Shown piece by piece: positions 1 through 64,000 of a stretch of 64,000 nucleotides of DNA; the stretch's first letter is position 1, and every line of letters starts with the position of its first letter. Under the pieces are notes generated by a model, which ran no database searches, had not been told where the DNA came from, and was given only the letters and a program-made list of their open reading frames with translations. The position numbers and the translations under genes are program-made. The DNA comes from Candidatus Eiseniibacteriota bacterium (GTDB taxonomy: Bacteria; Joyebacterota; Joyebacteria; Joyebacterales; Joyebacteraceae): NCBI GenBank assembly GCA_030622115.1, contig JAUXGN010000004.1, positions 26,469-90,468 of the forward strand. Reading direction: 5' to 3'.

Positions 1-60
1 AAACTGATCTACCTATGTCATCGTCGCAGCCCGTATCCAATCGCGCGGCCTCCGGGAGGC

Positions 61-1227
61 GTGATGTTGCAGAATGAAGACAGAGAGAAGCTCCAGATCG
101 CCGAGTTCCTGACTCACTCCGCGGTGGATCAAGGGGGTGGGGCGAGCGGCCATCCAAGGCTTGCCCATTTCATCAGAAAGTATATCGAGCGCTTCAAGCG
201 TCCGGAACCTGTTTTGTTCTCGCAGGCCTTCGACCGCGTGGAGCGCATTCTAGTCATTCCTGAACGCGGCGTTACGGGTGCTCTCTTCGCCGTCCCTACC
301 CTGCGAGCTATGAGACGCGGTTTTCCCAATGGGAAGATCGCAGTGCTCGTCCACGAAGAGGACAAGGATCTTCTGGACGGGAGTGTGGAAGTCGACAGGG
401 TGATAGGATACAGCCTTCCCCGTGGGATCAAGCGCTACCCCGCTCTCTTGGCTCTCGCGAAGCGCTTCAGATCTTATCGCCTCGATCTGGCGATCATTCT
501 GGACAGAGAGTTCGATCTGGAGAGGGTCTTTCTCTGCTATCTCACCGGTGCGATGGTGCGGGCGGGGCTCCAGAGCGATGAGAGTCATCCGCTTCTGAAT
601 CTCGAGGTGAGCCGGAACGTCTCTGGCAGCACTCGTGCGCAACTCGGGATCGAGATCGCACGCGTCATGGGAATAGACGTTAGTGGGTTGCGCCTGAGCT
701 GGGAGGTGCCCGAGCGAGAGATGCGGCTGGCCGAACAGCTCATTCACTTCAGGAAGCCCCGTGAAGACGAGCTGCTCATCGGATTCGATCCCGGGCCGGG
801 GCGTGGCGGGACTTCGATATCCAGTTCGCAGCAGGCGAAGCTCCTGGAACGCCTCTGTACGGATTTCCACGCGAGGGCGATTTTACTGACTGCGCCCGAG
901 CATCATGAGCTCGTGGGGCGACTGGAATCGATGCTGTCCAGGGACCCGATCGTCGTGCAGCAGCGGCGAATGCGCGATGTCGTTAGCCTGCTGAGTCAGT
1001 GCGATCTCTTCGTTGCCGGCAATACCGACCTTGTCTACTTCGCGATAGCCATGAATGTCCCGACGGTATCGCTCATGACGCCACCGGAGATGGGGGAAGA
1101 GGCATTTCCAGAGTCGGAACACCTGGCAATCGTGAAGCTGACTCCCGGAGCGAGATTCCCGATAGAGGAATTCATGGAGAGAACGCAGTCGGTTCTCTTG
1201 AAGGGCGCTCTGAAAGAGAAGGCGTAG
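61..1227 (+). CDS. GT9 (heptosyltransferase)-like protein, divergent
   Basis: ORF 388 aa; GT9-like layout (ILVIPERGVTGALFAVPTLRAMRRGFP...), but the usual GNDSGxxH motif reads GNTDLVYFA. Confidence 0.7.
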   Translation: MMLQNEDREKLQIAEFLTHSAVDQGGGASGHPRLAHFIRKYIERFKRPEPVLFSQAFDRVERILVIPERGVTGALFAVPTLRAMRRGFPNGKIAVLVHEEDKDLLDGSVEVDRVIGYSLPRGIKRYPALLALAKRFRSYRLDLAIILDREFDLERVFLCYLTGAMVRAGLQSDESHPLLNLEVSRNVSGSTRAQLGIEIARVMGIDVSGLRLSWEVPEREMRLAEQLIHFRKPREDELLIGFDPGPGRGGTSISSSQQAKLLERLCTDFHARAILLTAPEHHELVGRLESMLSRDPIVVQQRRMRDVVSLLSQCDLFVAGNTDLVYFAIAMNVPTVSLMTPPEMGEEAFPESEHLAIVKLTPGARFPIEEFMERTQSVLLKGALKEKA

Positions 1228-1228
1228 C

Positions 1229-3196
1229 ATGAGAGAGTTCCTGCGCCTGATGCGATACGTGAGACCGTACTGGCGTCGCCTTCTGGCGGCGCTAGTGTGC
1301 ATGACGGTCTTTGCCGCTCTGAGCGGCGTATCGCTCGGCATGATTCTCCCCTTTGTGAACGTGCTCTTCGAGGAGCACGCGCTCGTGAGCGCCGGCGCCG
1401 GGGATGCGGTCATCGTCGCTTCGGCCGGGACCCCAGGCGAACCTGCGGGCAGCGCAGGCGAACTGCTCGGGGCCGTAGCAAATGACATCGAGAGCGGGGA
1501 CATTGGGCTCGGCGGCGTCAAGGAAGAACTCCGTGTCCGACTGCTCGCCGTCTTTGCGAGCGACACGCCTGAGTCTGCGCTTCTCAAGATCTGTCTTGCG
1601 CTGATCATTGTCTTCCTCGTGCGCGCCATTTTTCGCTATGTCCAGACCCTCCTGATGATCACCTTGGAGCAGCGCGTCATTCGGGACTTGAGGAACGCTA
1701 TCTTCTCCCATCTTACCAGACTATCGCTCTCTTTCTTCCAGCGTGAGCAGACGGGGCAGCTGATCTCGCGCGTCACGAACGATGTTATGCTCGTGCGCGG
1801 CGCGCTGGTGGCGACATTTGCCGATATGTTTCGCGAGGCGCTCCTGGCCATGATCTACCTCGGTGTGGCCGTGTGGATAAGCTGGCGTCTCTCGATCATC
1901 ACCGTCCTCGTGCTTCCTCCGATGATGCTGCTCATCGGGAGAATCGGAATCCGGCTCAGGCGTCGGAACGTCCGCATCCAGGAGAAGATGGCCGACATCA
2001 CATCGACTCTCGAGGAATCGATCTCCGGTATCAGGGTGGTTCAGGCATTCGGTATGGAGAAGTATGAGAAGGGACGGTTCTTCTCCCATACCGCGGGGTA
2101 CCTGAGGCGGTTCGTGAGGATGGAAGCGCTTGGCGCGCTGGCCGGACCACTGACGGAGTTCCTCGGGGTCGTCGGCGTTGTTGTCATCCTCTGGTACGGT
2201 GGTCGTCAGGTGCTCCTGGCCGGGACGATCTCATCGGACTGGTTTCTCATGTTCCTCGCTGCCTCGCTTTCGACAATGCAGCCTCTGAGGAACATATCGA
2301 GGGCCAACACTCGACTCCAGACCGGCCTCGCGGCGGCCGGCAGGGTCTTCGAAACCCTCGACACCGAACCTGTCGTCCAGAGTGCTCCCGGCGCCGAGCC
2401 CATCTGCAGGGTAGACGAGGTCATTCGCTACGAAGGTGTGACCTTCAGATATGATACCGGGCCGGATGTGCTCCACAGTGTCGATCTCTCGATACGGCGC
2501 GGCGAGGTCGTGGCGATTGTTGGTCCGAGCGGGGCAGGGAAGACGACACTGTTGGATCTTCTGCCGCGTTTCTATGATCCGGCGGCCGGGCGTATCACAA
2601 TCGACGGGCGCGACATCAAGGAAGCTGAACTCGGTTCTCTTCGGCATCTCATGGGAATCGTCACGCAGGAGACGATACTCTTCAACGACACGCTTGGCGC
2701 GAACATCGCCTACGGCGTCGTGGACGCCGGCCGCAGAGAGATCGTTGCGGCGGCGGAGGCGGCGAACGCACGGGAGTTCATCGAGGCGATGCCGGACGGG
2801 TACGACACAGTGATCGGAGAGAGGGGAACACGGCTCTCCGGGGGTGAGAGACAGCGCATCGCGATTGCTCGGGCCCTGCTCAAGGATCCTCCGATCCTTA
2901 TCTTCGATGAGGCGACGTCTTCACTGGATACCGAATCCGAACGACTGGTGCAAGGAGCCATAGAACGACTGCTTGAGGGCAGAACCGTCCTGATCATCGC
3001 CCATCGCCTGTCGACCGTGAGGAACGCCGATCGGATCATTGTGATCGATGGTGGTTCCATCGCGGAGAGCGGCACCCACGTCGAGCTTATGCGACAAGAT
3101 GGGCTGTACCGGCATCTCTACGAAATGCAGTTCGGCGACGAGGATGGAGATGATCGTGGCGACGACGGGATCCGGGAGCAGCAGCCCACTTTCTGA
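1229..3196 (+). CDS. MsbA-like ABC transporter (fused TMD-NBD), lipid A/polysaccharide exporter type
   Basis: Walker A GPSGAGKTT, signature LSGGERQR, Walker B ILIFDEATSSLD, N-terminal TM segments. Confidence 0.9.
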   Translation: MREFLRLMRYVRPYWRRLLAALVCMTVFAALSGVSLGMILPFVNVLFEEHALVSAGAGDAVIVASAGTPGEPAGSAGELLGAVANDIESGDIGLGGVKEELRVRLLAVFASDTPESALLKICLALIIVFLVRAIFRYVQTLLMITLEQRVIRDLRNAIFSHLTRLSLSFFQREQTGQLISRVTNDVMLVRGALVATFADMFREALLAMIYLGVAVWISWRLSIITVLVLPPMMLLIGRIGIRLRRRNVRIQEKMADITSTLEESISGIRVVQAFGMEKYEKGRFFSHTAGYLRRFVRMEALGALAGPLTEFLGVVGVVVILWYGGRQVLLAGTISSDWFLMFLAASLSTMQPLRNISRANTRLQTGLAAAGRVFETLDTEPVVQSAPGAEPICRVDEVIRYEGVTFRYDTGPDVLHSVDLSIRRGEVVAIVGPSGAGKTTLLDLLPRFYDPAAGRITIDGRDIKEAELGSLRHLMGIVTQETILFNDTLGANIAYGVVDAGRREIVAAAEAANAREFIEAMPDGYDTVIGERGTRLSGGERQRIAIARALLKDPPILIFDEATSSLDTESERLVQGAIERLLEGRTVLIIAHRLSTVRNADRIIVIDGGSIAESGTHVELMRQDGLYRHLYEMQFGDEDGDDRGDDGIREQQPTF

Positions 3197-4217
3197 GGAC
3201 AGCATACTGGTTGTTCGGATGAGCTCAGTCGGTGATATCGTCCTGACGGAACCGGTGATAGCGGCTCTCAGGAGCGCCTACCCTAGTGCGCGAATCGGAT
3301 TCGTTGTCAAACGGAAATACGTCGATCTCGTCGCATCCAATCCGGCAGTGGACACCGTTCATTCGCTGGAGGATAGCTCTCTCTCGGCCCTGAGGCGATT
3401 GTGCCGCGAAGTGCGAGCGGAGGACTACTCAGCCGTCGTTGACCTCCACAGAAACACCCGAAGCCTCATTCTGACCGTATGCTCGCGCGCGCCTCTGGCT
3501 ACTGCCTACAGGAAGCGGGAGTTCAAAGATTCTCTCAGAGTCCGCTTCGGACGGCGTTCATTCCGGGTGTCCAGAATGCTCGTCGAGCGGTACCTGGATG
3601 CGCTCGCTCCTCTCGGCTTGAGACCGGAATACAGGAAGCCCCTCTTTCATCTTTCGCCGGCCGACATCGAGTGGGCGGGCCGCCATCTTGACGGGCTCGG
3701 ACTTGTGCCGGGCGCCTATGCCGTCGTCGTTCCTGGAGCGCTATGGCCCACCAAGCGCTGGCCGCCGGAGCGATTCGCGGCTGTCTCAAGAACCTTGGTT
3801 GCAGAGTTCGATCTCAGAGTCCTTTTGCTTGGATCACCGTCCGAGCGGCGGCTCTGCGATGAGATCGCCGGAGACGCGGGCGCCGGCGTCCTCGTGGCGG
3901 CAGGGGAGACGGAACTGGGACAGATGGCGGCCATCATCGATTCCGCGCGGGTCTTCGTCGGAAACGACAGTGGTCCAATGCACATTGCCGCGGCACTGGG
4001 TACGCCGACCGTGGCGATCTTCGGTCCCACCGATCCGGGGCAGTTCGACTTCGAGAATCACGAAGTGGTCTACGCTGATCTCGAGTGTAGCGCCTGCTCA
4101 TTCTATGGTACGGACACGTGCAAGCTTGACCACTGGGAGTGCATGCAGAGCCTGAGTTCTGAGCTGGTTCTAGCGGCGGCGCGACGCCTTCTCAAAACCA
4201 CGGATGGTGGGTCATGA
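3144..4217 (+). CDS. GT9 heptosyltransferase family protein
   Basis: ILVVRMSSVGDIVLTEPVIAALR; GNDSGPMHIAAALGTPTVAIFGPT; C-terminal Cys cluster; start chosen inside the longer ORF 3048..4217. Confidence 0.85.
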   Translation: MEMIVATTGSGSSSPLSEDSILVVRMSSVGDIVLTEPVIAALRSAYPSARIGFVVKRKYVDLVASNPAVDTVHSLEDSSLSALRRLCREVRAEDYSAVVDLHRNTRSLILTVCSRAPLATAYRKREFKDSLRVRFGRRSFRVSRMLVERYLDALAPLGLRPEYRKPLFHLSPADIEWAGRHLDGLGLVPGAYAVVVPGALWPTKRWPPERFAAVSRTLVAEFDLRVLLLGSPSERRLCDEIAGDAGAGVLVAAGETELGQMAAIIDSARVFVGNDSGPMHIAAALGTPTVAIFGPTDPGQFDFENHEVVYADLECSACSFYGTDTCKLDHWECMQSLSSELVLAAARRLLKTTDGGS

Positions 4218-5248
4218 GGTACCTTGTCATTCAGACGGCCTTCCTCGGGGACGCGATCCTGACCCTTCCGCTTCTCACTGCTCTCAGACGAAGCGATGAT
4301 TCGAATTGGATCGAGGTAGTAGCATCGCCCCCGGGAGCTGGCTTCCTCAGGGAGCAGGGGGTTGCCGACTCGATCATGGAATACGACAAACGGGGCACTG
4401 ATCGCGGGCTCCGCGCGTACGGGCGACTCATCAGGAGAATCAGAGAGCACCGGATCGATATCGCGCTCATACCGCACCGTTCGTTCAGGAGCGCGCTTCT
4501 TCCGATGCTGGCCGGTGTGCCGGTTCGCGTAGGATTCGATGAGAGTGGCGGGCGGTGCTTCCTGACCGAAGTCGTCGAGTACGGTTCCCGGGATCATGAG
4601 GTCGAGCGCGTCTTCGCACTTGCCGAAGCGGTCGGTCTTGCCACTTGCGGCCGACGTGTGCCTTTTGACATTCAGGTTCCGGCCGGAGCAGCCGACGCGG
4701 TCAGTGCCGTGCTTTCTGAACGAGGCATCGAGAAAGGGCGCGCACTCGTGGCAATCAGTCCCGGAAGCAGGTGGCCCACGAAGCGCTGGTTGCCCAGCCG
4801 CTTCGCCGCCGTTGCACGGGCGTTGTCTGATGAGCGCGGGATGACGGTCGTGGTCGTCGGATCGGATGCCGACAGAGAGGTCGGCGCGGCGGTCTCGGCT
4901 TCCGCGGGTTTGGGCGTGGTTGATCTTACCGGCAGGCTCGGGTTGGGTGAGTGGGTGGCTCTGCTGGACAGGGCCGAGCTCCTGATCTCGAATGACTCGG
5001 CCGCCGTTCATGTGGCGGCCGGCGTAGGCACCCCGGTTGTTGCGATCTTTGGGCCGACCGTCGAAGGTCAGGGTTTCGCACCCTATATCGATCGTGCCGT
5101 GATCCTGGGTGTGGATCTTTCGTGTCGTCCGTGCGGCCGGCACGGTGGTGACCGATGTCGTCTGGGCACGCTCGCCTGCATGACGGGGGTCAGTGAATCC
5201 GATGTCCTCGGGGCCGCCCGTCGGCTCCTGGAGGGACCGGGACAGTGA
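4214..5248 (+). CDS. GT9 heptosyltransferase family protein
   Basis: MRYLVIQTAFLGDAILTLPLL; SNDSAAVHVAAGVGTPVVAIFGPT; ATGA overlap with previous gene. Confidence 0.87.
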   Translation: MRYLVIQTAFLGDAILTLPLLTALRRSDDSNWIEVVASPPGAGFLREQGVADSIMEYDKRGTDRGLRAYGRLIRRIREHRIDIALIPHRSFRSALLPMLAGVPVRVGFDESGGRCFLTEVVEYGSRDHEVERVFALAEAVGLATCGRRVPFDIQVPAGAADAVSAVLSERGIEKGRALVAISPGSRWPTKRWLPSRFAAVARALSDERGMTVVVVGSDADREVGAAVSASAGLGVVDLTGRLGLGEWVALLDRAELLISNDSAAVHVAAGVGTPVVAIFGPTVEGQGFAPYIDRAVILGVDLSCRPCGRHGGDRCRLGTLACMTGVSESDVLGAARRLLEGPGQ

Positions 5249-6372
5249 TGGACGTACTCCTGATCACAGATTCAATGATATGGACGGCGGAAACGGAGTA
5301 CGCCCTCTCAGTGGCGTCGGCCGAGTCGTCAACTGGTCTCTCAGTGACGATCGCGGCGCCTTCGGGGAGCGCGATTGCATCGCGCGCCGGCGGGTGCATT
5401 CGTCTCAAGGAACTGCCGGGAATCGAGCCCGCGCGGTCGGCAGCGGATTTCACCACCTGTGTCAGGTGGTTGGCGTCCTTGGTACGCACGGAGCGACCTC
5501 GAATCGTGCATTCCTCTCGCGCGACAGCTCATCTCATGGCGACTCTGGCGTGCGGTCGATGTGTTCCCGTCGTTCATCTCAGAGGAGGTGCGACGCCGCC
5601 CTCGCGACACCTACTGAATCGATATCTCTACTGTTCCATGACGTCTGCCGTTATTGCATCATCGAGACGAGTGGAAGGCTGGGTGGTCGACGGACTCGGC
5701 ATGGATGCGAGTCGCGTCTTCCGCATCTACGCTCCCATTGACACGGAGCGATACGCCGCATCAATGCCGGACACTGAACTCAGACGGGAGCTTGGACTTG
5801 GTCCGGGGTCTCAATTGATCGTCAATGTGGCGCGGCTCGCGCCTGTCAAGGGACATGACGTCCTTCTGGATGCGATGCGAATCGTTACCGGACGCGTTCC
5901 GGAAGCCGTGCTCGTGTTGGTCGGAGAACCGTGGTCGGGGCAGCCTGAAGGACTCATGCGACGCGCCGAGCGACTCGGGATCGCCTCCAAGGTGCGTTTT
6001 GCGGGGCGTCGAGAAGACGTCCCGCGGTTCCTGGCTTCGGCGGACCTGTGTGTGTCGTCCTCCATTGCAAGTGAGGAGAACTCGCGCGCCGTGAGCGAGT
6101 ACATGGCTGCTGGACGTCCCGTGGTGGGGACCGGTGTGGGCGTCATCCCTGAACTCATCGTCGACGGAGAGACGGGCCTTATCGTGCGGCCGGGTGACGG
6201 GGAAGAACTGGCTGATTGCATCGTGGCTCTTCTTACCGACATGGAGCGGGCGACGCGCATGGGGGCAGCGGGGCGAGATCGGGCTCTGAACCTCGTTTCC
6301 AGACAAGCGTTTTCATCCTCGCTCGGGAGCGTGCTCGAGCACGTGGGAATCGGCGCAGGAGTTGTCACTTGA
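5245..6372 (+). CDS. GT4 family glycosyltransferase
   Basis: GT-B fold motifs: NVARLAPVKGHDVLLDAM, VPRFLASADLCVSSS, E-rich C-terminal motif. Confidence 0.82.
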   Translation: MMDVLLITDSMIWTAETEYALSVASAESSTGLSVTIAAPSGSAIASRAGGCIRLKELPGIEPARSAADFTTCVRWLASLVRTERPRIVHSSRATAHLMATLACGRCVPVVHLRGGATPPSRHLLNRYLYCSMTSAVIASSRRVEGWVVDGLGMDASRVFRIYAPIDTERYAASMPDTELRRELGLGPGSQLIVNVARLAPVKGHDVLLDAMRIVTGRVPEAVLVLVGEPWSGQPEGLMRRAERLGIASKVRFAGRREDVPRFLASADLCVSSSIASEENSRAVSEYMAAGRPVVGTGVGVIPELIVDGETGLIVRPGDGEELADCIVALLTDMERATRMGAAGRDRALNLVSRQAFSSSLGSVLEHVGIGAGVVT

Positions 6373-7472
6373 GAGTACTCTTCATCAACTCGATGAGGGC
6401 GTTTGGTGGTGGCGAGCAGTGGCTGCTGGAAGTGGCTGACGGACTCGTTGCGAGGGGGCACGAAGCGAGTATTGCGGCGCGGCGCGGAAGCGCGCTTTCG
6501 ACGCTTGGTCGCAAGCACGGCCATCCGGTATTTGAGTTTCCAATGCGCGGGGATGCCGACCTGGAGTCGATCGTCGGGATCACAACGTTGATGAAGCGTG
6601 GAGGTTTCGATGTGGTCAGCGTCAACGTGCAACGGGCGGTGAGACTGGGCGCGGTAGCGGCGTACTTCGCCGGGATAAGGGCTGTCGTTGAGCGTCGCGG
6701 ACTCTTGTTCCGGCTCAAGAACACAGGGCGCAATCGCTTCATCTACAAGCGGCTTGTCAGCCGTGTAGTCGTCAACTGCGAGGCGATCAAGGACGATCTC
6801 GCGTCGTCCGGCGTTGTGGCCGGTCGGCAGATGATTGTGATCCCCAATGGGATAGATCCTTCGCGCATCATGAGTGCTGGAGACGGCAAGTTGAGAAGCG
6901 AGCTCGGCATAGGCGAGGGGACCCGCGTTGTGGTCATCATCGGGCGCCTCGTGCCCGACAAGGGACACGGCGTTGCGCTCGATGCGTTCTCGCGCATACT
7001 CGCCGGAAGCCCGGACTGCTGTCTTCTGGTCGTTGGGGCCGGCGGACTGCGGGATGAACTGGAGCGGCGAGCAAGGCCACTTGGGACGGCCGTGCATTTC
7101 CTCGGACACCGGGACGATATCTCCGCGATTCTGGATGCAGCCGACGTAACGATGGTCACGAGTTTTCGCGAGGGGATGCCGCACGTGATCCTCGAAAGCA
7201 TGGTGGCAGGCACTCCCGTGGTGGCCACACGGACGGCAGGGATACCTGAACTGATAGAGGACGAACTGAGCGGTCTCCTGGTTCAGATGCATGATCCCCA
7301 CGGGACGGCGCAGGCAGTGCTCCGGATCCTGAACGATAGCGGACTGGCGCAGCGTCTCGCAGCGAATGCAGGGAGGCGCGTGCGCTCGGAGTTCTCGCTT
7401 GATCTCATGATCGACCGCGTTGAGGCGTGTTTCGGGGAGGAGGCTTCGGCTGCGATGAGGGTGGAGCGATGA
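6369..7472 (+). CDS. GT4 family glycosyltransferase
   Basis: TTG start overlapping previous stop; LRVLFINSMRAFGGGEQWLLEVADGL; REGMPHVILESMVAGTPVVATRTAGIPELI. Confidence 0.87.
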   Translation: MRVLFINSMRAFGGGEQWLLEVADGLVARGHEASIAARRGSALSTLGRKHGHPVFEFPMRGDADLESIVGITTLMKRGGFDVVSVNVQRAVRLGAVAAYFAGIRAVVERRGLLFRLKNTGRNRFIYKRLVSRVVVNCEAIKDDLASSGVVAGRQMIVIPNGIDPSRIMSAGDGKLRSELGIGEGTRVVVIIGRLVPDKGHGVALDAFSRILAGSPDCCLLVVGAGGLRDELERRARPLGTAVHFLGHRDDISAILDAADVTMVTSFREGMPHVILESMVAGTPVVATRTAGIPELIEDELSGLLVQMHDPHGTAQAVLRILNDSGLAQRLAANAGRRVRSEFSLDLMIDRVEACFGEEASAAMRVER

Positions 7473-8593
7473 GAGAGAGAGAATTCCATCCCGAGAGCGT
7501 GCGTTCCATACTGGTGATAAGGCTCTACTTCCTCGGTGACGTCTTGCTCTCGACACCGGTAATAGAAGCTCTGAAGGACAGGTTTCCCGACGCCAGGCTG
7601 TCGGTGCTCATCAAGAAGCGAGCACTAGGCATACTGGAGGGTAACCCGTCCGTCGATGAGACGATCATATACGATGAGCCGGAGCGATATCACAATCCGG
7701 TGTGGCAGCTGAAGCTCGCATCGCGGCTGAGGCGGGCGCGGTACGATCTGGCCGTTGATCTCACGGGTGATCTCAGAAGCTCACTGCTGCTTCTCGCCGC
7801 CGAACCAGGGTTCAGAACGGGAGTCAATCATGCCGGCTTCGGGCGCCTCCTTGACAGGAGGATCCCGTACAGGTCGACGGGCCCCGTCGTCGATCACCTT
7901 CTCAGCGCTCTTCTTCCACTCGGCATCGACGTGGGTGAGCGAGCGCCTTCGCTCTATCTGACAGAGGAGGAGAGCACCCGGGCGCGCGACCTGCTCGAGT
8001 CGCACGGGATCGCAGCCGGCGAGAGGTTCGTGATGCTCTCACCGGGAGCCGGGAGCCGGCTCAAGCGATGGGGGCCGGAACGGTTCGGTAGCCTGGCGGA
8101 GCGGATCAAGAGGGAGCTTGGACTCAGTTCCATCGTAACCGGTGCACCTGGTGACAGAAGCCTTGCGGACGCCGTCGTAGCTTCTTCCGGCGGCACCGCT
8201 GTCAGCCTTGCGGGCGCGACGGATATCCGTCTCCTGGCTGCGGTTGCAGCTGAGGCCGAGATTTTCGTCGGCAACGATAGTGGTCCGATGCATATCACTG
8301 CTTCTCAAGGAACACCGATCGTGGGTCTCTTCGGAGCTAGCACGCCGGAACGCTTCGCTCCTCGAGGTGCGCCGTCGCGGGTCATCTGGCATCGGTTCGA
8401 TTGCAGTCCCTGTGATCAGCGTCACTGTGAGAGACCACATCAATCGTGCATGGATGCAATAGGAGTGGGGGAGGTGCTGGGCGCCGTCACGGAATTGTTG
8501 AGCGAAGTGGGCGCCACCGGAGGGGCGGAGTGTGTGGCGGGACGCACAAGCGTCGACGAGCCTTTGGACAACGCCGGGGAGCAACAGATTTGA
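7469..8593 (+). CDS. GT9 heptosyltransferase family protein
   Basis: SILVIRLYFLGDVLLSTPVIEALK; GNDSGPMHITASQGTPIVGLFG; CSPC...CM C-terminal motif. Confidence 0.87.
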   Translation: MREREFHPESVRSILVIRLYFLGDVLLSTPVIEALKDRFPDARLSVLIKKRALGILEGNPSVDETIIYDEPERYHNPVWQLKLASRLRRARYDLAVDLTGDLRSSLLLLAAEPGFRTGVNHAGFGRLLDRRIPYRSTGPVVDHLLSALLPLGIDVGERAPSLYLTEEESTRARDLLESHGIAAGERFVMLSPGAGSRLKRWGPERFGSLAERIKRELGLSSIVTGAPGDRSLADAVVASSGGTAVSLAGATDIRLLAAVAAEAEIFVGNDSGPMHITASQGTPIVGLFGASTPERFAPRGAPSRVIWHRFDCSPCDQRHCERPHQSCMDAIGVGEVLGAVTELLSEVGATGGAECVAGRTSVDEPLDNAGEQQI

Positions 8594-9756
8594 GCACTCC
8601 CGACATCATCTGTCTTTCGACAAACCACTGGACCGGGCTTCCGACAAGCAAGCAACATCTCATGTCGGTGCTGGCCAGGAGTGGACGCGTTCTCTACGTC
8701 GAGCCTCCGTTGGACGTCTTTTCTCTTCTTGGCCGGCGGCGCCAGTGGGGCAAGCTGGCCGGAATGAGAGAGGTAGAGGAGCGGCTCTGGGTCCTGTCTC
8801 CCGTGGTCGTCGTCGATAGCTCACTACCGAGGAAGAGGGTTGTCTTTCACCGGAGATTCCTGTCGAAGGTGGCGAGAGCGGCACGCGGTCTCGGGTTCGA
8901 GAATCCCGTCGTCTGGTGCTTCTCACCGGAACACATCGTCTATGCGGGAGGTCTCGGGGAGTCCGTCCTAATTTACCACGCCGCAGATGAACCGGCAGGT
9001 CTCAGCCGTGACCCGGATACGACACGGATGCTCGAACGGGAGCTGATGGAGCGCTCGGACATCGTCTTTGTGGCCTCACAGTCGCTTTATGAGGCACGTA
9101 GCGAATTCGGCAATGTCCATAGACTGCAGAACGCAGCCGACGGGATGCACTATGGACGCGTGCTGGCGGGGGATGCGTCTGCATCGGCCGACGCTCTTCT
9201 GCGGGCTCTTCGGGAGCCGAGGTGCAGACCACCCGAACTCGCGGGTCTTGAAGGTCCCGTGATTCTGTACGGTGGAGCCGCCTATGGCTGGTTTGATTTC
9301 GAGCTCCTCGCAGATCTGGCGAGGATGCGGCCCGACTGGAACCTGGTCATGGTCGGTCCCTCTGAGCGTCCCGGTCCCCCACCGGGCGTGTTGAGTGTGG
9401 GACGGAAGCGCTACGATGAGTTCCCGTGGTATGTTGCGGCCGCGGACGTCACCATCCTTCCCTTGAAGATCGGCTCGCACACGAGGAATTGCGATCCGAT
9501 CATCCTCTTCGAGTATCTGCTTTGCGGGAAACCCGTCGTTGCAACACCGTTTCCGGCAGCGGCTGAGCATGAGGATCTTGTCACAAGGGCGAGTGGCGCC
9601 GGCGGTTTCGAGAAGGCCATCTCCTCAGCGCTGAATGAGGACAGGTCCGCGGAGATGGTTAGAAGAAGGGTGGAATACGCGCTCGACAATACGTGGGAGA
9701 AGCGGGCTGAAGCAGCGCTCGGATTCATCGAGAAGGCCAGGGAGAGAACGCGATGA
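8590..9756 (+). CDS. glycosyltransferase (GT-B, TuaH-like)
   Basis: TTG start overlapping previous stop; ICLSTNHWTGLPTSKQHLMSVLARSGRVLYVEPP; IILFEYLLCGKPVVATPF. Confidence 0.75.
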   Translation: MSTPDIICLSTNHWTGLPTSKQHLMSVLARSGRVLYVEPPLDVFSLLGRRRQWGKLAGMREVEERLWVLSPVVVVDSSLPRKRVVFHRRFLSKVARAARGLGFENPVVWCFSPEHIVYAGGLGESVLIYHAADEPAGLSRDPDTTRMLERELMERSDIVFVASQSLYEARSEFGNVHRLQNAADGMHYGRVLAGDASASADALLRALREPRCRPPELAGLEGPVILYGGAAYGWFDFELLADLARMRPDWNLVMVGPSERPGPPPGVLSVGRKRYDEFPWYVAAADVTILPLKIGSHTRNCDPIILFEYLLCGKPVVATPFPAAAEHEDLVTRASGAGGFEKAISSALNEDRSAEMVRRRVEYALDNTWEKRAEAALGFIEKARERTR

Positions 9757-11042
9757 CCGCGACTGGGCGATCGGGCGTGCGGCCGGGCAGCATGCCGACC
9801 GGGCCGCAGAGCGACACGCCGGGCATGCTGCGCATGCCTTGGCAGGGGAAAGCGCTAAGGGGCTTCGACGGGCTTCAGTCGTTCGGTCTGGTCGTGCTCC
9901 TGGTCGGTCTTCCCTTTTCTGAAGCGGCGAAGAGTGCTGGTCTGGCTCTCGCGATGGTCGGGTTCGCCGGAAAACTGATACTCGGTCACAGGCCACGACT
10001 TGGGAGGGACGGTGTTCTCGTAGCGCTCGGGGTCTACCTTGTCACTGCAACGCTGTCGGTCATCATGGCGGCGCCTGAGATGCAGAGGCCTCACGAACTC
10101 GTGACACTGGGAATGACTGTCTCCCCGTTCCTTCTTGTTCTTGATTCGATCGTCTCCCGTCCCTCACGGCGCCTGTTCTTTGCCGGCGCGATTCTGACAG
10201 GGGCAGTCGTGGCCTCTCTCATCTGGTACGGTAGCTACGATGCAGGTTCCTTCTATCGGCTCAGTCTTGGCTCCATAGAGAATCCGGTACCGGCGGGGGA
10301 GTACCTGGCCATCTGTCTTGTTCTCGGGGCAGCCGTTCTCTCTGCCGAGATACGCGCGTCGCTGACCGGGCCGATCATGGCTTTCACTGTGGGGTTGACC
10401 GGGATCGCGCTCGCGCTGACGCAGTCGCGTGGCGCCCTCCTTGGAGCGATATGCGGTGTGGCCTTCGTGGTCTGGGCCGTGGTGCGGAAGCGGAGATACG
10501 TGATGGCGGTGATCGCGGTAGCCGTGGTCGGGATCCTGGTGCTCGCGACAGCGAAGCCCGATTCGAAGATCGCAGATGCGCTCGATTTCGAATCGAGGAA
10601 CACGCAGGCGAGGCTGAGCATATGGCATCAGACCGCCGGATTCATTCGCGAGCGGCCTCTTACGGGGCACGGCCTGGGCAGTTTTCCGCTTCTTGGCGTA
10701 ACCTACTTCGATGGCCACGTCGTAGAGTCTCCTCTCTCCGCGCACAACGTGTGGCTCAACAGTTTGGCGGAGACTGGGATTCTGGGAGCGGGCGCGCTCC
10801 TCGCATTCGTGATGCTGCTGTTGCGATCGGCAAGACTCTCGCTCAGGCGCGCGGCCTATCCTCTTGATAGGGCGCTGTCGATAGGAGCTCTGGGAGGTGT
10901 GCTGGTCTCGCTTGTGGCCGGTCTCACTGCCATCTCTGTGGATGCGGAACCCGGGATGCTCTTCTTTACGATAGCTGCAATCGGTATCAGCGGTCGAGAT
11001 GTCAAGGAGGCCGGGGTGAGAGAGGTGTGGGATGGCAAATAG
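9753..11042 (+). CDS. O-antigen ligase/polymerase family membrane protein
   Basis: Multiple TM segments; ALTQSRGALLGAICG and RPLTGHGLGSFPLLG...AHNVWLNSLAETGILG Wzy_C-type motifs. Confidence 0.82.
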   Translation: MTATGRSGVRPGSMPTGPQSDTPGMLRMPWQGKALRGFDGLQSFGLVVLLVGLPFSEAAKSAGLALAMVGFAGKLILGHRPRLGRDGVLVALGVYLVTATLSVIMAAPEMQRPHELVTLGMTVSPFLLVLDSIVSRPSRRLFFAGAILTGAVVASLIWYGSYDAGSFYRLSLGSIENPVPAGEYLAICLVLGAAVLSAEIRASLTGPIMAFTVGLTGIALALTQSRGALLGAICGVAFVVWAVVRKRRYVMAVIAVAVVGILVLATAKPDSKIADALDFESRNTQARLSIWHQTAGFIRERPLTGHGLGSFPLLGVTYFDGHVVESPLSAHNVWLNSLAETGILGAGALLAFVMLLLRSARLSLRRAAYPLDRALSIGALGGVLVSLVAGLTAISVDAEPGMLFFTIAAIGISGRDVKEAGVREVWDGK

Positions 11043-11616
11043 CAGATCCGCGGTGTTCCTTGACCGAGACGGCGTACTGAGCGTGGAGCGAAGCTACGTT
11101 CTTCGCCCGGAAGACCTGGAACTCGTGCCGGGGGCCGGGCGCGCACTCAGAGTTCTGAACAACGGGAGTGTAAGGAGCGTCGTAGTGAGCAACCAGTCGG
11201 CTGTTGCCAGGGGACTGATGACCGAGGAGGAGCTCGCGACAGTGCACGGACGCCTGGAGGATCTTCTTGCGGCGGAGGGCGCGTTTCTCGACGCGGCCTA
11301 CTACTGTCCCAATCTCCTCGGCGCCCGGGTGGAGCGGTTCGCCCGCGACGATTCCTGCAGGAAACCGCGCACCGGGATGCTTGAACAGGCGGCGCGCGAC
11401 CTCGGGATCGATCTCGCAGCTTCCTACATGATAGGAGACCAGGCGACGGATATCGAGTTTGCGAAACGCGGCGGACTGACCGCCGTGCTCGTGCTCTCAG
11501 GAAAGGGTCGTGAGACCCAAGCGATTCAGATCGAGCGAGGACTTGAGATCGATCACGTTGCAGTCGACGTCGAAGCGGCCGTTTCGTGGATACTGAACCA
11601 TCTGGAGAACCGATGA
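11032..11616 (+). CDS. gmhB: D-glycero-D-manno-heptose 1,7-bisphosphate 7-phosphatase (HAD, GmhB-like)
   Basis: FLDRDGVLS, SNQSAVARGL, CRKPRTGMLEQAARDLGID, MIGDQATDIEFAKRGG. Confidence 0.85.
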   Translation: MANSRSAVFLDRDGVLSVERSYVLRPEDLELVPGAGRALRVLNNGSVRSVVVSNQSAVARGLMTEEELATVHGRLEDLLAAEGAFLDAAYYCPNLLGARVERFARDDSCRKPRTGMLEQAARDLGIDLAASYMIGDQATDIEFAKRGGLTAVLVLSGKGRETQAIQIERGLEIDHVAVDVEAAVSWILNHLENR

Positions 11617-12476
11617 TTGGGCGGAAACACGGAGAACCACCGGGCGGCATGAGGGCGGCGGTTCGCAAACTCATGGTGACGGCAGCGGTGTTCATTGTGC
11701 TGATGGCGCCCGCGCAGCCATCCGGGGCGACCGACACGAGCGCGGCTCCGATCTCACAGGCTCTCGTGGCGAACGGAGAACCTTCGGTCCCTCCGTTCGG
11801 AGTGGGAGAGCGACTCGTTTTCGAGGTCAAGTACGGCTTCGTGGGCGCCGGAACAGCCGTGATTAGCATTCCTGAGATGGTGTGGTACCGCGGCCACCAT
11901 TGCTACCACATTCTCTCCGTCGCGGAGTCGAACGCCTTCATCTCCGCCTTCTTTCCTGTCAGGGACGTTGCAGAATCACTGCTCGACGCGCGCGAGATGG
12001 TATCCAGGAGGTTTGAAAAGCGCTTGAGAGAAGGCGACTTCCGCGCTCACGATCTCGTGGAGTTCGATCACGATCGGCAGATCGCCATCTATCCAAAGAA
12101 GGGACGCGTTGTGCCGCTTGCGCTCAATGCGCAGGACATACTATCGTCCCTCTACTACGTGCGGATGATGAAGCTCGAGGTCGGCAGTTCTGTGTCGATC
12201 GAGAATCATGCCGACAAGAAGAACTACCCGCTCGAGATCAAGGTGCTTCGTCGTGAGCGAGTCAAGGTTCCAGCTGGGGAATTCGATTGCATCGTTGTCG
12301 AGCCTGTGATGCGGACCGGCGGTCTCTTCAGCCAGAAGGGCAGGTTGTGGGTCTGGATGACTGATGACGATGTTCATATGCCGGTGCTCATGAAAAGCAA
12401 GATTGCCATTGGATCCATATCCGTTGTCCTCAAGAGCTACGAGCGCGCGGAACACATCGGGTCGCAGTTTCCGTAA
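11613..12476 (+). CDS. DUF3108 domain exported protein
   Basis: Signal-peptide-like N terminus; GVGERLVFEVKYGFVGAGTAVISI typical of DUF3108. Confidence 0.7.
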   Translation: MIGRKHGEPPGGMRAAVRKLMVTAAVFIVLMAPAQPSGATDTSAAPISQALVANGEPSVPPFGVGERLVFEVKYGFVGAGTAVISIPEMVWYRGHHCYHILSVAESNAFISAFFPVRDVAESLLDAREMVSRRFEKRLREGDFRAHDLVEFDHDRQIAIYPKKGRVVPLALNAQDILSSLYYVRMMKLEVGSSVSIENHADKKNYPLEIKVLRRERVKVPAGEFDCIVVEPVMRTGGLFSQKGRLWVWMTDDDVHMPVLMKSKIAIGSISVVLKSYERAEHIGSQFP

Positions 12477-12485
12477 GGAGGTCGC

Positions 12486-13445
12486 ATGTCATTACGCTTT
12501 CCGGAAGTAGATCTCACGAACTTGAGCAGGGTCTCGATAGAAGCACGGGGGGGGACGGTGAGTGTTGACAACTTCGTTCACCCGGTCGAACCCGGTGGAG
12601 GGATCGACGATCTTCTCTCGATAGTGCCCGAGACTTTCGCGGGCGCCGACTTCAGACATGCAGTCGAGGCGGTGGTTTCCTCCGGTCTCGCAGGGAGACC
12701 TGGACTTGCGATGTTCGGGGCACACTTCATCAAGTGTGGTCTAAGTCGCCTGCTGATCGATCTTATGGAGCGCGGCATCGTGACAGCCATCGCGATGAAC
12801 GGAGCTTGCGCGATCCACGACTACGAGATCGCGATGTGGGGCGTGACATCGGAGGATGTCGCCGCAAGGCTGGAAGATGGGAGCTTCGGCATGTGTGCGG
12901 ATACCGCAGACGGTATGAATGGTGCGATCGCTGCGGGGGTGAAGAGGGGAGCCGGTTTCGGAGAGAGCCTCGGAGAGCGGATCGTCGGTGACCGTGCCCC
13001 GTATCTCGACGCCAGCATCCTCGGCCGTGCGTCCGAACTCGGGATCCCCGCAACGGTGCATGTCGGTCTCGGCACCGACATTGTGCATCAGCACGTGTCG
13101 GCGGATGGAGCAGCGATCGGAGAGGGAAGCCTCAGGGATTTCCGGATCTTGGCGAGTGTGGTCGGGGGACTCACGGACGGATACGTTCTCAATATAGGTT
13201 CTGCAGTCATCCTACCGGAGGTGTTTCTGAAGGCGCTCTCCGTAGCTCGGAATCTCGGGCTCGCCCGGGGCGCGATGACGACGATTTCGATGGACATGAA
13301 TGAGCCATACAGGGTACTCGCTAATGTCGTCAAGAGACCTACGGCGCATCGCGGCACAGGGATTGCACTTAGGGGACGCCACGAACTTCTCTTTCCACTA
13401 TTCTGGGCAGCGACAGTACGGGGTATCGAGAAGGGCGATGTGTAG
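12486..13445 (+). CDS. conserved uncharacterised protein, possible deoxyhypusine synthase-like fold
   Basis: GAHFIKCGLSRLLIDLMERGIVTAIAMNGACAIHDYEIAMWGVTSEDV. Confidence 0.5.
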   Translation: MSLRFPEVDLTNLSRVSIEARGGTVSVDNFVHPVEPGGGIDDLLSIVPETFAGADFRHAVEAVVSSGLAGRPGLAMFGAHFIKCGLSRLLIDLMERGIVTAIAMNGACAIHDYEIAMWGVTSEDVAARLEDGSFGMCADTADGMNGAIAAGVKRGAGFGESLGERIVGDRAPYLDASILGRASELGIPATVHVGLGTDIVHQHVSADGAAIGEGSLRDFRILASVVGGLTDGYVLNIGSAVILPEVFLKALSVARNLGLARGAMTTISMDMNEPYRVLANVVKRPTAHRGTGIALRGRHELLFPLFWAATVRGIEKGDV

Positions 13446-13458
13446 TAAGGAATGGACG

Positions 13459-13487
13459 TTGACATCGAACAAAGCTTGTGATACAAT
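13459..13487 (+). promoter_or_regulatory. sigma70-type promoter (TTGACA-N17-TACAAT, TGn extended -10)
   Basis: ttgaca tcgaacaaagcttgtga tacaat read directly. Confidence 0.75.
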
Positions 13488-13686
13488 GGCATTGATCGAA
13501 AGTACGGAAGAAGAGCCGACACCAAGCGCGAAAGGACTCGCATCGCACCATTGCTAAGGGCTTTTTCTCACGTCTGACAGTGCATTCAGTAACGTGCCTC
13601 GGCACACGGTCCGCGGAGAGCGGGGTGTAGTCGATGTTGTCGGACGGGGCTCGCCCTTGGCTGATGAAGAGGTTAATGAATCCCGG

Positions 13687-13724
13687 CCGGGTGTGCCCAA
13701 TCGGACGCCCGGTTTCTGTTTGTT
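13687..13724 (+). terminator. terminator-like hairpin with T-rich tail inside a leader
   Basis: CCGGGTGT-gcccaatcgg-ACGCCCGG (one G.U) followed by TTTCTGTTTGTT. Confidence 0.5.
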
Positions 13725-13838
13725 GGGCGCTGTGGCAGTCGCATCATGGGAGTGAGGCTTTGTACTTCGTCGATGAACGATTCGGATACGGAACTATTGA
13801 AGAGCTGACGCGGGGCGACGTCGAGTGCGACAGCTTGA

Positions 13839-14452
13839 TGCGTGGAGAGTTCTACAGACGGTTCGTGAAGCGGCCGTTCGATGTGATAGCGAGTATTCTC
13901 GGCCTCATTCTGCTCTCGCCTCTCTTCCTGGCTATCTTCGTTCTCATCAAGCTGGACTCGCGCGGTCCCGTGCTCTTCAGTCAATTGCGTGTCGGGATGG
14001 GGGGCCGGGAGTTCCTGTTCCACAAGTTCAGATCGATGGTGGTCGATGCCGAGGCGCAGAAGCACACACTCATGCACCTCAATGAACTTGAGGGTCCCGT
14101 CTTCAAGATAAGCGATGACCCGCGTGTGACACGCATCGGTCGCTTCCTGAGGAAGACAAGTTTTGACGAGTTCCCACAGCTGATCAATGTTCTCAAGGGT
14201 GACATGAGTCTCGTCGGCCCTCGGCCGCCTCTTCCAAGCGAAGTCGAGAAGTACGAGGGCTGGCAGCGGGAGAAGCTATCGGTTGTGCCCGGAATCACGT
14301 GCCTCTGGCAGATCAGCGGCAGGAACCACATTGGATTCACGGAGTGGATGAGGCTGGATGTGGAGTACATCAGACGGCAATCTCTGGCGGTGGACCTGAA
14401 GATCCTTGCGCGGACACTGCCGGCGGTGCTGATGAGAAAGGGAGCATACTAG
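13839..14452 (+). CDS. bacterial sugar transferase (undecaprenyl-phosphate glycosyl-1-phosphate transferase)
   Basis: KRPFDVIASILGLILLSPLFL; FHKFRSM; FDEFPQLINVLKGDMSLVGPRPPL; PGITCLWQISGR; start uncertain within ORF 13634..14452. Confidence 0.87.
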
Positions 14453-14461
14453 CGAGAATCG

Positions 14462-14552
14462 ACTGCGAGAACTGAGCGCAGTGCTAAGACATCATGGATC
14501 CGGCAGCGGCGCGTCACTAATAGTCCTTACTCACACCGCAACGCTGCCGGAT
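14462..14552. repeat. two consecutive inverted repeats in intergenic region
   Basis: ACTGCG(14462-14467)/CGCAGT(14477-14482) and ATCCGGCAGCG(14498-14508)/CGCTGCCGGAT(14542-14552). Confidence 0.6.
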
Positions 14553-14580
14553 TCCTGTATTCTGTCAAGGTTGGTTTGCG

Positions 14581-14608
14581 TTGACAGCCGGTGCGCTCTC
14601 CATATAGA
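14581..14608 (+). promoter_or_regulatory. putative sigma70-type promoter TTGACA-N16-TATAGA
   Basis: ttgacagccggtgcgctctccatataga. Confidence 0.4.
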
Positions 14609-14670
14609 CTCCCTGGTTGCTACCGCAGGCCCCGTCGGCTCACTGGCTGGGCAGCAGAATCGGGACTCGG

Positions 14671-16287
14671 ATGGTGAGTCGAAAGACAGACAGAATCGGG
14701 AAGCGCCCGATCCTTGATCAGGCGTTCCTTCATCTTGCCGCCGTCGTCGCGCTCGGCGGGCTTTTGCGTTTCTGCGGAGTAGGGGCACAGAGCCTGTGGG
14801 TGGATGAACTCTGGAGCATCAAGGCTGCCTGCATCGGAGAGGCGCTGTCGCCGGTCGCCGTCTTCACCAACATGCAGGGACCCGCGCACGCCGTCCTTGT
14901 TCACGCCGTTGCACATCTGTCGGAAGGTGAAGGAGTGCTGCGGAGTATCTCCGCCCTTTTCGGAACTGCGACGATCGCGGTCGTGTATGCTCTGGCCAAT
15001 GATCTCTTCGACAGGAAGACTGCTCTTCTGGCCGCGCTTCTGACAGCCATTTCCCCGTTTCTTATCTGGTACTCGCAGGAACTTCGCAACTACTCGATGG
15101 TCATCTTCTTCGCGTCTCTCTCCACGCTGGCGGCCTGGCGCCTGGTCGTGCGGGGGAGCGCATCATGGCGGACGCTCGTGTTCGCTACAGTGCTGGGAGG
15201 GCTATCGAATCTCTCTCTGGCCTTCTTGTCAATCGGGCACTGGATCTTCGCGGCTCCCAGGCTTGTCAAGAACCGTGCGTTCCGCGTGAGGTGGATCCTG
15301 GCTTTTGTGGTCGTGCTTGTGCTCGTTTCTCCCTGGATATGGGGGCTCGCCAATTGGACCAAGGTGGATCGTGTTGGGGAGCGAATAGGCACTGTCGCCA
15401 GTGGTGACACATCAGAACTTCTGAGGGGAGAGACGACGTTCACGCCGATGGCGGTACCGTACTCCTTCTACGTCATGGTCTACGGCTACTCTCTAGGGCC
15501 ATCGAGTATCGAGCTACACACAACCGCTCCGGCATCGGCGTTCATGAAGCACGCCGCGTACACCGGGCCGGCAGCCTTGGTGCTTGCGCTCGTGTTTCTT
15601 CTGGGACTGAGGAGTTTTGCGGAATCGCGGGCCAGACTCCGCCTGCTGCTTCCTACGATCATCGTGCCCCTTGTCGGGACATCTGTGCTTGCGATTCTGA
15701 ACGTGAAGGTGTTCAATCCGCGGTACATCGCCGTGACGCTTCCGCTGATCATTGTTCTCATGGCCGCGGGAGTGACCCGGTTGAAAGGACTGCCGGGCAG
15801 AGCGATCGCGGGTGTTCTGATCGTCCTCTGTCTCTGGTCCGTGGGTAACTACTACTGGAACCCCGTCTACTGGCGTGAGGATGTGAGGGGCGCGGTTCAG
15901 TACATCGAGGAGCGGGAGAACTCCGGGGATGTCATCCTCGTGCCTGTTGTGGCGGATGTCTTCGATCACTACTATGGGGGTGAGCAGGAACGCTTCCTTC
16001 TCTATCCGGGGCAGGCTGGAAGCGACTCCGAAGTTGCAGAGCGCGTGACATCCGGTCTGTCCGGGCATCAGAGGCTCTGGTACGTGAGTTCGAGGCCGTG
16101 GCATGTCGACCCGGATGGGCGGATCGCAGCATATCTTGACAGTCGGTATGAGCTGGAGGATTCGGCCGATTTTCCCGGTGTTCGGGTGAGGCTCTACAAT
16201 CTGGTCGAGGGAACACTGTCCGCCGGCGCCACGGGGACGCAGGAGTTTGGGAGAACGGCCGTAACCGTGGCACGAGTTATGCTTTAG
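14671..16287 (+). CDS. ArnT/PMT-like membrane glycosyltransferase
   Basis: LWVDELWS motif, many TM helices, ISPFLIWYSQELRNY. Confidence 0.78.
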   Translation: MVSRKTDRIGKRPILDQAFLHLAAVVALGGLLRFCGVGAQSLWVDELWSIKAACIGEALSPVAVFTNMQGPAHAVLVHAVAHLSEGEGVLRSISALFGTATIAVVYALANDLFDRKTALLAALLTAISPFLIWYSQELRNYSMVIFFASLSTLAAWRLVVRGSASWRTLVFATVLGGLSNLSLAFLSIGHWIFAAPRLVKNRAFRVRWILAFVVVLVLVSPWIWGLANWTKVDRVGERIGTVASGDTSELLRGETTFTPMAVPYSFYVMVYGYSLGPSSIELHTTAPASAFMKHAAYTGPAALVLALVFLLGLRSFAESRARLRLLLPTIIVPLVGTSVLAILNVKVFNPRYIAVTLPLIIVLMAAGVTRLKGLPGRAIAGVLIVLCLWSVGNYYWNPVYWREDVRGAVQYIEERENSGDVILVPVVADVFDHYYGGEQERFLLYPGQAGSDSEVAERVTSGLSGHQRLWYVSSRPWHVDPDGRIAAYLDSRYELEDSADFPGVRVRLYNLVEGTLSAGATGTQEFGRTAVTVARVML

Positions 16288-16353
16288 GACGTTCTGAGTT
16301 GGAGCCCGGTGAGGGGTTTGACTGCATATGGGTGCACAGGGGAGACCTACGAT

Positions 16354-17136
16354 ATGCTGGCTATGAGGGCGAGATTGCTCGTCATATTCCTGGTGGCCGT
16401 TCTGGTCGCGTGTGTTCAGGGCTGTGGAGCGCCGCGTAGTGACATGGCGGAGCCGGATGCGGCTCCATCTTCCATGAGTGCGGGCTCCCCAGTCGTGGGC
16501 GCCGATGCTCCGAAGACGGTGGCTGGCGCGTACAGGCTGAGGATGGGGGACAAGATCCGCGTGGATTTCGTAACCGATGAGTCTTTGACGTTCAGCACGC
16601 CGGTTACGCCGGGCGGTACGATCAGCGTGCCGCTGGTTGGGGAGGTCGTCGCTCTGGGGCGGACGACGGGAGAGCTGGCGGAGGCCATCGAGGAGGGCGT
16701 GGGTGAGTATCTCCTGGACCCGACGGTCGGAGTCGTTATCACGGAGGTGGGGAAACAGCCGATCTTCGTGATCGGTGAAGTGGAGAAGCCTGGGCGCATC
16801 GAGTCGACAGGTGAGATGACTGTGACTCGCGCGGTGGCCGCTGCCGGGGGTATTCTGTCGTCGGGGAGAGCGAGCAGCGTGATGATCGTGCGCACCTCCG
16901 GAGTTCAAGAGCCGGTCGCGTTCCGGGTGGACGTGACGAAGGTTCTGAGCGGGCGTGATTTCTCGGAGGACATCGTCCTCGCTCCGAACGATGTCGTCTA
17001 CGTTCCGAAGTCCGTGATCGGGAAGGTCAACGAGTTCGTTGATCTGTTCTTCGACAATATTGCACCCGCCCAGCTGTTCTACCTGCGGGGCTACGATATG
17101 GCGCACCTTGGGCACGACGGGCGAGCTTGGTACTAA
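16354..17136 (+). CDS. polysaccharide export (Wza-like) lipoprotein with SLBB domain
   Basis: Lipobox-like VACVQGC; YRLRMGDKIRVDFV; ITEVGKQPIFVIGEVEKPGRIE; start uncertain. Confidence 0.85.
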   Translation: MLAMRARLLVIFLVAVLVACVQGCGAPRSDMAEPDAAPSSMSAGSPVVGADAPKTVAGAYRLRMGDKIRVDFVTDESLTFSTPVTPGGTISVPLVGEVVALGRTTGELAEAIEEGVGEYLLDPTVGVVITEVGKQPIFVIGEVEKPGRIESTGEMTVTRAVAAAGGILSSGRASSVMIVRTSGVQEPVAFRVDVTKVLSGRDFSEDIVLAPNDVVYVPKSVIGKVNEFVDLFFDNIAPAQLFYLRGYDMAHLGHDGRAWY

Positions 17137-17170
17137 CGTACAGCAGTTGCGTGTGAGGAAGGATACCGGC

Positions 17171-18529
17171 TTGGAAAGCAGCAACCGGGGAATGCAGGAC
17201 ACATCGCTCTTGCGTGACGTCATATACGTCATCTTCAAGAGAAAGGTCGTGCTGATCACGCTTGCCGTGGTCGGAACGGCTATCATGATATACGGTTTCA
17301 GGACCAGCGTAGAGAGCTATGAGGCGTCGGCCCGTGTGCTGATAAAGCGTCAGCACCAGGGATACGTCATGCCTGCGGAGACACGCGCTGTACTCAAGCG
17401 GGCCGAGGTCGTCAACTCCGAGATTTCGATAATCATGAGCACGGCTGTCGCCGAGGCTGTTGTAGACATGCTTGAACTCGCGACCGGCGATGAGCGGCCG
17501 ATGGCCATCTACCGCATGTCGAGGAAGATCAAGGCGCAGGAGCAGCCGGAGTCCGACATCATAGATATCACGTACCGTCACAGAGATCCCCAGATGGCAG
17601 CCGACGTTGTGAACGCTGCACTCGATGCCTACCTCGAGATCAGGAAGGCGGTCGCCCTCAATTACGATGCGGTCATCTATCTGGACTCGCAGGCAGCGCG
17701 GGTCCGCGCCGAGCGTGACTCGACCGCCATGGCAATAGCGCGCTTCGGTGGAGAGAGAGGCGAACTCGCGCAGGGGCGTCGTGCGGAGCAGCAGATGGGG
17801 CTCCAGGACCGCTTCGAGAACGAACTCGCGACCTTGACCTCGCACATTCAGTCACGCGAGGAGAAGCTGGCCTTGGTCGAGGAGTGGCTGGCCTCAGGCG
17901 CCGATCCGTCTCACATTCCAAGCGGCGAGATCTATGAGATGACGAGCGTCCGGCAGGCCAAGAACCGGCTGGTCGAACTCGAACTGATTGTGGCAGGGGC
18001 TTCTTCGAAGTACACGGCCGACCATCCCGCGCTCCTGAAGCTTCGGCGGGAGGTTCTGGCTACGCAGGAGGTCCTGCAGAAAGAGGTGAGGCAGGCACTC
18101 GCCAGGCAACGGATGCGCGTCGATGAGTGGAGGGCCGAGCGCCGTGCTGTGCTCGGCATGCTGGATGACCTGCATAGCAAGGATGAGGATCTCGCCAAGA
18201 GTCTTCTCACCATCAGACTCCTGGAGCACGATCTTTCAATCCATGCGGACATGTATGCGATCATCATGGACAGACGGGAGCAGTTCAGGATCACGGCCGC
18301 CACCGATCCTAATCTCCTGAACGTCGGTATTGTGGCGAGGGCTGCGATACCGGCTAAGTCTACGCCTCAGCCGGTCAACATGAAGGTCGTGGTCGGTCTC
18401 TTCACGATCATTTTCGGTGTTCTGCTCGTCTTTGCCATGGAGAGAGCGGACAACTCTCTCGAGCGCCGCGAGGATATTCAGAGAGTGCTCGGGCTCAAGG
18501 TGCTGGCCACAATTCCGGAGCGCAAGTAG
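17171..18529 (+). CDS. GumC/Wzz-like chain-length determinant protein
   Basis: N-terminal TM (VVLITLAVVGTAIMIYGF), coiled coil, C-terminal TM; PxxP-like ARAAIPAKSTPQPVN; start uncertain (TTG with upstream GAGGAAGG). Confidence 0.8.
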   Translation: MESSNRGMQDTSLLRDVIYVIFKRKVVLITLAVVGTAIMIYGFRTSVESYEASARVLIKRQHQGYVMPAETRAVLKRAEVVNSEISIIMSTAVAEAVVDMLELATGDERPMAIYRMSRKIKAQEQPESDIIDITYRHRDPQMAADVVNAALDAYLEIRKAVALNYDAVIYLDSQAARVRAERDSTAMAIARFGGERGELAQGRRAEQQMGLQDRFENELATLTSHIQSREEKLALVEEWLASGADPSHIPSGEIYEMTSVRQAKNRLVELELIVAGASSKYTADHPALLKLRREVLATQEVLQKEVRQALARQRMRVDEWRAERRAVLGMLDDLHSKDEDLAKSLLTIRLLEHDLSIHADMYAIIMDRREQFRITAATDPNLLNVGIVARAAIPAKSTPQPVNMKVVVGLFTIIFGVLLVFAMERADNSLERREDIQRVLGLKVLATIPERK

Positions 18530-18530
18530 C

Positions 18531-19391
18531 ATGTATACGAGGTTCTACAAGCTGGCCGAGAGGCCGTTTGAACTCACGCCGGATCTCAGGTTTCTCTATC
18601 TGAGCAGCAAGCACAAGGAAGCGCTTGCTCACCTGACCTACGGAGTCAGAGAACGACGTGTCTTCGTGCAGCTCACGGGAGAAGTGGGGACCGGGAAGAC
18701 AACGATGCTCGACGCGCTCGTTCACGGATTGGACGCCGGCACGAAGGTCGCGTGGCTCTCCAATACGACAATCGGACGGACCGACCTCCTGCGTGTCCTT
18801 GGATGGGGGCTCGGGATCGAGCTCAAGGGCCGCTCGAAGATGGAGATCCACCGCGAGATCTCGGAGTACCTCAACATGTGGACGGCGTCCGGTCGCAACG
18901 CGGTTTTCATTGTAGACGAGGCTCAGAACCTCAATCTCTCTCTGCTTGAGGAGGTGAGGCTTCTATCCAACCTCCGTTCCGCCGGGCACCCGAGCCTTCA
19001 GATCGTCCTGGCCGGGCAGCCGGAGCTCAGGCGGAAGCTCGAGCTTCAGCAGCTGAGACAGCTCAGACAGCGTATCAGCATCAGGTTCCATCTCGACCCG
19101 TTGTCCCGCGTCGAGACAGGTGAGTACATCAGGCACAGGCTTACAGTGGCGGGTGCGGCAGATCTCGAGATCTTCGACCGCAGCGCCGTCGATGGCATAT
19201 TCGAATACTCGGGTGGTGTCCCGCGGATGATCAACACCGTCTGCGACAACGCTCTTCTGGCCGGCTACGCGGACAACCGCCCGTGGATCGGCAAGAGGAC
19301 GATCACTGAGACCATCGGGGTTGTCGAATGCAGAACGAGTGACCATATCGAGCAGCAGGCGCAGCCGGACGCGCTTAGCCACAGCCGGTAA
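18531..19391 (+). CDS. ExeA-like / XrtA-system-associated AAA ATPase
   Basis: MYTRFYKLAERPFELTPDLRFLYLSSKHKEALAHLTYGV; Walker A GEVGTGKTT; Walker B FIVDEAQNL. Confidence 0.85.
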   Translation: MYTRFYKLAERPFELTPDLRFLYLSSKHKEALAHLTYGVRERRVFVQLTGEVGTGKTTMLDALVHGLDAGTKVAWLSNTTIGRTDLLRVLGWGLGIELKGRSKMEIHREISEYLNMWTASGRNAVFIVDEAQNLNLSLLEEVRLLSNLRSAGHPSLQIVLAGQPELRRKLELQQLRQLRQRISIRFHLDPLSRVETGEYIRHRLTVAGAADLEIFDRSAVDGIFEYSGGVPRMINTVCDNALLAGYADNRPWIGKRTITETIGVVECRTSDHIEQQAQPDALSHSR

Positions 19392-19408
19392 GGACCGGAA
19401 AGGCCGCA

Positions 19409-20215
19409 ATGAGCAAGATCTCAAAGGCGATGGAGAGAGCCAACCGCGAAGAGCGCCGAGGGCAGGATGTCGAAGGACCGCCCGCAGGCGGAGAGGTTCA
19501 CGACAGGCCGCGAGAGGCCGAGGAACCCGTGGTCGCGACCCCCACAGCGAGACGCACGCCTGTCCGAACGGCACGCGCGGTCGAGCTGCCGGAGAACATC
19601 GAGGAGTACCACGGTCTGGTGTCGGAGGTCTACATAGCTCTTCCGGATGTCCGCTCGCGCATCCTCATGATCGTGAGCGCCGTGGACGGCGAGGGCACGA
19701 GCACTGTGGCGCGGGAGTTCGCTCACAGCGTGGCCGCGGCCAACGAGATAGAGACGCTGCTTGTGGATGCGAATCTTCGCCGACCACAGCACCACAAGGT
19801 GCTGAAAGCACCGCAGGATCCCGGTTTGACCGACCTGGTCCTCGGCGTCGGCGCGTTCGATTCATGTGTGCGGAGTGTCGGTATTCCGCATCTTGTTCTC
19901 ATGCCGGCGGGACGGAGAGTCGTCGCTCCCCCGCGTATCTTCACTGATCCGGGCATGGACGGGGTTTTGGAGGAGTGTCGCAGACGTTTTCAGTTGACCG
20001 TGATCGACGCTCCACCGCTTCTCTCTTTCTCCGAGGGGATACAGCTCTCCCGGAAGGTAGACGGTGTCGTGCTCGTGGTGAGGGCGGGTCGCACGAAGCG
20101 TCAGCTTGTGGAGGTGGCTCTCGATCGGCTCAATGATGCCGGTGCGAATGTCATTGGAACGGTTCTGAATCGGAGGAAGTTCTACATACCTCCCATGATC
20201 TACGAACGCCTCTAG
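19409..20215 (+). CDS. CpsD/BY-kinase-like protein with degenerate Walker A
   Basis: GEGTST instead of GEGKS/T; LLVDANLRRP (A'); LTVIDAPPLL (B). Confidence 0.75.
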   Translation: MSKISKAMERANREERRGQDVEGPPAGGEVHDRPREAEEPVVATPTARRTPVRTARAVELPENIEEYHGLVSEVYIALPDVRSRILMIVSAVDGEGTSTVAREFAHSVAAANEIETLLVDANLRRPQHHKVLKAPQDPGLTDLVLGVGAFDSCVRSVGIPHLVLMPAGRRVVAPPRIFTDPGMDGVLEECRRRFQLTVIDAPPLLSFSEGIQLSRKVDGVVLVVRAGRTKRQLVEVALDRLNDAGANVIGTVLNRRKFYIPPMIYERL

Positions 20216-20323
20216 GCGCCGGCGCTCGGATCCCACGAAGGAATACGGTTCGGCTCATGACTCGTGCCGTGATCACAACAGGTCTGTCGACGTGCGGCGT
20301 CGGCCGGATCCGGGAGCATCGCG

Positions 20324-21892
20324 ATGAGTGGCATCACAGAGCGCGTGCGGCATGCGTTCGAGCGAAGCGAGGACTACCTTGGGCGCTCGTGGCCCGTGTG
20401 GGTTCTCGCCATCGTGATGTACACCGGCGTCGCGTGGGTGCTTCTTACCAAGATCCGTCTGCCTGACCCCCTGTATCTCATTGTCTTCGTGATGGCGATC
20501 ACTATCGTCGCCATAACCCTGTTCAAGATCGAGTGGGCGGTCCTCGGCCTCGCGGCCATGATCGCATTCACAAGGCCTGGCGTGAGCTTCGGTCCTGGGA
20601 GTGTTTTTCACGTCAGCGGTTTCAACCTTGCGCTCATCGGTGTCTGGATGGTTTACATCGTCCGGTACGCTGCGGATGCCGAATTGGCGGCCAAGGGGCC
20701 GTTGGTGCGCCGCACAGAGCTCGATACGATCATAGGGATATTCCTCATTCTGGCGACGCTGTCGATGCTCGTGGGGCTGAACAAGAACTGGCAGGAGTTC
20801 GCGCGTGCGAGAGTCTTGCTCTACTGGAAGGAGCAGATACTCTACTTCGCTTGGTTCTATCTTGTCGTGACTATGCTCAGGACTCCAAAGGATCTGAGGC
20901 GCTTTGCGATCATCTTCGCTACAGCAGGCGTTTTCATTGCTGCCGTTGGTCTCTACAACAGATTCGGCGGCGCAGTGGAGGCTGTTCACGCGACAACGGA
21001 GGAGCTTGAGGCCGGTGTGGTCGGGGGGCGCGCCGAAGGGGCAGGCACGGCATTCCTCGGTCTTGGGCACCCGAATTTCCTGGGTGCGTTCCTCATCATG
21101 TCCATGCCGTTCTGGTTCTTCGCTGTTGATCATCTGAAGAGAGCGTGGCACAGGCTTTTTGCCGATGGAGCCATCCTCCTTGGGTTCCTCGGCCTCCTGT
21201 TCACATACTCGCGCAGTGCCTGGTTCGGAGTTGTGGCCGGTATCGGCATGCTGAGTCTGAGCGACAGGCGGGCCATCACGAGAATCATTGTTTTCTTCGT
21301 ACTCTTCGCTGCCGTGGCACAGGCGCTCTCGTTCGCGTACACGGGTATGGGCGCCACAGATCTCGTAGCCATGAGATTCGAGCAGCTGAACAGGAGTAAC
21401 TACTCGGCGAGGCCTGCGATCTTCGCGAGTGCTCTTGAGGTGGTGAAAGACAATCCTCTGACCGGTGTCGGGCCCGGCGCGTTCTCGTTTCACGCGGACC
21501 ACAGCATGGTGGGTGGCGTTCTTTCGCAGGCGCACAATCTGCTCCTCACCATAGCGGCCGAGATGGGCATTCCTGCGGCGATCATGTACATCATCTTTCT
21601 TGTCGCCCTCTTTCGAATGGGGATAAGGAATCTCCGCGCCGTCGCACGCGAGCCGGGGTATGGTTTCATTGCTCAAGGCGCCTACGCCGGACTCTTCGCT
21701 ATCGTGGCTCAGACTTTCTTCGTCCATCTCTTCTATCATCGAAACGTCGGGTACGCTCTCTACGCGCTCCTCGGAATCATCGTGGCGATGAACCGGATGG
21801 TACGCGAAGGGGAGCTTCCGGTTCCACGCGACGGTGGCGAAGATGGGGGTGGGAGGTTGGTCCAAACTGACTCGGTCTGGGTCGAGCCATGA
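20324..21892 (+). CDS. O-antigen ligase/polymerase family membrane protein
   Basis: GLGHPNFLGAFL, TYSRSAWFGVVAG, NPLTGVGPGAFSF...SQAHNLLLTIAAEMGI. Confidence 0.82.
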   Translation: MSGITERVRHAFERSEDYLGRSWPVWVLAIVMYTGVAWVLLTKIRLPDPLYLIVFVMAITIVAITLFKIEWAVLGLAAMIAFTRPGVSFGPGSVFHVSGFNLALIGVWMVYIVRYAADAELAAKGPLVRRTELDTIIGIFLILATLSMLVGLNKNWQEFARARVLLYWKEQILYFAWFYLVVTMLRTPKDLRRFAIIFATAGVFIAAVGLYNRFGGAVEAVHATTEELEAGVVGGRAEGAGTAFLGLGHPNFLGAFLIMSMPFWFFAVDHLKRAWHRLFADGAILLGFLGLLFTYSRSAWFGVVAGIGMLSLSDRRAITRIIVFFVLFAAVAQALSFAYTGMGATDLVAMRFEQLNRSNYSARPAIFASALEVVKDNPLTGVGPGAFSFHADHSMVGGVLSQAHNLLLTIAAEMGIPAAIMYIIFLVALFRMGIRNLRAVAREPGYGFIAQGAYAGLFAIVAQTFFVHLFYHRNVGYALYALLGIIVAMNRMVREGELPVPRDGGEDGGGRLVQTDSVWVEP

Positions 21893-23064
21893 TCAGCGAG
21901 AAGCGAGCCGATGGGCTTCCCACAAGAATTGCCTTCTACACCGACACGCGAGCGTGGGGCGGAGCCGAAGTCTACATGACCCAGGTAACTCTGGGTCTCA
22001 AGAGGGCGGGCTTCGATCCGCGGCTCTTCGTTGCGGACCGTCGGGAAGTGGATGAGTGGGTCGAGCACCTTCGGGAGCGGGGGCTTCACATCGAGCGCTT
22101 CCGCCCCGGCAAGGAGTTCAATCCGCGTGTCTTCTTCGATGGACTGAAGCTGTTCCGTGGCTTCGAGATAGTGCACTTCAACAAGACGAATCCGAGAAGG
22201 TGCCTTCCTGCAGTGTGGGCCGCACGGTTTGCAGGAGCCAGTGTCGTGATCGCGACCGAGCACCTTGCACATTCTCCGGACTCACATGTACCGCTCGGCC
22301 GAGGGATTATCACGGCTCTCGTCAGACTTACCAACAGGCTGATAGACAAGACGATAGCCGTCTCGGAACTGAGCAGGGAGATGCTCATCGGGAACTACGG
22401 GATTCCAGGTGAGAAGATAGTCAGCGTCAGAAACGGCACGGATCTCTCGCAGTTCGACATCGCGTTCGATACAAAGGCGATGCGCGTGGATCTGGGTCTC
22501 GGCGCATCGGATCGCGTCGCAGTCCTTGTCGGGCAGGTGTCCGAACGGAAGGGTCACCCTCTTGCTCTCAAGGCCGTCGCCGAGATCCGGAAGCGGATAC
22601 CGGACTATCGACTCGTCTTCGTGGGGGAGGGCGAGATCGAGAAGGCGTTGAAGGCGGAGGCCGTGGGCCTCGGTCTCACGACTGAAGTGATCTGGGCCGG
22701 TTTCAGACGTGATGTTCCAGCGATACTCGCCTCCGTCGACCTTCTGATCCTTCCTTCTGAAGACGAGTGTCTGCCGTTCGTGATCCTGGAAGCGATGGGT
22801 TCGAGGCTGCCGGTCGTGGCCACGGACGTTGGAGGCGTCAGCGAGCAGGTCGAGGATGGAGTCACGGGGCGCCTGATGCGCTCATGCGATGCAGCCACGT
22901 TGGCGGAGGCTGTCATCGATGTGCTGGATCGGCCTGACAGGGGGAAGTCGCTTGGAGAGGCGGGACGGCGCAAGCTCGAAGCTGAGTTCTCGATAGAAGC
23001 AAGCGTGGGGCGAGTTCCGGAGATCTATCGCGACATCTACATGAGACGGGGACACCACCGATGA
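21889..23064 (+). CDS. GT4 family glycosyltransferase (tandem copy A)
   Basis: GGAEVYMTQVTLGL; VGEGEIEKALKAEA; LPFVILEAMGSRLPVVATDVGG. Confidence 0.88.
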   Translation: MISEKRADGLPTRIAFYTDTRAWGGAEVYMTQVTLGLKRAGFDPRLFVADRREVDEWVEHLRERGLHIERFRPGKEFNPRVFFDGLKLFRGFEIVHFNKTNPRRCLPAVWAARFAGASVVIATEHLAHSPDSHVPLGRGIITALVRLTNRLIDKTIAVSELSREMLIGNYGIPGEKIVSVRNGTDLSQFDIAFDTKAMRVDLGLGASDRVAVLVGQVSERKGHPLALKAVAEIRKRIPDYRLVFVGEGEIEKALKAEAVGLGLTTEVIWAGFRRDVPAILASVDLLILPSEDECLPFVILEAMGSRLPVVATDVGGVSEQVEDGVTGRLMRSCDAATLAEAVIDVLDRPDRGKSLGEAGRRKLEAEFSIEASVGRVPEIYRDIYMRRGHHR

Positions 23065-24233
23065 GCGAGAAGCGAGTCGGCGCGCTTCCAGGAGGGATTG
23101 CCCTCTACACCGACGCGGAAGCATGGGGTGGGGCCGAGGTCTACATGACCCAGGTTGCTTTGGGGCTGAAAGGAGCCGGCTTTGATCTCCGACTTCTTGT
23201 TGCAGACCGTCGGGACGTGGATGAGTGGGTCGAACACCTTCGCGAGCGGGGGCTTCACGTCGAGCGCTTCCGCCCCGGCAAGGAGTTCAATCCGCGGGTC
23301 TTCTTCGATGGACTGAAGCTCTTTCGCGGCTCTGAGATCGTGCACTTCAACAAGACCCATCCGAGGAATTGTCTTCCCGCAGTGTGGGCCGCGCGGTTCG
23401 CTGGAGCCAGTGTCGTGATCGCGACCGAACACCTTACACTTCTTCCCGATTCGCTTGTGCCGTTCGGCCGGAGGATCATCACGACTCTCATCAAGCTTAC
23501 CAACAGGCTGATGGACATGACCATTGCCGTTTCGGAATCGAGCAGAGAGATGCTGATCAGGAACTACGGGATTCCAGGTGAGAAGATCGTGAGCATCAGA
23601 AACGGTGTGGACCTCTCGCAGTTTGACACCGCGTTCGACACGAACGCCATGCGCGTGGATCTCGGTCTTCGCGCCTCCGATCCGGTTGCCGTCTTTGTCG
23701 GGCGCATGGCTGACCGGAAGGGCCACATCTCTGCTCTCAAGGCTGTCGCCGAGATCCGGAAGCGGATACCCGGCTATCGACTTGTCTTCGTGGGGGAGGG
23801 CGAGATCGAGAAGGAGCTGAGGGCGGAGGCCATGGCCCTCGGTCTTACAACTGAAGTGATCTGGGCCGGCTTCAGACGCGACGTCCCCGCGATACTCGCG
23901 TCCGTCGATCTTCTGATCCTCCCTTCTGAAGACGAGTCACTGCCATTCGTGATTCTGGAGGCGATGGGTTCGAGGCTGCCGGTCGTGGCCACGGACGTTG
24001 GAGGTATCAGCGAGCAGATCGAGGACGGAGTCACCGGTCGCCTGATACGCCCACGCGATGTGGCCGGGTTGGCGAAGGCCGTCATAGACGTGCTGGACCG
24101 GCCTGACAGGGGGAAGTCGCTCGGAGAGGCGGGACGCCGCAAGCTCGAAGCTGAGTTCTCGATAGAAGCAAGCGTGGGACGGGTTTCAGAGATCTATCGC
24201 GATATCTACATGAGGCAGGGACACCGCCGATGA
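23061..24233 (+). CDS. GT4 family glycosyltransferase (tandem copy B)
   Basis: Near-identical to preceding protein over most of its length; ATGA overlap. Confidence 0.88.
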   Translation: MSEKRVGALPGGIALYTDAEAWGGAEVYMTQVALGLKGAGFDLRLLVADRRDVDEWVEHLRERGLHVERFRPGKEFNPRVFFDGLKLFRGSEIVHFNKTHPRNCLPAVWAARFAGASVVIATEHLTLLPDSLVPFGRRIITTLIKLTNRLMDMTIAVSESSREMLIRNYGIPGEKIVSIRNGVDLSQFDTAFDTNAMRVDLGLRASDPVAVFVGRMADRKGHISALKAVAEIRKRIPGYRLVFVGEGEIEKELRAEAMALGLTTEVIWAGFRRDVPAILASVDLLILPSEDESLPFVILEAMGSRLPVVATDVGGISEQIEDGVTGRLIRPRDVAGLAKAVIDVLDRPDRGKSLGEAGRRKLEAEFSIEASVGRVSEIYRDIYMRQGHRR

Positions 24234-25471
24234 AGCAGAGACTCAACATTCTCTCGATCAACCAGTTCTTCTTCCCGGACAGTCAGGGTGGTGTGGAACG
24301 TGTTGCTCACGAGACGACGAGACGGCTCGCAGAGCGCGGGCACACCGTCCATCTTGTAGGGCAGAGGACCAAGCCCGGTACACCCGATACGGAGGAACTT
24401 CACGGGCTTACAATCCATCGGTACGGGGCCGCCGAGAGCGGCGGGCGAATGGGAGGCAGAACCAAAGACGCGCTCTACGCCTCGCGGCGGGTCCTAAGCG
24501 AACTCGTTCAGAGCCGGCAGTTCGACATTGTGCTGCCGCATCACTACTTCCCCTACTACTCGTTCATCAGGAGTACCGGAGCAAAGACGACACCCGAACT
24601 CATGACCTTCCACGCTTCCTACTGGCAGGAGCTTCGTCTTGAGGGCGCCGAGCGCCGGACGACGAGATTCCTCGAACGGGTGATCTTCAGCAGAGTGGCG
24701 CAGCGAACTGAGGTTACCTGCCTCAAGCGCGCGGACCGCATCGCTGTTCTCAGCGACTTCTCAGCCGAGCAGCTGTCGAGCTACTACTCCTTCACTGCCG
24801 GGAAGGTCATCAAGATCCACGGTGGTGTAGATCTCGAACGCTTCACTCCAGCACCTGATCGCACGGCGGTGAGGGCGAAGCTGGGCCTGCCGCTTGATCG
24901 GCAGATCCTCCTTACAGTCAGACGATTGGTGCCGCGCATGGGATTGTCAAACCTCGTGGCAGCGTTCGGCCAGGCGCTCGAGCGACATCCGGAAGCGATG
25001 CTTGTGATCGCCGGTAGTGGGAGACTGGAGCAGGAACTCAAAGGCCAGGTTGCCGATGGCGGACTCTCGGACTCCGTACGCTTCACCGGGTTCGTGGAAG
25101 ATCACAAGCTCGTTGAGTACTACCAGGCTGCCGATCTCTTCGTGCTTCCGTCCATTGCCTTCGAGGGCTTCGGAATGGTGACCCTGGAAGCGCTGGCGTG
25201 TGGAACGCCGGCCCTCGGAACGCCCATTGGAGCAACCCCAGAGCTTCTGAAGCCGCTTGTGCCCCAGCTGGTGCTCCGAGGAACGCGGCCGGAGGCGCTT
25301 CGCAAAGGGATAGGTATGATGCTTGAATGGCTATCAGATGCGGGCGCCGCAGATGAGCTCCGCAAGCGGTGTCGCAAGTATGTCGAGTTAAACTTCGGTT
25401 GGGATCCTGCGGTGGACGCGCTGGAGAACCTCATCTTCGAATTGATGGATGCCGGGAGACGCGATGGCTAG
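24230..25471 (+). CDS. GT4 family glycosyltransferase
   Basis: NILSINQFFFPDSQGGVERVAHETTRRLAERGH; EGFGMVTLEALACGTPALGTPIGATPELL. Confidence 0.87.
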   Translation: MKQRLNILSINQFFFPDSQGGVERVAHETTRRLAERGHTVHLVGQRTKPGTPDTEELHGLTIHRYGAAESGGRMGGRTKDALYASRRVLSELVQSRQFDIVLPHHYFPYYSFIRSTGAKTTPELMTFHASYWQELRLEGAERRTTRFLERVIFSRVAQRTEVTCLKRADRIAVLSDFSAEQLSSYYSFTAGKVIKIHGGVDLERFTPAPDRTAVRAKLGLPLDRQILLTVRRLVPRMGLSNLVAAFGQALERHPEAMLVIAGSGRLEQELKGQVADGGLSDSVRFTGFVEDHKLVEYYQAADLFVLPSIAFEGFGMVTLEALACGTPALGTPIGATPELLKPLVPQLVLRGTRPEALRKGIGMMLEWLSDAGAADELRKRCRKYVELNFGWDPAVDALENLIFELMDAGRRDG

Positions 25472-27836
25472 CGCAGGAAGGTTGTTCTGGGCGGCCCGTC
25501 GAGCATCTGCCATGGGCCCACGGGAGCTGGCTGTCAGAGTGTGGCGCGGGGTTCGGAATCGGTCCCTCCGCCCCAGGCGGCCGCGTCCGCAACACGAGAT
25601 AGCATCGATCGATCGAGTCGCGTCGCGCCCGCCGGACTGCCTGGCAGAGGAGACCGGGAGGCTCTTGCGCGGCGCGCAGGATGCGGCTCTGCTCAAGGAG
25701 TCACTGGTCTCTATCGGGGTCTCACTTGAGCGAACAGTCGCGGAGGCGGAAGACATCATGGAAGGTCGGATTCCGGCCTTCGGCTGGACTCACTTTGAGC
25801 TCAGCTACCCACCCGACTGGCTCGATGATCCTGCGACTGGTGGCAGGTGGCCACTCGACTACTGGGCTGGACTCGATTTCCGTTTCAAGAAGGGACTGGA
25901 CGATCCGCGCTACGTCTGGGAACTCAACCGGCAGCACGAACTGGTGACGCTCGCCCGCGCGTACGTGCTGACTTCGGAGGTCCGGTATGCGGAGGCGGTG
26001 TGGGCAAGCATAAGGTCGTGGGTTGAGCAGAATCCTCCATTCCACGGGATAAACTGGACGAGCGCGCTTGAGGTCGCTCTCAGGCTGATTTCGTGGGCGT
26101 TCGCCGTGGATCTTGTGGGCCTCGCCGGGTCCCGGGACGGGGATGAGGAGGTTCTTGCACTCAGTGTCGCATTGCAAGCACGTCATCTGCATGATAACCT
26201 ATCGGTTTACGCTTCATCGAAGAACAACCATCTGATCGGAGAGGCGTGCGGCCTTCTTGTCGCAGGGGCGAAGTTCGGTTTTCTCGACCAGGCAGCACGC
26301 TGGGAGGCCACGGGACGACGTATTCTGGAACGCGAATTGCCACTCCAGGTCGGTTGTGACGGGGTGAGTCGGGAACTGTCCGTTCAATACCAGAGTTTCG
26401 TGATGGAGTTCGGGCTGACTGCCCTGGCAGCAGGTGTGTCGATCGGCAGTCCAATGAGCCGCCGATTCCATGACGTGATCGGGCGGATGTCGTTCTTCCT
26501 CGCTGCCATCTGTGGGGAGGCTGAGACACCTCCTTCCATTGGTGACGAGGATGGCGGACGCGTCTACGACCTCAGTGGTGAACAGCACCGGCAAGCACTT
26601 CGGGCGGCCGCATGTGGGGAATTCGTGGCTGGGTCCGGGAGTCTGAAGGCTGGTGACGGTTCCGATCTGGAACCCGTTGTCTGGATGATGGGTGCGGACG
26701 TCGCTTCCAGAGGATCTCCGGACGGGCAGGAGACAGGTGGGAGGCCTCGGAATCTACGGAGCGTAGCATTCCCCGAAGGCGGGTACTACGTTCTTGAAAG
26801 AGCGGGGCAGCACGCGGTCGTGGATTGTGGCGAGCTTGGGTATCTCTCGATCGCTGCACACGGGCACGCCGACTGTCTGTCTGTGTCGATGGCGGTGGAC
26901 GGGCGCTGGTTGTTGGTCGATCCAGGTACCTACTGCTACCATCGCGCGCGGGAGTGGCGTGATCATTTTAGATCCACACACGCGCACAACACGGTGACAC
27001 TGGACGGTCTGGACCAATCAGAGATGCGTGGGCCGTTCATGTGGGGGAGAAGAGCTAGGCCACAGCCGCGCTCCTGGGCATCCTCAAGCCTCTTCGATCT
27101 CTTCGAGGGGGCTCATGATGGGTATGTCCGAAGTTGCGGGGTGACGCACCGCCGCACGATCGTACTCACGCGCGGCGGGGGCTCGATCATCATAGACCGG
27201 CTCGAGGGGTCCGGCGAACACCACGTGTCCGCATCGTTCCAGCTCGACACCGGTGTGCGTATCTCGGCGGGAGATAGAGCCGAATCAGAGGATAGAGACG
27301 AGGGCATCGTCGGCGACGGAGAAGAGCATACCGCCGATAGCGGCCCGATCGCGTGGAGCGCGGATGAGCGTCTCGAACTGAGTTTCGCCGACGGCGCGGG
27401 GCTTAAGCTCAGTGCCTGGTTGCCTGAAGGTCTGGAATACTCGGTGGTTGCAGGTTCCAGCGAGCCGAGGAGAGGCTGGGTCTCGCACGGATTTGGTAAG
27501 ATGGACCCGGCGCCACAGATCTCGTTCGGGGGAACACTCAAGCTTCCCGCCACTCTCGTGTTCGCGGCAGCGCCGCTTGGATCGCACGGGCACGTTGAGA
27601 TCGAGCGGGAGAGAGGTCTCGCGGAGCGGGAAATCGTCATCCGATTCATCGATGGCGACCATGTTGAGCGATGTCTGTTCGGAGAATCAGAGCTCGCTCA
27701 AGAATCGTTCAGCGGAACTTTCGGAATAGAGATATCCGGAAGTGGCAGTGTCGAGGCTTCGGGCTTCGAGATAGAGAGATGGAATCGTAACGGACAGCCG
27801 ATAGTTTTCACGGAGATTCCCAATCAGCTTAAGTAG
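25449..27836 (+). CDS. heparinase II/III family protein (alginate lyase-like)
   Basis: HGHADCLSVSMAVDGRWLLVDPGTYCYHRAREWRDHFRSTHAHNTVTLDGLDQSE; start could be 25464. Confidence 0.85.
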   Translation: MPGDAMASAGRLFWAARRASAMGPRELAVRVWRGVRNRSLRPRRPRPQHEIASIDRVASRPPDCLAEETGRLLRGAQDAALLKESLVSIGVSLERTVAEAEDIMEGRIPAFGWTHFELSYPPDWLDDPATGGRWPLDYWAGLDFRFKKGLDDPRYVWELNRQHELVTLARAYVLTSEVRYAEAVWASIRSWVEQNPPFHGINWTSALEVALRLISWAFAVDLVGLAGSRDGDEEVLALSVALQARHLHDNLSVYASSKNNHLIGEACGLLVAGAKFGFLDQAARWEATGRRILERELPLQVGCDGVSRELSVQYQSFVMEFGLTALAAGVSIGSPMSRRFHDVIGRMSFFLAAICGEAETPPSIGDEDGGRVYDLSGEQHRQALRAAACGEFVAGSGSLKAGDGSDLEPVVWMMGADVASRGSPDGQETGGRPRNLRSVAFPEGGYYVLERAGQHAVVDCGELGYLSIAAHGHADCLSVSMAVDGRWLLVDPGTYCYHRAREWRDHFRSTHAHNTVTLDGLDQSEMRGPFMWGRRARPQPRSWASSSLFDLFEGAHDGYVRSCGVTHRRTIVLTRGGGSIIIDRLEGSGEHHVSASFQLDTGVRISAGDRAESEDRDEGIVGDGEEHTADSGPIAWSADERLELSFADGAGLKLSAWLPEGLEYSVVAGSSEPRRGWVSHGFGKMDPAPQISFGGTLKLPATLVFAAAPLGSHGHVEIERERGLAEREIVIRFIDGDHVERCLFGESELAQESFSGTFGIEISGSGSVEASGFEIERWNRNGQPIVFTEIPNQLK

Positions 27837-27869
27837 CAGCGGTTCGGCGAGAGGAGAGGCTCAAGAGAT

Positions 27870-29195
27870 ATGAAGATCAGCGTACTTGGACTTGGATATG
27901 TCGGCTGCGTATCGGCAGCCTGTCTTACAGATATGGGTCATCGCGTGATTGGTCTCGATGTGGATCCCAGGAAGCTTGAGCCGATTCGAGCCGGGTCAAG
28001 TCCCATCGTCGAGCCGGGCTTGGGTGAATTGATCAAGAGTGCAGTGGTGGAGGGGCTCCTCACCGTCACCGATGACTACGAGGAGGCGATCAACGGGACG
28101 GAGATCTCGCTCGTGTGCGTCGGTACTCCATCGATGGAGAGCGGCAGCCCGAACCTTGAGTACACAAAGCGCGTATGTGAGCAGATGGGTAGTGTCTTCT
28201 CGCGGAAGAACGAATTCCATACCGTTATCTTCCGGAGCACGATACCTCCCGGCACCGTCGAGAATGAATTGATCCCGATCATCGAGAGTTCATCGGGGAA
28301 GAAGGAAGGTGAGGATTTCGGAGTCTGCTTCAATCCGGAATTCCTTCGTGAGGCCTCTGCGGTCAAGGATTTCTACCATCCACCGAAGATTGTGATAGGC
28401 GAACGGACGCCAGGGAGTCGCGCCGGCGATGTTCTTCAGGAGCTGTACGCTCCGATCGACGCGCCGCTTGTGAGAACCGAACTCTCCGTATCGGAGATGG
28501 TGAAGTATGCGGACAACTGCTTCCATGCCATCAAGGTCTGTTTTGCGAACGAGATCGGGAATGTGGCGAAGGGACTCGGCGTCCCAGACAGTCACAAGGT
28601 GATGGAGATTTTCTGTCTGGACACGCAGCTGAACCTGTCTCCCTACTACTTGAAGCCCGGATTCGCCTTCGGCGGGTCGTGCCTTCCGAAGGATCTGAGA
28701 GCCATCGTGAGGATGAGCCAGAGGCTCAATATTGAGTGCCCGGTTCTGAGCGCCGCGATGCCGTCAAACGACCTGCAGATCCAGCGCGCCATTGACTACA
28801 TAAGGCACAGCGGCAAGAAGAAGGTAGGCATTCTCGGAATGAGCTTCAAAGCCGAGACGGACGATCTCAGGGAGAGCCCAATCGTTCAGGTTGTGAGCAC
28901 TCTGATCGGGAAGGGATACGATCTCTGCATCTACGATGAGAACATCTCATGGGAGGAACTCTTCGGTGCGAATCTTGGATTCCTGGAGAGCGAACTACCG
29001 TATGCGCAGAGCCTCAAGGCAGGGAGCGTCGATGAACTGCTGGAGAGATCCGAAGTCATCGTTGTGGCCAACGCCGCCGATGAGTTCAAGAGCGTGCCTG
29101 CCAGGATGCGCGAGGACCAGATAATGGTTGATCTCGTCAGGATCGTTGAGGACACCGGAGTCGCACGCGGAACCTACATTGGCATCGCCTGGTAG
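27870..29195 (+). CDS. algD: GDP-mannose 6-dehydrogenase (AlgD-like) / nucleotide-sugar dehydrogenase
   Basis: ISVLGLGYVGCVSAACL; SPIVEPGL; VCVGTPS; GFAFGGSCLPKD active-site Cys; resembles AlgD along its full length. Confidence 0.82.
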   Translation: MKISVLGLGYVGCVSAACLTDMGHRVIGLDVDPRKLEPIRAGSSPIVEPGLGELIKSAVVEGLLTVTDDYEEAINGTEISLVCVGTPSMESGSPNLEYTKRVCEQMGSVFSRKNEFHTVIFRSTIPPGTVENELIPIIESSSGKKEGEDFGVCFNPEFLREASAVKDFYHPPKIVIGERTPGSRAGDVLQELYAPIDAPLVRTELSVSEMVKYADNCFHAIKVCFANEIGNVAKGLGVPDSHKVMEIFCLDTQLNLSPYYLKPGFAFGGSCLPKDLRAIVRMSQRLNIECPVLSAAMPSNDLQIQRAIDYIRHSGKKKVGILGMSFKAETDDLRESPIVQVVSTLIGKGYDLCIYDENISWEELFGANLGFLESELPYAQSLKAGSVDELLERSEVIVVANAADEFKSVPARMREDQIMVDLVRIVEDTGVARGTYIGIAW

Positions 29196-29241
29196 GAGAA
29201 TCGGGGAGAGCTGTCGCTCCCTTGTTCTGACGGAGGCAACC

Positions 29242-30459
29242 GTGGAGAAGAACAAACGAATCCTCATTATCGTCGAGAACCTACCGGTTCCGTTCGACAG
29301 ACGCGTCTGGCTCGAGTCCACGACGCTCAAAGCCGCCGGGTATGACGTCAGCGTCATCTGTCCGCAGGGGAAGGATTACGGGAAGTCGTTCGAGGTCCTG
29401 GACGGAATCTCGATCTACCGCTATCCGCCCCCGCCCGAGACGAGCAACAAGCTCTCGTACGCCTGGGAGTTTCCGTACTGCTGGATGGCCTCTCTCAGGC
29501 TCGCCTTCAGAGTCGCACGACGAGAGGGCTTCGACGCGATTCACGCGTGCAACCCGCCCGACACGTTCTTTCTGATCGGGCTCATATTCAAGCTTCTCAG
29601 ACGTTCGAAGTTTGTGTTCGATCAGCACGATCTGTGTCCCGAGCTCTACCTTTCCAGATTCGGTGGACGTCGGTCGATCAACTTCGGACTGCTTCGCGGT
29701 CTCGAGTGGCTGACATACCGCAGTGCGGATATGGTGATAGCGACGAACGTCTCGTACAAACAGCATGCTTCCACAGTAGGGGGCTTTCCTGAGAGCAAGA
29801 TCCACGTTGTCCGGAGTGGACCGAGGATCTCTCAGTTCACGCGGGTCGAGCCGGAGGAGAAGCTCAGGAGCGGGAAGAAGCACCTCGTCTGTTACCTCGG
29901 GGTCATGGCTCCTCAGGATGGGCTCGACTATCTGCTTCGCTCGATCAGACACGTCGTCGATGTCGTCGGCCGGAAGAACGTCCACTTCGTACTGATCGGT
30001 TCGGGTGATTCCTTCGCGGACGTGAAGCTCCTCCGGGACGATCTCGGCCTGGCCGATTCCGTTGAGATGACGGGTCGCATCCCGGACGAGGATGTGAGAC
30101 GGTATCTATCGACCGCCGATGTCTGTGCGTGTCCCGACCCGAAAAATCTGCTGAATGATGTTTCCACGATGAACAAGGTCCTGGAGTACATGACTTTTGC
30201 CAAACCGATGGTCTCCTTCGATCTTAAGGAAAGCCGTTTCTCTGCGCAGGAGGGCGCGCTGTACGCTGCGCCCAATGACGAGATCGAGTTTGGCGAGCGG
30301 ATCATACAGCTTCTCGATGATCCGGAACTCCGTGACAGACTGGGTAGGCAGAACCGCAAGCGCATCGAGGACGCTCTTTGTTGGGAGCACACTGGAGAGG
30401 AAATCGTCAGAGCGTACGACGCTCTGTTCGGCTTTGATGTGGCTTCGGAGGAAGCGTAA
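29242..30459 (+). CDS. GT4 family glycosyltransferase
   Basis: GTG start with upstream GGAGG; ILIIVENLPVPFDRRVWLES; FDQHDLCPEL. Confidence 0.87.
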   Translation: MEKNKRILIIVENLPVPFDRRVWLESTTLKAAGYDVSVICPQGKDYGKSFEVLDGISIYRYPPPPETSNKLSYAWEFPYCWMASLRLAFRVARREGFDAIHACNPPDTFFLIGLIFKLLRRSKFVFDQHDLCPELYLSRFGGRRSINFGLLRGLEWLTYRSADMVIATNVSYKQHASTVGGFPESKIHVVRSGPRISQFTRVEPEEKLRSGKKHLVCYLGVMAPQDGLDYLLRSIRHVVDVVGRKNVHFVLIGSGDSFADVKLLRDDLGLADSVEMTGRIPDEDVRRYLSTADVCACPDPKNLLNDVSTMNKVLEYMTFAKPMVSFDLKESRFSAQEGALYAAPNDEIEFGERIIQLLDDPELRDRLGRQNRKRIEDALCWEHTGEEIVRAYDALFGFDVASEEA

Positions 30460-31475
30460 TGCCCGGTCCCGTCGGTTGCATCGCCGCGGTTACGTATGGC
30501 TGCAACGCCAGGTGCGTCATGTGCGATATCTGGAAGCGGGATGCGGACGTCCCACGCGAACTCACGCCGGACGAATATCGCTGGCTGCCGGGGAGTCTCA
30601 AGTCGATCAACGTGAGTGGTGGGGAGCCGTTCCTCCGTGATGATCTTCCGGAGATCGTTGCGATCATGTCGGAAACATGCCGACGCGCTCGCATCGTTAT
30701 TTCGACCAACGGTCTCTTGCCGGAGCGTATCGAGGCGACCGTTGCGAGGATCAACGAGACGTCTCCAAAAGGATCCGACCCTGCCGGGGCGGTGGCCGTG
30801 AGGGTGTCCGTCGACGCGCTGGGGGAGGTGCACGACCGAATTCGCGGCGTCCCGGGCGCCTACGAGAAGGCGATGGAGACTGTTCGTAGACTCCAGCGGT
30901 TGGGAGTCCCTGATCTCGGGCTTGCGGCGACATTGACTCAGGACAACGTCGGCGAGATCACGAGGGTGAAGAAGAAAGCAGACGAACTCGGCATTCGCTT
31001 CGTCATGAGCGCCGCGCACAGCTCCCCGATCTTCTTCGGTGAGCACGAAGTGGAGCGTCCTCACTCGAAGGAGTCGGTCGGCGAAGTACTTGGTCTCATG
31101 AGGGATCACCTTCGTTCGCGGCACCCTTATGATTGGGCCAAGGCGTATTACCTGCGGGGCGTCGTCGAGTACATCAAGGGTCGGCCTCGGCGAATGCCGT
31201 GCCGCGCCGGCCTCGACTTCTTCTTTCTGGATCCTTGGGGCGACGTCTATCCATGCAACATCGGTGGAACGAAGATGGGGAATGCGCGGGAGAACGACTT
31301 CAGAAGCATGCAAAAAAGAACAAGGCAAGTCGTGCGCGAATCAGTGGCGTCGTGCAGTGTTCAGTGCTGGATGGTTTGTACGGTAGCGCCACCCATGAGC
31401 AGACGGCCTCTGAAGCCGCTGGCCTGGATGTTTGGAGCCAAGTTCCTCGGGCTTGACACCAGACCGGACCGGTGA
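30459..31475 (+). CDS. radical SAM protein with C-terminal SPASM-like cysteines
   Basis: CNARCVMC (CX3CX2C); NVSGGEPFLRDDL; C-terminal CRAG...PCNIGG...CSVQCWMVC. Confidence 0.85.
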   Translation: MPGPVGCIAAVTYGCNARCVMCDIWKRDADVPRELTPDEYRWLPGSLKSINVSGGEPFLRDDLPEIVAIMSETCRRARIVISTNGLLPERIEATVARINETSPKGSDPAGAVAVRVSVDALGEVHDRIRGVPGAYEKAMETVRRLQRLGVPDLGLAATLTQDNVGEITRVKKKADELGIRFVMSAAHSSPIFFGEHEVERPHSKESVGEVLGLMRDHLRSRHPYDWAKAYYLRGVVEYIKGRPRRMPCRAGLDFFFLDPWGDVYPCNIGGTKMGNARENDFRSMQKRTRQVVRESVASCSVQCWMVCTVAPPMSRRPLKPLAWMFGAKFLGLDTRPDR

Positions 31476-31512
31476 GAATCTCACTCGTCGTCAGGAGGTA
31501 TGTCGCCCTGCA

Positions 31513-32733
31513 ATGAGAGTGCTCGCGGCAAACAAATTCTACTTTGTGAGAGGGGGCAGCGAACGGTACCTCTTCGAACTGACTCGCATTCTCGAAGAAC
31601 GCGGTCACAGTGTGGTGCCGTTCGCGATGGAGCATCCGCAGAATGAGGAGAGTGAGTACGCCGACCTGTTCGTTTCACACGTCGGCTTCCACACCCGTCG
31701 CAATGTCGGGGATCTCCTGAGAACCGCCGCGCGCGTGGTGCATTCCGTGGAGGCCCGGAGGAAGATCGTAGCGCTGGTGAGGCGTACGCAGCCTGATGTG
31801 GCCCATCTTCACAACATAGCGCACCAGCTTTCTCCTTCGATCATATATGGGCTCAAGGCCGAGGGCGTGCCGATAGTGCAGACGCTCCACGACCACAAGC
31901 TCATCTGCCCGAACTACCAGATGTTCGTTGACGGGCAGCCGTGCGAACGCTGCGCGAAGTGGCGCTACTACAATGCGTGTGTCCACAGATGCATGCACGG
32001 CTCGATCGCGTGGAGCTGTCTGGTTGCTGTCGAAGCGTACGCTCGCAAGCTGTTGGGAACGTACAGCAGGCACGTCGATACGTTCATAGCTCCGAGTCGA
32101 TCGCTCATGGATCGCATGATAGCTCACGGAGTTGAACCGGGGAAGATAGTGCATCTGCCCAACGCGATCGAGCTCAAGGATTACGAGCCACGCTTCGAGT
32201 CGGACGGCTACGCCGCTTATGTAGGCCGTCTTTCGGCCGGAAAGGGACTTGAAACGCTTCTGGAAGCTCTCGCTCTCTCTCCCGGCGTTGTGTTTAAGGT
32301 GGTAGGGGACGGTCCCAGCGCGGATGATCTCAAGTCGATCGTGGAGCAACGCGGGCTCAGAAACGTGGAGTTCGTGGGCTACAAGAGTGGCGTGGAGTTG
32401 AGGACAATCTTGCGCGGCGCTCAGTTCGTCGTTGTGCCGTCTGAGTGCTATGAGAACTCACCACTCGTTGTGTACGAGGCATGCGCGTACGGGAAGGCCG
32501 TGATCGGCTCGTTGATGGGTGGAATACCCGAGCTGATCGAGGATGGTGAGACGGGTCTCCTTTTCACCCCCGGAGATGCTCAAGAACTTGCAGAGGCGCT
32601 CGCCACGTTGTGGAACGATAGGGAGAGATCGGTCCGGATGGGCAAGGAGGCTCGTCGACGGGCCGAGAGGGAGTACGGTCCTGACCGCCATTACGAGCAG
32701 ATAATGTCGATATACGAGAGGGTCTCGCAGTGA
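31513..32733 (+). CDS. GT4 family glycosyltransferase
   Basis: FYFVRGGSERYLFELTRILEERGH; HNIAHQLSPSIIYGLK; ENSPLVVYEACAYGKAVIGS. Confidence 0.87.
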   Translation: MRVLAANKFYFVRGGSERYLFELTRILEERGHSVVPFAMEHPQNEESEYADLFVSHVGFHTRRNVGDLLRTAARVVHSVEARRKIVALVRRTQPDVAHLHNIAHQLSPSIIYGLKAEGVPIVQTLHDHKLICPNYQMFVDGQPCERCAKWRYYNACVHRCMHGSIAWSCLVAVEAYARKLLGTYSRHVDTFIAPSRSLMDRMIAHGVEPGKIVHLPNAIELKDYEPRFESDGYAAYVGRLSAGKGLETLLEALALSPGVVFKVVGDGPSADDLKSIVEQRGLRNVEFVGYKSGVELRTILRGAQFVVVPSECYENSPLVVYEACAYGKAVIGSLMGGIPELIEDGETGLLFTPGDAQELAEALATLWNDRERSVRMGKEARRRAEREYGPDRHYEQIMSIYERVSQ

Positions 32734-33827
32734 GAATCGCAATGCTGGGACAGAAGGGAATACCGGCCACGTATGGAGGGATCGAACGGCACGTCGAGGA
32801 GCTGACGACAAGGCTCGTCGACCGGGGCCACGATGTGACGGTCTACTGCCGGCCCTACTATACGAAGATCAAGGGGGACTATCGGGGCGTCCATCTGGCC
32901 ACTATTCCGAGCGTGAGAACGAAGCACCTCGACACGGCCACGCACTGCGCCCTGGCGATTCCCCATATCCTGGCTAAGGGATACGACGTAGTGCACTTCC
33001 ACGCATTGGGGCCGTCGCTCTTCGCCAATCTCCCCGGGCTCCGGGGCACTAAGACGATCGTGACAGTACACGGCCTGGATTGGCAGCGTGAGAAGTGGGG
33101 GACTCTTGCCACCTGGGTCCTTCGAAGGTGCGAGCACACATCGATCTTCTATCCGAACAGAACGATAGTGGTCTCGAAGGCCCTGAGGGACTATTTCTCG
33201 GAGAACTACGGGAAGATAGTCACGTACATCCCGAACGGCACAGTTCTGCCTCACGTACGTCAGGCAGAGAAGATACAGGCAATGGGGCTCGAGCCCGGGA
33301 AGTACGTGCTCTTCGTCGGCCGCCTCGTGCCGGAAAAGGGCTGCCACTATCTTCTGGACGCATACAAACAGCTCGACACCGACATGGAACTCGTGATAGC
33401 GGGAGGAACGAGCTTCTCGTCGGAGTACGTGGACAAGCTCCACGCGATGGGAGGAGATCGAGTGCGTTTTCTCGGGTACGTCTACGGTGATGTGCTTGAT
33501 GAGCTGTACTCCAACGCGAGGATCTTCGTCCTTCCTTCCGATCTCGAGGGGCTTCCGATCGCGCTTCTGGAGGCTATGAGCTTCGGGAACTGCTGCCTGA
33601 CGAGTGACATCCCGGAGAACCTGGAGGTCATTGGAGACTGCGGCGCGACGTTCAGACAGGGCGATGTCAACGATCTTGCAGGCAAGCTCAAGACTTTGTT
33701 CGAGAACCCGGAGCGCTGCGAAGCGATGGGTACGCATGCGCGCAGGCACGTTCTCGAGACGTATGATTGGGACGGCGTGACGCTCCACACCGAGGCCATG
33801 TACTACACGATGCTGCGGGGGTTCTGA
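32730..33827 (+). CDS. GT4 family glycosyltransferase
   Basis: IAMLGQKGIPATYGGIERHVEELTTRL; FVGRLVPEKGCHYLLDAY; GTG start overlapping previous gene. Confidence 0.87.
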   Translation: MRIAMLGQKGIPATYGGIERHVEELTTRLVDRGHDVTVYCRPYYTKIKGDYRGVHLATIPSVRTKHLDTATHCALAIPHILAKGYDVVHFHALGPSLFANLPGLRGTKTIVTVHGLDWQREKWGTLATWVLRRCEHTSIFYPNRTIVVSKALRDYFSENYGKIVTYIPNGTVLPHVRQAEKIQAMGLEPGKYVLFVGRLVPEKGCHYLLDAYKQLDTDMELVIAGGTSFSSEYVDKLHAMGGDRVRFLGYVYGDVLDELYSNARIFVLPSDLEGLPIALLEAMSFGNCCLTSDIPENLEVIGDCGATFRQGDVNDLAGKLKTLFENPERCEAMGTHARRHVLETYDWDGVTLHTEAMYYTMLRGF

Positions 33828-33860
33828 CGCGGGCACGTTCCTGACGGAGGAGTTCACGAA

Positions 33861-34748
33861 GTGGATATAGCGGGTCTGTTGGCGACGGAGCGCGGGACGC
33901 TGGAGAGCGACCTCGGCGAATGGCTCCCGGCCGAGGGAGAATACCCGACCGTGATCCACGAGGCGCTCAGATACTCCGCGCTCGGTGGCGGGAAGCGCCT
34001 GCGCCCGATTCTGGCTCTGGCTGCAACACGCTCGTTGGGATCGGATCCGGATCTCATCATCAGATCGGCATGCGCGATCGAGTACGTGCACTGCTGTTCT
34101 CTCGTTCTCGACGATCTTCCTTCGATGGACAACGCCTCGATGCGGCGAGGACGCCCTGCGGTCCACAGAGTCTTCGGCATCGCGACGGCGATCCTCGCGG
34201 CTGACGCGCTTCTGATGCATGCCTTCAGACTTGTTGCCGACAACGGTGAAGCCATCGGTGCGTCGGGGCGTTCCGTGGCGGCGGCTGTGAGGAACCTCGC
34301 GATGGCCGTGGGGTCGTACGGCATGGTCGGAGGCCAGCAGGTGGACCTCGATGCTTCTTTCAGGGGAAGGAGCGATCCGGGGATCGTGGAGTACATTCAG
34401 ACCCGCAAGACGGCCTCGCTGTTCGTCGTGGCTGCGATGATCGGCGGCACTCTGCTCGATGCAGAGCAGAGTCGCATTGATTGCGTAGGGCGATACGCGC
34501 GCAATCTGGGGCTTGCCTATCAGATTGTCGACGACATTCTCGATGTCGAAGGTGACAAGGACGTTGTCGGCAAGGATCTCCACAAGGATCAGGATAAACT
34601 GACCTTCGTTGCCCTGCATGGAGTAGATGGCGCTCGCAGGATGGCGAGGGGATTCATAGATGAAGCGCTCCTCTGCCTCGACCACGTGGGAGATGACGTG
34701 CGGGTCTTGCGCGGACTGGCGGACTACTGCCTCGACAGAGTGGCTTGA
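33861..34748 (+). CDS. polyprenyl synthetase (FPP/GGPP synthase family)
   Basis: GGGKRLRPIL; DDLPSMD (FARM); IVDDILDVEGD (SARM). Confidence 0.87.
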   Translation: MDIAGLLATERGTLESDLGEWLPAEGEYPTVIHEALRYSALGGGKRLRPILALAATRSLGSDPDLIIRSACAIEYVHCCSLVLDDLPSMDNASMRRGRPAVHRVFGIATAILAADALLMHAFRLVADNGEAIGASGRSVAAAVRNLAMAVGSYGMVGGQQVDLDASFRGRSDPGIVEYIQTRKTASLFVVAAMIGGTLLDAEQSRIDCVGRYARNLGLAYQIVDDILDVEGDKDVVGKDLHKDQDKLTFVALHGVDGARRMARGFIDEALLCLDHVGDDVRVLRGLADYCLDRVA

Positions 34749-34770
34749 TTGCAGGCAGCACGGAGGGATT

Positions 34771-35826
34771 GTGACCCACATAGTGATTCTGGCAGGAGGT
34801 TGGGGCGTGAGGTTGTGGCCGATGAGCAATCGCTCACGGCCGAAGCAGCTCCTTTCTCTCGGCGGTGATAGATCGCTGCTCGCGCGCACCTTGGCGCGTG
34901 TCGCTTCCCTGGCGCCTCCCGAGAGAGTGCTTGCGGTTACGAGCGAGCTCTTACGTGATCTGATGGCTGAGGAACTGGCTCCGGTTCCCGATGCACGCGT
35001 CGTTGGCGAACCGACGGGACGGAATACTGCTCCCGCGATCGCTCTCGCTGCGCACATACTCGTACGCGAGGATCCGGACGCCGTGATGATCGTGCTTCCG
35101 GCCGACCACATCATCGGTGATGATGAAGCGTTTTGTCAGACACTCTCTCTCGCGCTACTGGCTGCGAGCACTGAGGACGCGCTGGTCACACTGGGCGTAG
35201 TTCCGACCCGACCGGAAACGGAATATGGCTACATCGAGGCCCTCGGCCCCGCCGGGACCGAGGGAACTCTGCTCGTTCGGAGGTTCACCGAGAAACCGGA
35301 TCGGGATACGGCGGAGCGATTCCTGGACAAGGGTGGTTACTACTGGAACAGTGGGATGTTTGTGTGGCGGGCGGGGCTGTTCCTTGACGCCGTCTCGAGA
35401 TTTCTTCCGGATGTTGCCGGAGCCTTGGACGCAGTAACAGCGGGTGTGGAGGACGAAGCATTCAAGTCTCAGGTCGCGGTGTACTACGATTCGGTGCCGT
35501 CCATTTCGGTTGACTACGGGATCATGGAGCGTTCGGACAACGTGATCGTTGTTCCATCCGATTTCGGCTGGGATGACGTGGGCGCCTGGTCCGCACTCGG
35601 ACGCATATGGGAGCCCGGTGAGGACGGCTCCTCGGTCTCGGGCGATGCGACACTCGTTGACGCGGCTGACTGCATCGTTCACGCGGAGGGCGGCATCGTC
35701 GCCGCAGTCGGCGTGAGTGATCTGATCATTGTACACACACCGGAGGCGACGCTTGTCTGTCCGCGCGATCGCGCGCGAGACGTGAGGCAGATTGTCGATG
35801 AATTGAGGAAACAGGGCAAATGGTAG
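34771..35826 (+). CDS. manC: mannose-1-phosphate guanylyltransferase
   Basis: ILAGGWGVRLWPMSNRSRPKQLL; EPTGRNTAPAIALAA; FTEKPD...YYWNSGMFVWR; PSDFGWDDVGAWSAL. Confidence 0.9.
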   Translation: MTHIVILAGGWGVRLWPMSNRSRPKQLLSLGGDRSLLARTLARVASLAPPERVLAVTSELLRDLMAEELAPVPDARVVGEPTGRNTAPAIALAAHILVREDPDAVMIVLPADHIIGDDEAFCQTLSLALLAASTEDALVTLGVVPTRPETEYGYIEALGPAGTEGTLLVRRFTEKPDRDTAERFLDKGGYYWNSGMFVWRAGLFLDAVSRFLPDVAGALDAVTAGVEDEAFKSQVAVYYDSVPSISVDYGIMERSDNVIVVPSDFGWDDVGAWSALGRIWEPGEDGSSVSGDATLVDAADCIVHAEGGIVAAVGVSDLIIVHTPEATLVCPRDRARDVRQIVDELRKQGKW

Positions 35827-35882
35827 TCCGTCGAGACGTGTGATGCCGTTGTCTGCTAATCGGGTCAAGAGCGAGGAAATAG

Positions 35883-36881
35883 ATGCCGCAGTTGAGAAAG
35901 GACCCCGTGCTGGGACGCTGGGTGATCATTGCCACGGAGCGGGAGAAACGACCTACGGATTTCGTTCACATTCCTGAGGAGCGGCGCGGGGGCTTCTGCC
36001 CATTCTGCTGTGGGAACGAAGACAAGACCCCTCCGGAGGTGCTCTCATACAGGGATTCCACAACGAAGCCGGATGCACCCGGCTGGCAGGTGCGCGTGGT
36101 TCCAAACAAGTTTCCGGCGCTGACCATTGAGGGAGAAGTGGATCGCGCCGGCGAGGGAATGTACGACAAGATGAACGGCGTTGGGGCACACGAGGTGATC
36201 ATCGAGACGCCCGATCACGATGCGGATCTCTCGCGTCTGCCGGTTGAACACATCGCCCTCATTCTCAAGGCCGCCGAAGAGCGGATCGTGGATCTTCAGG
36301 GTGATGCGCGGTTCCGCTACATCCAGTTCTTCAGAAACCGGGGCTACGCCGCCGGCGCGTCTCTCGATCATCCTCACTCCCAGCTGATTGCACTTCCGAT
36401 CATTCCGAAGCGGTTGACCGAAGAGCTGGCAGGGAGCAAGAAGTACTACGGTTACAAGGAACGCTGCGTGTTCTGCGATATCATTGCGCAGGACCGGTGG
36501 ACAAACGAGCGCGTCGTGGTCGAGAGCGAGACCTTCATTTCGATAGCCCCGTTTGCGGCTCGTTTCCCGTTCGAGACATGGATCCTCCCGAAGAAGCACG
36601 ACCCGTCATTCGAGGATATCGATGCGGATACGAGGTTTGCACTTGCAGCTATTCTCAAGGAGACGCTGTTGCGGATGAACGTGGCGCTCTCTGATCCTCC
36701 GTACAATCTGATCCTGCATACATCTCCCGTGGGGGAGAGGGATCTCAAGTACTACCACTGGCACTTCGAGATCATGCCAAAACTCACGAAGGTCGCCGGT
36801 TTCGAGTGGGGCTCCGGCTTCTACATCAATCCGACGCCTCCTGAGGAAGCGGCCAGGTACATGAGAGAAGTGGAACTCTAG
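35883..36881 (+). CDS. galT: galactose-1-phosphate uridylyltransferase
   Basis: LRKDPVLGRWVIIATER; CPFCCGNEDKTPPE; NRGYAAGASLDHPHSQLIALP; YYHWHFEIMPKL. Confidence 0.9.
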   Translation: MPQLRKDPVLGRWVIIATEREKRPTDFVHIPEERRGGFCPFCCGNEDKTPPEVLSYRDSTTKPDAPGWQVRVVPNKFPALTIEGEVDRAGEGMYDKMNGVGAHEVIIETPDHDADLSRLPVEHIALILKAAEERIVDLQGDARFRYIQFFRNRGYAAGASLDHPHSQLIALPIIPKRLTEELAGSKKYYGYKERCVFCDIIAQDRWTNERVVVESETFISIAPFAARFPFETWILPKKHDPSFEDIDADTRFALAAILKETLLRMNVALSDPPYNLILHTSPVGERDLKYYHWHFEIMPKLTKVAGFEWGSGFYINPTPPEEAARYMREVEL

Positions 36882-36898
36882 GAAGGAGCGTCCCGCTC

Positions 36899-38392
36899 GT
36901 GAGGGTCATCATCGCATCGGCTGAGGTCGCTCCGTTCGCGCGTGTGGGGGGGCTATCCGACGTGGTCGGAGCCTTGCCGAAGGAGATATCGGCGGCGGGG
37001 CATGACGTCTCCGTCTTTCTTCCCAAGTATGCCGGCATAGATGACGATCGCTTCGGCATTGAGGCCGTCGGCGGGGCCGGCGATCTCAAGGTTCCGCGGA
37101 GCGGGAAAGAGCCCGTGTCTCTGTACCGCTGCCCCATGCCGGGAGCGCCTGCCGTAACGGTCTACATGATCAGACACGATCCCTTCTTCGATCGCGACGG
37201 GATCTACGTCGACCCGAAAACGAAGAAGGGCTACCCGGATGAGGTCGAGCGCTACGCTCTCTTCAGCCGAGGATTGCTTGAGGCGGCGCGCGTGCTTGAG
37301 CTCAATCCGGACGTGCTGCATCTGAATGATCATCACACGGCGCTGGCCGGCGTCTACCTCCGGGAGTTCTACCGAGACGATTCCATCCTCTCCCGCGCAG
37401 GCACGGTGTTCAGCATTCACAATCTGGGTTATCTTGGCGTTTTCGACAGCGCGCTGCTTCCAAACCTGGGGTTCAAGGCGGAGCGGTGCAGATACGGGAG
37501 CGCGTTCGAGTACAAGGGCGGTGTCAGTACCTTGAAGCTCGGGATCGAGTACTCCGACTACGTGAACACCGTCAGCGAGCGATACGCCGAGGAGATCGCC
37601 GGTTCGCCCGAGTTCGGCCACGGTCTGGAGGGCGTCCTTGCTGAGAAGCGCGATGCAGGGAGACTCAAGGGCATCCTGAACGGCGTCGATTACTCAATCT
37701 GGGACCCGGCCGTTGATGAGCTTATCCCGGCACAGTACTCACCCGCGGACATGGACGGGAAGAGACGTTGCCGGACTGAGCTCAGGGCTCGCACGGGTCT
37801 TCGCGACGATGCGACAGTGCCGCTGATTGGAATGGTCTCACGGCTGGCCGACCAGAAGGGCTTCGACCTCCTGAAGGAGGTGGCTTCCGATATCATCGGC
37901 CTGGGTGTGCAGCTTGTTGTTCTCGGCACCGGCCAGGAGGAGTACCACGAGTTTCTGAAGGCTCTCTCGCTCAAGCATCCAGGTGCGGTATCGGCCAATC
38001 TTATGTTTGACAACGAACTTGCCCACTGGATAGAGGCCGGTTCCGACATGTTCCTCATGCCGTCGCGCTACGAACCATGCGGGCTGAATCAGATGTACAG
38101 CCTGCGCTACGGGACGGTTCCAATCGTGCGAGCGACAGGTGGACTTGTCGATACCGTCACTGACTACGATGCATCCGCCGGTTCAGGAGTGGGGTTCGTC
38201 TTCGCTGAGTACGATTCGGCCGAGATGCTGGCTGCCATCGCTCGCTCGGTCGAGGCGTACGGCGACCGCGACGCCTGGGCCGGGCTTATGGCGCGCGGGA
38301 TGGCGCTCGACTTCAGCTGGAAGGCCTCAGCGCGGGCCTATGCCGAGCTGTACAAAAGAGCAGCTGAGAGCGGGCTCAGGCGCCAAGTCTGA
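36899..38392 (+). CDS. glgA: glycogen (starch) synthase
   Basis: ASAEVAPFARVGGLSDVVGALPKE; NDHHTALAGVYL; GILNGVDYSIWDP; PSRYEPCGLNQMYSLRYG. Confidence 0.92.
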   Translation: MRVIIASAEVAPFARVGGLSDVVGALPKEISAAGHDVSVFLPKYAGIDDDRFGIEAVGGAGDLKVPRSGKEPVSLYRCPMPGAPAVTVYMIRHDPFFDRDGIYVDPKTKKGYPDEVERYALFSRGLLEAARVLELNPDVLHLNDHHTALAGVYLREFYRDDSILSRAGTVFSIHNLGYLGVFDSALLPNLGFKAERCRYGSAFEYKGGVSTLKLGIEYSDYVNTVSERYAEEIAGSPEFGHGLEGVLAEKRDAGRLKGILNGVDYSIWDPAVDELIPAQYSPADMDGKRRCRTELRARTGLRDDATVPLIGMVSRLADQKGFDLLKEVASDIIGLGVQLVVLGTGQEEYHEFLKALSLKHPGAVSANLMFDNELAHWIEAGSDMFLMPSRYEPCGLNQMYSLRYGTVPIVRATGGLVDTVTDYDASAGSGVGFVFAEYDSAEMLAAIARSVEAYGDRDAWAGLMARGMALDFSWKASARAYAELYKRAAESGLRRQV

Positions 38393-38399
38393 TGGGGTC

Positions 38400-38428
38400 T
38401 TGACAACCCAGAGGGCAGATACTATACT
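38400..38428 (+). promoter_or_regulatory. sigma70-type promoter for tRNA cluster (TTGACA-N17-TATACT)
   Basis: ttgaca acccagagggcagatac tatact, 23 nt before the tRNA-Gly 5' end. Confidence 0.8.
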
Positions 38429-38451
38429 GCCTATTCTGACTGAACAGATAC

Positions 38452-38526
38452 GCGGGAATAGCTCAGTGGTAGAGCGCGACCTTGCCAAGGTCGATGTCGC
38501 GGGTTCGAGCCCCGTTTCCCGCTCCA
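38452..38526 (+). tRNA. tRNA-Gly (GCC), CCA encoded
   Basis: Acceptor GCGGGAA/TTCCCGC, anticodon arm cgaccttgccaaggtcg, GGTTCGAGCC T arm, TCCA end. Confidence 0.95.
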
Positions 38527-38578
38527 GCCGTTTCAGGCAGGGGCCGTCTCATCGACGGGTCCCTGCCTGTCCAAGTCA

Positions 38579-38654
38579 GGCGGCGTAGCCAAGTGGCTAA
38601 GGCAGAGGATTGCAAATCCTCGATCCCCCGGTTCGAATCCGGGCGCCGCCTCCA
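38579..38654 (+). tRNA. tRNA-Cys (GCA), CCA encoded
   Basis: Acceptor GGCGGCG/CGCCGCC, anticodon arm aggattgcaaatcct, TCCA end. Confidence 0.95.
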
Positions 38655-38686
38655 GTTATAGATGCGACCGGATTTCCGTGTCCCAT

Positions 38687-38777
38687 GCCGGGGTGGCGAA
38701 ACTGGTAGACGCATCGGACTTAAAATCCGCTGGGGCGTTCTCGCCCCGTGCCGGTTCGATTCCGGCCCCCGGCACCA
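38687..38777 (+). tRNA. tRNA-Leu (TAA), CCA encoded, long variable arm
   Basis: Acceptor GCCGGGG/CCCCGGC, anticodon loop CTTAAAA, variable arm, ACCA end. Confidence 0.94.
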
Positions 38778-38876
38778 CTTTCCAGGCACCTTTGTCAGAA
38801 GAGAGCGAGTATCGTCCCACGCTCCTTCTGTTGCTCCGACACAGAATGTAGGGAAGAAGAGCTGCTCTCGGCAACA

Positions 38877-38892
38877 CGGCACAGCTTATGCA
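38877..38892 (+). promoter_or_regulatory. sigma-54-like -24/-12 element (near consensus)
   Basis: CGGCAC-AGCTT-ATGCA; invariant GG and GC kept at correct spacing. Confidence 0.5.
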
Positions 38893-38968
38893 GTTTGGCA
38901 TGAGCTGTGTTGCGTAGTGTTGCGCTTCCGGGGTGGTCCCCGGGAGAAGGCATTGGGAGGAGTTCAGC

Positions 38969-41002
38969 ATGTCACGCTTGCATGTGCCCGATTGGGCCAG
39001 TGTTGCCGTGGTTGTGTTGCTCGTTCTGGCTGTCGCAGTGCCGGCGGCAGGGCAGAGCTCAGGTTATCCGCGGCTGGCCAACATCTACTTCCCGGATCTG
39101 CGGTACGCGGATCTGGAGGTGCTGGCGAAGTGGGATCTGCTGGTGGTTCCCAAGAGGGCCTGCGATCAATGCCTGGATGAGTTGGAGACACTGAGATCAC
39201 TCAATCCGGATATTGAGCGGATAATCCACATGCCTGTGGGCTACCACGGCGAGTGGCTCTCGCCGCCGATCAACGAAGACCTTGTCACTGCGATCTACGA
39301 GAACGACTGGTGGATGAAGGACGTGACGGGGGAGAGAGTGTATCTGCCGTCCGGAGCCGGCGTTGTGAACACAAGCATCTGGGCGCCAACCAACGCAGAA
39401 GGGGAGATGTTCTGCGAGTGGGTGGCCGATTACATCCATGAGCGAATCAGCCCGGATGGGCCATGGGAAGGCGTCTTCCTGGACTACTGCATGGATGATA
39501 TTCACTGGGTCGGCAATGTCCACGGCAGTCCGCTGGATGCCGACGCTGACGGCGTTGCGGATGGGAAGGCGGAGCTGAATGCTGCGTGGAGGGCAGGCAT
39601 GGAGATCCTCGTCTCTCGACTGAGGGAACTCGTCGGGGACGAGTTCACTATGATCACAAATGGGAACAACACGCTCTATGCCGACTGCAACGGGTCCACG
39701 CGTGAGGACTTCCCGGAGATGCACGGCGATTGGTATGACAACATCAAGGATCCCGAATGGGGGTACATCGCCATCTCAACTCTCTACCGCGATCCCATTG
39801 TCTCGATCGTCAACGTGATGTGGGACGGACCGGTTGTCGACGGGGAGCTCGTGCGCGACGATGAGTTCGAGAGAGAGTTCGCCTTCAACTACACGAGCAC
39901 GCTCATCTTTGGGAACGGCTACTATTCGTTTGACGGTGGTGAAGGGCTGACTGAGCATTCGCAGACCTGGTGGCACGAACTCTACGATCTGGAGCTGGGT
40001 GAACCGCGGGCGGGACGCGAGCGTCCCGAGGTCAGCATCGTGGGAGTGGAGCGTTGGGAGATGATCAGCCGTCGGCGCTTCGAGAACGGAGTCGCTGTGG
40101 TCAATCCCACGACCGTCACAGAGACCGTGGGTCTGGGCGGAACCTACTTCCCGAGAGCTTCGTTCAACGGCGAGTTCTACCCGTACGCTGCGGCGACCGG
40201 GAGCGTCGACCTTACGCAATGGTCGGGGGACGTACTCGTGGGGTGTGGACAGGCGTTCTCGTGGGCTCGGAACGTACACGGAACAGTCAACGGATCAGGC
40301 GATGTTGAGCTCCACTGGGATCCTGTCGATGGCGCGAGTGCGTACTCGGTCTACCGTTCACACAGACCGGATGGTTCGTCGAGCCCGGCGGCTCTTATGG
40401 CAGTCGTGAGCGAGCCCGGATACGTGGATACGAGTGCAAAGCCAAATCGAGTGTACTTCTATAGAGTAGCGCCGATCGATGAGTGGAAGTGCGAGGCTCC
40501 CCTGTCCGGGAATGTCTCCATCGTCACGCCCCCGGAGGGGCGTAGTGGGGAGAGTCCGGGTAGTGAAAGCACGAGCGGCGCATCCGACATGTCGGACGGG
40601 GTGGGTGGATTGCTGGAGGATCACCGAGGCGCCTGCGCCGTGAATGTCGACGGGACGGCGGAGTCGTTCGGGGTACCGGCGAGGGAGGCGGGAGAAAGCG
40701 TGGGAAGCATGCTGAGTCTCCACGGTAGCCACCCGAACCCTGCCGGCCAGGCGACCTCCATCTCGTTCGACATCAGAGGTTCCAGAGAAGTTCCCGGTTC
40801 CACAGTCACTCTGACTGTCTACGACATAATGGGGAGAGTGGTGAGGCGTCTCCTTGACGCGGTACTGCCGCCCGGCAGCCACACCGTCACTTGGGACACT
40901 CGAAGCGACTCCGGTGAGCGTGTCGCCTCGGGGTGCTATCTCTACGTCCTGACTCGGGAGGAAGAGAGGCGAAGCGGCAAGGTCGTTGTGCTCGGACCGT
41001 GA
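38969..41002 (+). CDS. secreted glycoside-hydrolase-like protein with C-terminal FlgD/sorting-type Ig domain (paralog 1)
   Basis: Signal peptide; RLANIYFPDLRYADLEVLAKWDLLVV; VFLDYCMDDIHW; ITNGNN; C-term PNPAGQATSISFDI...YDIMGRVVRRL...GERVASGCYLYVL. Confidence 0.65.
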   Translation: MSRLHVPDWASVAVVVLLVLAVAVPAAGQSSGYPRLANIYFPDLRYADLEVLAKWDLLVVPKRACDQCLDELETLRSLNPDIERIIHMPVGYHGEWLSPPINEDLVTAIYENDWWMKDVTGERVYLPSGAGVVNTSIWAPTNAEGEMFCEWVADYIHERISPDGPWEGVFLDYCMDDIHWVGNVHGSPLDADADGVADGKAELNAAWRAGMEILVSRLRELVGDEFTMITNGNNTLYADCNGSTREDFPEMHGDWYDNIKDPEWGYIAISTLYRDPIVSIVNVMWDGPVVDGELVRDDEFEREFAFNYTSTLIFGNGYYSFDGGEGLTEHSQTWWHELYDLELGEPRAGRERPEVSIVGVERWEMISRRRFENGVAVVNPTTVTETVGLGGTYFPRASFNGEFYPYAAATGSVDLTQWSGDVLVGCGQAFSWARNVHGTVNGSGDVELHWDPVDGASAYSVYRSHRPDGSSSPAALMAVVSEPGYVDTSAKPNRVYFYRVAPIDEWKCEAPLSGNVSIVTPPEGRSGESPGSESTSGASDMSDGVGGLLEDHRGACAVNVDGTAESFGVPAREAGESVGSMLSLHGSHPNPAGQATSISFDIRGSREVPGSTVTLTVYDIMGRVVRRLLDAVLPPGSHTVTWDTRSDSGERVASGCYLYVLTREEERRSGKVVVLGP

Positions 41003-41126
41003 CAGGAGAACCCGTCCCACACAGGTCCGGATAGACGGATCCCACCAATATTGCTGACCATACATCAGTATATGAGACACAGCCCACCGTGAGGACGTTC
41101 CGCGCCCGGCACGTGCGCTTGACACG

Positions 41127-41142
41127 TGGCACAGCTCTTGCA
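41127..41142 (+). promoter_or_regulatory. sigma-54 promoter (consensus -24/-12)
   Basis: TGGCAC-AGCTC-TTGCA, 80 nt from the first base of the -24 box to the chosen ATG. Confidence 0.65.
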
Positions 41143-41206
41143 ACTTGGCATAACTGTGCAAGGGGGCAGAACGTTTGACGAGGTCGATACGGAGGGATGT
41201 CCAGCA

Positions 41207-43288
41207 ATGACAAGGTCAGCTGTCAGATGCGAAGTAGAGGACCGAACGCGCTGGGGACTGATACTGTGGGGTATCGGTGTCGTGCTGGCGGTCGTCGTGC
41301 TGGCGTGGCCGCATGCCGCGCTCGGTGAACCATCGTACCCACGCACAGCGAACATCTACTTTCCGAGTCTCATAGGCGCCGATCTCGAGAAACTGGCGCG
41401 TTACGACGTGCTGGTACTCGCCAAGCGGGGCGACGAATGGTACAGAGACGAGCTTGCTGAGCTCAGGGAACTCAATCCTGAGATCATCCTGCTGGTTCAT
41501 ATGCCGGTCGGGTACGCCGGTGATTGGGAATCGCCTGCGATCAACGGTGACCTCAAGGACAAGCTGTTCGAGGACGATTGGTGGATGAGAGACTACGCGG
41601 GGCATCGCGTGTTGCTTCCCTATAGTCAGGTTGGTGACTATCTCCTGAATCTGTCGACAATGTGTCCTGAGAATGGCCAGGGGGAGATGCTCTGCGATTG
41701 GCTCCCGAAGTTCATTGCGGACCGGCTCGGTCCGGGCGGATTGTGGGATGGCGTCTACCTCGACTACTGCATGGATCGCGTCAGCTGGGTGAATGCGTCG
41801 CTTCTGAGACCGATCGATGCCGACAGAGACGGTGTCGGTGATGAACACTCGGAGCTGAACGCAGCGTGGATAGCCGGGATGGAGCGGATGGTGTCGCGCC
41901 TCCGCAGCTTCGTGGGCCCGGACTACATCATCATGACGAATGGAAACAACACGCTTTACGAGAGCTGTGACGGAGGGACGCGTGAGGACTTCCCGAACAT
42001 GCACGGCGGGTGGTATGAGAACATCGCGAACCCTGACTACGGGTACCAGACGATCCAGTCAAACTACCGCCGCCCAACGGTCAACATAATCAACGCTATC
42101 TACCACGGGCCGGCGGACCTTGAACAGGACATGCCGGGCGATCCCTCGGCAGAACGCAAGCTGCGCTACACGCTCGCGAGCACCCTGGTCTACGGCGACG
42201 GATACTTCTCCTTCGATGGGGGAGGTGGTCTTCCCGATCACTGTCAGATGTGGTGGAGTGAACTGTATGAACTCGATCTCGGCGAGGCATTGGGGAGGGC
42301 CGAGGACGTGAGCGCCTATCCCGGAGCCGCTACGTGGATCGAACACGGCGATATGATCCGCCTTAGAAGGTTCTCGAAGGGACTCGCGGTCGTTAACCCC
42401 ACGCTCTGCTCTCAGAGCGTACAGCTTGGCGGCATCTACTATCCGGCCGATGGATTCAACGGCCGCTTCTACCCGCACGAGACGAGCGAGGCCCAGGCTG
42501 ATCTCAAGTACTACTTCGGGGAGATCTACGTCGGGTACGGTCGTGTGCTGGCGGGCATGCCAGCGGTGGATTGCGTGGTTCTCGAGAGCGGTGATGTCCG
42601 TCTAGTCTGGGACGAGGTTGACGGCGCCGTGGAATACAGTGTCTACCGATCAACCGCGAGAGGCGGGAACCCGGGACTGGAAGAGCTCGTTGCCGTCGTC
42701 GAGGAACCAACGTACTACGAAAGCAGTGGAGGAAATCGCGGTGACTGCGTGTACCGCGTGGCGCCGATAGACGAACTGAGGTGTGAGGGTCAGCTGTCTG
42801 TTCCGGTCGCGGCATTAGCAGATTCGTTGAGCGACTTGTCTGTGTTGACCATGGCTGATTGGCCGGACGGACAGCCTGACCTTCCTTGGCATGAACCGGG
42901 CAAGTTCATTGTCCAGGTTGGTGTGATGGATGGCGCCCGTGATCCGAATCTGGAGATCCCCGGGATTCCGGCAGCGGCTGACGCTGATCCCGGAGTGACT
43001 GAACTTCTTGGTTCTGCGCCGAATCCAGTCCGCGACGAGGCAGTGGTCTCGTTCGTCATCGGTGATGATGGCGGCCGCAACAGGGCGGGGCACGTAACGC
43101 TCACCATCTATACGGTGACGGGTCGACGGGTCTCACAGGTTCTGAACGCGGAACTCCCTCCAGGGGAGCACGCTGTCGTGTGGAACAGGCGGACCAGCTC
43201 CGGGGCTCGAGCTCCGGCAGGATGCTACTTCTACGCGCTCACGGTCGATGGCAGCGTAATGAATGGCAAGATGACGTTGGTGCACTGA
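41207..43288 (+). CDS. secreted glycoside-hydrolase-like protein with C-terminal FlgD/sorting-type Ig domain (paralog 2)
   Basis: Collinear with 38969..41002: RTANIYFPSLIGADLEKLARYDVLVL; VYLDYCMDRVSW; MTNGNN; YTVTGRRVSQVL...GARAPAGCYFYAL. Confidence 0.65.
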   Translation: MTRSAVRCEVEDRTRWGLILWGIGVVLAVVVLAWPHAALGEPSYPRTANIYFPSLIGADLEKLARYDVLVLAKRGDEWYRDELAELRELNPEIILLVHMPVGYAGDWESPAINGDLKDKLFEDDWWMRDYAGHRVLLPYSQVGDYLLNLSTMCPENGQGEMLCDWLPKFIADRLGPGGLWDGVYLDYCMDRVSWVNASLLRPIDADRDGVGDEHSELNAAWIAGMERMVSRLRSFVGPDYIIMTNGNNTLYESCDGGTREDFPNMHGGWYENIANPDYGYQTIQSNYRRPTVNIINAIYHGPADLEQDMPGDPSAERKLRYTLASTLVYGDGYFSFDGGGGLPDHCQMWWSELYELDLGEALGRAEDVSAYPGAATWIEHGDMIRLRRFSKGLAVVNPTLCSQSVQLGGIYYPADGFNGRFYPHETSEAQADLKYYFGEIYVGYGRVLAGMPAVDCVVLESGDVRLVWDEVDGAVEYSVYRSTARGGNPGLEELVAVVEEPTYYESSGGNRGDCVYRVAPIDELRCEGQLSVPVAALADSLSDLSVLTMADWPDGQPDLPWHEPGKFIVQVGVMDGARDPNLEIPGIPAAADADPGVTELLGSAPNPVRDEAVVSFVIGDDGGRNRAGHVTLTIYTVTGRRVSQVLNAELPPGEHAVVWNRRTSSGARAPAGCYFYALTVDGSVMNGKMTLVH

Positions 43289-43321
43289 CGCGTCCGGTGA
43301 CACCGTATCCTATGGCGACGT

Positions 43322-43355
43322 GCGACCCGGTCTCAGTGGCCGGGTCGCTCCGTTT
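43322..43355 (+). terminator. hairpin terminator candidate
   Basis: GCGACCCGG-tctcagtgg-CCGGGTCGC perfect 9 bp stem, then TCCGTTT; short T run. Confidence 0.5.
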
Positions 43356-43365
43356 GACCGGCATG

Positions 43366-43394
43366 TTGACAGTTGCTCCGCTCGGTGCTAGCGT
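43366..43394 (+). promoter_or_regulatory. putative promoter TTGACA-N17-TAGCGT (TGn upstream) for cvpA
   Basis: Perfect -35, weak -10, directly after the hairpin and before CvpA. Confidence 0.4.
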
Positions 43395-43441
43395 GTCGCT
43401 CAAGCAGGTGAACCGTCCGCTTCCTCGAATGAGGGGGAACC

Positions 43442-44047
43442 ATGAACGTTGTTGACATAATCATAGGAGTGATTCTCCTCATAGGACTCGTATTCGGGCT
43501 CAAGCGCGGATTCGTTAGGACGCTGTTCGGACTGGCAGGGCTGTTTATCGGCGTCGTCGCCGCTGGGGCGAGCTTCGCGTATGCGGCTGAGAACGTGCTC
43601 TTCTTTCTCCCGGGAGATCGAGCGCCGGAGATTGTGAGTTTCATCATGATCTTCATGATCGTGTTCGGGACAGTCATCTTCACCGGTCAGCTGATTGCCA
43701 AGGCACTGAAGATGGCATCGCTCGGGTGGCTGGATCGATTGGCCGGGGGCCTGCTCGGTCTCATCATGGCGTCTCTGTGGACCGGCGTGTTCCTTCTCAT
43801 GGCTGTCATCGGTGGGTTGCACGAGGGACGCGCGCTCGTGAGTTCCAAGCTGGCGCCGCAGGTCTTCAGCGTCACTGATGTGATCGTGACTGTCATTCCG
43901 GAGGGTGTCCGTGGAGGCTTCGAGGAGGACTACAAGCGTCTGAGGGACAACTGGGAGAAGGCGAAGGTGCGGAAGAGGACGCGCCTTGCACTGATGGAGA
44001 CAGCACCGGGCGACCGGAAACGCGGCAGTGAGGTCATCACGATATAG
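43442..44047 (+). CDS. CvpA family membrane protein
   Basis: VVDIIIGVILLIGLVFGLKRGFVRTLFGLAGLFIGVVAA; GWLDRLAGGLLGLIMA. Confidence 0.82.
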   Translation: MNVVDIIIGVILLIGLVFGLKRGFVRTLFGLAGLFIGVVAAGASFAYAAENVLFFLPGDRAPEIVSFIMIFMIVFGTVIFTGQLIAKALKMASLGWLDRLAGGLLGLIMASLWTGVFLLMAVIGGLHEGRALVSSKLAPQVFSVTDVIVTVIPEGVRGGFEEDYKRLRDNWEKAKVRKRTRLALMETAPGDRKRGSEVITI

Positions 44048-44075
44048 TCTGGCGGACAGCACCGGAGGTGATCAC

Positions 44076-45947
44076 ATGGCGGATGATTCCGCGCAGGCGG
44101 AGAGCACATTGTCCGGGTCTTCGGACGGTGGGGATCACGCAGAGTCCGGCGGAAGCGCGGATGTCGATGTACTCCGTAGGCTGGGTGTGGACATCACGGA
44201 GATGGCTCTGGCTCAGGGCGTCCCCGATTTCGAGCTTTGGACCGATGAGATATCGCGCGTCAAGGAAGTACTCGAGAAGCGTGAGCGTCATGCCGCGATG
44301 CTTGTGGGGCCACACGGTGTCGGGAAGCGCGGGCTCGTGTTCGCCCTTGCGATCCAGATAGCCGAGGGCGATGCTCCGCCGCACGTTGTGGGTCGACGGA
44401 TCATAGAACTGCCGTTTCACCGTGTGCTTGCGAACGTACACCAGCCCGGTGACTTTGAACGGTTGGTGTTTGCGGCGATGCGGCAGGCGGCCTCGCAGGA
44501 GGACACCATCCTCCTCATGAACAACTTCCCGGCCTTCCTGGGCGTGAGTGGCGGTTCGAAGACGCTTTTCGACGCATCCTACGCGGTGGAGATGGCGTGC
44601 CAGCAGCCGGGGCTCTATCTCCTGGGCGCGGCCACGCCCACTCTCTACAAGGCGGCAATGAACACGCTGCCATGGCTGGAGCGCGCGTTCTCAGTTGTTT
44701 CCATCTCGGAACCGGAGCGGGGGGCTGTCCTCGCGCTCCTCGGGAAAGTGGCCGAGATCTTGGCTGAGTATCACGGTGTGACAATTGGAGAGGACGCTAT
44801 CACATCGGCCGTGGATCTCTCCGGTTACTACGTCAAGGAGAGAGTCCTGCCGGGCAAGGCCATGGAACTGCTCGACGAGGCCGCAGCAAAGGCCGTGTCT
44901 TCCGCTCCGCGAGATGCGGGGCGCCCACGTCTGGACGCGGCGCATGTTGCCGCGGCCCTCTCGCACTGGATCGGCATCCCACCCGACAAGCTGGCCGGCG
45001 CGGTCAACCACGAACTCCTGGACCTCGAGGATTCGCTGATGAAGCGAGTCAAAGGTCAGGATTTCTGCATCAGGAGATTGGCCGACGTCATCCGCGTCTC
45101 GAGGCTGGGTCTGAACGCCAATCCAGAGAGGCCGGACGGTGTCTTCTTGTTTGTGGGGCCGTCAGGTGTAGGCAAGAGCGAGCTGGCACGGGCGCTGGCC
45201 GAGGAACTCTACGGCTCGTCAGCCCGGTTGTTCGAGTTCAACATGACGAGCTACAGTGATGAAGATGGTCTGGCTCGACTCGTTGGCCTGCATCTGGGTG
45301 AACTCGATCATCCCGGCGACCTCACGGCCGTTGTTGAGCGCTATCCCCACTGCGTGATTGTGTTTGAGCAGATCGAGCGTACGCACCGCGACGTTGCGGT
45401 GATGCTGATGCGGACGTTCCGCGAGGGTCGCTTTGTAGACAGCAGTGGCGACGAGGTCTGCTTCTCGAACACAGTCATGATTATGACATCGAATTCCGAG
45501 AATCTTGTGCCGCGGGAAGAGGAGGAGGGGACGGTCGGGTTTGGGGCGACACCTCCCGGTCCCAACGACGAGCGGTATTCCAGGGAGGTCAGAGAGGCGA
45601 TAGAGGAGTTCTTCCCGGCCGAGTTCATGGAGGGTGTCGACGAGGTTCTGATCTTCGATCCACTGAGCGACATTGCGCTCCGGGAGATCGTCAAGATCCA
45701 CCTCGATGACATCGCCGCACGCCTTGCAGAGCGATCGGTTGCACTCGAGGTATCGGACGAGGCGGTCGCCATGATCCTGGACAAGGGCCACAGCAGAGAA
45801 TACGGCGCGAGAAATCTCGGTCGGACAGTCGAGGGCCTGGTTCTGAGGCCCGTGGCCCGGTTCCTGCTGGCGAATCCTGCCGCCGCGACGGTGAGACTCC
45901 GCGTCGTCGAGGGTGAGATCGAAGTAGGCGAGGGCTTGGGCGCGTAG
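44076..45947 (+). CDS. Clp-family (ClpA/B/C-like) double-AAA protein with degenerate catalytic motifs
   Basis: D1 GPHGVGKRG and ILLMNN; D2 GPSGVGKSE and VIVFEQIERTH, VMIMTSN, EYGARNLGRTVEG; no Clp N domain. Confidence 0.82.
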   Translation: MADDSAQAESTLSGSSDGGDHAESGGSADVDVLRRLGVDITEMALAQGVPDFELWTDEISRVKEVLEKRERHAAMLVGPHGVGKRGLVFALAIQIAEGDAPPHVVGRRIIELPFHRVLANVHQPGDFERLVFAAMRQAASQEDTILLMNNFPAFLGVSGGSKTLFDASYAVEMACQQPGLYLLGAATPTLYKAAMNTLPWLERAFSVVSISEPERGAVLALLGKVAEILAEYHGVTIGEDAITSAVDLSGYYVKERVLPGKAMELLDEAAAKAVSSAPRDAGRPRLDAAHVAAALSHWIGIPPDKLAGAVNHELLDLEDSLMKRVKGQDFCIRRLADVIRVSRLGLNANPERPDGVFLFVGPSGVGKSELARALAEELYGSSARLFEFNMTSYSDEDGLARLVGLHLGELDHPGDLTAVVERYPHCVIVFEQIERTHRDVAVMLMRTFREGRFVDSSGDEVCFSNTVMIMTSNSENLVPREEEEGTVGFGATPPGPNDERYSREVREAIEEFFPAEFMEGVDEVLIFDPLSDIALREIVKIHLDDIAARLAERSVALEVSDEAVAMILDKGHSREYGARNLGRTVEGLVLRPVARFLLANPAAATVRLRVVEGEIEVGEGLGA

Positions 45948-45971
45948 TATCCACCGGGGAGGTTCTGAACC

Positions 45972-47411
45972 TTGCAGATGCTGATAGGTGGTCGGAGTGT
46001 CACGTGTGACCGCGTCACGGAGGTTGTGAATCCCTACGATTCCTCAGTTATCGACACCGTTCCAGCGGCAGGAGAAGACGAGGTCCTGCGCGCGATTCTA
46101 GCGGCCGAGGCGGGCGCCGAGACGATGAGGCTCCTTCCGCGCGTCGAGCGTTCCGCCATCCTGAACCGAACGGCCCGCGCCCTCGATGCCGACAAGGACG
46201 ATCTCGCACAGCTTCTGGCAGCGGAAGTCGGCAAGACTCTACGTGAAGCGCGCGGTGAGGTGTCCCGGGCTGTTCAGACATTCACCCTCGCGGCCGAAGA
46301 GGCGCGGAGGCTCGCCGGGGAGATCGTTCCGTTCGACGGAGCTCCGACCGGCGTCGGTCGTTTCGGATTTTACCTGCGCGTACCGCTCGGCATCGTGATT
46401 GCCATCACCCCGTTCAACTTCCCACTCAATCTGGCTGCCCACAAGGTTGCGCCGGCGATCGCAGGCGGAAACGCCGTGATCCTGAAACCCGCATCCGTGG
46501 CGCCGCTGACTGCCATCAGGCTGGGGGAGGTTCTTATCGAGGCCGGTATGCCCAAGGAGGCGCTGAGCGTCGTAACGGGCTCAGGCTCGGTCGTCGGGAA
46601 TCTCCTCGTGAACGACCCGCGTCCACGCATGGTGACCTTCACCGGAAGCGCCGAGGTCGGCAGGCGGATCCTGGAAAAGGCGGGGCTCAAGAAGACGGCA
46701 ATGGAACTCGGCTCGAACTCGGCCGTCATTGTGGCCGCTGATGCAAATGTGGAAGAGGCCGCCGAGCGGTCGATGCTGGGAGCGTTCGCGCTCGCCGGGC
46801 AGGTTTGCATCTCGGTACAGAGGGTTCTTGTGGCTGAGAGCGTATTCGAGAGATTCATGGAGCGAGCAGTTCGGGTCGCGGAGGGTCTGAAGGTCGGAGA
46901 CCAGCTGGCCGCAGGCACAGATATTGGTCCGATGATCGACGAGACTGAGGCCACGCGCGCGGAGAGCTGGATCGAAGAAGCAGTCGCGGGCGGCGCCGAA
47001 CTCGTGACGGGGGGCAAGAGGACCGGCAGCATCATGACTCCGGCCGTGCTCACGAAAGTGGCCGAGGAGGCGATGATCTGGAAGGACGAGGCGTTTGCAC
47101 CCCTTGTCTCCGTGCGGGCCTACCGGGACCTCGATCAGGCGATAGACCTCGTCAACGGCTCGCGGTACGGACTGCAGGCCGGCATCTACACACAGGATCT
47201 AAATGATGCATTGAGGGCGGCCCACGAGATCAGATGTGGCGGCGTGATGATCAACGATGTTCCCACATTCAGAGTGGACCTCATGCCGTACGGTGGAGAG
47301 AAGGAGAGCGGTACGGGCCGCGAGGGCCCGAAATACGCCATAGAAGAGATGACCGAGATCAGGACGATCGGGATCAGACACGCGCGTGGGCCGGGGAGCG
47401 GGCAAGGCTAG
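45972..47411 (+). CDS. aldehyde dehydrogenase family protein
   Basis: ITPFNFPLNLAAHKVAPAIAGGNAVILKPAS; FTGSAEVGRRI; ELGSNSAVIV; GQVCISVQR catalytic Cys. Confidence 0.88.
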   Translation: MQMLIGGRSVTCDRVTEVVNPYDSSVIDTVPAAGEDEVLRAILAAEAGAETMRLLPRVERSAILNRTARALDADKDDLAQLLAAEVGKTLREARGEVSRAVQTFTLAAEEARRLAGEIVPFDGAPTGVGRFGFYLRVPLGIVIAITPFNFPLNLAAHKVAPAIAGGNAVILKPASVAPLTAIRLGEVLIEAGMPKEALSVVTGSGSVVGNLLVNDPRPRMVTFTGSAEVGRRILEKAGLKKTAMELGSNSAVIVAADANVEEAAERSMLGAFALAGQVCISVQRVLVAESVFERFMERAVRVAEGLKVGDQLAAGTDIGPMIDETEATRAESWIEEAVAGGAELVTGGKRTGSIMTPAVLTKVAEEAMIWKDEAFAPLVSVRAYRDLDQAIDLVNGSRYGLQAGIYTQDLNDALRAAHEIRCGGVMINDVPTFRVDLMPYGGEKESGTGREGPKYAIEEMTEIRTIGIRHARGPGSGQG

Positions 47412-47498
47412 TCTCGGCTGGCGCGGATTAGAGCGTACTCAACCGGCTGGGTGGGTCACCATGTACCCATGCGTTCCCTCTCGTTGGTCGAATTACGC

Positions 47499-47527
47499 TT
47501 GACATGGAGGCTTCTCCATCATATCTT
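47499..47527 (+). promoter_or_regulatory. sigma70-type promoter (TTGACA-N17-TATCTT)
   Basis: ttgaca tggaggcttctccatca tatctt, upstream of tRNA-Val. Confidence 0.6.
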
Positions 47528-47574
47528 CAAGGTTTGAGAACAGGTAGGTTTCCGGCTCAGTTGGCCGGATAGAT

Positions 47575-47652
<78 letters not shown>

Positions 47653-47762
47653 CAGCTCATATACGAAGAAGAAGCATCTCGCTTCTCACCTTGAGGGCTT
47701 GACCAAAGACCCGAAGAGGTTGTGAAGGTCCAGTCGGGAACGGCGTGTTCCAGGCTGCTGCT

Positions 47763-47792
47763 ACGGGGTGCACATAGATGCATCCCGTTTTT
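47763..47792 (+). terminator. Rho-independent terminator/attenuator in infC leader
   Basis: ACGGGGTGCA-cataga-TGCATCCCGT (10 bp, one G.U) with TTTTT run, 46 nt before the infC start. Confidence 0.72.
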
Positions 47793-47838
47793 CTTGTACC
47801 TGTCTGTCGGCCAAGGCCGGCACTGGGGAGGAGGCAAG

Positions 47839-48396
47839 TTGGCGACACAGGCTCCGCGTATCAACCGGAGGATCCGGATCCCGCAGGTTCGCGTCGTTGA
47901 TGGAGACGGCGGCCAGCTGGGAATCCTGCCTACGTCTGAAGCGCTGGCCCTTGCAGAGGAGCGCGGGTTGGACCTTGTCGAAGTATCACCCAAGGCGAGG
48001 CCCCCGGTCTGCAAGATAATGGACTATGGCAAGTACATGTACGAGCAGAGCAAGAAAGCGAAGGAAGCGAAAAAGCGACAGCACGTCACGCACGTGAAAG
48101 AGGTGAAGATGCGGCCGAAGATTGAGCCGCATGACTACGATTTCAAGATGCGTCACGCGCGGCAGTTCCTCGAGGCCGGGGACAAGGTGAAGTGCACGGT
48201 CATCTTCAGGGGACGTGAGTTGGCACACAAGGACCGCGGTGTCGTGCTGATGAAGAAACTGGCCGAGGATCTGGAGGACATCGCGATCGTCGAGGTCTCG
48301 CTTCGTTCAGAGGGGAGAAGTATGGTGATGGTGGTGAGCCCCAAGCCGGGCGCCAAGAAACAGGAGCGTGGGAGCAAAGAAAATGCCGAAGATTAA
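47839..48396 (+). CDS. infC: translation initiation factor IF-3
   Basis: [32 protein letters not shown]...; TTG start preceded by GGGGAGGAGG. Confidence 0.93.
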
Positions 48397-48577
48397 GACT
48401 CACAGAGGCGCTGCGAAGCGATTCAAGCGCACAGCCAGTGGGAAGATCAGGCGCAACAGGGCGTACACGGGACACTTCTTCATCCGCAAGGGAAGTTCGC
48501 AGAAGCGGAATCTACGGAAGGCCGCGTACGTGAGCGATGCTGACCAGGGCCGCGTTGATAGGATGCTGCCGAAGTAG
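48383..48577 (+). CDS. rpmI: 50S ribosomal protein L35
   Basis: [24 protein letters not shown]. Confidence 0.95.
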
Positions 48578-48617
48578 GTGACACATGCGGTAACACGCAG
48601 GAAAGGAATCACGGCCG

Positions 48618-48980
48618 ATGTCGAGGTCTAGAGGAGCGCCAGCATCACGTCGGCGCAGAAAGAAGATACTGAAGGCCGCAAAGGGCTATCGCGGCGGAAG
48701 AAGCAAACTCCTACGCACCGCTACGGAGACGGTCCACAGGGCCGGTCAGTATGCGTACAGGGACAGGCGTAGGCGCAAGGGCGACATGCGCAGGCTGTGG
48801 ATCATTCGGATCAACGCCGGTGCTCGCATACACGGTCTCTCATACAGCAAGTTCATGTATGGACTCAAAGAGGCCAGCGTAGAGGTCGACAGGAAGATGC
48901 TCGCGGAGATGGCCACCAACGACGCGGTTGGTTTTGCGAGACTTGCCGAAATCGCGAAGGGAAGCCTGGAGCAGGTGTAG
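48618..48980 (+). CDS. rplT: 50S ribosomal protein L20
   Basis: [51 protein letters not shown]. Confidence 0.95.
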
Positions 48981-49003
48981 CGATCACAGGCGGAGGTAGA
49001 CGC

Positions 49004-50008
49004 GTGATCGATCGGCTGGAAAAGCTGAGAGGCGAGGCCAGAAAGCAGTTCGAGTCAGCGGCGAATGAAAAGGAACTCGAAGATGTGCGAGTTCTGTTTC
49101 TCGGGCGCAAGAGCGAGCTGAATCTGGCCGCGCGTGGTTTGGGCAAGCTGCCGCCTGATGAGCGGCGGCTTGTCGGCAAGGCCGTCAACCAGATCAAGAA
49201 TGAGCTGGCGGCGTTTCTTGGCGAGGCCAAGGAGCGTCTTGCCGGCGGTGGGGGCGGGCCCGGGCTCGATCTGACGCTTCCCGGACGATCTCCGTGGGTC
49301 GGTCGCAAACATCCGATCACAAGGACGCTCGAGCAGCTTGAGGATATCTTCAAGAGGCTCGGTTTCGAGGTCGCGCTCGGTCCGCATGTGGAAGACGACT
49401 TCCACAACTTCGAAGCATTGAATTTCCCCAAGGACCATCCGGCGCGTGACGCGCACGATACCTTCTACGTAGAGGGCGGCGGGCTCCTGAGAACACACAC
49501 CTCCCCGGTGCAGATACGCGTCATGCAGACGAGGAAGCCGCCGATCCGTATCATCGCGCCCGGGCGGGTCTTCAGAAACGAGACGCCCGATGCATCTCAC
49601 GGCTCAGAGTTCTTCCAGCTGGAGGGGCTCTACGTGGACAAGAACGTCTCCTTTGGGGAGCTCAAGGGCGTTCTCATCAAGTTTCTGAGAGAACTGTACG
49701 GAGACGATGTTGGTGTTCGCCTGCGACCGGGTTTCTTCCCGTTCACCGAGCCGTCGGCTGAGGTGGATGTCGAGTGCCGGATCTGCCATGGCAAGGGCTG
49801 CAGCGTCTGCAAGGACACCGGGTGGGTCGAACTCCTGGGTGCAGGAATGGTGGATCCGCGAGTCTTCAGGGCGGTCGGATACGATCCTGACGAAGTGAGC
49901 GGGTACGCATTTGGTCTTGGAGTTGACAGGATCTGCATGATGATGACGGGTGTCGATGACATCCGGCTCTTCCTGGAGAACGACCTCAGATTCCTGAGGC
50001 AGTTGTAG
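49004..50008 (+). CDS. pheS: phenylalanyl-tRNA synthetase alpha subunit
   Basis: HPITRTLEQLEDIFKRLGFE; DTFYVEGGGLLRTHTSPVQIR; FTEPSAEVDVEC; GLGVDRICMMMTGVDDIRLF. Confidence 0.95.
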   Translation: MIDRLEKLRGEARKQFESAANEKELEDVRVLFLGRKSELNLAARGLGKLPPDERRLVGKAVNQIKNELAAFLGEAKERLAGGGGGPGLDLTLPGRSPWVGRKHPITRTLEQLEDIFKRLGFEVALGPHVEDDFHNFEALNFPKDHPARDAHDTFYVEGGGLLRTHTSPVQIRVMQTRKPPIRIIAPGRVFRNETPDASHGSEFFQLEGLYVDKNVSFGELKGVLIKFLRELYGDDVGVRLRPGFFPFTEPSAEVDVECRICHGKGCSVCKDTGWVELLGAGMVDPRVFRAVGYDPDEVSGYAFGLGVDRICMMMTGVDDIRLFLENDLRFLRQL

Positions 50009-50026
50009 GAGGCTCAAGCATAACTC

Positions 50027-52450
50027 ATGAAGGCTGGTCTGAAGTGGCTCAGGGACTACGTCGAAATCGAACTCTCCGCGTCTGAGCTGGCGGAGAGGTT
50101 GACGGAGACTCTCACGGAGACCGAGACCACGAACCTCCAGAGCGGGGGCGTGAGTGGTGTCGTCGCTGCTAGGATCGTGACTGTTGAGAAGCACCCGGAC
50201 GCGGACAAACTATCGGTCTGCGTGGTGGACTGGGGAGACGGATCGGACACGGTGGTCTGCGGCGCACCGAACGTGCAAGCCGGGATGATGTGTGCGCTCG
50301 CGCTGCCCGGCTCCACGATCACGGGAGGCCGGAGGATATCCGAAGCCACGCTTCGAGGTCTGCGGTCGTTTGGAATGCTTGTCTCCGAAGTGGAACTTGG
50401 CGTCGGGGATGACGCCGCCGGGATCATGGATCTTGGTCCGGACATCGAGTTGGGCGCCGACGTCATTGGGTTCCTCGGCACGAATGCGGACACCATCGAC
50501 GTCGACGTTCAGGCGAACAGGCCGGATTGCATGGGCGTGCTGGGGATAGCCAGAGAGGTGGCTGCGGCCACGGGGAGGGGACTTAAGCGCCCATCGTTCG
50601 AGCTTGCCGAATCCGCTCCAGAGACTGCCGGCATGATCGATGTGACGATAGAGGATGACCATGATTGCCCTCGGTATATCGCAAGAGTGATATCCGGGAT
50701 CAAGGTCGGCGAGTCGCCGGCATGGCTCAGGGAGCGTCTGGACAGCGTGGGCGTGCGCTCCATCAACAACATCGTCGATATCACCAATTTCGTGATGCTC
50801 GAATACGGTCAGCCTGTCCATGCTTTCGACTACGACAGGATCCACGATCACGCCATCTCCGTCAGAAGAGCACGCTCCGGGGAGAAACTCGTCACCTTGG
50901 ACGGTGAGGACAGGACGCTTGATCAATCACACCTCCTCATCTGTGACGGGGCCGGCCCGATCGCGCTGGCCGGGATAATGGGCGGGCAGACGAGCGAGGT
51001 CACCCAGACGACGAGCAATGTGCTTCTCGAGTGCGCCTGGTTCGATCCGTCAGTTGTGCGCAAGGGCGCCCAAGGTCTGGCTCTTCGGTCGGATGCTTCG
51101 CAGCGGTTTGAGCGGGGCGTCGATCCACTTGCGATGGACGAGGTTGCCGGCAGGGCGTGTGCTCTCATGTCGGATCTGGCCGGTGGAACGGTCAGGCGGG
51201 GGAGTGTCTCAGTCGGGAGCGGTTCCTACGAGCCCGTGAATATCCGGCTCTCCGTGGACAAGGTGCGACGGATGCTTGAGCCAAACGGGACAAGGGGCGA
51301 AGAGAGCGGACCCCGGCTCGACGCTGCCGCCGTGAGCGAACACCTGGAGGTCCTGGGCTTCCAGACGAAGGTCGATCCCGGCGACAGCGATATCCTGGTT
51401 GTGGCGGTTCCTTCCTGGCGACCTGATGTGACTGAGTCCGCCGATCTCATTGAGGAGATCGCCCGGTCGAGCGGCTACGACCGCGTGAAGGCGTTGGTTC
51501 CGTACCAGTCTCTCTCTCCGGTGAGAGATGAGGCCAGGGACGCGCGCGGGCATATCCGTGACATCATGGTGAGGCTCGGGCTCTTCGAAATCATCACAAG
51601 CTCCTTCATGGCCGAAGGGGCCGGTGAGCGCGCCGGTGTCGATGGTTCCGTCGAGGCGATCGTCCTGGCGAATCCCGTGAACAAGGAGATGCCTCTTCTC
51701 AGGACCTCCCTGATGCCCGGGTTGCTGGAGGTGGTGCGCACGAACGCGAATGCGAGTCAGAAGGCGATACGAGTATTCGAGATCGGCAAGGTGTTTCGCC
51801 GTGACGGCAAGGCGATCGAGGAACAGTGGATCATGGCCGGCGCCCTCTGGGGGCTGGCTGAGCGACCGTCCTGGGGAAGCAGCGCAAGGGCCGTCGATTT
51901 CTACGACGCCAAGGGGCTTATCGAGGCGTTGGGAAGGGAGCTCAAGGTTGACACCCTTGAAGCCTCCTGCTACGATAGCGCAATACTGGATGAGGGGGCC
52001 TCAGCCCGCCTGTCGGCCGGGGGAAGCCCCGTCGGGCATGTGGGGACCGTCTCGCAGAGATCGGCGGAGAGCTGGGGAATTCCCGACGGCGTCATCGTTT
52101 TCGAACTAGACATGGGCGCCCTTTCCACGAAGTACACAGCCGAGGGTAGATACGAGGACTTGCCTCGCTATCCTGCCAGCGGGCGTGACCTTGCCCTGGT
52201 CGTGGATGTCGGCGTGGCGGCCGGTGAGATCCTGGGCGAGATTCGACGGTGTGGAGGCGAGCTTCTCGTAGACATGAGCATATTCGATGTCTACGCCGGA
52301 AAGCAGCTTCCCGCCGGCAAGAAGAGCGTTGGGATATCGCTCAAGTACAGATCACGTGAACGCACATTGACGGACGAAGAGGTGGACAGGTCACACGAAC
52401 TGATCGTGAAGCGCCTGACGGAAAGGTTTACCGCAACCCTGCGCGAGTAG
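50027..52450 (+). CDS. pheT: phenylalanyl-tRNA synthetase beta subunit
   Basis: MKAGLKWLRDYVEIELSASELAERLTETL; VNNIVDITNFVMLEYGQPVHAFDYD-like motifs. Confidence 0.95.
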   Translation: MKAGLKWLRDYVEIELSASELAERLTETLTETETTNLQSGGVSGVVAARIVTVEKHPDADKLSVCVVDWGDGSDTVVCGAPNVQAGMMCALALPGSTITGGRRISEATLRGLRSFGMLVSEVELGVGDDAAGIMDLGPDIELGADVIGFLGTNADTIDVDVQANRPDCMGVLGIAREVAAATGRGLKRPSFELAESAPETAGMIDVTIEDDHDCPRYIARVISGIKVGESPAWLRERLDSVGVRSINNIVDITNFVMLEYGQPVHAFDYDRIHDHAISVRRARSGEKLVTLDGEDRTLDQSHLLICDGAGPIALAGIMGGQTSEVTQTTSNVLLECAWFDPSVVRKGAQGLALRSDASQRFERGVDPLAMDEVAGRACALMSDLAGGTVRRGSVSVGSGSYEPVNIRLSVDKVRRMLEPNGTRGEESGPRLDAAAVSEHLEVLGFQTKVDPGDSDILVVAVPSWRPDVTESADLIEEIARSSGYDRVKALVPYQSLSPVRDEARDARGHIRDIMVRLGLFEIITSSFMAEGAGERAGVDGSVEAIVLANPVNKEMPLLRTSLMPGLLEVVRTNANASQKAIRVFEIGKVFRRDGKAIEEQWIMAGALWGLAERPSWGSSARAVDFYDAKGLIEALGRELKVDTLEASCYDSAILDEGASARLSAGGSPVGHVGTVSQRSAESWGIPDGVIVFELDMGALSTKYTAEGRYEDLPRYPASGRDLALVVDVGVAAGEILGEIRRCGGELLVDMSIFDVYAGKQLPAGKKSVGISLKYRSRERTLTDEEVDRSHELIVKRLTERFTATLRE

Positions 52451-52466
52451 GGTGTTACGGAGTATC

Positions 52467-52706
52467 ATGGCGATGCAGTTGCCCGGACTGGACGAACTCG
52501 AAGTGCTCGTCAAGAGGGCCGTCGATGAGATAGGACGGCTTAAGGGCGAGAATGTCGAGCTCAGTGCCAGGCTCCGAAGTTTGGGAAAGGAGATAGATGA
52601 CCTTGCGGCGCAGCTCGAAGGCGTCGCATCGGGTCAGAAGATCGATTCCAGGAAGAGGAAGAGGATCGAAAAGAGGCTCGAGTCCATAGTTGGGAAGTTG
52701 GGCTGA
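52467..52706 (+). CDS. small coiled-coil protein, ZapB-like
   Basis: LDELEVLVKRAVDEIGRLKGENVELSARLRSL; immediately before zapA. Confidence 0.55.
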   Translation: MAMQLPGLDELEVLVKRAVDEIGRLKGENVELSARLRSLGKEIDDLAAQLEGVASGQKIDSRKRKRIEKRLESIVGKLG

Positions 52707-52787
52707 GATTCAGTGCCCTGCCAAACGCATCGGTGGTACTGATTGCGTGTGGAGTATGTAGTCCCGGGATGCGAGGCCGGGCAGGAT

Positions 52788-53078
52788 ATGAGCGAGATGA
52801 GCAGCGTCAAGGTTGAAATCTACGGCTCGGAGTACAAGATCAGAGGCGACGCCGCCCCCGAGCATATTCAGGAGATCGCGCACTACGTCGACAGCAAGAT
52901 GCGCGAGGTTACACACGAAACGGCTCTGGGGTCGTCACTCAAGGTTGCGATCCTGGCCGCCCTGAATATCGCCGGTGAGCTCTTCGGCGAGCGCGATGAC
53001 AGGAACAAGTTGCTGGCACGCGTCGAGGAACGTACCGAGGAAATGGCGCGCTCCCTTGTATCCGAGATCGAGAACTGA
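52788..53078 (+). CDS. zapA: cell division protein ZapA
   Basis: VKVEIYGSEYKIRGDAAPEHIQEIAHYVDSKMREV. Confidence 0.82.
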   Translation: MSEMSSVKVEIYGSEYKIRGDAAPEHIQEIAHYVDSKMREVTHETALGSSLKVAILAALNIAGELFGERDDRNKLLARVEERTEEMARSLVSEIEN

Positions 53079-53091
53079 GCCCTTCGATTGC

Positions 53092-53299
53092 CTCTATTCG
53101 CCCTTTCTAAGGGTGAACGCCGCCGTCCCTTTGAATGGCCGGCGGAAGCCGGCCGCTTGATGGATGGCAGATGCCGCCGATCAAGGTGTACCGGTGATCC
53201 CCTTCCTCTTCCCGGAGTCCAACGCTCCGGGTACACGTTTGTCCATTCTGCCTTGGAATAGACCGGGACTCTGAACGGACTGAGTGCCGAGGAGTAGAG
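53092..53299 (+). ncRNA. structured RNA candidate, possibly 6S RNA (ssrS) by synteny
   Basis: Intergenic zapA-rarA; closing pairing CTCTATTC(53092-53099)/GAGTAGAG(53292-53299) plus several internal perfect hairpins. Confidence 0.45.
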
Positions 53300-53300
53300 T

Positions 53301-54650
53301 GTGGGAGCGTCCGACACCATTGCCGGCAGTCTCTTTCCTGCATCGAGCGTTGAGGCTGTTCCCGCGGGGCTGGCGCGAAGGCTCAGGCCCACGTGCCTGA
53401 ACGAGTACGTGGGGCAGAAGCAGATCCTAGGTCCCGGGAAGCTCTTGAGGAGGGCCATCGAGTCGGATCGGCTGTTCTCGGTGATTCTCTACGGGCCACC
53501 GGGGATAGGGAAGTCGTCGCTCGGGAATGTGATCGCGAATGCGACCGGTTCCACACTCGTGTCGATGAACGCAGTCGAGGCGGGTGTAGCTGATCTCAGG
53601 CGCGAGGTGGCACAGGCAGCTCTGCGCCGCGGTCGGCGGACGATCCTGTTCATAGACGAAGTCCACAGATTCAACAAGGCGCAGCAGGACGTTCTCCTCG
53701 CTCCACTGGAGGACGATCAGGTCGTGATGATAGGGGCAACGGTCGAGAATCCGTTCTTCTATTTGAACAAGGCCCTGCTGTCACGGGTTCAGGTGTTCGA
53801 ACTCGCGCCGCTCTCCGAGGACGAGATACAGGAGGTTCTGAACAGGGCACTCAAGGATCGCGAGCGGGGTCTCGGCGAATACGCGGTGGAGATGGCGGAC
53901 GATGCGCTCTTGCACTTCGTACTGAACTCGCTCGGTGATGCCCGGAAGGCCTTGGGCGCGCTGGAACTGGCAGTGCTCAGCACAGCGCCGGACAGGAACG
54001 GCGTCATCAGGGTAACCGGAGATGTGGCTCTCGAGTGCCTGAGAACGCGGGTGGCAAGGTACGATCGCGACGGTGACTCGCACTATGATATCGCATCGGC
54101 GTTCATAAAGAGCATAAGGGGTTCACAGCCCGATGCCGCCCTCCACTGGATGGCGAGAATGATCGCGGGAGGTGAGGATCCCAGGTTCATCGCCAGGCGG
54201 CTGGTCATCTCCGCGGCGGAGGACATAGGTCTCGCGGACCCTGCGGCGTTGGGGATAGCCGTCTCGGCAGCGAGAGCCGCCGAGATGCTGGGTTCGCCTG
54301 AATCGGCGTACCCTCTGGCGGAAGCCGCCATCTACCTGGCTACCGCGCCGAAGAGCAGGACGTGCGCCGACGCAATAGCGGCGGCAACCGGGGATGTGGA
54401 AGAGGGGCGTATCTCCGGCGTTCCGGAACATCTCAAGAGCACGGGATACCGGGGCGCAGGAAGGCTCGGACGCGGAGAGGGATATTCGATGCCCGCGTCA
54501 GAGGCGGAAGGCAGGAAGCAAGCGTATATGGATTTCAACCGGGTCTACTACCGGCCCGGAGAGAACGGGTATGAGAGGGAGGTCCAGGAGCGTCTCGCAT
54601 CGTGGGACGGGGTTCGGCCTCAAGACTTGCCGGACGACGGGCGGGACTGA
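53301..54650 (+). CDS. rarA: replication-associated recombination protein A (AAA ATPase)
   Basis: ARRLRPTCLNEYVGQKQILGPGKLL; YGPPGIGKSSL; FIDEVHRFNKAQQD; GATVENPFFYLNKALLSR. Confidence 0.93.
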   Translation: MGASDTIAGSLFPASSVEAVPAGLARRLRPTCLNEYVGQKQILGPGKLLRRAIESDRLFSVILYGPPGIGKSSLGNVIANATGSTLVSMNAVEAGVADLRREVAQAALRRGRRTILFIDEVHRFNKAQQDVLLAPLEDDQVVMIGATVENPFFYLNKALLSRVQVFELAPLSEDEIQEVLNRALKDRERGLGEYAVEMADDALLHFVLNSLGDARKALGALELAVLSTAPDRNGVIRVTGDVALECLRTRVARYDRDGDSHYDIASAFIKSIRGSQPDAALHWMARMIAGGEDPRFIARRLVISAAEDIGLADPAALGIAVSAARAAEMLGSPESAYPLAEAAIYLATAPKSRTCADAIAAATGDVEEGRISGVPEHLKSTGYRGAGRLGRGEGYSMPASEAEGRKQAYMDFNRVYYRPGENGYEREVQERLASWDGVRPQDLPDDGRD

Positions 54651-54708
54651 GGCAGGAGAAACCCACACCTGGGACCGCAATTACGATAGAGCGGAGGGGT
54701 AAGAGACA

Positions 54709-56271
54709 ATGAATCCAATGTTGACAGCGATCGCCACGTTTGTGGCAGGAGCCCTTGTTTTTCTGACGGGGTGGTTTGCGCGCAAGCTCGTCGACCGCGG
54801 CAAGGTCGTGAGTGCGGAAGAACTCGCCGAGAAGATCGTTCGCGAGGCGCAGCGCGAGGCAGAGACGCAGAAGAAGGCCGCAATCCTCGAAGCAAAGGAT
54901 GAATGGTACAAAGCCAAGGCGAAATTCGAAGAAGAGACGGCCCAGACGAAGGCCGAGCAGGAGAAGCTCCATCGTCAGATGGAGAAGCGTGAGGGGAATC
55001 TCAACAGGAAGAACGAGTTTGTCGAGAAGAAGGAGAAAGAGGTAGAGCAGAGGGAAGAGGAGGTCTCCGAGAAGGAACGCACCATCGAGGAGCGATCCGA
55101 GAAGCTCTCGGGGCTGATAGAGGAGCAGAATGAGCGGCTCGAGCGAATCGCGGGGATGAATCGCGACGATGCGAAGAAGCTCCTGATCAAGAACATGGAG
55201 AGCGACGCGCGGCTCGAAGCGGCTCGGCTGATCAAGAATATTCGGGACGATGCCAGGCATCAGGGCGAAAAGGCAGCGAAGGAGATTCTCACGCTGGCCA
55301 TACAGCGCTGCGCGGCGGACCACGTCGTGGAGTCAACGGTCTCCGTCGTCAATCTTCCGAGTGATGAGATGAAGGGTCGCATCATCGGCCGCGAAGGACG
55401 CAATATCAGGGCCTTCGAGACCGCGACAGGCATAGACGTCATCGTCGATGATACTCCGGAGGCCGTGATCCTGTCGGGCTTCGACCCTGTTCGTCGCGAG
55501 GTTGCTCGCATCGCTCTGGAGAAGCTGATCACCGACGGCCGCATCCATCCAGGGCGCATCGAGGAGGTCGTCGAGAAGGTCGCCAAGGAACTCGACGTGC
55601 AGATTGTGGAGTTCGGTGAAGAAGCCGCGCTCGACGTCGGCATTCACGACCTCAAGCCGGAGATGGTGAAGCTCCTTGGCCGGCTCAGATACCGCACGAG
55701 CTACGGACAGAACGTGCTGCAGCACTCGAAGGAGGTGGCATATCTCTGTAGTCTCATGGCGGGTGAACTCGGTTTCGATGTGGCCACGGCGAAGAGAGCA
55801 GGACTTCTTCACGACATAGGCAAGGCTGTCGACCAGTCCATGGAAGGAACACACGCTGCACTCGGTGCAGAACTCGCTCATCGCTACGGGGAGGATGACA
55901 TCGTCGTGAATGCGATCGAGTCGCATCACGAAGATGTCGAACCGACCTCGACCATAGCGGTTCTCGTTCAGGCCGGTGATGCCATATCCGGCGCGCGGCC
56001 CGGCGCGAGGCGCGAGACTCTGGAGACCTACATCAAGAGGCTCGAGAAGCTCGAGGCGATCGCAAATTCCTTCCAGGGCGTCGAGAAATCGTTCGCCATC
56101 CAGGCCGGCCGCGAAATCAGGATCATGGTCCAGCACAAGAAGATCGACGATGCGCGTGCCGAGGTTCTCGCATCGGCAGTGGCCAGGAAGATCGAGGCTG
56201 AACTCAAGTACCCGGGGCAGATCAAGGTTGTTGTCCTGAGGGAGATGCGAGCGGTCGACTACGCCAAGTAG
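54709..56271 (+). CDS. rny: ribonuclease Y
   Basis: N-terminal TM, long coiled coil, [30 protein letters not shown]. Confidence 0.95.
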
Positions 56272-56292
56272 TCTCGGGAGAGGAACTCGATA

Positions 56293-57072
56293 TTGAGGAT
56301 TCTGTTCGCAGCTGATGTTATAGGGAAACCCGGTCGGACCGCTCTGGCGGCGCTTCTACCCGAACTCGTGCGGGAGCACGGAGTGGATTTCACAATCGTG
56401 AACGGGGAAAACGCGGCCGGGGGCATAGGGATCACCGAGAAAACGGCTGCCGATATCTTCAGGGCCGGAGTCGATGTCATAACCGGCGGGAATCACACGT
56501 GGCACAAGCGGGATGCCATCCCGTTTCTGGAGGCCGAGGAGCGGGTTCTGAGGCCGGCCAACTACCCACCGGGGGTGCCGGGGCGAGGGCACGGCCTGTT
56601 CGAGACACGGGGGGGGATCCCCGTGGGCGTCGTGAACCTGCAGGGACGCATCTTCATGCAGGGCATCGATTGTCCGTTCCGTGTCGGGGCCGAGCTTGTG
56701 GACAGACTGAAACGCGACGCGTCGATCATTGTGGTCGACATACATGCCGAGGCAACGGCGGAGAAACTGGCGCTCGGGTGGCATCTGGCCCGCCGGGCCA
56801 CGGCCGTGCTCGGCACGCACACTCACGTACAGACTGCGGACGAGCGAATCCTCGAGGGGCACACCGCCTACATAACTGATGTGGGGATGACGGGCCCCGC
56901 TGATTCGGTCATAGGTGTGAGGAAGGAACTCTCGATCGCCCGGTTCCTGACTCAGCTTCCACAGCGGTTCGAGGTGGCAAGCGGGGACGTTGAACTCAAC
57001 GCAGTCGTGATCGACGCCGACGAGGCCACCGGGGCCGCGCGCGAGATCAAGCGCATCGTTGCGCGCTACTGA
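56293..57072 (+). CDS. YmdB-like metallophosphoesterase (TIGR00282 type)
   Basis: RILFAADVIGKPGRTAL; NGENAAGGIGIT; GGNHTWHKRD; TDVGMTGP. Confidence 0.88.
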   Translation: MRILFAADVIGKPGRTALAALLPELVREHGVDFTIVNGENAAGGIGITEKTAADIFRAGVDVITGGNHTWHKRDAIPFLEAEERVLRPANYPPGVPGRGHGLFETRGGIPVGVVNLQGRIFMQGIDCPFRVGAELVDRLKRDASIIVVDIHAEATAEKLALGWHLARRATAVLGTHTHVQTADERILEGHTAYITDVGMTGPADSVIGVRKELSIARFLTQLPQRFEVASGDVELNAVVIDADEATGAAREIKRIVARY

Positions 57073-57115
57073 ACAGCACCAATGCGATGCCGGACAGCAC
57101 CGGCAGGGGGGACTA

Positions 57116-58003
57116 TTGGAGACGAGGGTCCTCAAGGGAAAGCCAGTCGCCGCTCTGATACGTGAAGAGGTGAGTACAGGGTCGGCGGCACTCAGAGGTC
57201 GCGGCGTTGTTCCCACACTCGCAGTCATGCAGATTGGGGACGACCCGTCCTCGAAGATCTACTCCTCAAGCATCCAGAAAGCCGGAGGCAAGCTCGGGGT
57301 TGATGTCGTTCTGTCAACGCTTCCTGGTGAGACCTCGGTCCAGGACGTGGCTCTGCGGATCGCAGCACTCGGAACCGACCCCTCTGTTCACGGCATCATC
57401 GTCCTTGAGCCTCTTCCTCATGGGGTTCCGAGCGACGTTCTGGAGGGGATACCACCCGCGAAAGATGTCGATGGAGCCACAGCACTGAGTCTGGGGCTCA
57501 TCGTCGCAGGACGTCCGGCCTATGCGCCGTGCACGGCACAGGCGGTTGTGGAGATCCTCGTTCGATCCGGAATCGAGATCAGCGGCCGGCACGTTGTCAT
57601 CGTCGGCCGGAGTCCCGTCGTTGGTCGTCCCCTCGCGAACATGCTTCTCAGGAAGGCCGACAATGCGAATGCGACCGTCACGGTCTGCCATACGGGGACG
57701 CGTGATCTTTCGGCTCATACCATGACCGCGGACATTCTGGTCGCGGCGATGGGCGTTCCCGAGGCGATCCGTGGCGACATGTTGGCGGAGGGAGTTGTCA
57801 TCATCGACGTGGGTGTGAATCGGATCGATGATGCGTCGTCGGAGCGAGGACACAGAATCGTGGGAGACGTGGCATTCGATGAGGCGCTGGGCATCGCCGC
57901 CGCCATCAGCCCTGTCCCCGGCGGCGTCGGAACACTGACAACGTCCCTTCTGCTACTGAATACGATTGACGCCGCGGTCAAGGCCGGCGTCAGAGCCCCT
58001 TGA
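57116..58003 (+). CDS. folD: methylenetetrahydrofolate dehydrogenase/cyclohydrolase
   Basis: VPTLAVMQIGDDPSSKIYSSSIQKAG; PPAKDVDGA; VVIVGRSPVVGRPLANML; PGGVGTLTTSLLL. Confidence 0.93.
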   Translation: METRVLKGKPVAALIREEVSTGSAALRGRGVVPTLAVMQIGDDPSSKIYSSSIQKAGGKLGVDVVLSTLPGETSVQDVALRIAALGTDPSVHGIIVLEPLPHGVPSDVLEGIPPAKDVDGATALSLGLIVAGRPAYAPCTAQAVVEILVRSGIEISGRHVVIVGRSPVVGRPLANMLLRKADNANATVTVCHTGTRDLSAHTMTADILVAAMGVPEAIRGDMLAEGVVIIDVGVNRIDDASSERGHRIVGDVAFDEALGIAAAISPVPGGVGTLTTSLLLLNTIDAAVKAGVRAP

Positions 58004-58015
58004 AGGTTCCCCGTT

Positions 58016-59257
58016 ATGGAGATGGAGTTGGAAGACCGACAGGAGAAGAGGGTCCTCACCGTGAGTCAGGTGACGGTGATGGTGAAGTCCGTACTCGAGT
58101 CGTCTCTCAGCCTCTTCTGGGTGGAAGGTGAGATATCCAATTTCGTTCACCACAGCTCCGGGCACATGTACTTCACTCTTAAGGATGAGGGCAGTCAACT
58201 CTCGTCCATCATGTTCAAGTACAAGAACGCGAGATTGGCTTTCGCTCCCGAGAATGGGATGAAGGTTGTCGCCTGGGGCGGAATAAAGGTCTACGAGCCT
58301 GCCGGCAGATACCAGTTGTATGTCGAAGAGATGAGGCCTGCTGGCATCGGCGCGCTCGCGGCCGCCTATGAGAAGCTCAAGCGCAGGCTTGAGGACGAAG
58401 GGCTCTTCGACAGCGCGACCAGAAAGCCGCTGCCGGAATTTCCGAAGACCGTGGCCGTTGTCACGTCTCCGACAGGCGCCGCCGTGCGTGATGTGATCCG
58501 CGTTGTTCGGGCGCGGTACCCGCTGACTCGTCTGGTCGTTGTGCCCACTCGTGTTCAGGGCGCCGATGCGATTCCTGAGATTGTCGCGGCCATCGAGGCC
58601 GTCGATACGTGGGGTGAAGCGGACGTGATGGTCGTCGGGAGGGGAGGGGGGTCACTCGAAGACCTCTGGGCCTTCAACGACGAATCGGTCGCGCGTGCCA
58701 TCTTCGCCTCACGGACACCGATCATATCGGCCGTTGGACACGAGGTGGACTTCACGATCAGCGATTTCGTGGCGGACATGCGTGCGGCAACGCCCTCTCA
58801 CGCGGGAGAGATCGCGGTCCGCGATCGTGCCGACCTCAAGCGCGAGATCGAGCGCCTCACGGTCAGGCTCGAGGCTGCTTCTGAATTTACGATGAACAGG
58901 CTGTCAGAGAGACTGAGACTGCTCGAGACTGCCTACGGGTTCAGGCTTCCCACGGCTCTCGTAGAGCGGCTGTCGCAGAGCGTGGACGAGCTGGCAAGAC
59001 GTTCGGGAGGAGCTGTCCGCATAGACCTGGAGCGAGCGGCAGGGAAACTGGAGCGACTGAGGACCGGCCTCAGGCTGTCGGATCCAGCGCGCATCATGGC
59101 GCGAGGCTACGCCGCCGTCGGAGTACTGCCGTCACTCAAGCCCGTACGTTCTGCGGACGACGTTCGCACGGGCGTGGGTGTGAGAGTGACATTGGCTGAC
59201 GGTCGTTTCGACGGCACAGTGGGTGAGGTAACACGGAGGCGGGGGAGGGAACATTGA
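58016..59257 (+). CDS. xseA: exodeoxyribonuclease VII large subunit
   Basis: LFWVEGEISNFVHHSSGHMYFTLKD; GRGGGSLEDLWAFNDESVARAI; SAVGHEVDFTISDFVAD. Confidence 0.94.
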   Translation: MEMELEDRQEKRVLTVSQVTVMVKSVLESSLSLFWVEGEISNFVHHSSGHMYFTLKDEGSQLSSIMFKYKNARLAFAPENGMKVVAWGGIKVYEPAGRYQLYVEEMRPAGIGALAAAYEKLKRRLEDEGLFDSATRKPLPEFPKTVAVVTSPTGAAVRDVIRVVRARYPLTRLVVVPTRVQGADAIPEIVAAIEAVDTWGEADVMVVGRGGGSLEDLWAFNDESVARAIFASRTPIISAVGHEVDFTISDFVADMRAATPSHAGEIAVRDRADLKREIERLTVRLEAASEFTMNRLSERLRLLETAYGFRLPTALVERLSQSVDELARRSGGAVRIDLERAAGKLERLRTGLRLSDPARIMARGYAAVGVLPSLKPVRSADDVRTGVGVRVTLADGRFDGTVGEVTRRRGREH

Positions 59258-59493
59258 GCAAGACGAAGCCGATCTTTGAGGGTGAGCTTGAGAGGCTCGA
59301 GAAACTCGTAGACAAGTTGGAGAATGGAGAGCTCGGACTCGAGGAATCGCTGACCGCGTTCGAGGAGGGGACGAAGCTTGCAAAGGCCCTGACGAAGATC
59401 CTGAACGAGGCGCAGATGAGAGTGCTGAAGCTGACTGCTGATGGGCAGGGCGAGTTCCAGCTGGATGACTTTGGAGATGACGCGGAGGAATAG
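59254..59493 (+). CDS. xseB: exodeoxyribonuclease VII small subunit
   Basis: FEGELERLEKLVDKLENGELGLEESLTAFEEGTKL. Confidence 0.93.
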   Translation: MSKTKPIFEGELERLEKLVDKLENGELGLEESLTAFEEGTKLAKALTKILNEAQMRVLKLTADGQGEFQLDDFGDDAEE

Positions 59494-59494
59494 C

Positions 59495-60382
59495 GTGCCG
59501 GTGTCTCGCGATTCATACATGGCGGAGAAGCGTAAGATCGTGGAGGATGCCCTCGAGCGCTTTCTCCCAGGATCTGAAGGCCGGTACTCGCGCCTCACTG
59601 AGGCGATGCGCTACAGTGTCTTCTCCGGCGGAAAGAGACTGAGGCCGATTCTCGCGATTGCCGCCTTTGAGATCGTGGGTGAACGGGGAGACGCGGTACT
59701 TGCCCCCGCTTGCGCCACGGAGCTCATCCACACGTACTCGCTCATCCACGACGATTTGCCGGCGATGGATGATGACGAACTCAGGCGCGGTCGACCGACC
59801 TGTCATAGGAAGTTCGATGACGCTCTGGCTATTCTCGCCGGTGACGCCCTTTTGACGCTGGCATTCGAGATAGTGGCCGGGGACACGGATCTTCCTCCGG
59901 AGCGTGTCCGGATGATCGTGAAGGAACTGGCGGGCGCCAACGGCTACGACGGGATGCTCGGTGGACAAGCGGCCGACATAGCAATGGAGGGAGAACTTCC
60001 GGACATCGGGGCGATCGAGTACATTCATGGGCACAAGACAGGTGCGCCTCTTGCGGCGGCCGTCAGGGTGGGCGCCATTGCAGCCGGAGCTAAGAGCATC
60101 GATCTGGAGCGTCTGACCGCATACGGGGAACGCATAGGCTTGGCCTTCCAGATCGCTGATGATCTGCTTGATGAGACAGGGTCCGCGAGTGAGATGGGGA
60201 AGGCCGTCGGCAAGGATCGGGATCGTGGTAAGATGACCTATCCAGCAGTAGTTGGAGCCGAGTCGGCGGCGCTCCGCGCTCAGGAGCTCGCAGACGATGC
60301 GATACAGTCGCTCGATGCGTACGGCGAGCGGGCGTCGGTGCTCACGGGGATCGCCCGTTTCATAGTGAACCGTCGCAACTGA
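59495..60382 (+). CDS. ispA: farnesyl diphosphate synthase family (IspA)
   Basis: GGKRLRPIL; HDDLPAMDDDELRRGRPTCH; FQIADDLLD; immediately upstream of dxs. Confidence 0.9.
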   Translation: MPVSRDSYMAEKRKIVEDALERFLPGSEGRYSRLTEAMRYSVFSGGKRLRPILAIAAFEIVGERGDAVLAPACATELIHTYSLIHDDLPAMDDDELRRGRPTCHRKFDDALAILAGDALLTLAFEIVAGDTDLPPERVRMIVKELAGANGYDGMLGGQAADIAMEGELPDIGAIEYIHGHKTGAPLAAAVRVGAIAAGAKSIDLERLTAYGERIGLAFQIADDLLDETGSASEMGKAVGKDRDRGKMTYPAVVGAESAALRAQELADDAIQSLDAYGERASVLTGIARFIVNRRN

Positions 60383-60400
60383 CCGCGAAAGCATTGGTGG

Positions 60401-62311
60401 ATGATGAGACTTCTGGACACGATAGACTCACCACAGGATCTCCGGAAGCTGGATGTAGCGGGGCTGGAGACGCTTGCCCAGGAGCTGCGAGACGAGATCA
60501 TCCGGGTCGTGTCGCGGACCGGCGGACATCTTGCCTCGAGTCTCGGCGCCGTTGAGCTGACGTTGGCTCTGCACTACGTGTTCGATACCCCGCGTGACAA
60601 GATCGTGTGGGACGTGGGGCATCAGAGCTACGCGCACAAGCTTGTGACAGGCAGACGCGAGCGTTTCGAGACCCTCCGTCAGTGCGGCGGGATCTCGGGC
60701 TTCCCCCGCAGAGAGGAGAGCCCGTATGACAGCTTCGGCACCGGTCATGCGAGCACATCGATCTCGGCCGCGCTCGGCATGGCGTGTTCACCCGAGTTCA
60801 TTGAGGAAGGCAGGCGGGCGATCGCAGTCATCGGAGATGGCTCCCTGACCGCTGGTCTTGCGTTCGAGGGGTTGAATCAGGCGGGGCATCTCAAGCGCAA
60901 TCTGATCGTGGTGGTCAATGACAACCGGATGTCGATCTCGAAGAACGTCGGGGCGTTGTCGCAGTACATGACAAGGCTGAGAACGGCGCCGACCTATCAC
61001 CGGCTGGAATCCGAGGTCTGGGAAATACTGGGGAAGATCCCGGCGATCGGCGAGAAAGCCCGCGATCTCGCGAGCCGTGCGCTCGAGGGAATGCGTGGTG
61101 TCTTTGTGCCGGGAGTTCTCTTCGAGGAACTCGGTTTCAAGTACTACGGACCGCTCGATGGGCACAATGTGGGGCTTCTGATCGAGGCTTTTGAGCGCGT
61201 GAAGCACATCGAAGGTCCCGTTCTGCTCCACGCGATGACCGTGAAGGGGAAGGGCTATCAGCTCGCCGAGGACGACGCGCCGCGTTTCCATGGACTGGGC
61301 TCATTCGACAAGGCCACCGGCAGCCTCAAGGCCAGCCCCAAAGCCATCTCGTACACGGAGGCGTTCGGGCGGACCCTGGCGTCGCTGGGGGACGATGACG
61401 AAGCGATCGTCGCGATCACAGCGGCGATGCCCGCGGGGACCGGGCTTACGCATTTCGCGAAGCGACATCCGGAGAGGTTTTTCGATGTCGGCATAGCCGA
61501 ACAGCACGCTGTGACCTTCGCCGCCGGTCTGGCCACTGAAGGCATGAAGCCCGTCGTGGCTCTCTACTCGTCGTTTCTGCAACGCGCCTACGATCAGGTG
61601 ATTCACGACGTCTGTCTGCAGAATCTCCCAGTCCGGTTCATGATCGACCGGGGAGGGGTCGTGGGTGATGATGGTCCGACTCACCACGGTGTTTTCGATC
61701 TGAGCTTCCTGAGAACGGTCCCGAATCTTGTGATTGCATCTCCGAAGGACGAGAACGAGCTTGCAGCAATGGTGTGTACGGCCATGGACTACAACGAGGG
61801 TCCGTTCGCTGTGAGATACGCCCGTGGCGCGGGGCTGGGTGTCAGGATGGATTTCAAGCCCACGGCGCTGCCGGTAGGCAAGGCCGAGCGGCTGAGGAGT
61901 GGTACGGACGTCTCCCTGCTGGCCATCGGTTCCATGGTCGCCACGGCTCTGGAGGCTGCCGAAGAGCTTGCTCGAGGCGGCGTTCATGCGTCGGTCATAA
62001 ACGCGCGGTTTGTCAAACCGCTGGATCGGGAACTCATTCTTGAAGAAGCTGTTCGCACGGGGCACATCGTTACCATCGAGGAGAACGTCATCGCCGGCGG
62101 GTTTGGAGCCGCCGTGATGGAGCTCCTTCAGGCCGAGGGCGTCTACGGAACACGCGTCCGGGTTCTCGGCATTCCGGATGAGTTCCTGGAGCACGCCTCT
62201 CGCGCGCGCCTTCTCGCGGATTGTCGCCTGACGTCGGACGACATAGCCGGGAGCGCACGGGAACTTCTCAGATCGGAGAGGAACGTTCTGAAAGAGGAGG
62301 CCGGGAGATGA
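60401..62311 (+). CDS. dxs: 1-deoxy-D-xylulose-5-phosphate synthase
   Basis: VVSRTGGHLASSLGAVELTLALHYVFDTPRDKIVWDVGHQSYAHK; GDGSLTAGLAFEGLN; DRGGVVGDDGPTHHGVFDLSFLR. Confidence 0.96.
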   Translation: MMRLLDTIDSPQDLRKLDVAGLETLAQELRDEIIRVVSRTGGHLASSLGAVELTLALHYVFDTPRDKIVWDVGHQSYAHKLVTGRRERFETLRQCGGISGFPRREESPYDSFGTGHASTSISAALGMACSPEFIEEGRRAIAVIGDGSLTAGLAFEGLNQAGHLKRNLIVVVNDNRMSISKNVGALSQYMTRLRTAPTYHRLESEVWEILGKIPAIGEKARDLASRALEGMRGVFVPGVLFEELGFKYYGPLDGHNVGLLIEAFERVKHIEGPVLLHAMTVKGKGYQLAEDDAPRFHGLGSFDKATGSLKASPKAISYTEAFGRTLASLGDDDEAIVAITAAMPAGTGLTHFAKRHPERFFDVGIAEQHAVTFAAGLATEGMKPVVALYSSFLQRAYDQVIHDVCLQNLPVRFMIDRGGVVGDDGPTHHGVFDLSFLRTVPNLVIASPKDENELAAMVCTAMDYNEGPFAVRYARGAGLGVRMDFKPTALPVGKAERLRSGTDVSLLAIGSMVATALEAAEELARGGVHASVINARFVKPLDRELILEEAVRTGHIVTIEENVIAGGFGAAVMELLQAEGVYGTRVRVLGIPDEFLEHASRARLLADCRLTSDDIAGSARELLRSERNVLKEEAGR

Positions 62312-63195
62312 AGACGGTTGGCATAGTTGCAAACACGTCCAAGAGCGGTGTAGGCGATGCCGCCGCCCATGTGCTCGAGTGGGCCTTGGTTCACGACCTC
62401 ACGTTGGTTGTTGACGAGTCCTTCCGGGAGTTTGCGCCGCCGGCAGCCACCTGCCTCGCTGAACCTCAACTCATCGAGACCGCCGAGCTCATCTTCGCGT
62501 TCGGCGGCGACGGAACGCTCTTGACGGCCGCAAAGCGGGTCGCCGCTGCTGAACGTGAGACTCCGATCATCGGAGTCAACATGGGAAGTCTCGGCTTTCT
62601 CACGCAGATCGCTGAGGAGGAATTCGTCAACGTTCTGAAGCGGCTCAATCCGGATCAACTCCCGGTGAGTTCACGGATGATGCTGTCCGTGGAGATCGCG
62701 GGCAGAGGCGAGAGGCCGCCTGCGCCCCGCGCAGGTTCGCCCGCGCTCAATGATGTCGTGATCGCCAAGGGGGCCGATTCAAGAATGCTCTCGTTTGAAG
62801 CGCGAGTGGACGGCGAGATAGTCACGCGGTATGCCGCCGACGGTTTGATCCTGTCAACGCCGACGGGTTCGACAGCACACTCGGTGTCGGCCGGCGGACC
62901 GGTCGTGGCGCCCAATCTCGAGGCCGTGATAGCGACGCCGATCTGTCCACACACCCTGAGCATCAGGTCACTTGTTGTTCCGCCGTCTGCCGTAGTAGAG
63001 GTCGAAATGCTGTCGTGCGATGAGAAGACGATCGTGTCGGCGGATGGACACAGGGCTTTCCAGATATCTGTCGGTGAGACCGTGATCGTCAGACGGGCTT
63101 CGATAGATGCACACCTGGTCGAGGTCGCAGAGAGGTCGTACTATGAGATCCTCCGGACCAAGATGCGCTGGGCGGGCGGCGTACGGGAGCGGTAG
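62308..63195 (+). CDS. nadK: NAD kinase
   Basis: FAFGGDGTLL; GVNMGSLGFLTQ; DGLILSTPTGSTAHSVSAGGPVV. Confidence 0.93.
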   Translation: MKTVGIVANTSKSGVGDAAAHVLEWALVHDLTLVVDESFREFAPPAATCLAEPQLIETAELIFAFGGDGTLLTAAKRVAAAERETPIIGVNMGSLGFLTQIAEEEFVNVLKRLNPDQLPVSSRMMLSVEIAGRGERPPAPRAGSPALNDVVIAKGADSRMLSFEARVDGEIVTRYAADGLILSTPTGSTAHSVSAGGPVVAPNLEAVIATPICPHTLSIRSLVVPPSAVVEVEMLSCDEKTIVSADGHRAFQISVGETVIVRRASIDAHLVEVAERSYYEILRTKMRWAGGVRER

Positions 63196-63198
63196 AGA

Positions 63199-63774
63199 AT
63201 GACGTCATTCCCGCGGCCGCTGCTCGCGGATCTCAGGAAGCCGCCCAATATCGTGACGCTCTTGCGGCTGGCACTGATTCCGGTGGCGCTCGTTCTTCTG
63301 GTCGGCGAACGACGAGAGGCCGCGCTGGTGGTTCTGGTTCTCCTTGCCGCAACGGACTGGGTGGACGGGTACCTAGCGAGACGTTTGGGGCAAGTCACGA
63401 CGCTCGGCAAGATACTTGACCCGGCCGCCGACAAGATTGCGGTTGCCGCGGTCGTGATCTTCCTTGTCGCAAGAGGCGAGCTTCCGATCTGGGGCGCGGT
63501 CATTGTGCTGGCGCGGGACGTCGGGATACTGATCGGCGCGGTCACGATGGTGCGGGACGCGAACGATGTGCCACAGGCCGGCAGGGTCGGCAAAGTGACC
63601 GCGGGGGCGCTTGCCGTCATGGTGCTCGTATACGTTGCAGACTGGCAGGCTGCGGAGCCGATCGCGCTGTGGTGCGCCATGGCGCTTGTCGTGTTCTCCG
63701 GGGCGCTGTACGCACGGACGATGCTGGCGGGGCGATCGCGCACTCAAGTCGGTACATCTGAATCCGGACGGTGA
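63199..63774 (+). CDS. pgsA: CDP-diacylglycerol-glycerol-3-phosphate 3-phosphatidyltransferase family
   Basis: PNIVTLLRLALIPVALVLL; ATDWVDGYLARRLGQVTTLGKILDPAADK (CDP-alcohol phosphotransferase motif). Confidence 0.9.
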   Translation: MTSFPRPLLADLRKPPNIVTLLRLALIPVALVLLVGERREAALVVLVLLAATDWVDGYLARRLGQVTTLGKILDPAADKIAVAAVVIFLVARGELPIWGAVIVLARDVGILIGAVTMVRDANDVPQAGRVGKVTAGALAVMVLVYVADWQAAEPIALWCAMALVVFSGALYARTMLAGRSRTQVGTSESGR

Positions 63775-63780
63775 GAAGAA

Positions 63781-64000
63781 ATGAACCGAGGGACTTCCGC
63801 AAAGAGCAAGGTCTTTCTGCTCAGGCTCTACGATGGGAATGTCGATGACATCGCCGCCGGGATTGATCTCCTGCTCGACAGGAGCGGCCTCAGTAGCATT
63901 GCAAGCAAGGGCGAGACCATTGCCGTCAAGATGCACTTCGGAGAGAGCAGGGAGACCGGGCATGTGAAGGCGCGCTTCGTTCGCCGCATTGTCGCCTGGC
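63781..64000 (+). CDS. DUF362-like protein, 3'-truncated by window end
   Basis: MNRGTSAKSKVFLLRLYDGNVDD...KGETIAVKMHFGESRETGHVKARFVRRIV, open to the edge. Confidence 0.6.
   Translation, partial: MNRGTSAKSKVFLLRLYDGNVDDIAAGIDLLLDRSGLSSIASKGETIAVKMHFGESRETGHVKARFVRRIVAW

Follow-up and report, generated by a model that had tools for sequence, protein, structure and literature searches.

Control of ClpP is normally exercised by ATP-driven unfoldases. The locus described here raises the question of what a Clp ATPase may be doing when its residues for hydrolysis and threading have been replaced. It lies in a window of 64,000 nucleotides (the whole stretch of DNA that was analyzed), and its features are collected in Table 1. 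A first-pass annotation had read the gene product as a double-AAA Clp protein whose catalytic and threading motifs are systematically replaced, and all the motifs that it quoted (GPHGVGKRG, ILLMNN, GPSGVGKSE, VIVFEQIERTH, LVGLHLGELDH, FMEGVDE, MTSN, and YGARN) are present in the translation. The motif losses are borne out below; for the function we arrive at a different proposal, a protein that would dock on ClpP.

Table 1. Features of the locus, in positions of the window.
Feature	Position	Strand	Remarks
CvpA/Colicin_V-family membrane protein	43442..44047	+	upstream neighbor; no demonstrated part in the system
Clp/Hsp100 paralog CDS, predicted to be catalytically dead	44076..45947	+	623 aa, ATG start; D1 ~32-275, D2 ~310-600
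D1 Walker A GPHGVGKR	44307..44330	+	Lys retained, Arg in place of Ser/Thr (all covering relatives have R or Q)
D1 pore loop HQPGDFE (canonical KYRGEFE)	44439..44459	+	aromatic and Arg gone in relatives
D1 Walker B ILLMNN (canonical ..DE)	44508..44525	+	DE pair absent in every relative
D1 arginine-finger segment WLERAFS (canonical ALERRFQ)	44673..44693	+	second Arg nearly always gone; Trp invariant in the clade
D2 Walker A GPSGVGKS	45156..45179	+	intact; S/T in the first phylum, Asn for Thr in 4/6 of the second
D2 pore-loop segment GLHLGELDHPGD (canonical GAPPGYVGYEEGGQ)	45285..45320	+	Tyr gone; shorter by two residues
D2 Walker B VIVFEQ (canonical VxLxDE)	45354..45371	+	catalytic Glu replaced by Gln
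D2 sensor 1 MTSN	45483..45494	+	kept
VGF tripeptide, in the loop that links sensor 1 to the pre-arginine-finger helix	45534..45542	+	where ClpA and ClpC have their ClpP-docking loop (IGL/IGF/VGF)
D2 arginine-finger segment FMEGVDE (canonical FLNRIDE)	45624..45644	+	Asn-Arg replaced by acidic/Ala-Gly (first phylum), xS or xA (second)
D2 sensor 2 GAR	45804..45812	+	kept by almost every first-phylum member; Arg lost in 5/6 of the second

A Clp/Hsp100 Protein Outside the Named Families

Searches of Pfam, NCBIfam, and the PDB identify the window protein as a Clp/Hsp100 with two AAA domains and a D2-small domain, the PDB sequence matches spanning both D1 and D2 (E 1e-93). Descent from Clp/Hsp100 is supported throughout the clade described below: AAA_2, AAA_lid_9, and ClpB_D2-small were matched with E < 1e-5 in 18 of 18 members, and P0001 is above the cut-offs. 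The window protein nevertheless falls outside the ClpA, ClpB, and ClpV/TssH equivalogs, its NCBIfam scores being far under the curated cut-offs (354 vs. 1232 bits for ClpB, 335 vs. 993 for ClpA, and 329 vs. 885 for TssH). Nor does it belong with ClpC, which is marked by a Clp_N domain and an M-domain. The sequence starts at D1, with no Clp_N match in the Pfam search, and only 16 residues separate D1 from D2, vs. ~72 in ClpC-like proteins and ~133 in ClpB. The D1–D2 core aligns without large insertions. An AlphaFold model made from a 16-row alignment (mean pLDDT 76, pTM 0.58) has the expected secondary structure. The closest structural matches of the model in the PDB are ClpC chains from ClpC-ClpP complexes, with a whole-chain TM of ~0.43, a poor superposition because the domain arrangement in the model is uncertain.

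A Clade Conserved in Two Phyla

Orthologs with 53–89% identity are present in 19 of 20 genomes of the window's own phylum (the first phylum in what follows; 8 genera of one family), and the sole genome without one is 57% complete. A profile search of 386 genomes led to relatives in a second phylum (family f99 of the taxonomy used by the tool), where six of seven genomes carry open frames of 610–631 codons at ~35% identity. The second-phylum form is the more degenerate of the two. The first-phylum proteins are themselves only ~29% identical to canonical Clps, and in a maximum-likelihood tree both groups form one clade apart from ClpA, ClpB, ClpC, and other canonical Clps (support 100). Long branches could draw the two groups together in such a tree. 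Despite this risk, common descent is argued for by residues that are shared in the clade and rare or absent in canonical Clps: the Arg following the Lys of D1 Walker A (in most members), W55, H72, P79, F132, A134, F154, W200, V257, G260, D397, and L590. No member from a third phylum was found with a joint profile in two broad, overlapping samples of 386 and 385 genomes, in which members scored at least 890 bits and all other proteins 476 or less. The high-scoring non-members that were examined have Walker B acids and arginine fingers (one, L230, with DD in D1).

Two further candidates for the origin or use of the gene were tried and rejected. Sixty-two relatives on viral contigs are 24–38% identical in their best segments, and a coarse motif scan found DE in most of them and an arginine finger in many, some being ambiguous; because of these motifs they look like ordinary Clps, and a viral origin was not adopted. 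For anti-phage defense, PADLOC gave weak generic AAA matches only.

The gene is under strong selection, as is well supported by comparison within the genus: the entire gene has a dN/dS of 0.11, and D1 and D2 each have 0.075–0.094. Values for pheS (0.09) and aldehyde dehydrogenase (0.11) are similar, and those for glgA (0.16), pheT (0.22), and cvpA (0.21–0.30) are higher. Ratios above 1 for the GHL15 gene against G002 were left out, most probably being due to a shifted reading frame in the coordinates used. The many catalytic residues gone from the clade might suggest a decaying pseudogene or an error of assembly or sequencing, and in genome G009 the aligned stretch contains a single in-frame TGA, though the frame there is open over 643 residues spanning the core. 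Against this stand the frames that are open across 8 genera and 2 phyla, the 91 of 623 columns that show no variation among 18 members from the two phyla, and the dN/dS values. Given those values for the gene and for each of its domains, the gene is therefore not a pseudogene, and we attach almost no weight to decay or error.

Replacement of the Motor Motifs

A set of 127 columns with a conservation of 90% or more among 23 canonical Clps was checked in both phyla of relatives, residue states at single sites being counted among the relatives that cover each site. The columns lost in both groups include the sites of hydrolysis, inter-subunit sensing, and threading. Kept in both are 54 of the 127 columns; both GxxGxGK cores and structural glycines are retained, as is D2 sensor 1 in most members. 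As judged from the alignments, the pattern of loss is beyond chance: functional columns are gone while P-loop cores and structural glycines stay.

Replaced are the Walker B motif, the arginine finger, and the pore loop of each domain, together with the Ser/Thr of D1 Walker A. The worry that homologs with intact motifs would make the changes private to one sequence is dispelled, the changes being common to relatives in both phyla. For the D1 pore loop the first-pass annotation was too strong: called not recognizable, it is still readable as xxGDFE, although the aromatic and the Arg are indeed gone. The view of the protein as a natural, catalytically dead Clp kept by selection likewise gains support from the presence of the same losses in 19 of 20 and six of seven genomes, together with the dN/dS of ~0.11.

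The state of D2 deserves separate mention. At the catalytic position of Walker B, first-phylum members have His, Gln, Ala, or Asn and second-phylum members Gly, Glu being found only in G001. All first-phylum members have an acidic residue at the position of the Walker B Asp, and the NR of the arginine finger is replaced in every member of both phyla. In essentially all members, the exception being the Glu of G001, the marks of an active Clp unfoldase (Walker B DE, arginine fingers, and pore aromatics) are lost, and loss of catalysis in the window protein is well supported on these grounds. The Gln of the window protein had been likened to the E-to-Q trap mutation of Walker B, a likeness that is incidental because the residue varies among members. 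A conserved ATP-bound switch, also proposed at first pass, fares no better. In the second phylum the D2 nucleotide site has decayed (five of six members have lost the sensor-2 Arg and four of six the Walker A Thr), the clade thus drifting from nucleotide use, which is evidence against such a switch.

A Tripeptide at the ClpP-Docking Position

The loop of residues 479–497 has low confidence in the model, and in 16 first-phylum sequences it is variable except for P479 and V487-G488-F489. VGF, unlike P479, is invariant in the second phylum also, and hence in all 22 full-length sequences (16/16 in the first phylum and 6/6 in the second). The tripeptide aligns with the IGL of E. coli ClpA and with LGF/IGF-type tripeptides of many other Clps; none is seen at the aligned site in E. 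coli ClpB or in the ClpB of the window genome itself. Downstream of sensor 1, the D2 loop of the clade thus bears the (L/I/V)-G-(F/L) motif. It is established that Clp ATPases are anchored through this motif to hydrophobic pockets on ClpP (PMC8745299). VGF serves in ClpX, ClpC, and ClpE, and ClpE in which it is changed to GGR loses interaction with ClpP (PMC13125188). The retention of VGF in a Clp that has lost its catalytic residues is a new observation, absent from the first-pass annotation. We infer that the protein probably docks on ClpP via VGF. The tripeptide could also be an inherited remnant retained for a different contact.

ClpP and the Other Clp Proteins

ClpP co-occurs with the gene. 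It scores over the curated threshold in 18 of the 20 first-phylum genomes, a few of these having only weak, distant matches and being incomplete, and in seven of seven second-phylum genomes; Ser, His, and Asp are present in all 15 full-length ClpPs that were aligned. The genome G009 (97% complete, fragmented into ~190 contigs) has the degenerate Clp with VGF and no ClpP match. The assembly may have a gap here, or ClpP may truly have been lost, which would count against docking. In no genome seen is the gene beside clpP.

ClpX was found in none of the 20 first-phylum genomes, either by its zinc domain or over the clpX cut-off (controls 10/14 each). In the window genome the gene right after clpP is lon, in place of clpX (L139; G000:C75:1-18000), and in the second phylum clpX is beside clpP. 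The window genome also has a ClpB and a canonical ClpC with Clp_N, intact motifs (DE/NR), and an IGF loop, its gene being split over two contig ends (L142:1-2835 and L143:1-1239, on G000:C8 and C90). Two Clp proteins with an (L/I/V)-G-(F/L) tripeptide were seen in this genome, namely ClpC and the degenerate Clp. Since ClpX is missing from the first phylum, these two are left as the tripeptide bearers, which fits a role at ClpP. The degenerate Clp is not simply a replacement for ClpX, because the second phylum has ClpX too. It should be added that a gene for an McsB-like protein-arginine kinase, under the equivalog cut-offs, adjoins clpC in the window genome; the clpC-McsB gene pair is best known from Firmicutes.

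Gene Neighborhood

The first-pass annotation had offered CvpA as a possible partner. In the first phylum cvpA is directly upstream of the gene in all contigs that reach that far. The adjacency carries little weight because the entire block is syntenic wherever contigs reach: glgA, one or two GHL15 genes, cvpA, the degenerate Clp gene, aldehyde dehydrogenase, infC, rplT, pheS, and pheT. Near the gene in the second phylum no CvpA was seen; the neighbors vary by genome (diacylglycerol kinase, TPR proteins, MotA/ExbB, serpin, and VWA). The partnership is thus not upheld. Upstream of cvpA in the window (38933-43288) lies a tandem pair of GHL15 proteins, hypothetical glycosyl hydrolases whose C-termini are FlgD-Ig-like, and the GHL15 copy number appears to differ, one to two, between genera. 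In one second-phylum genome a full-length serpin gene is convergent with and adjacent to the degenerate Clp gene (L105:11047-12402).

Possible Function

We give an even chance to the view that the protein is a catalytically dead Clp ATPase that docks on ClpP as a cap, plug, or gate, or as a competitor of ClpC. The protein would form a ring or partial ring sitting on ClpP. In the first phylum nucleotide at D2 might hold its subunits together; otherwise packing alone would do so. The loss of both arginine fingers, plus that of sensor 2 in the second phylum, could weaken ring formation. The protein would not unfold or thread substrates. Its VGF loops would occupy the hydrophobic pockets and so cap, plug, or gate ClpP, or keep ClpC from it. 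Alternatively, ClpP might be opened for already unfolded polypeptides without ATP hydrolysis, and the sequences seem to fit blocking and opening equally. A stronger version, that of a natural cap independent of ATP hydrolysis that opens or closes ClpP via VGF and belongs to the regular proteostasis machinery of two candidate phyla, of which one has lost ClpX, we hold tentatively and think somewhat more likely to be wrong than right.

Other functions have to be weighed against docking. An inactive subunit might co-assemble with canonical ClpC in mixed hexamers and tune or poison their activity, as happens in other heteromeric AAA+ rings. The presence in the same genome of an intact ClpC with an IGF loop would suit such rings, as would the retained P-loop cores and a D1–D2 core free of large insertions; yet identity to canonical Clps is low, the N- and M-domains are absent, and both arginine fingers, which would act in the neighboring subunit, are gone. 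On balance we consider mixed rings unlikely. A further candidate is an active, non-canonical D2 ATPase whose base would be the acidic residue replacing Asp, or another residue. In its favor, most first-phylum members have a D2 with Walker A, sensor 1, and GAR intact, all of them have an acidic residue at the Asp position, and G001 has the Glu at the catalytic position. This activity would have to be sustained at a catalytic position that varies freely and in the face of the loss of NR and of the pore aromatic from D2 of every member, and we regard it as quite improbable.

In the first-pass view the protein would be a scaffold or switch that depends on nucleotide and has no part in proteolysis, and that might act with CvpA at the membrane. 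It can draw on D2 Walker A, sensor 1, and first-phylum sensor 2, which are mostly intact, and on the position of cvpA immediately upstream in every first-phylum contig reaching it. However, the surrounding block is syntenic as a whole, the second phylum has no CvpA seen nearby and has decayed in D2 Walker A and sensor 2, and the invariant VGF is left unexplained, so that a scaffold or switch seems improbable to us. Docking on ClpP, our preferred reading, gives the tripeptide a role. If true, it would provide a bacterial pseudoenzyme regulator of ClpP in which the docking loop is kept and the motor lost, and would permit a direct test of whether docking alone, without hydrolysis, regulates ClpP in a cell.

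Comparison with Known Systems

A literature search, with many subscription papers beyond its reach, returned no described pseudo-unfoldase or Clp pseudoenzyme regulator of ClpP. The closest known proteins are ClpC, ClpA, and ClpE, with which the window protein shares the D1–D2 fold, the P-loop cores, D2 sensor 1, and, at the corresponding place in the loop, an (L/I/V)-G-(F/L) tripeptide. It differs from them in belonging to a separate clade and in lacking the N- and M-domains, the acid pairs of Walker B, the arginine fingers, and the pore aromatics. The plant SMXL/SMAX1/D53 proteins are also atypical relatives of Clp ATPases that are used outside standard unfolding. The SMXLs still have the Clp-N domain, carry an EAR motif, and are without the IGF/L motif (PMC9133912), whereas the window protein has no Clp_N and does have VGF; it is thus not an SMXL, and a SMAX1 structure is only a weak sequence match to D2.

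Torsins, which are Clp-like AAA proteins of eukaryotes, resemble the clade in having no arginine finger and in the Asn that follows the Walker A Lys, as in four second-phylum members. They differ in that they have just one AAA domain, with Walker B intact, and need a membrane activator. Finally, should the protein open ClpP without hydrolysis, its functional analogues would be the ATP-independent proteasome activators PA28 and PafE/Bpa, although these have unrelated folds and act on another protease.
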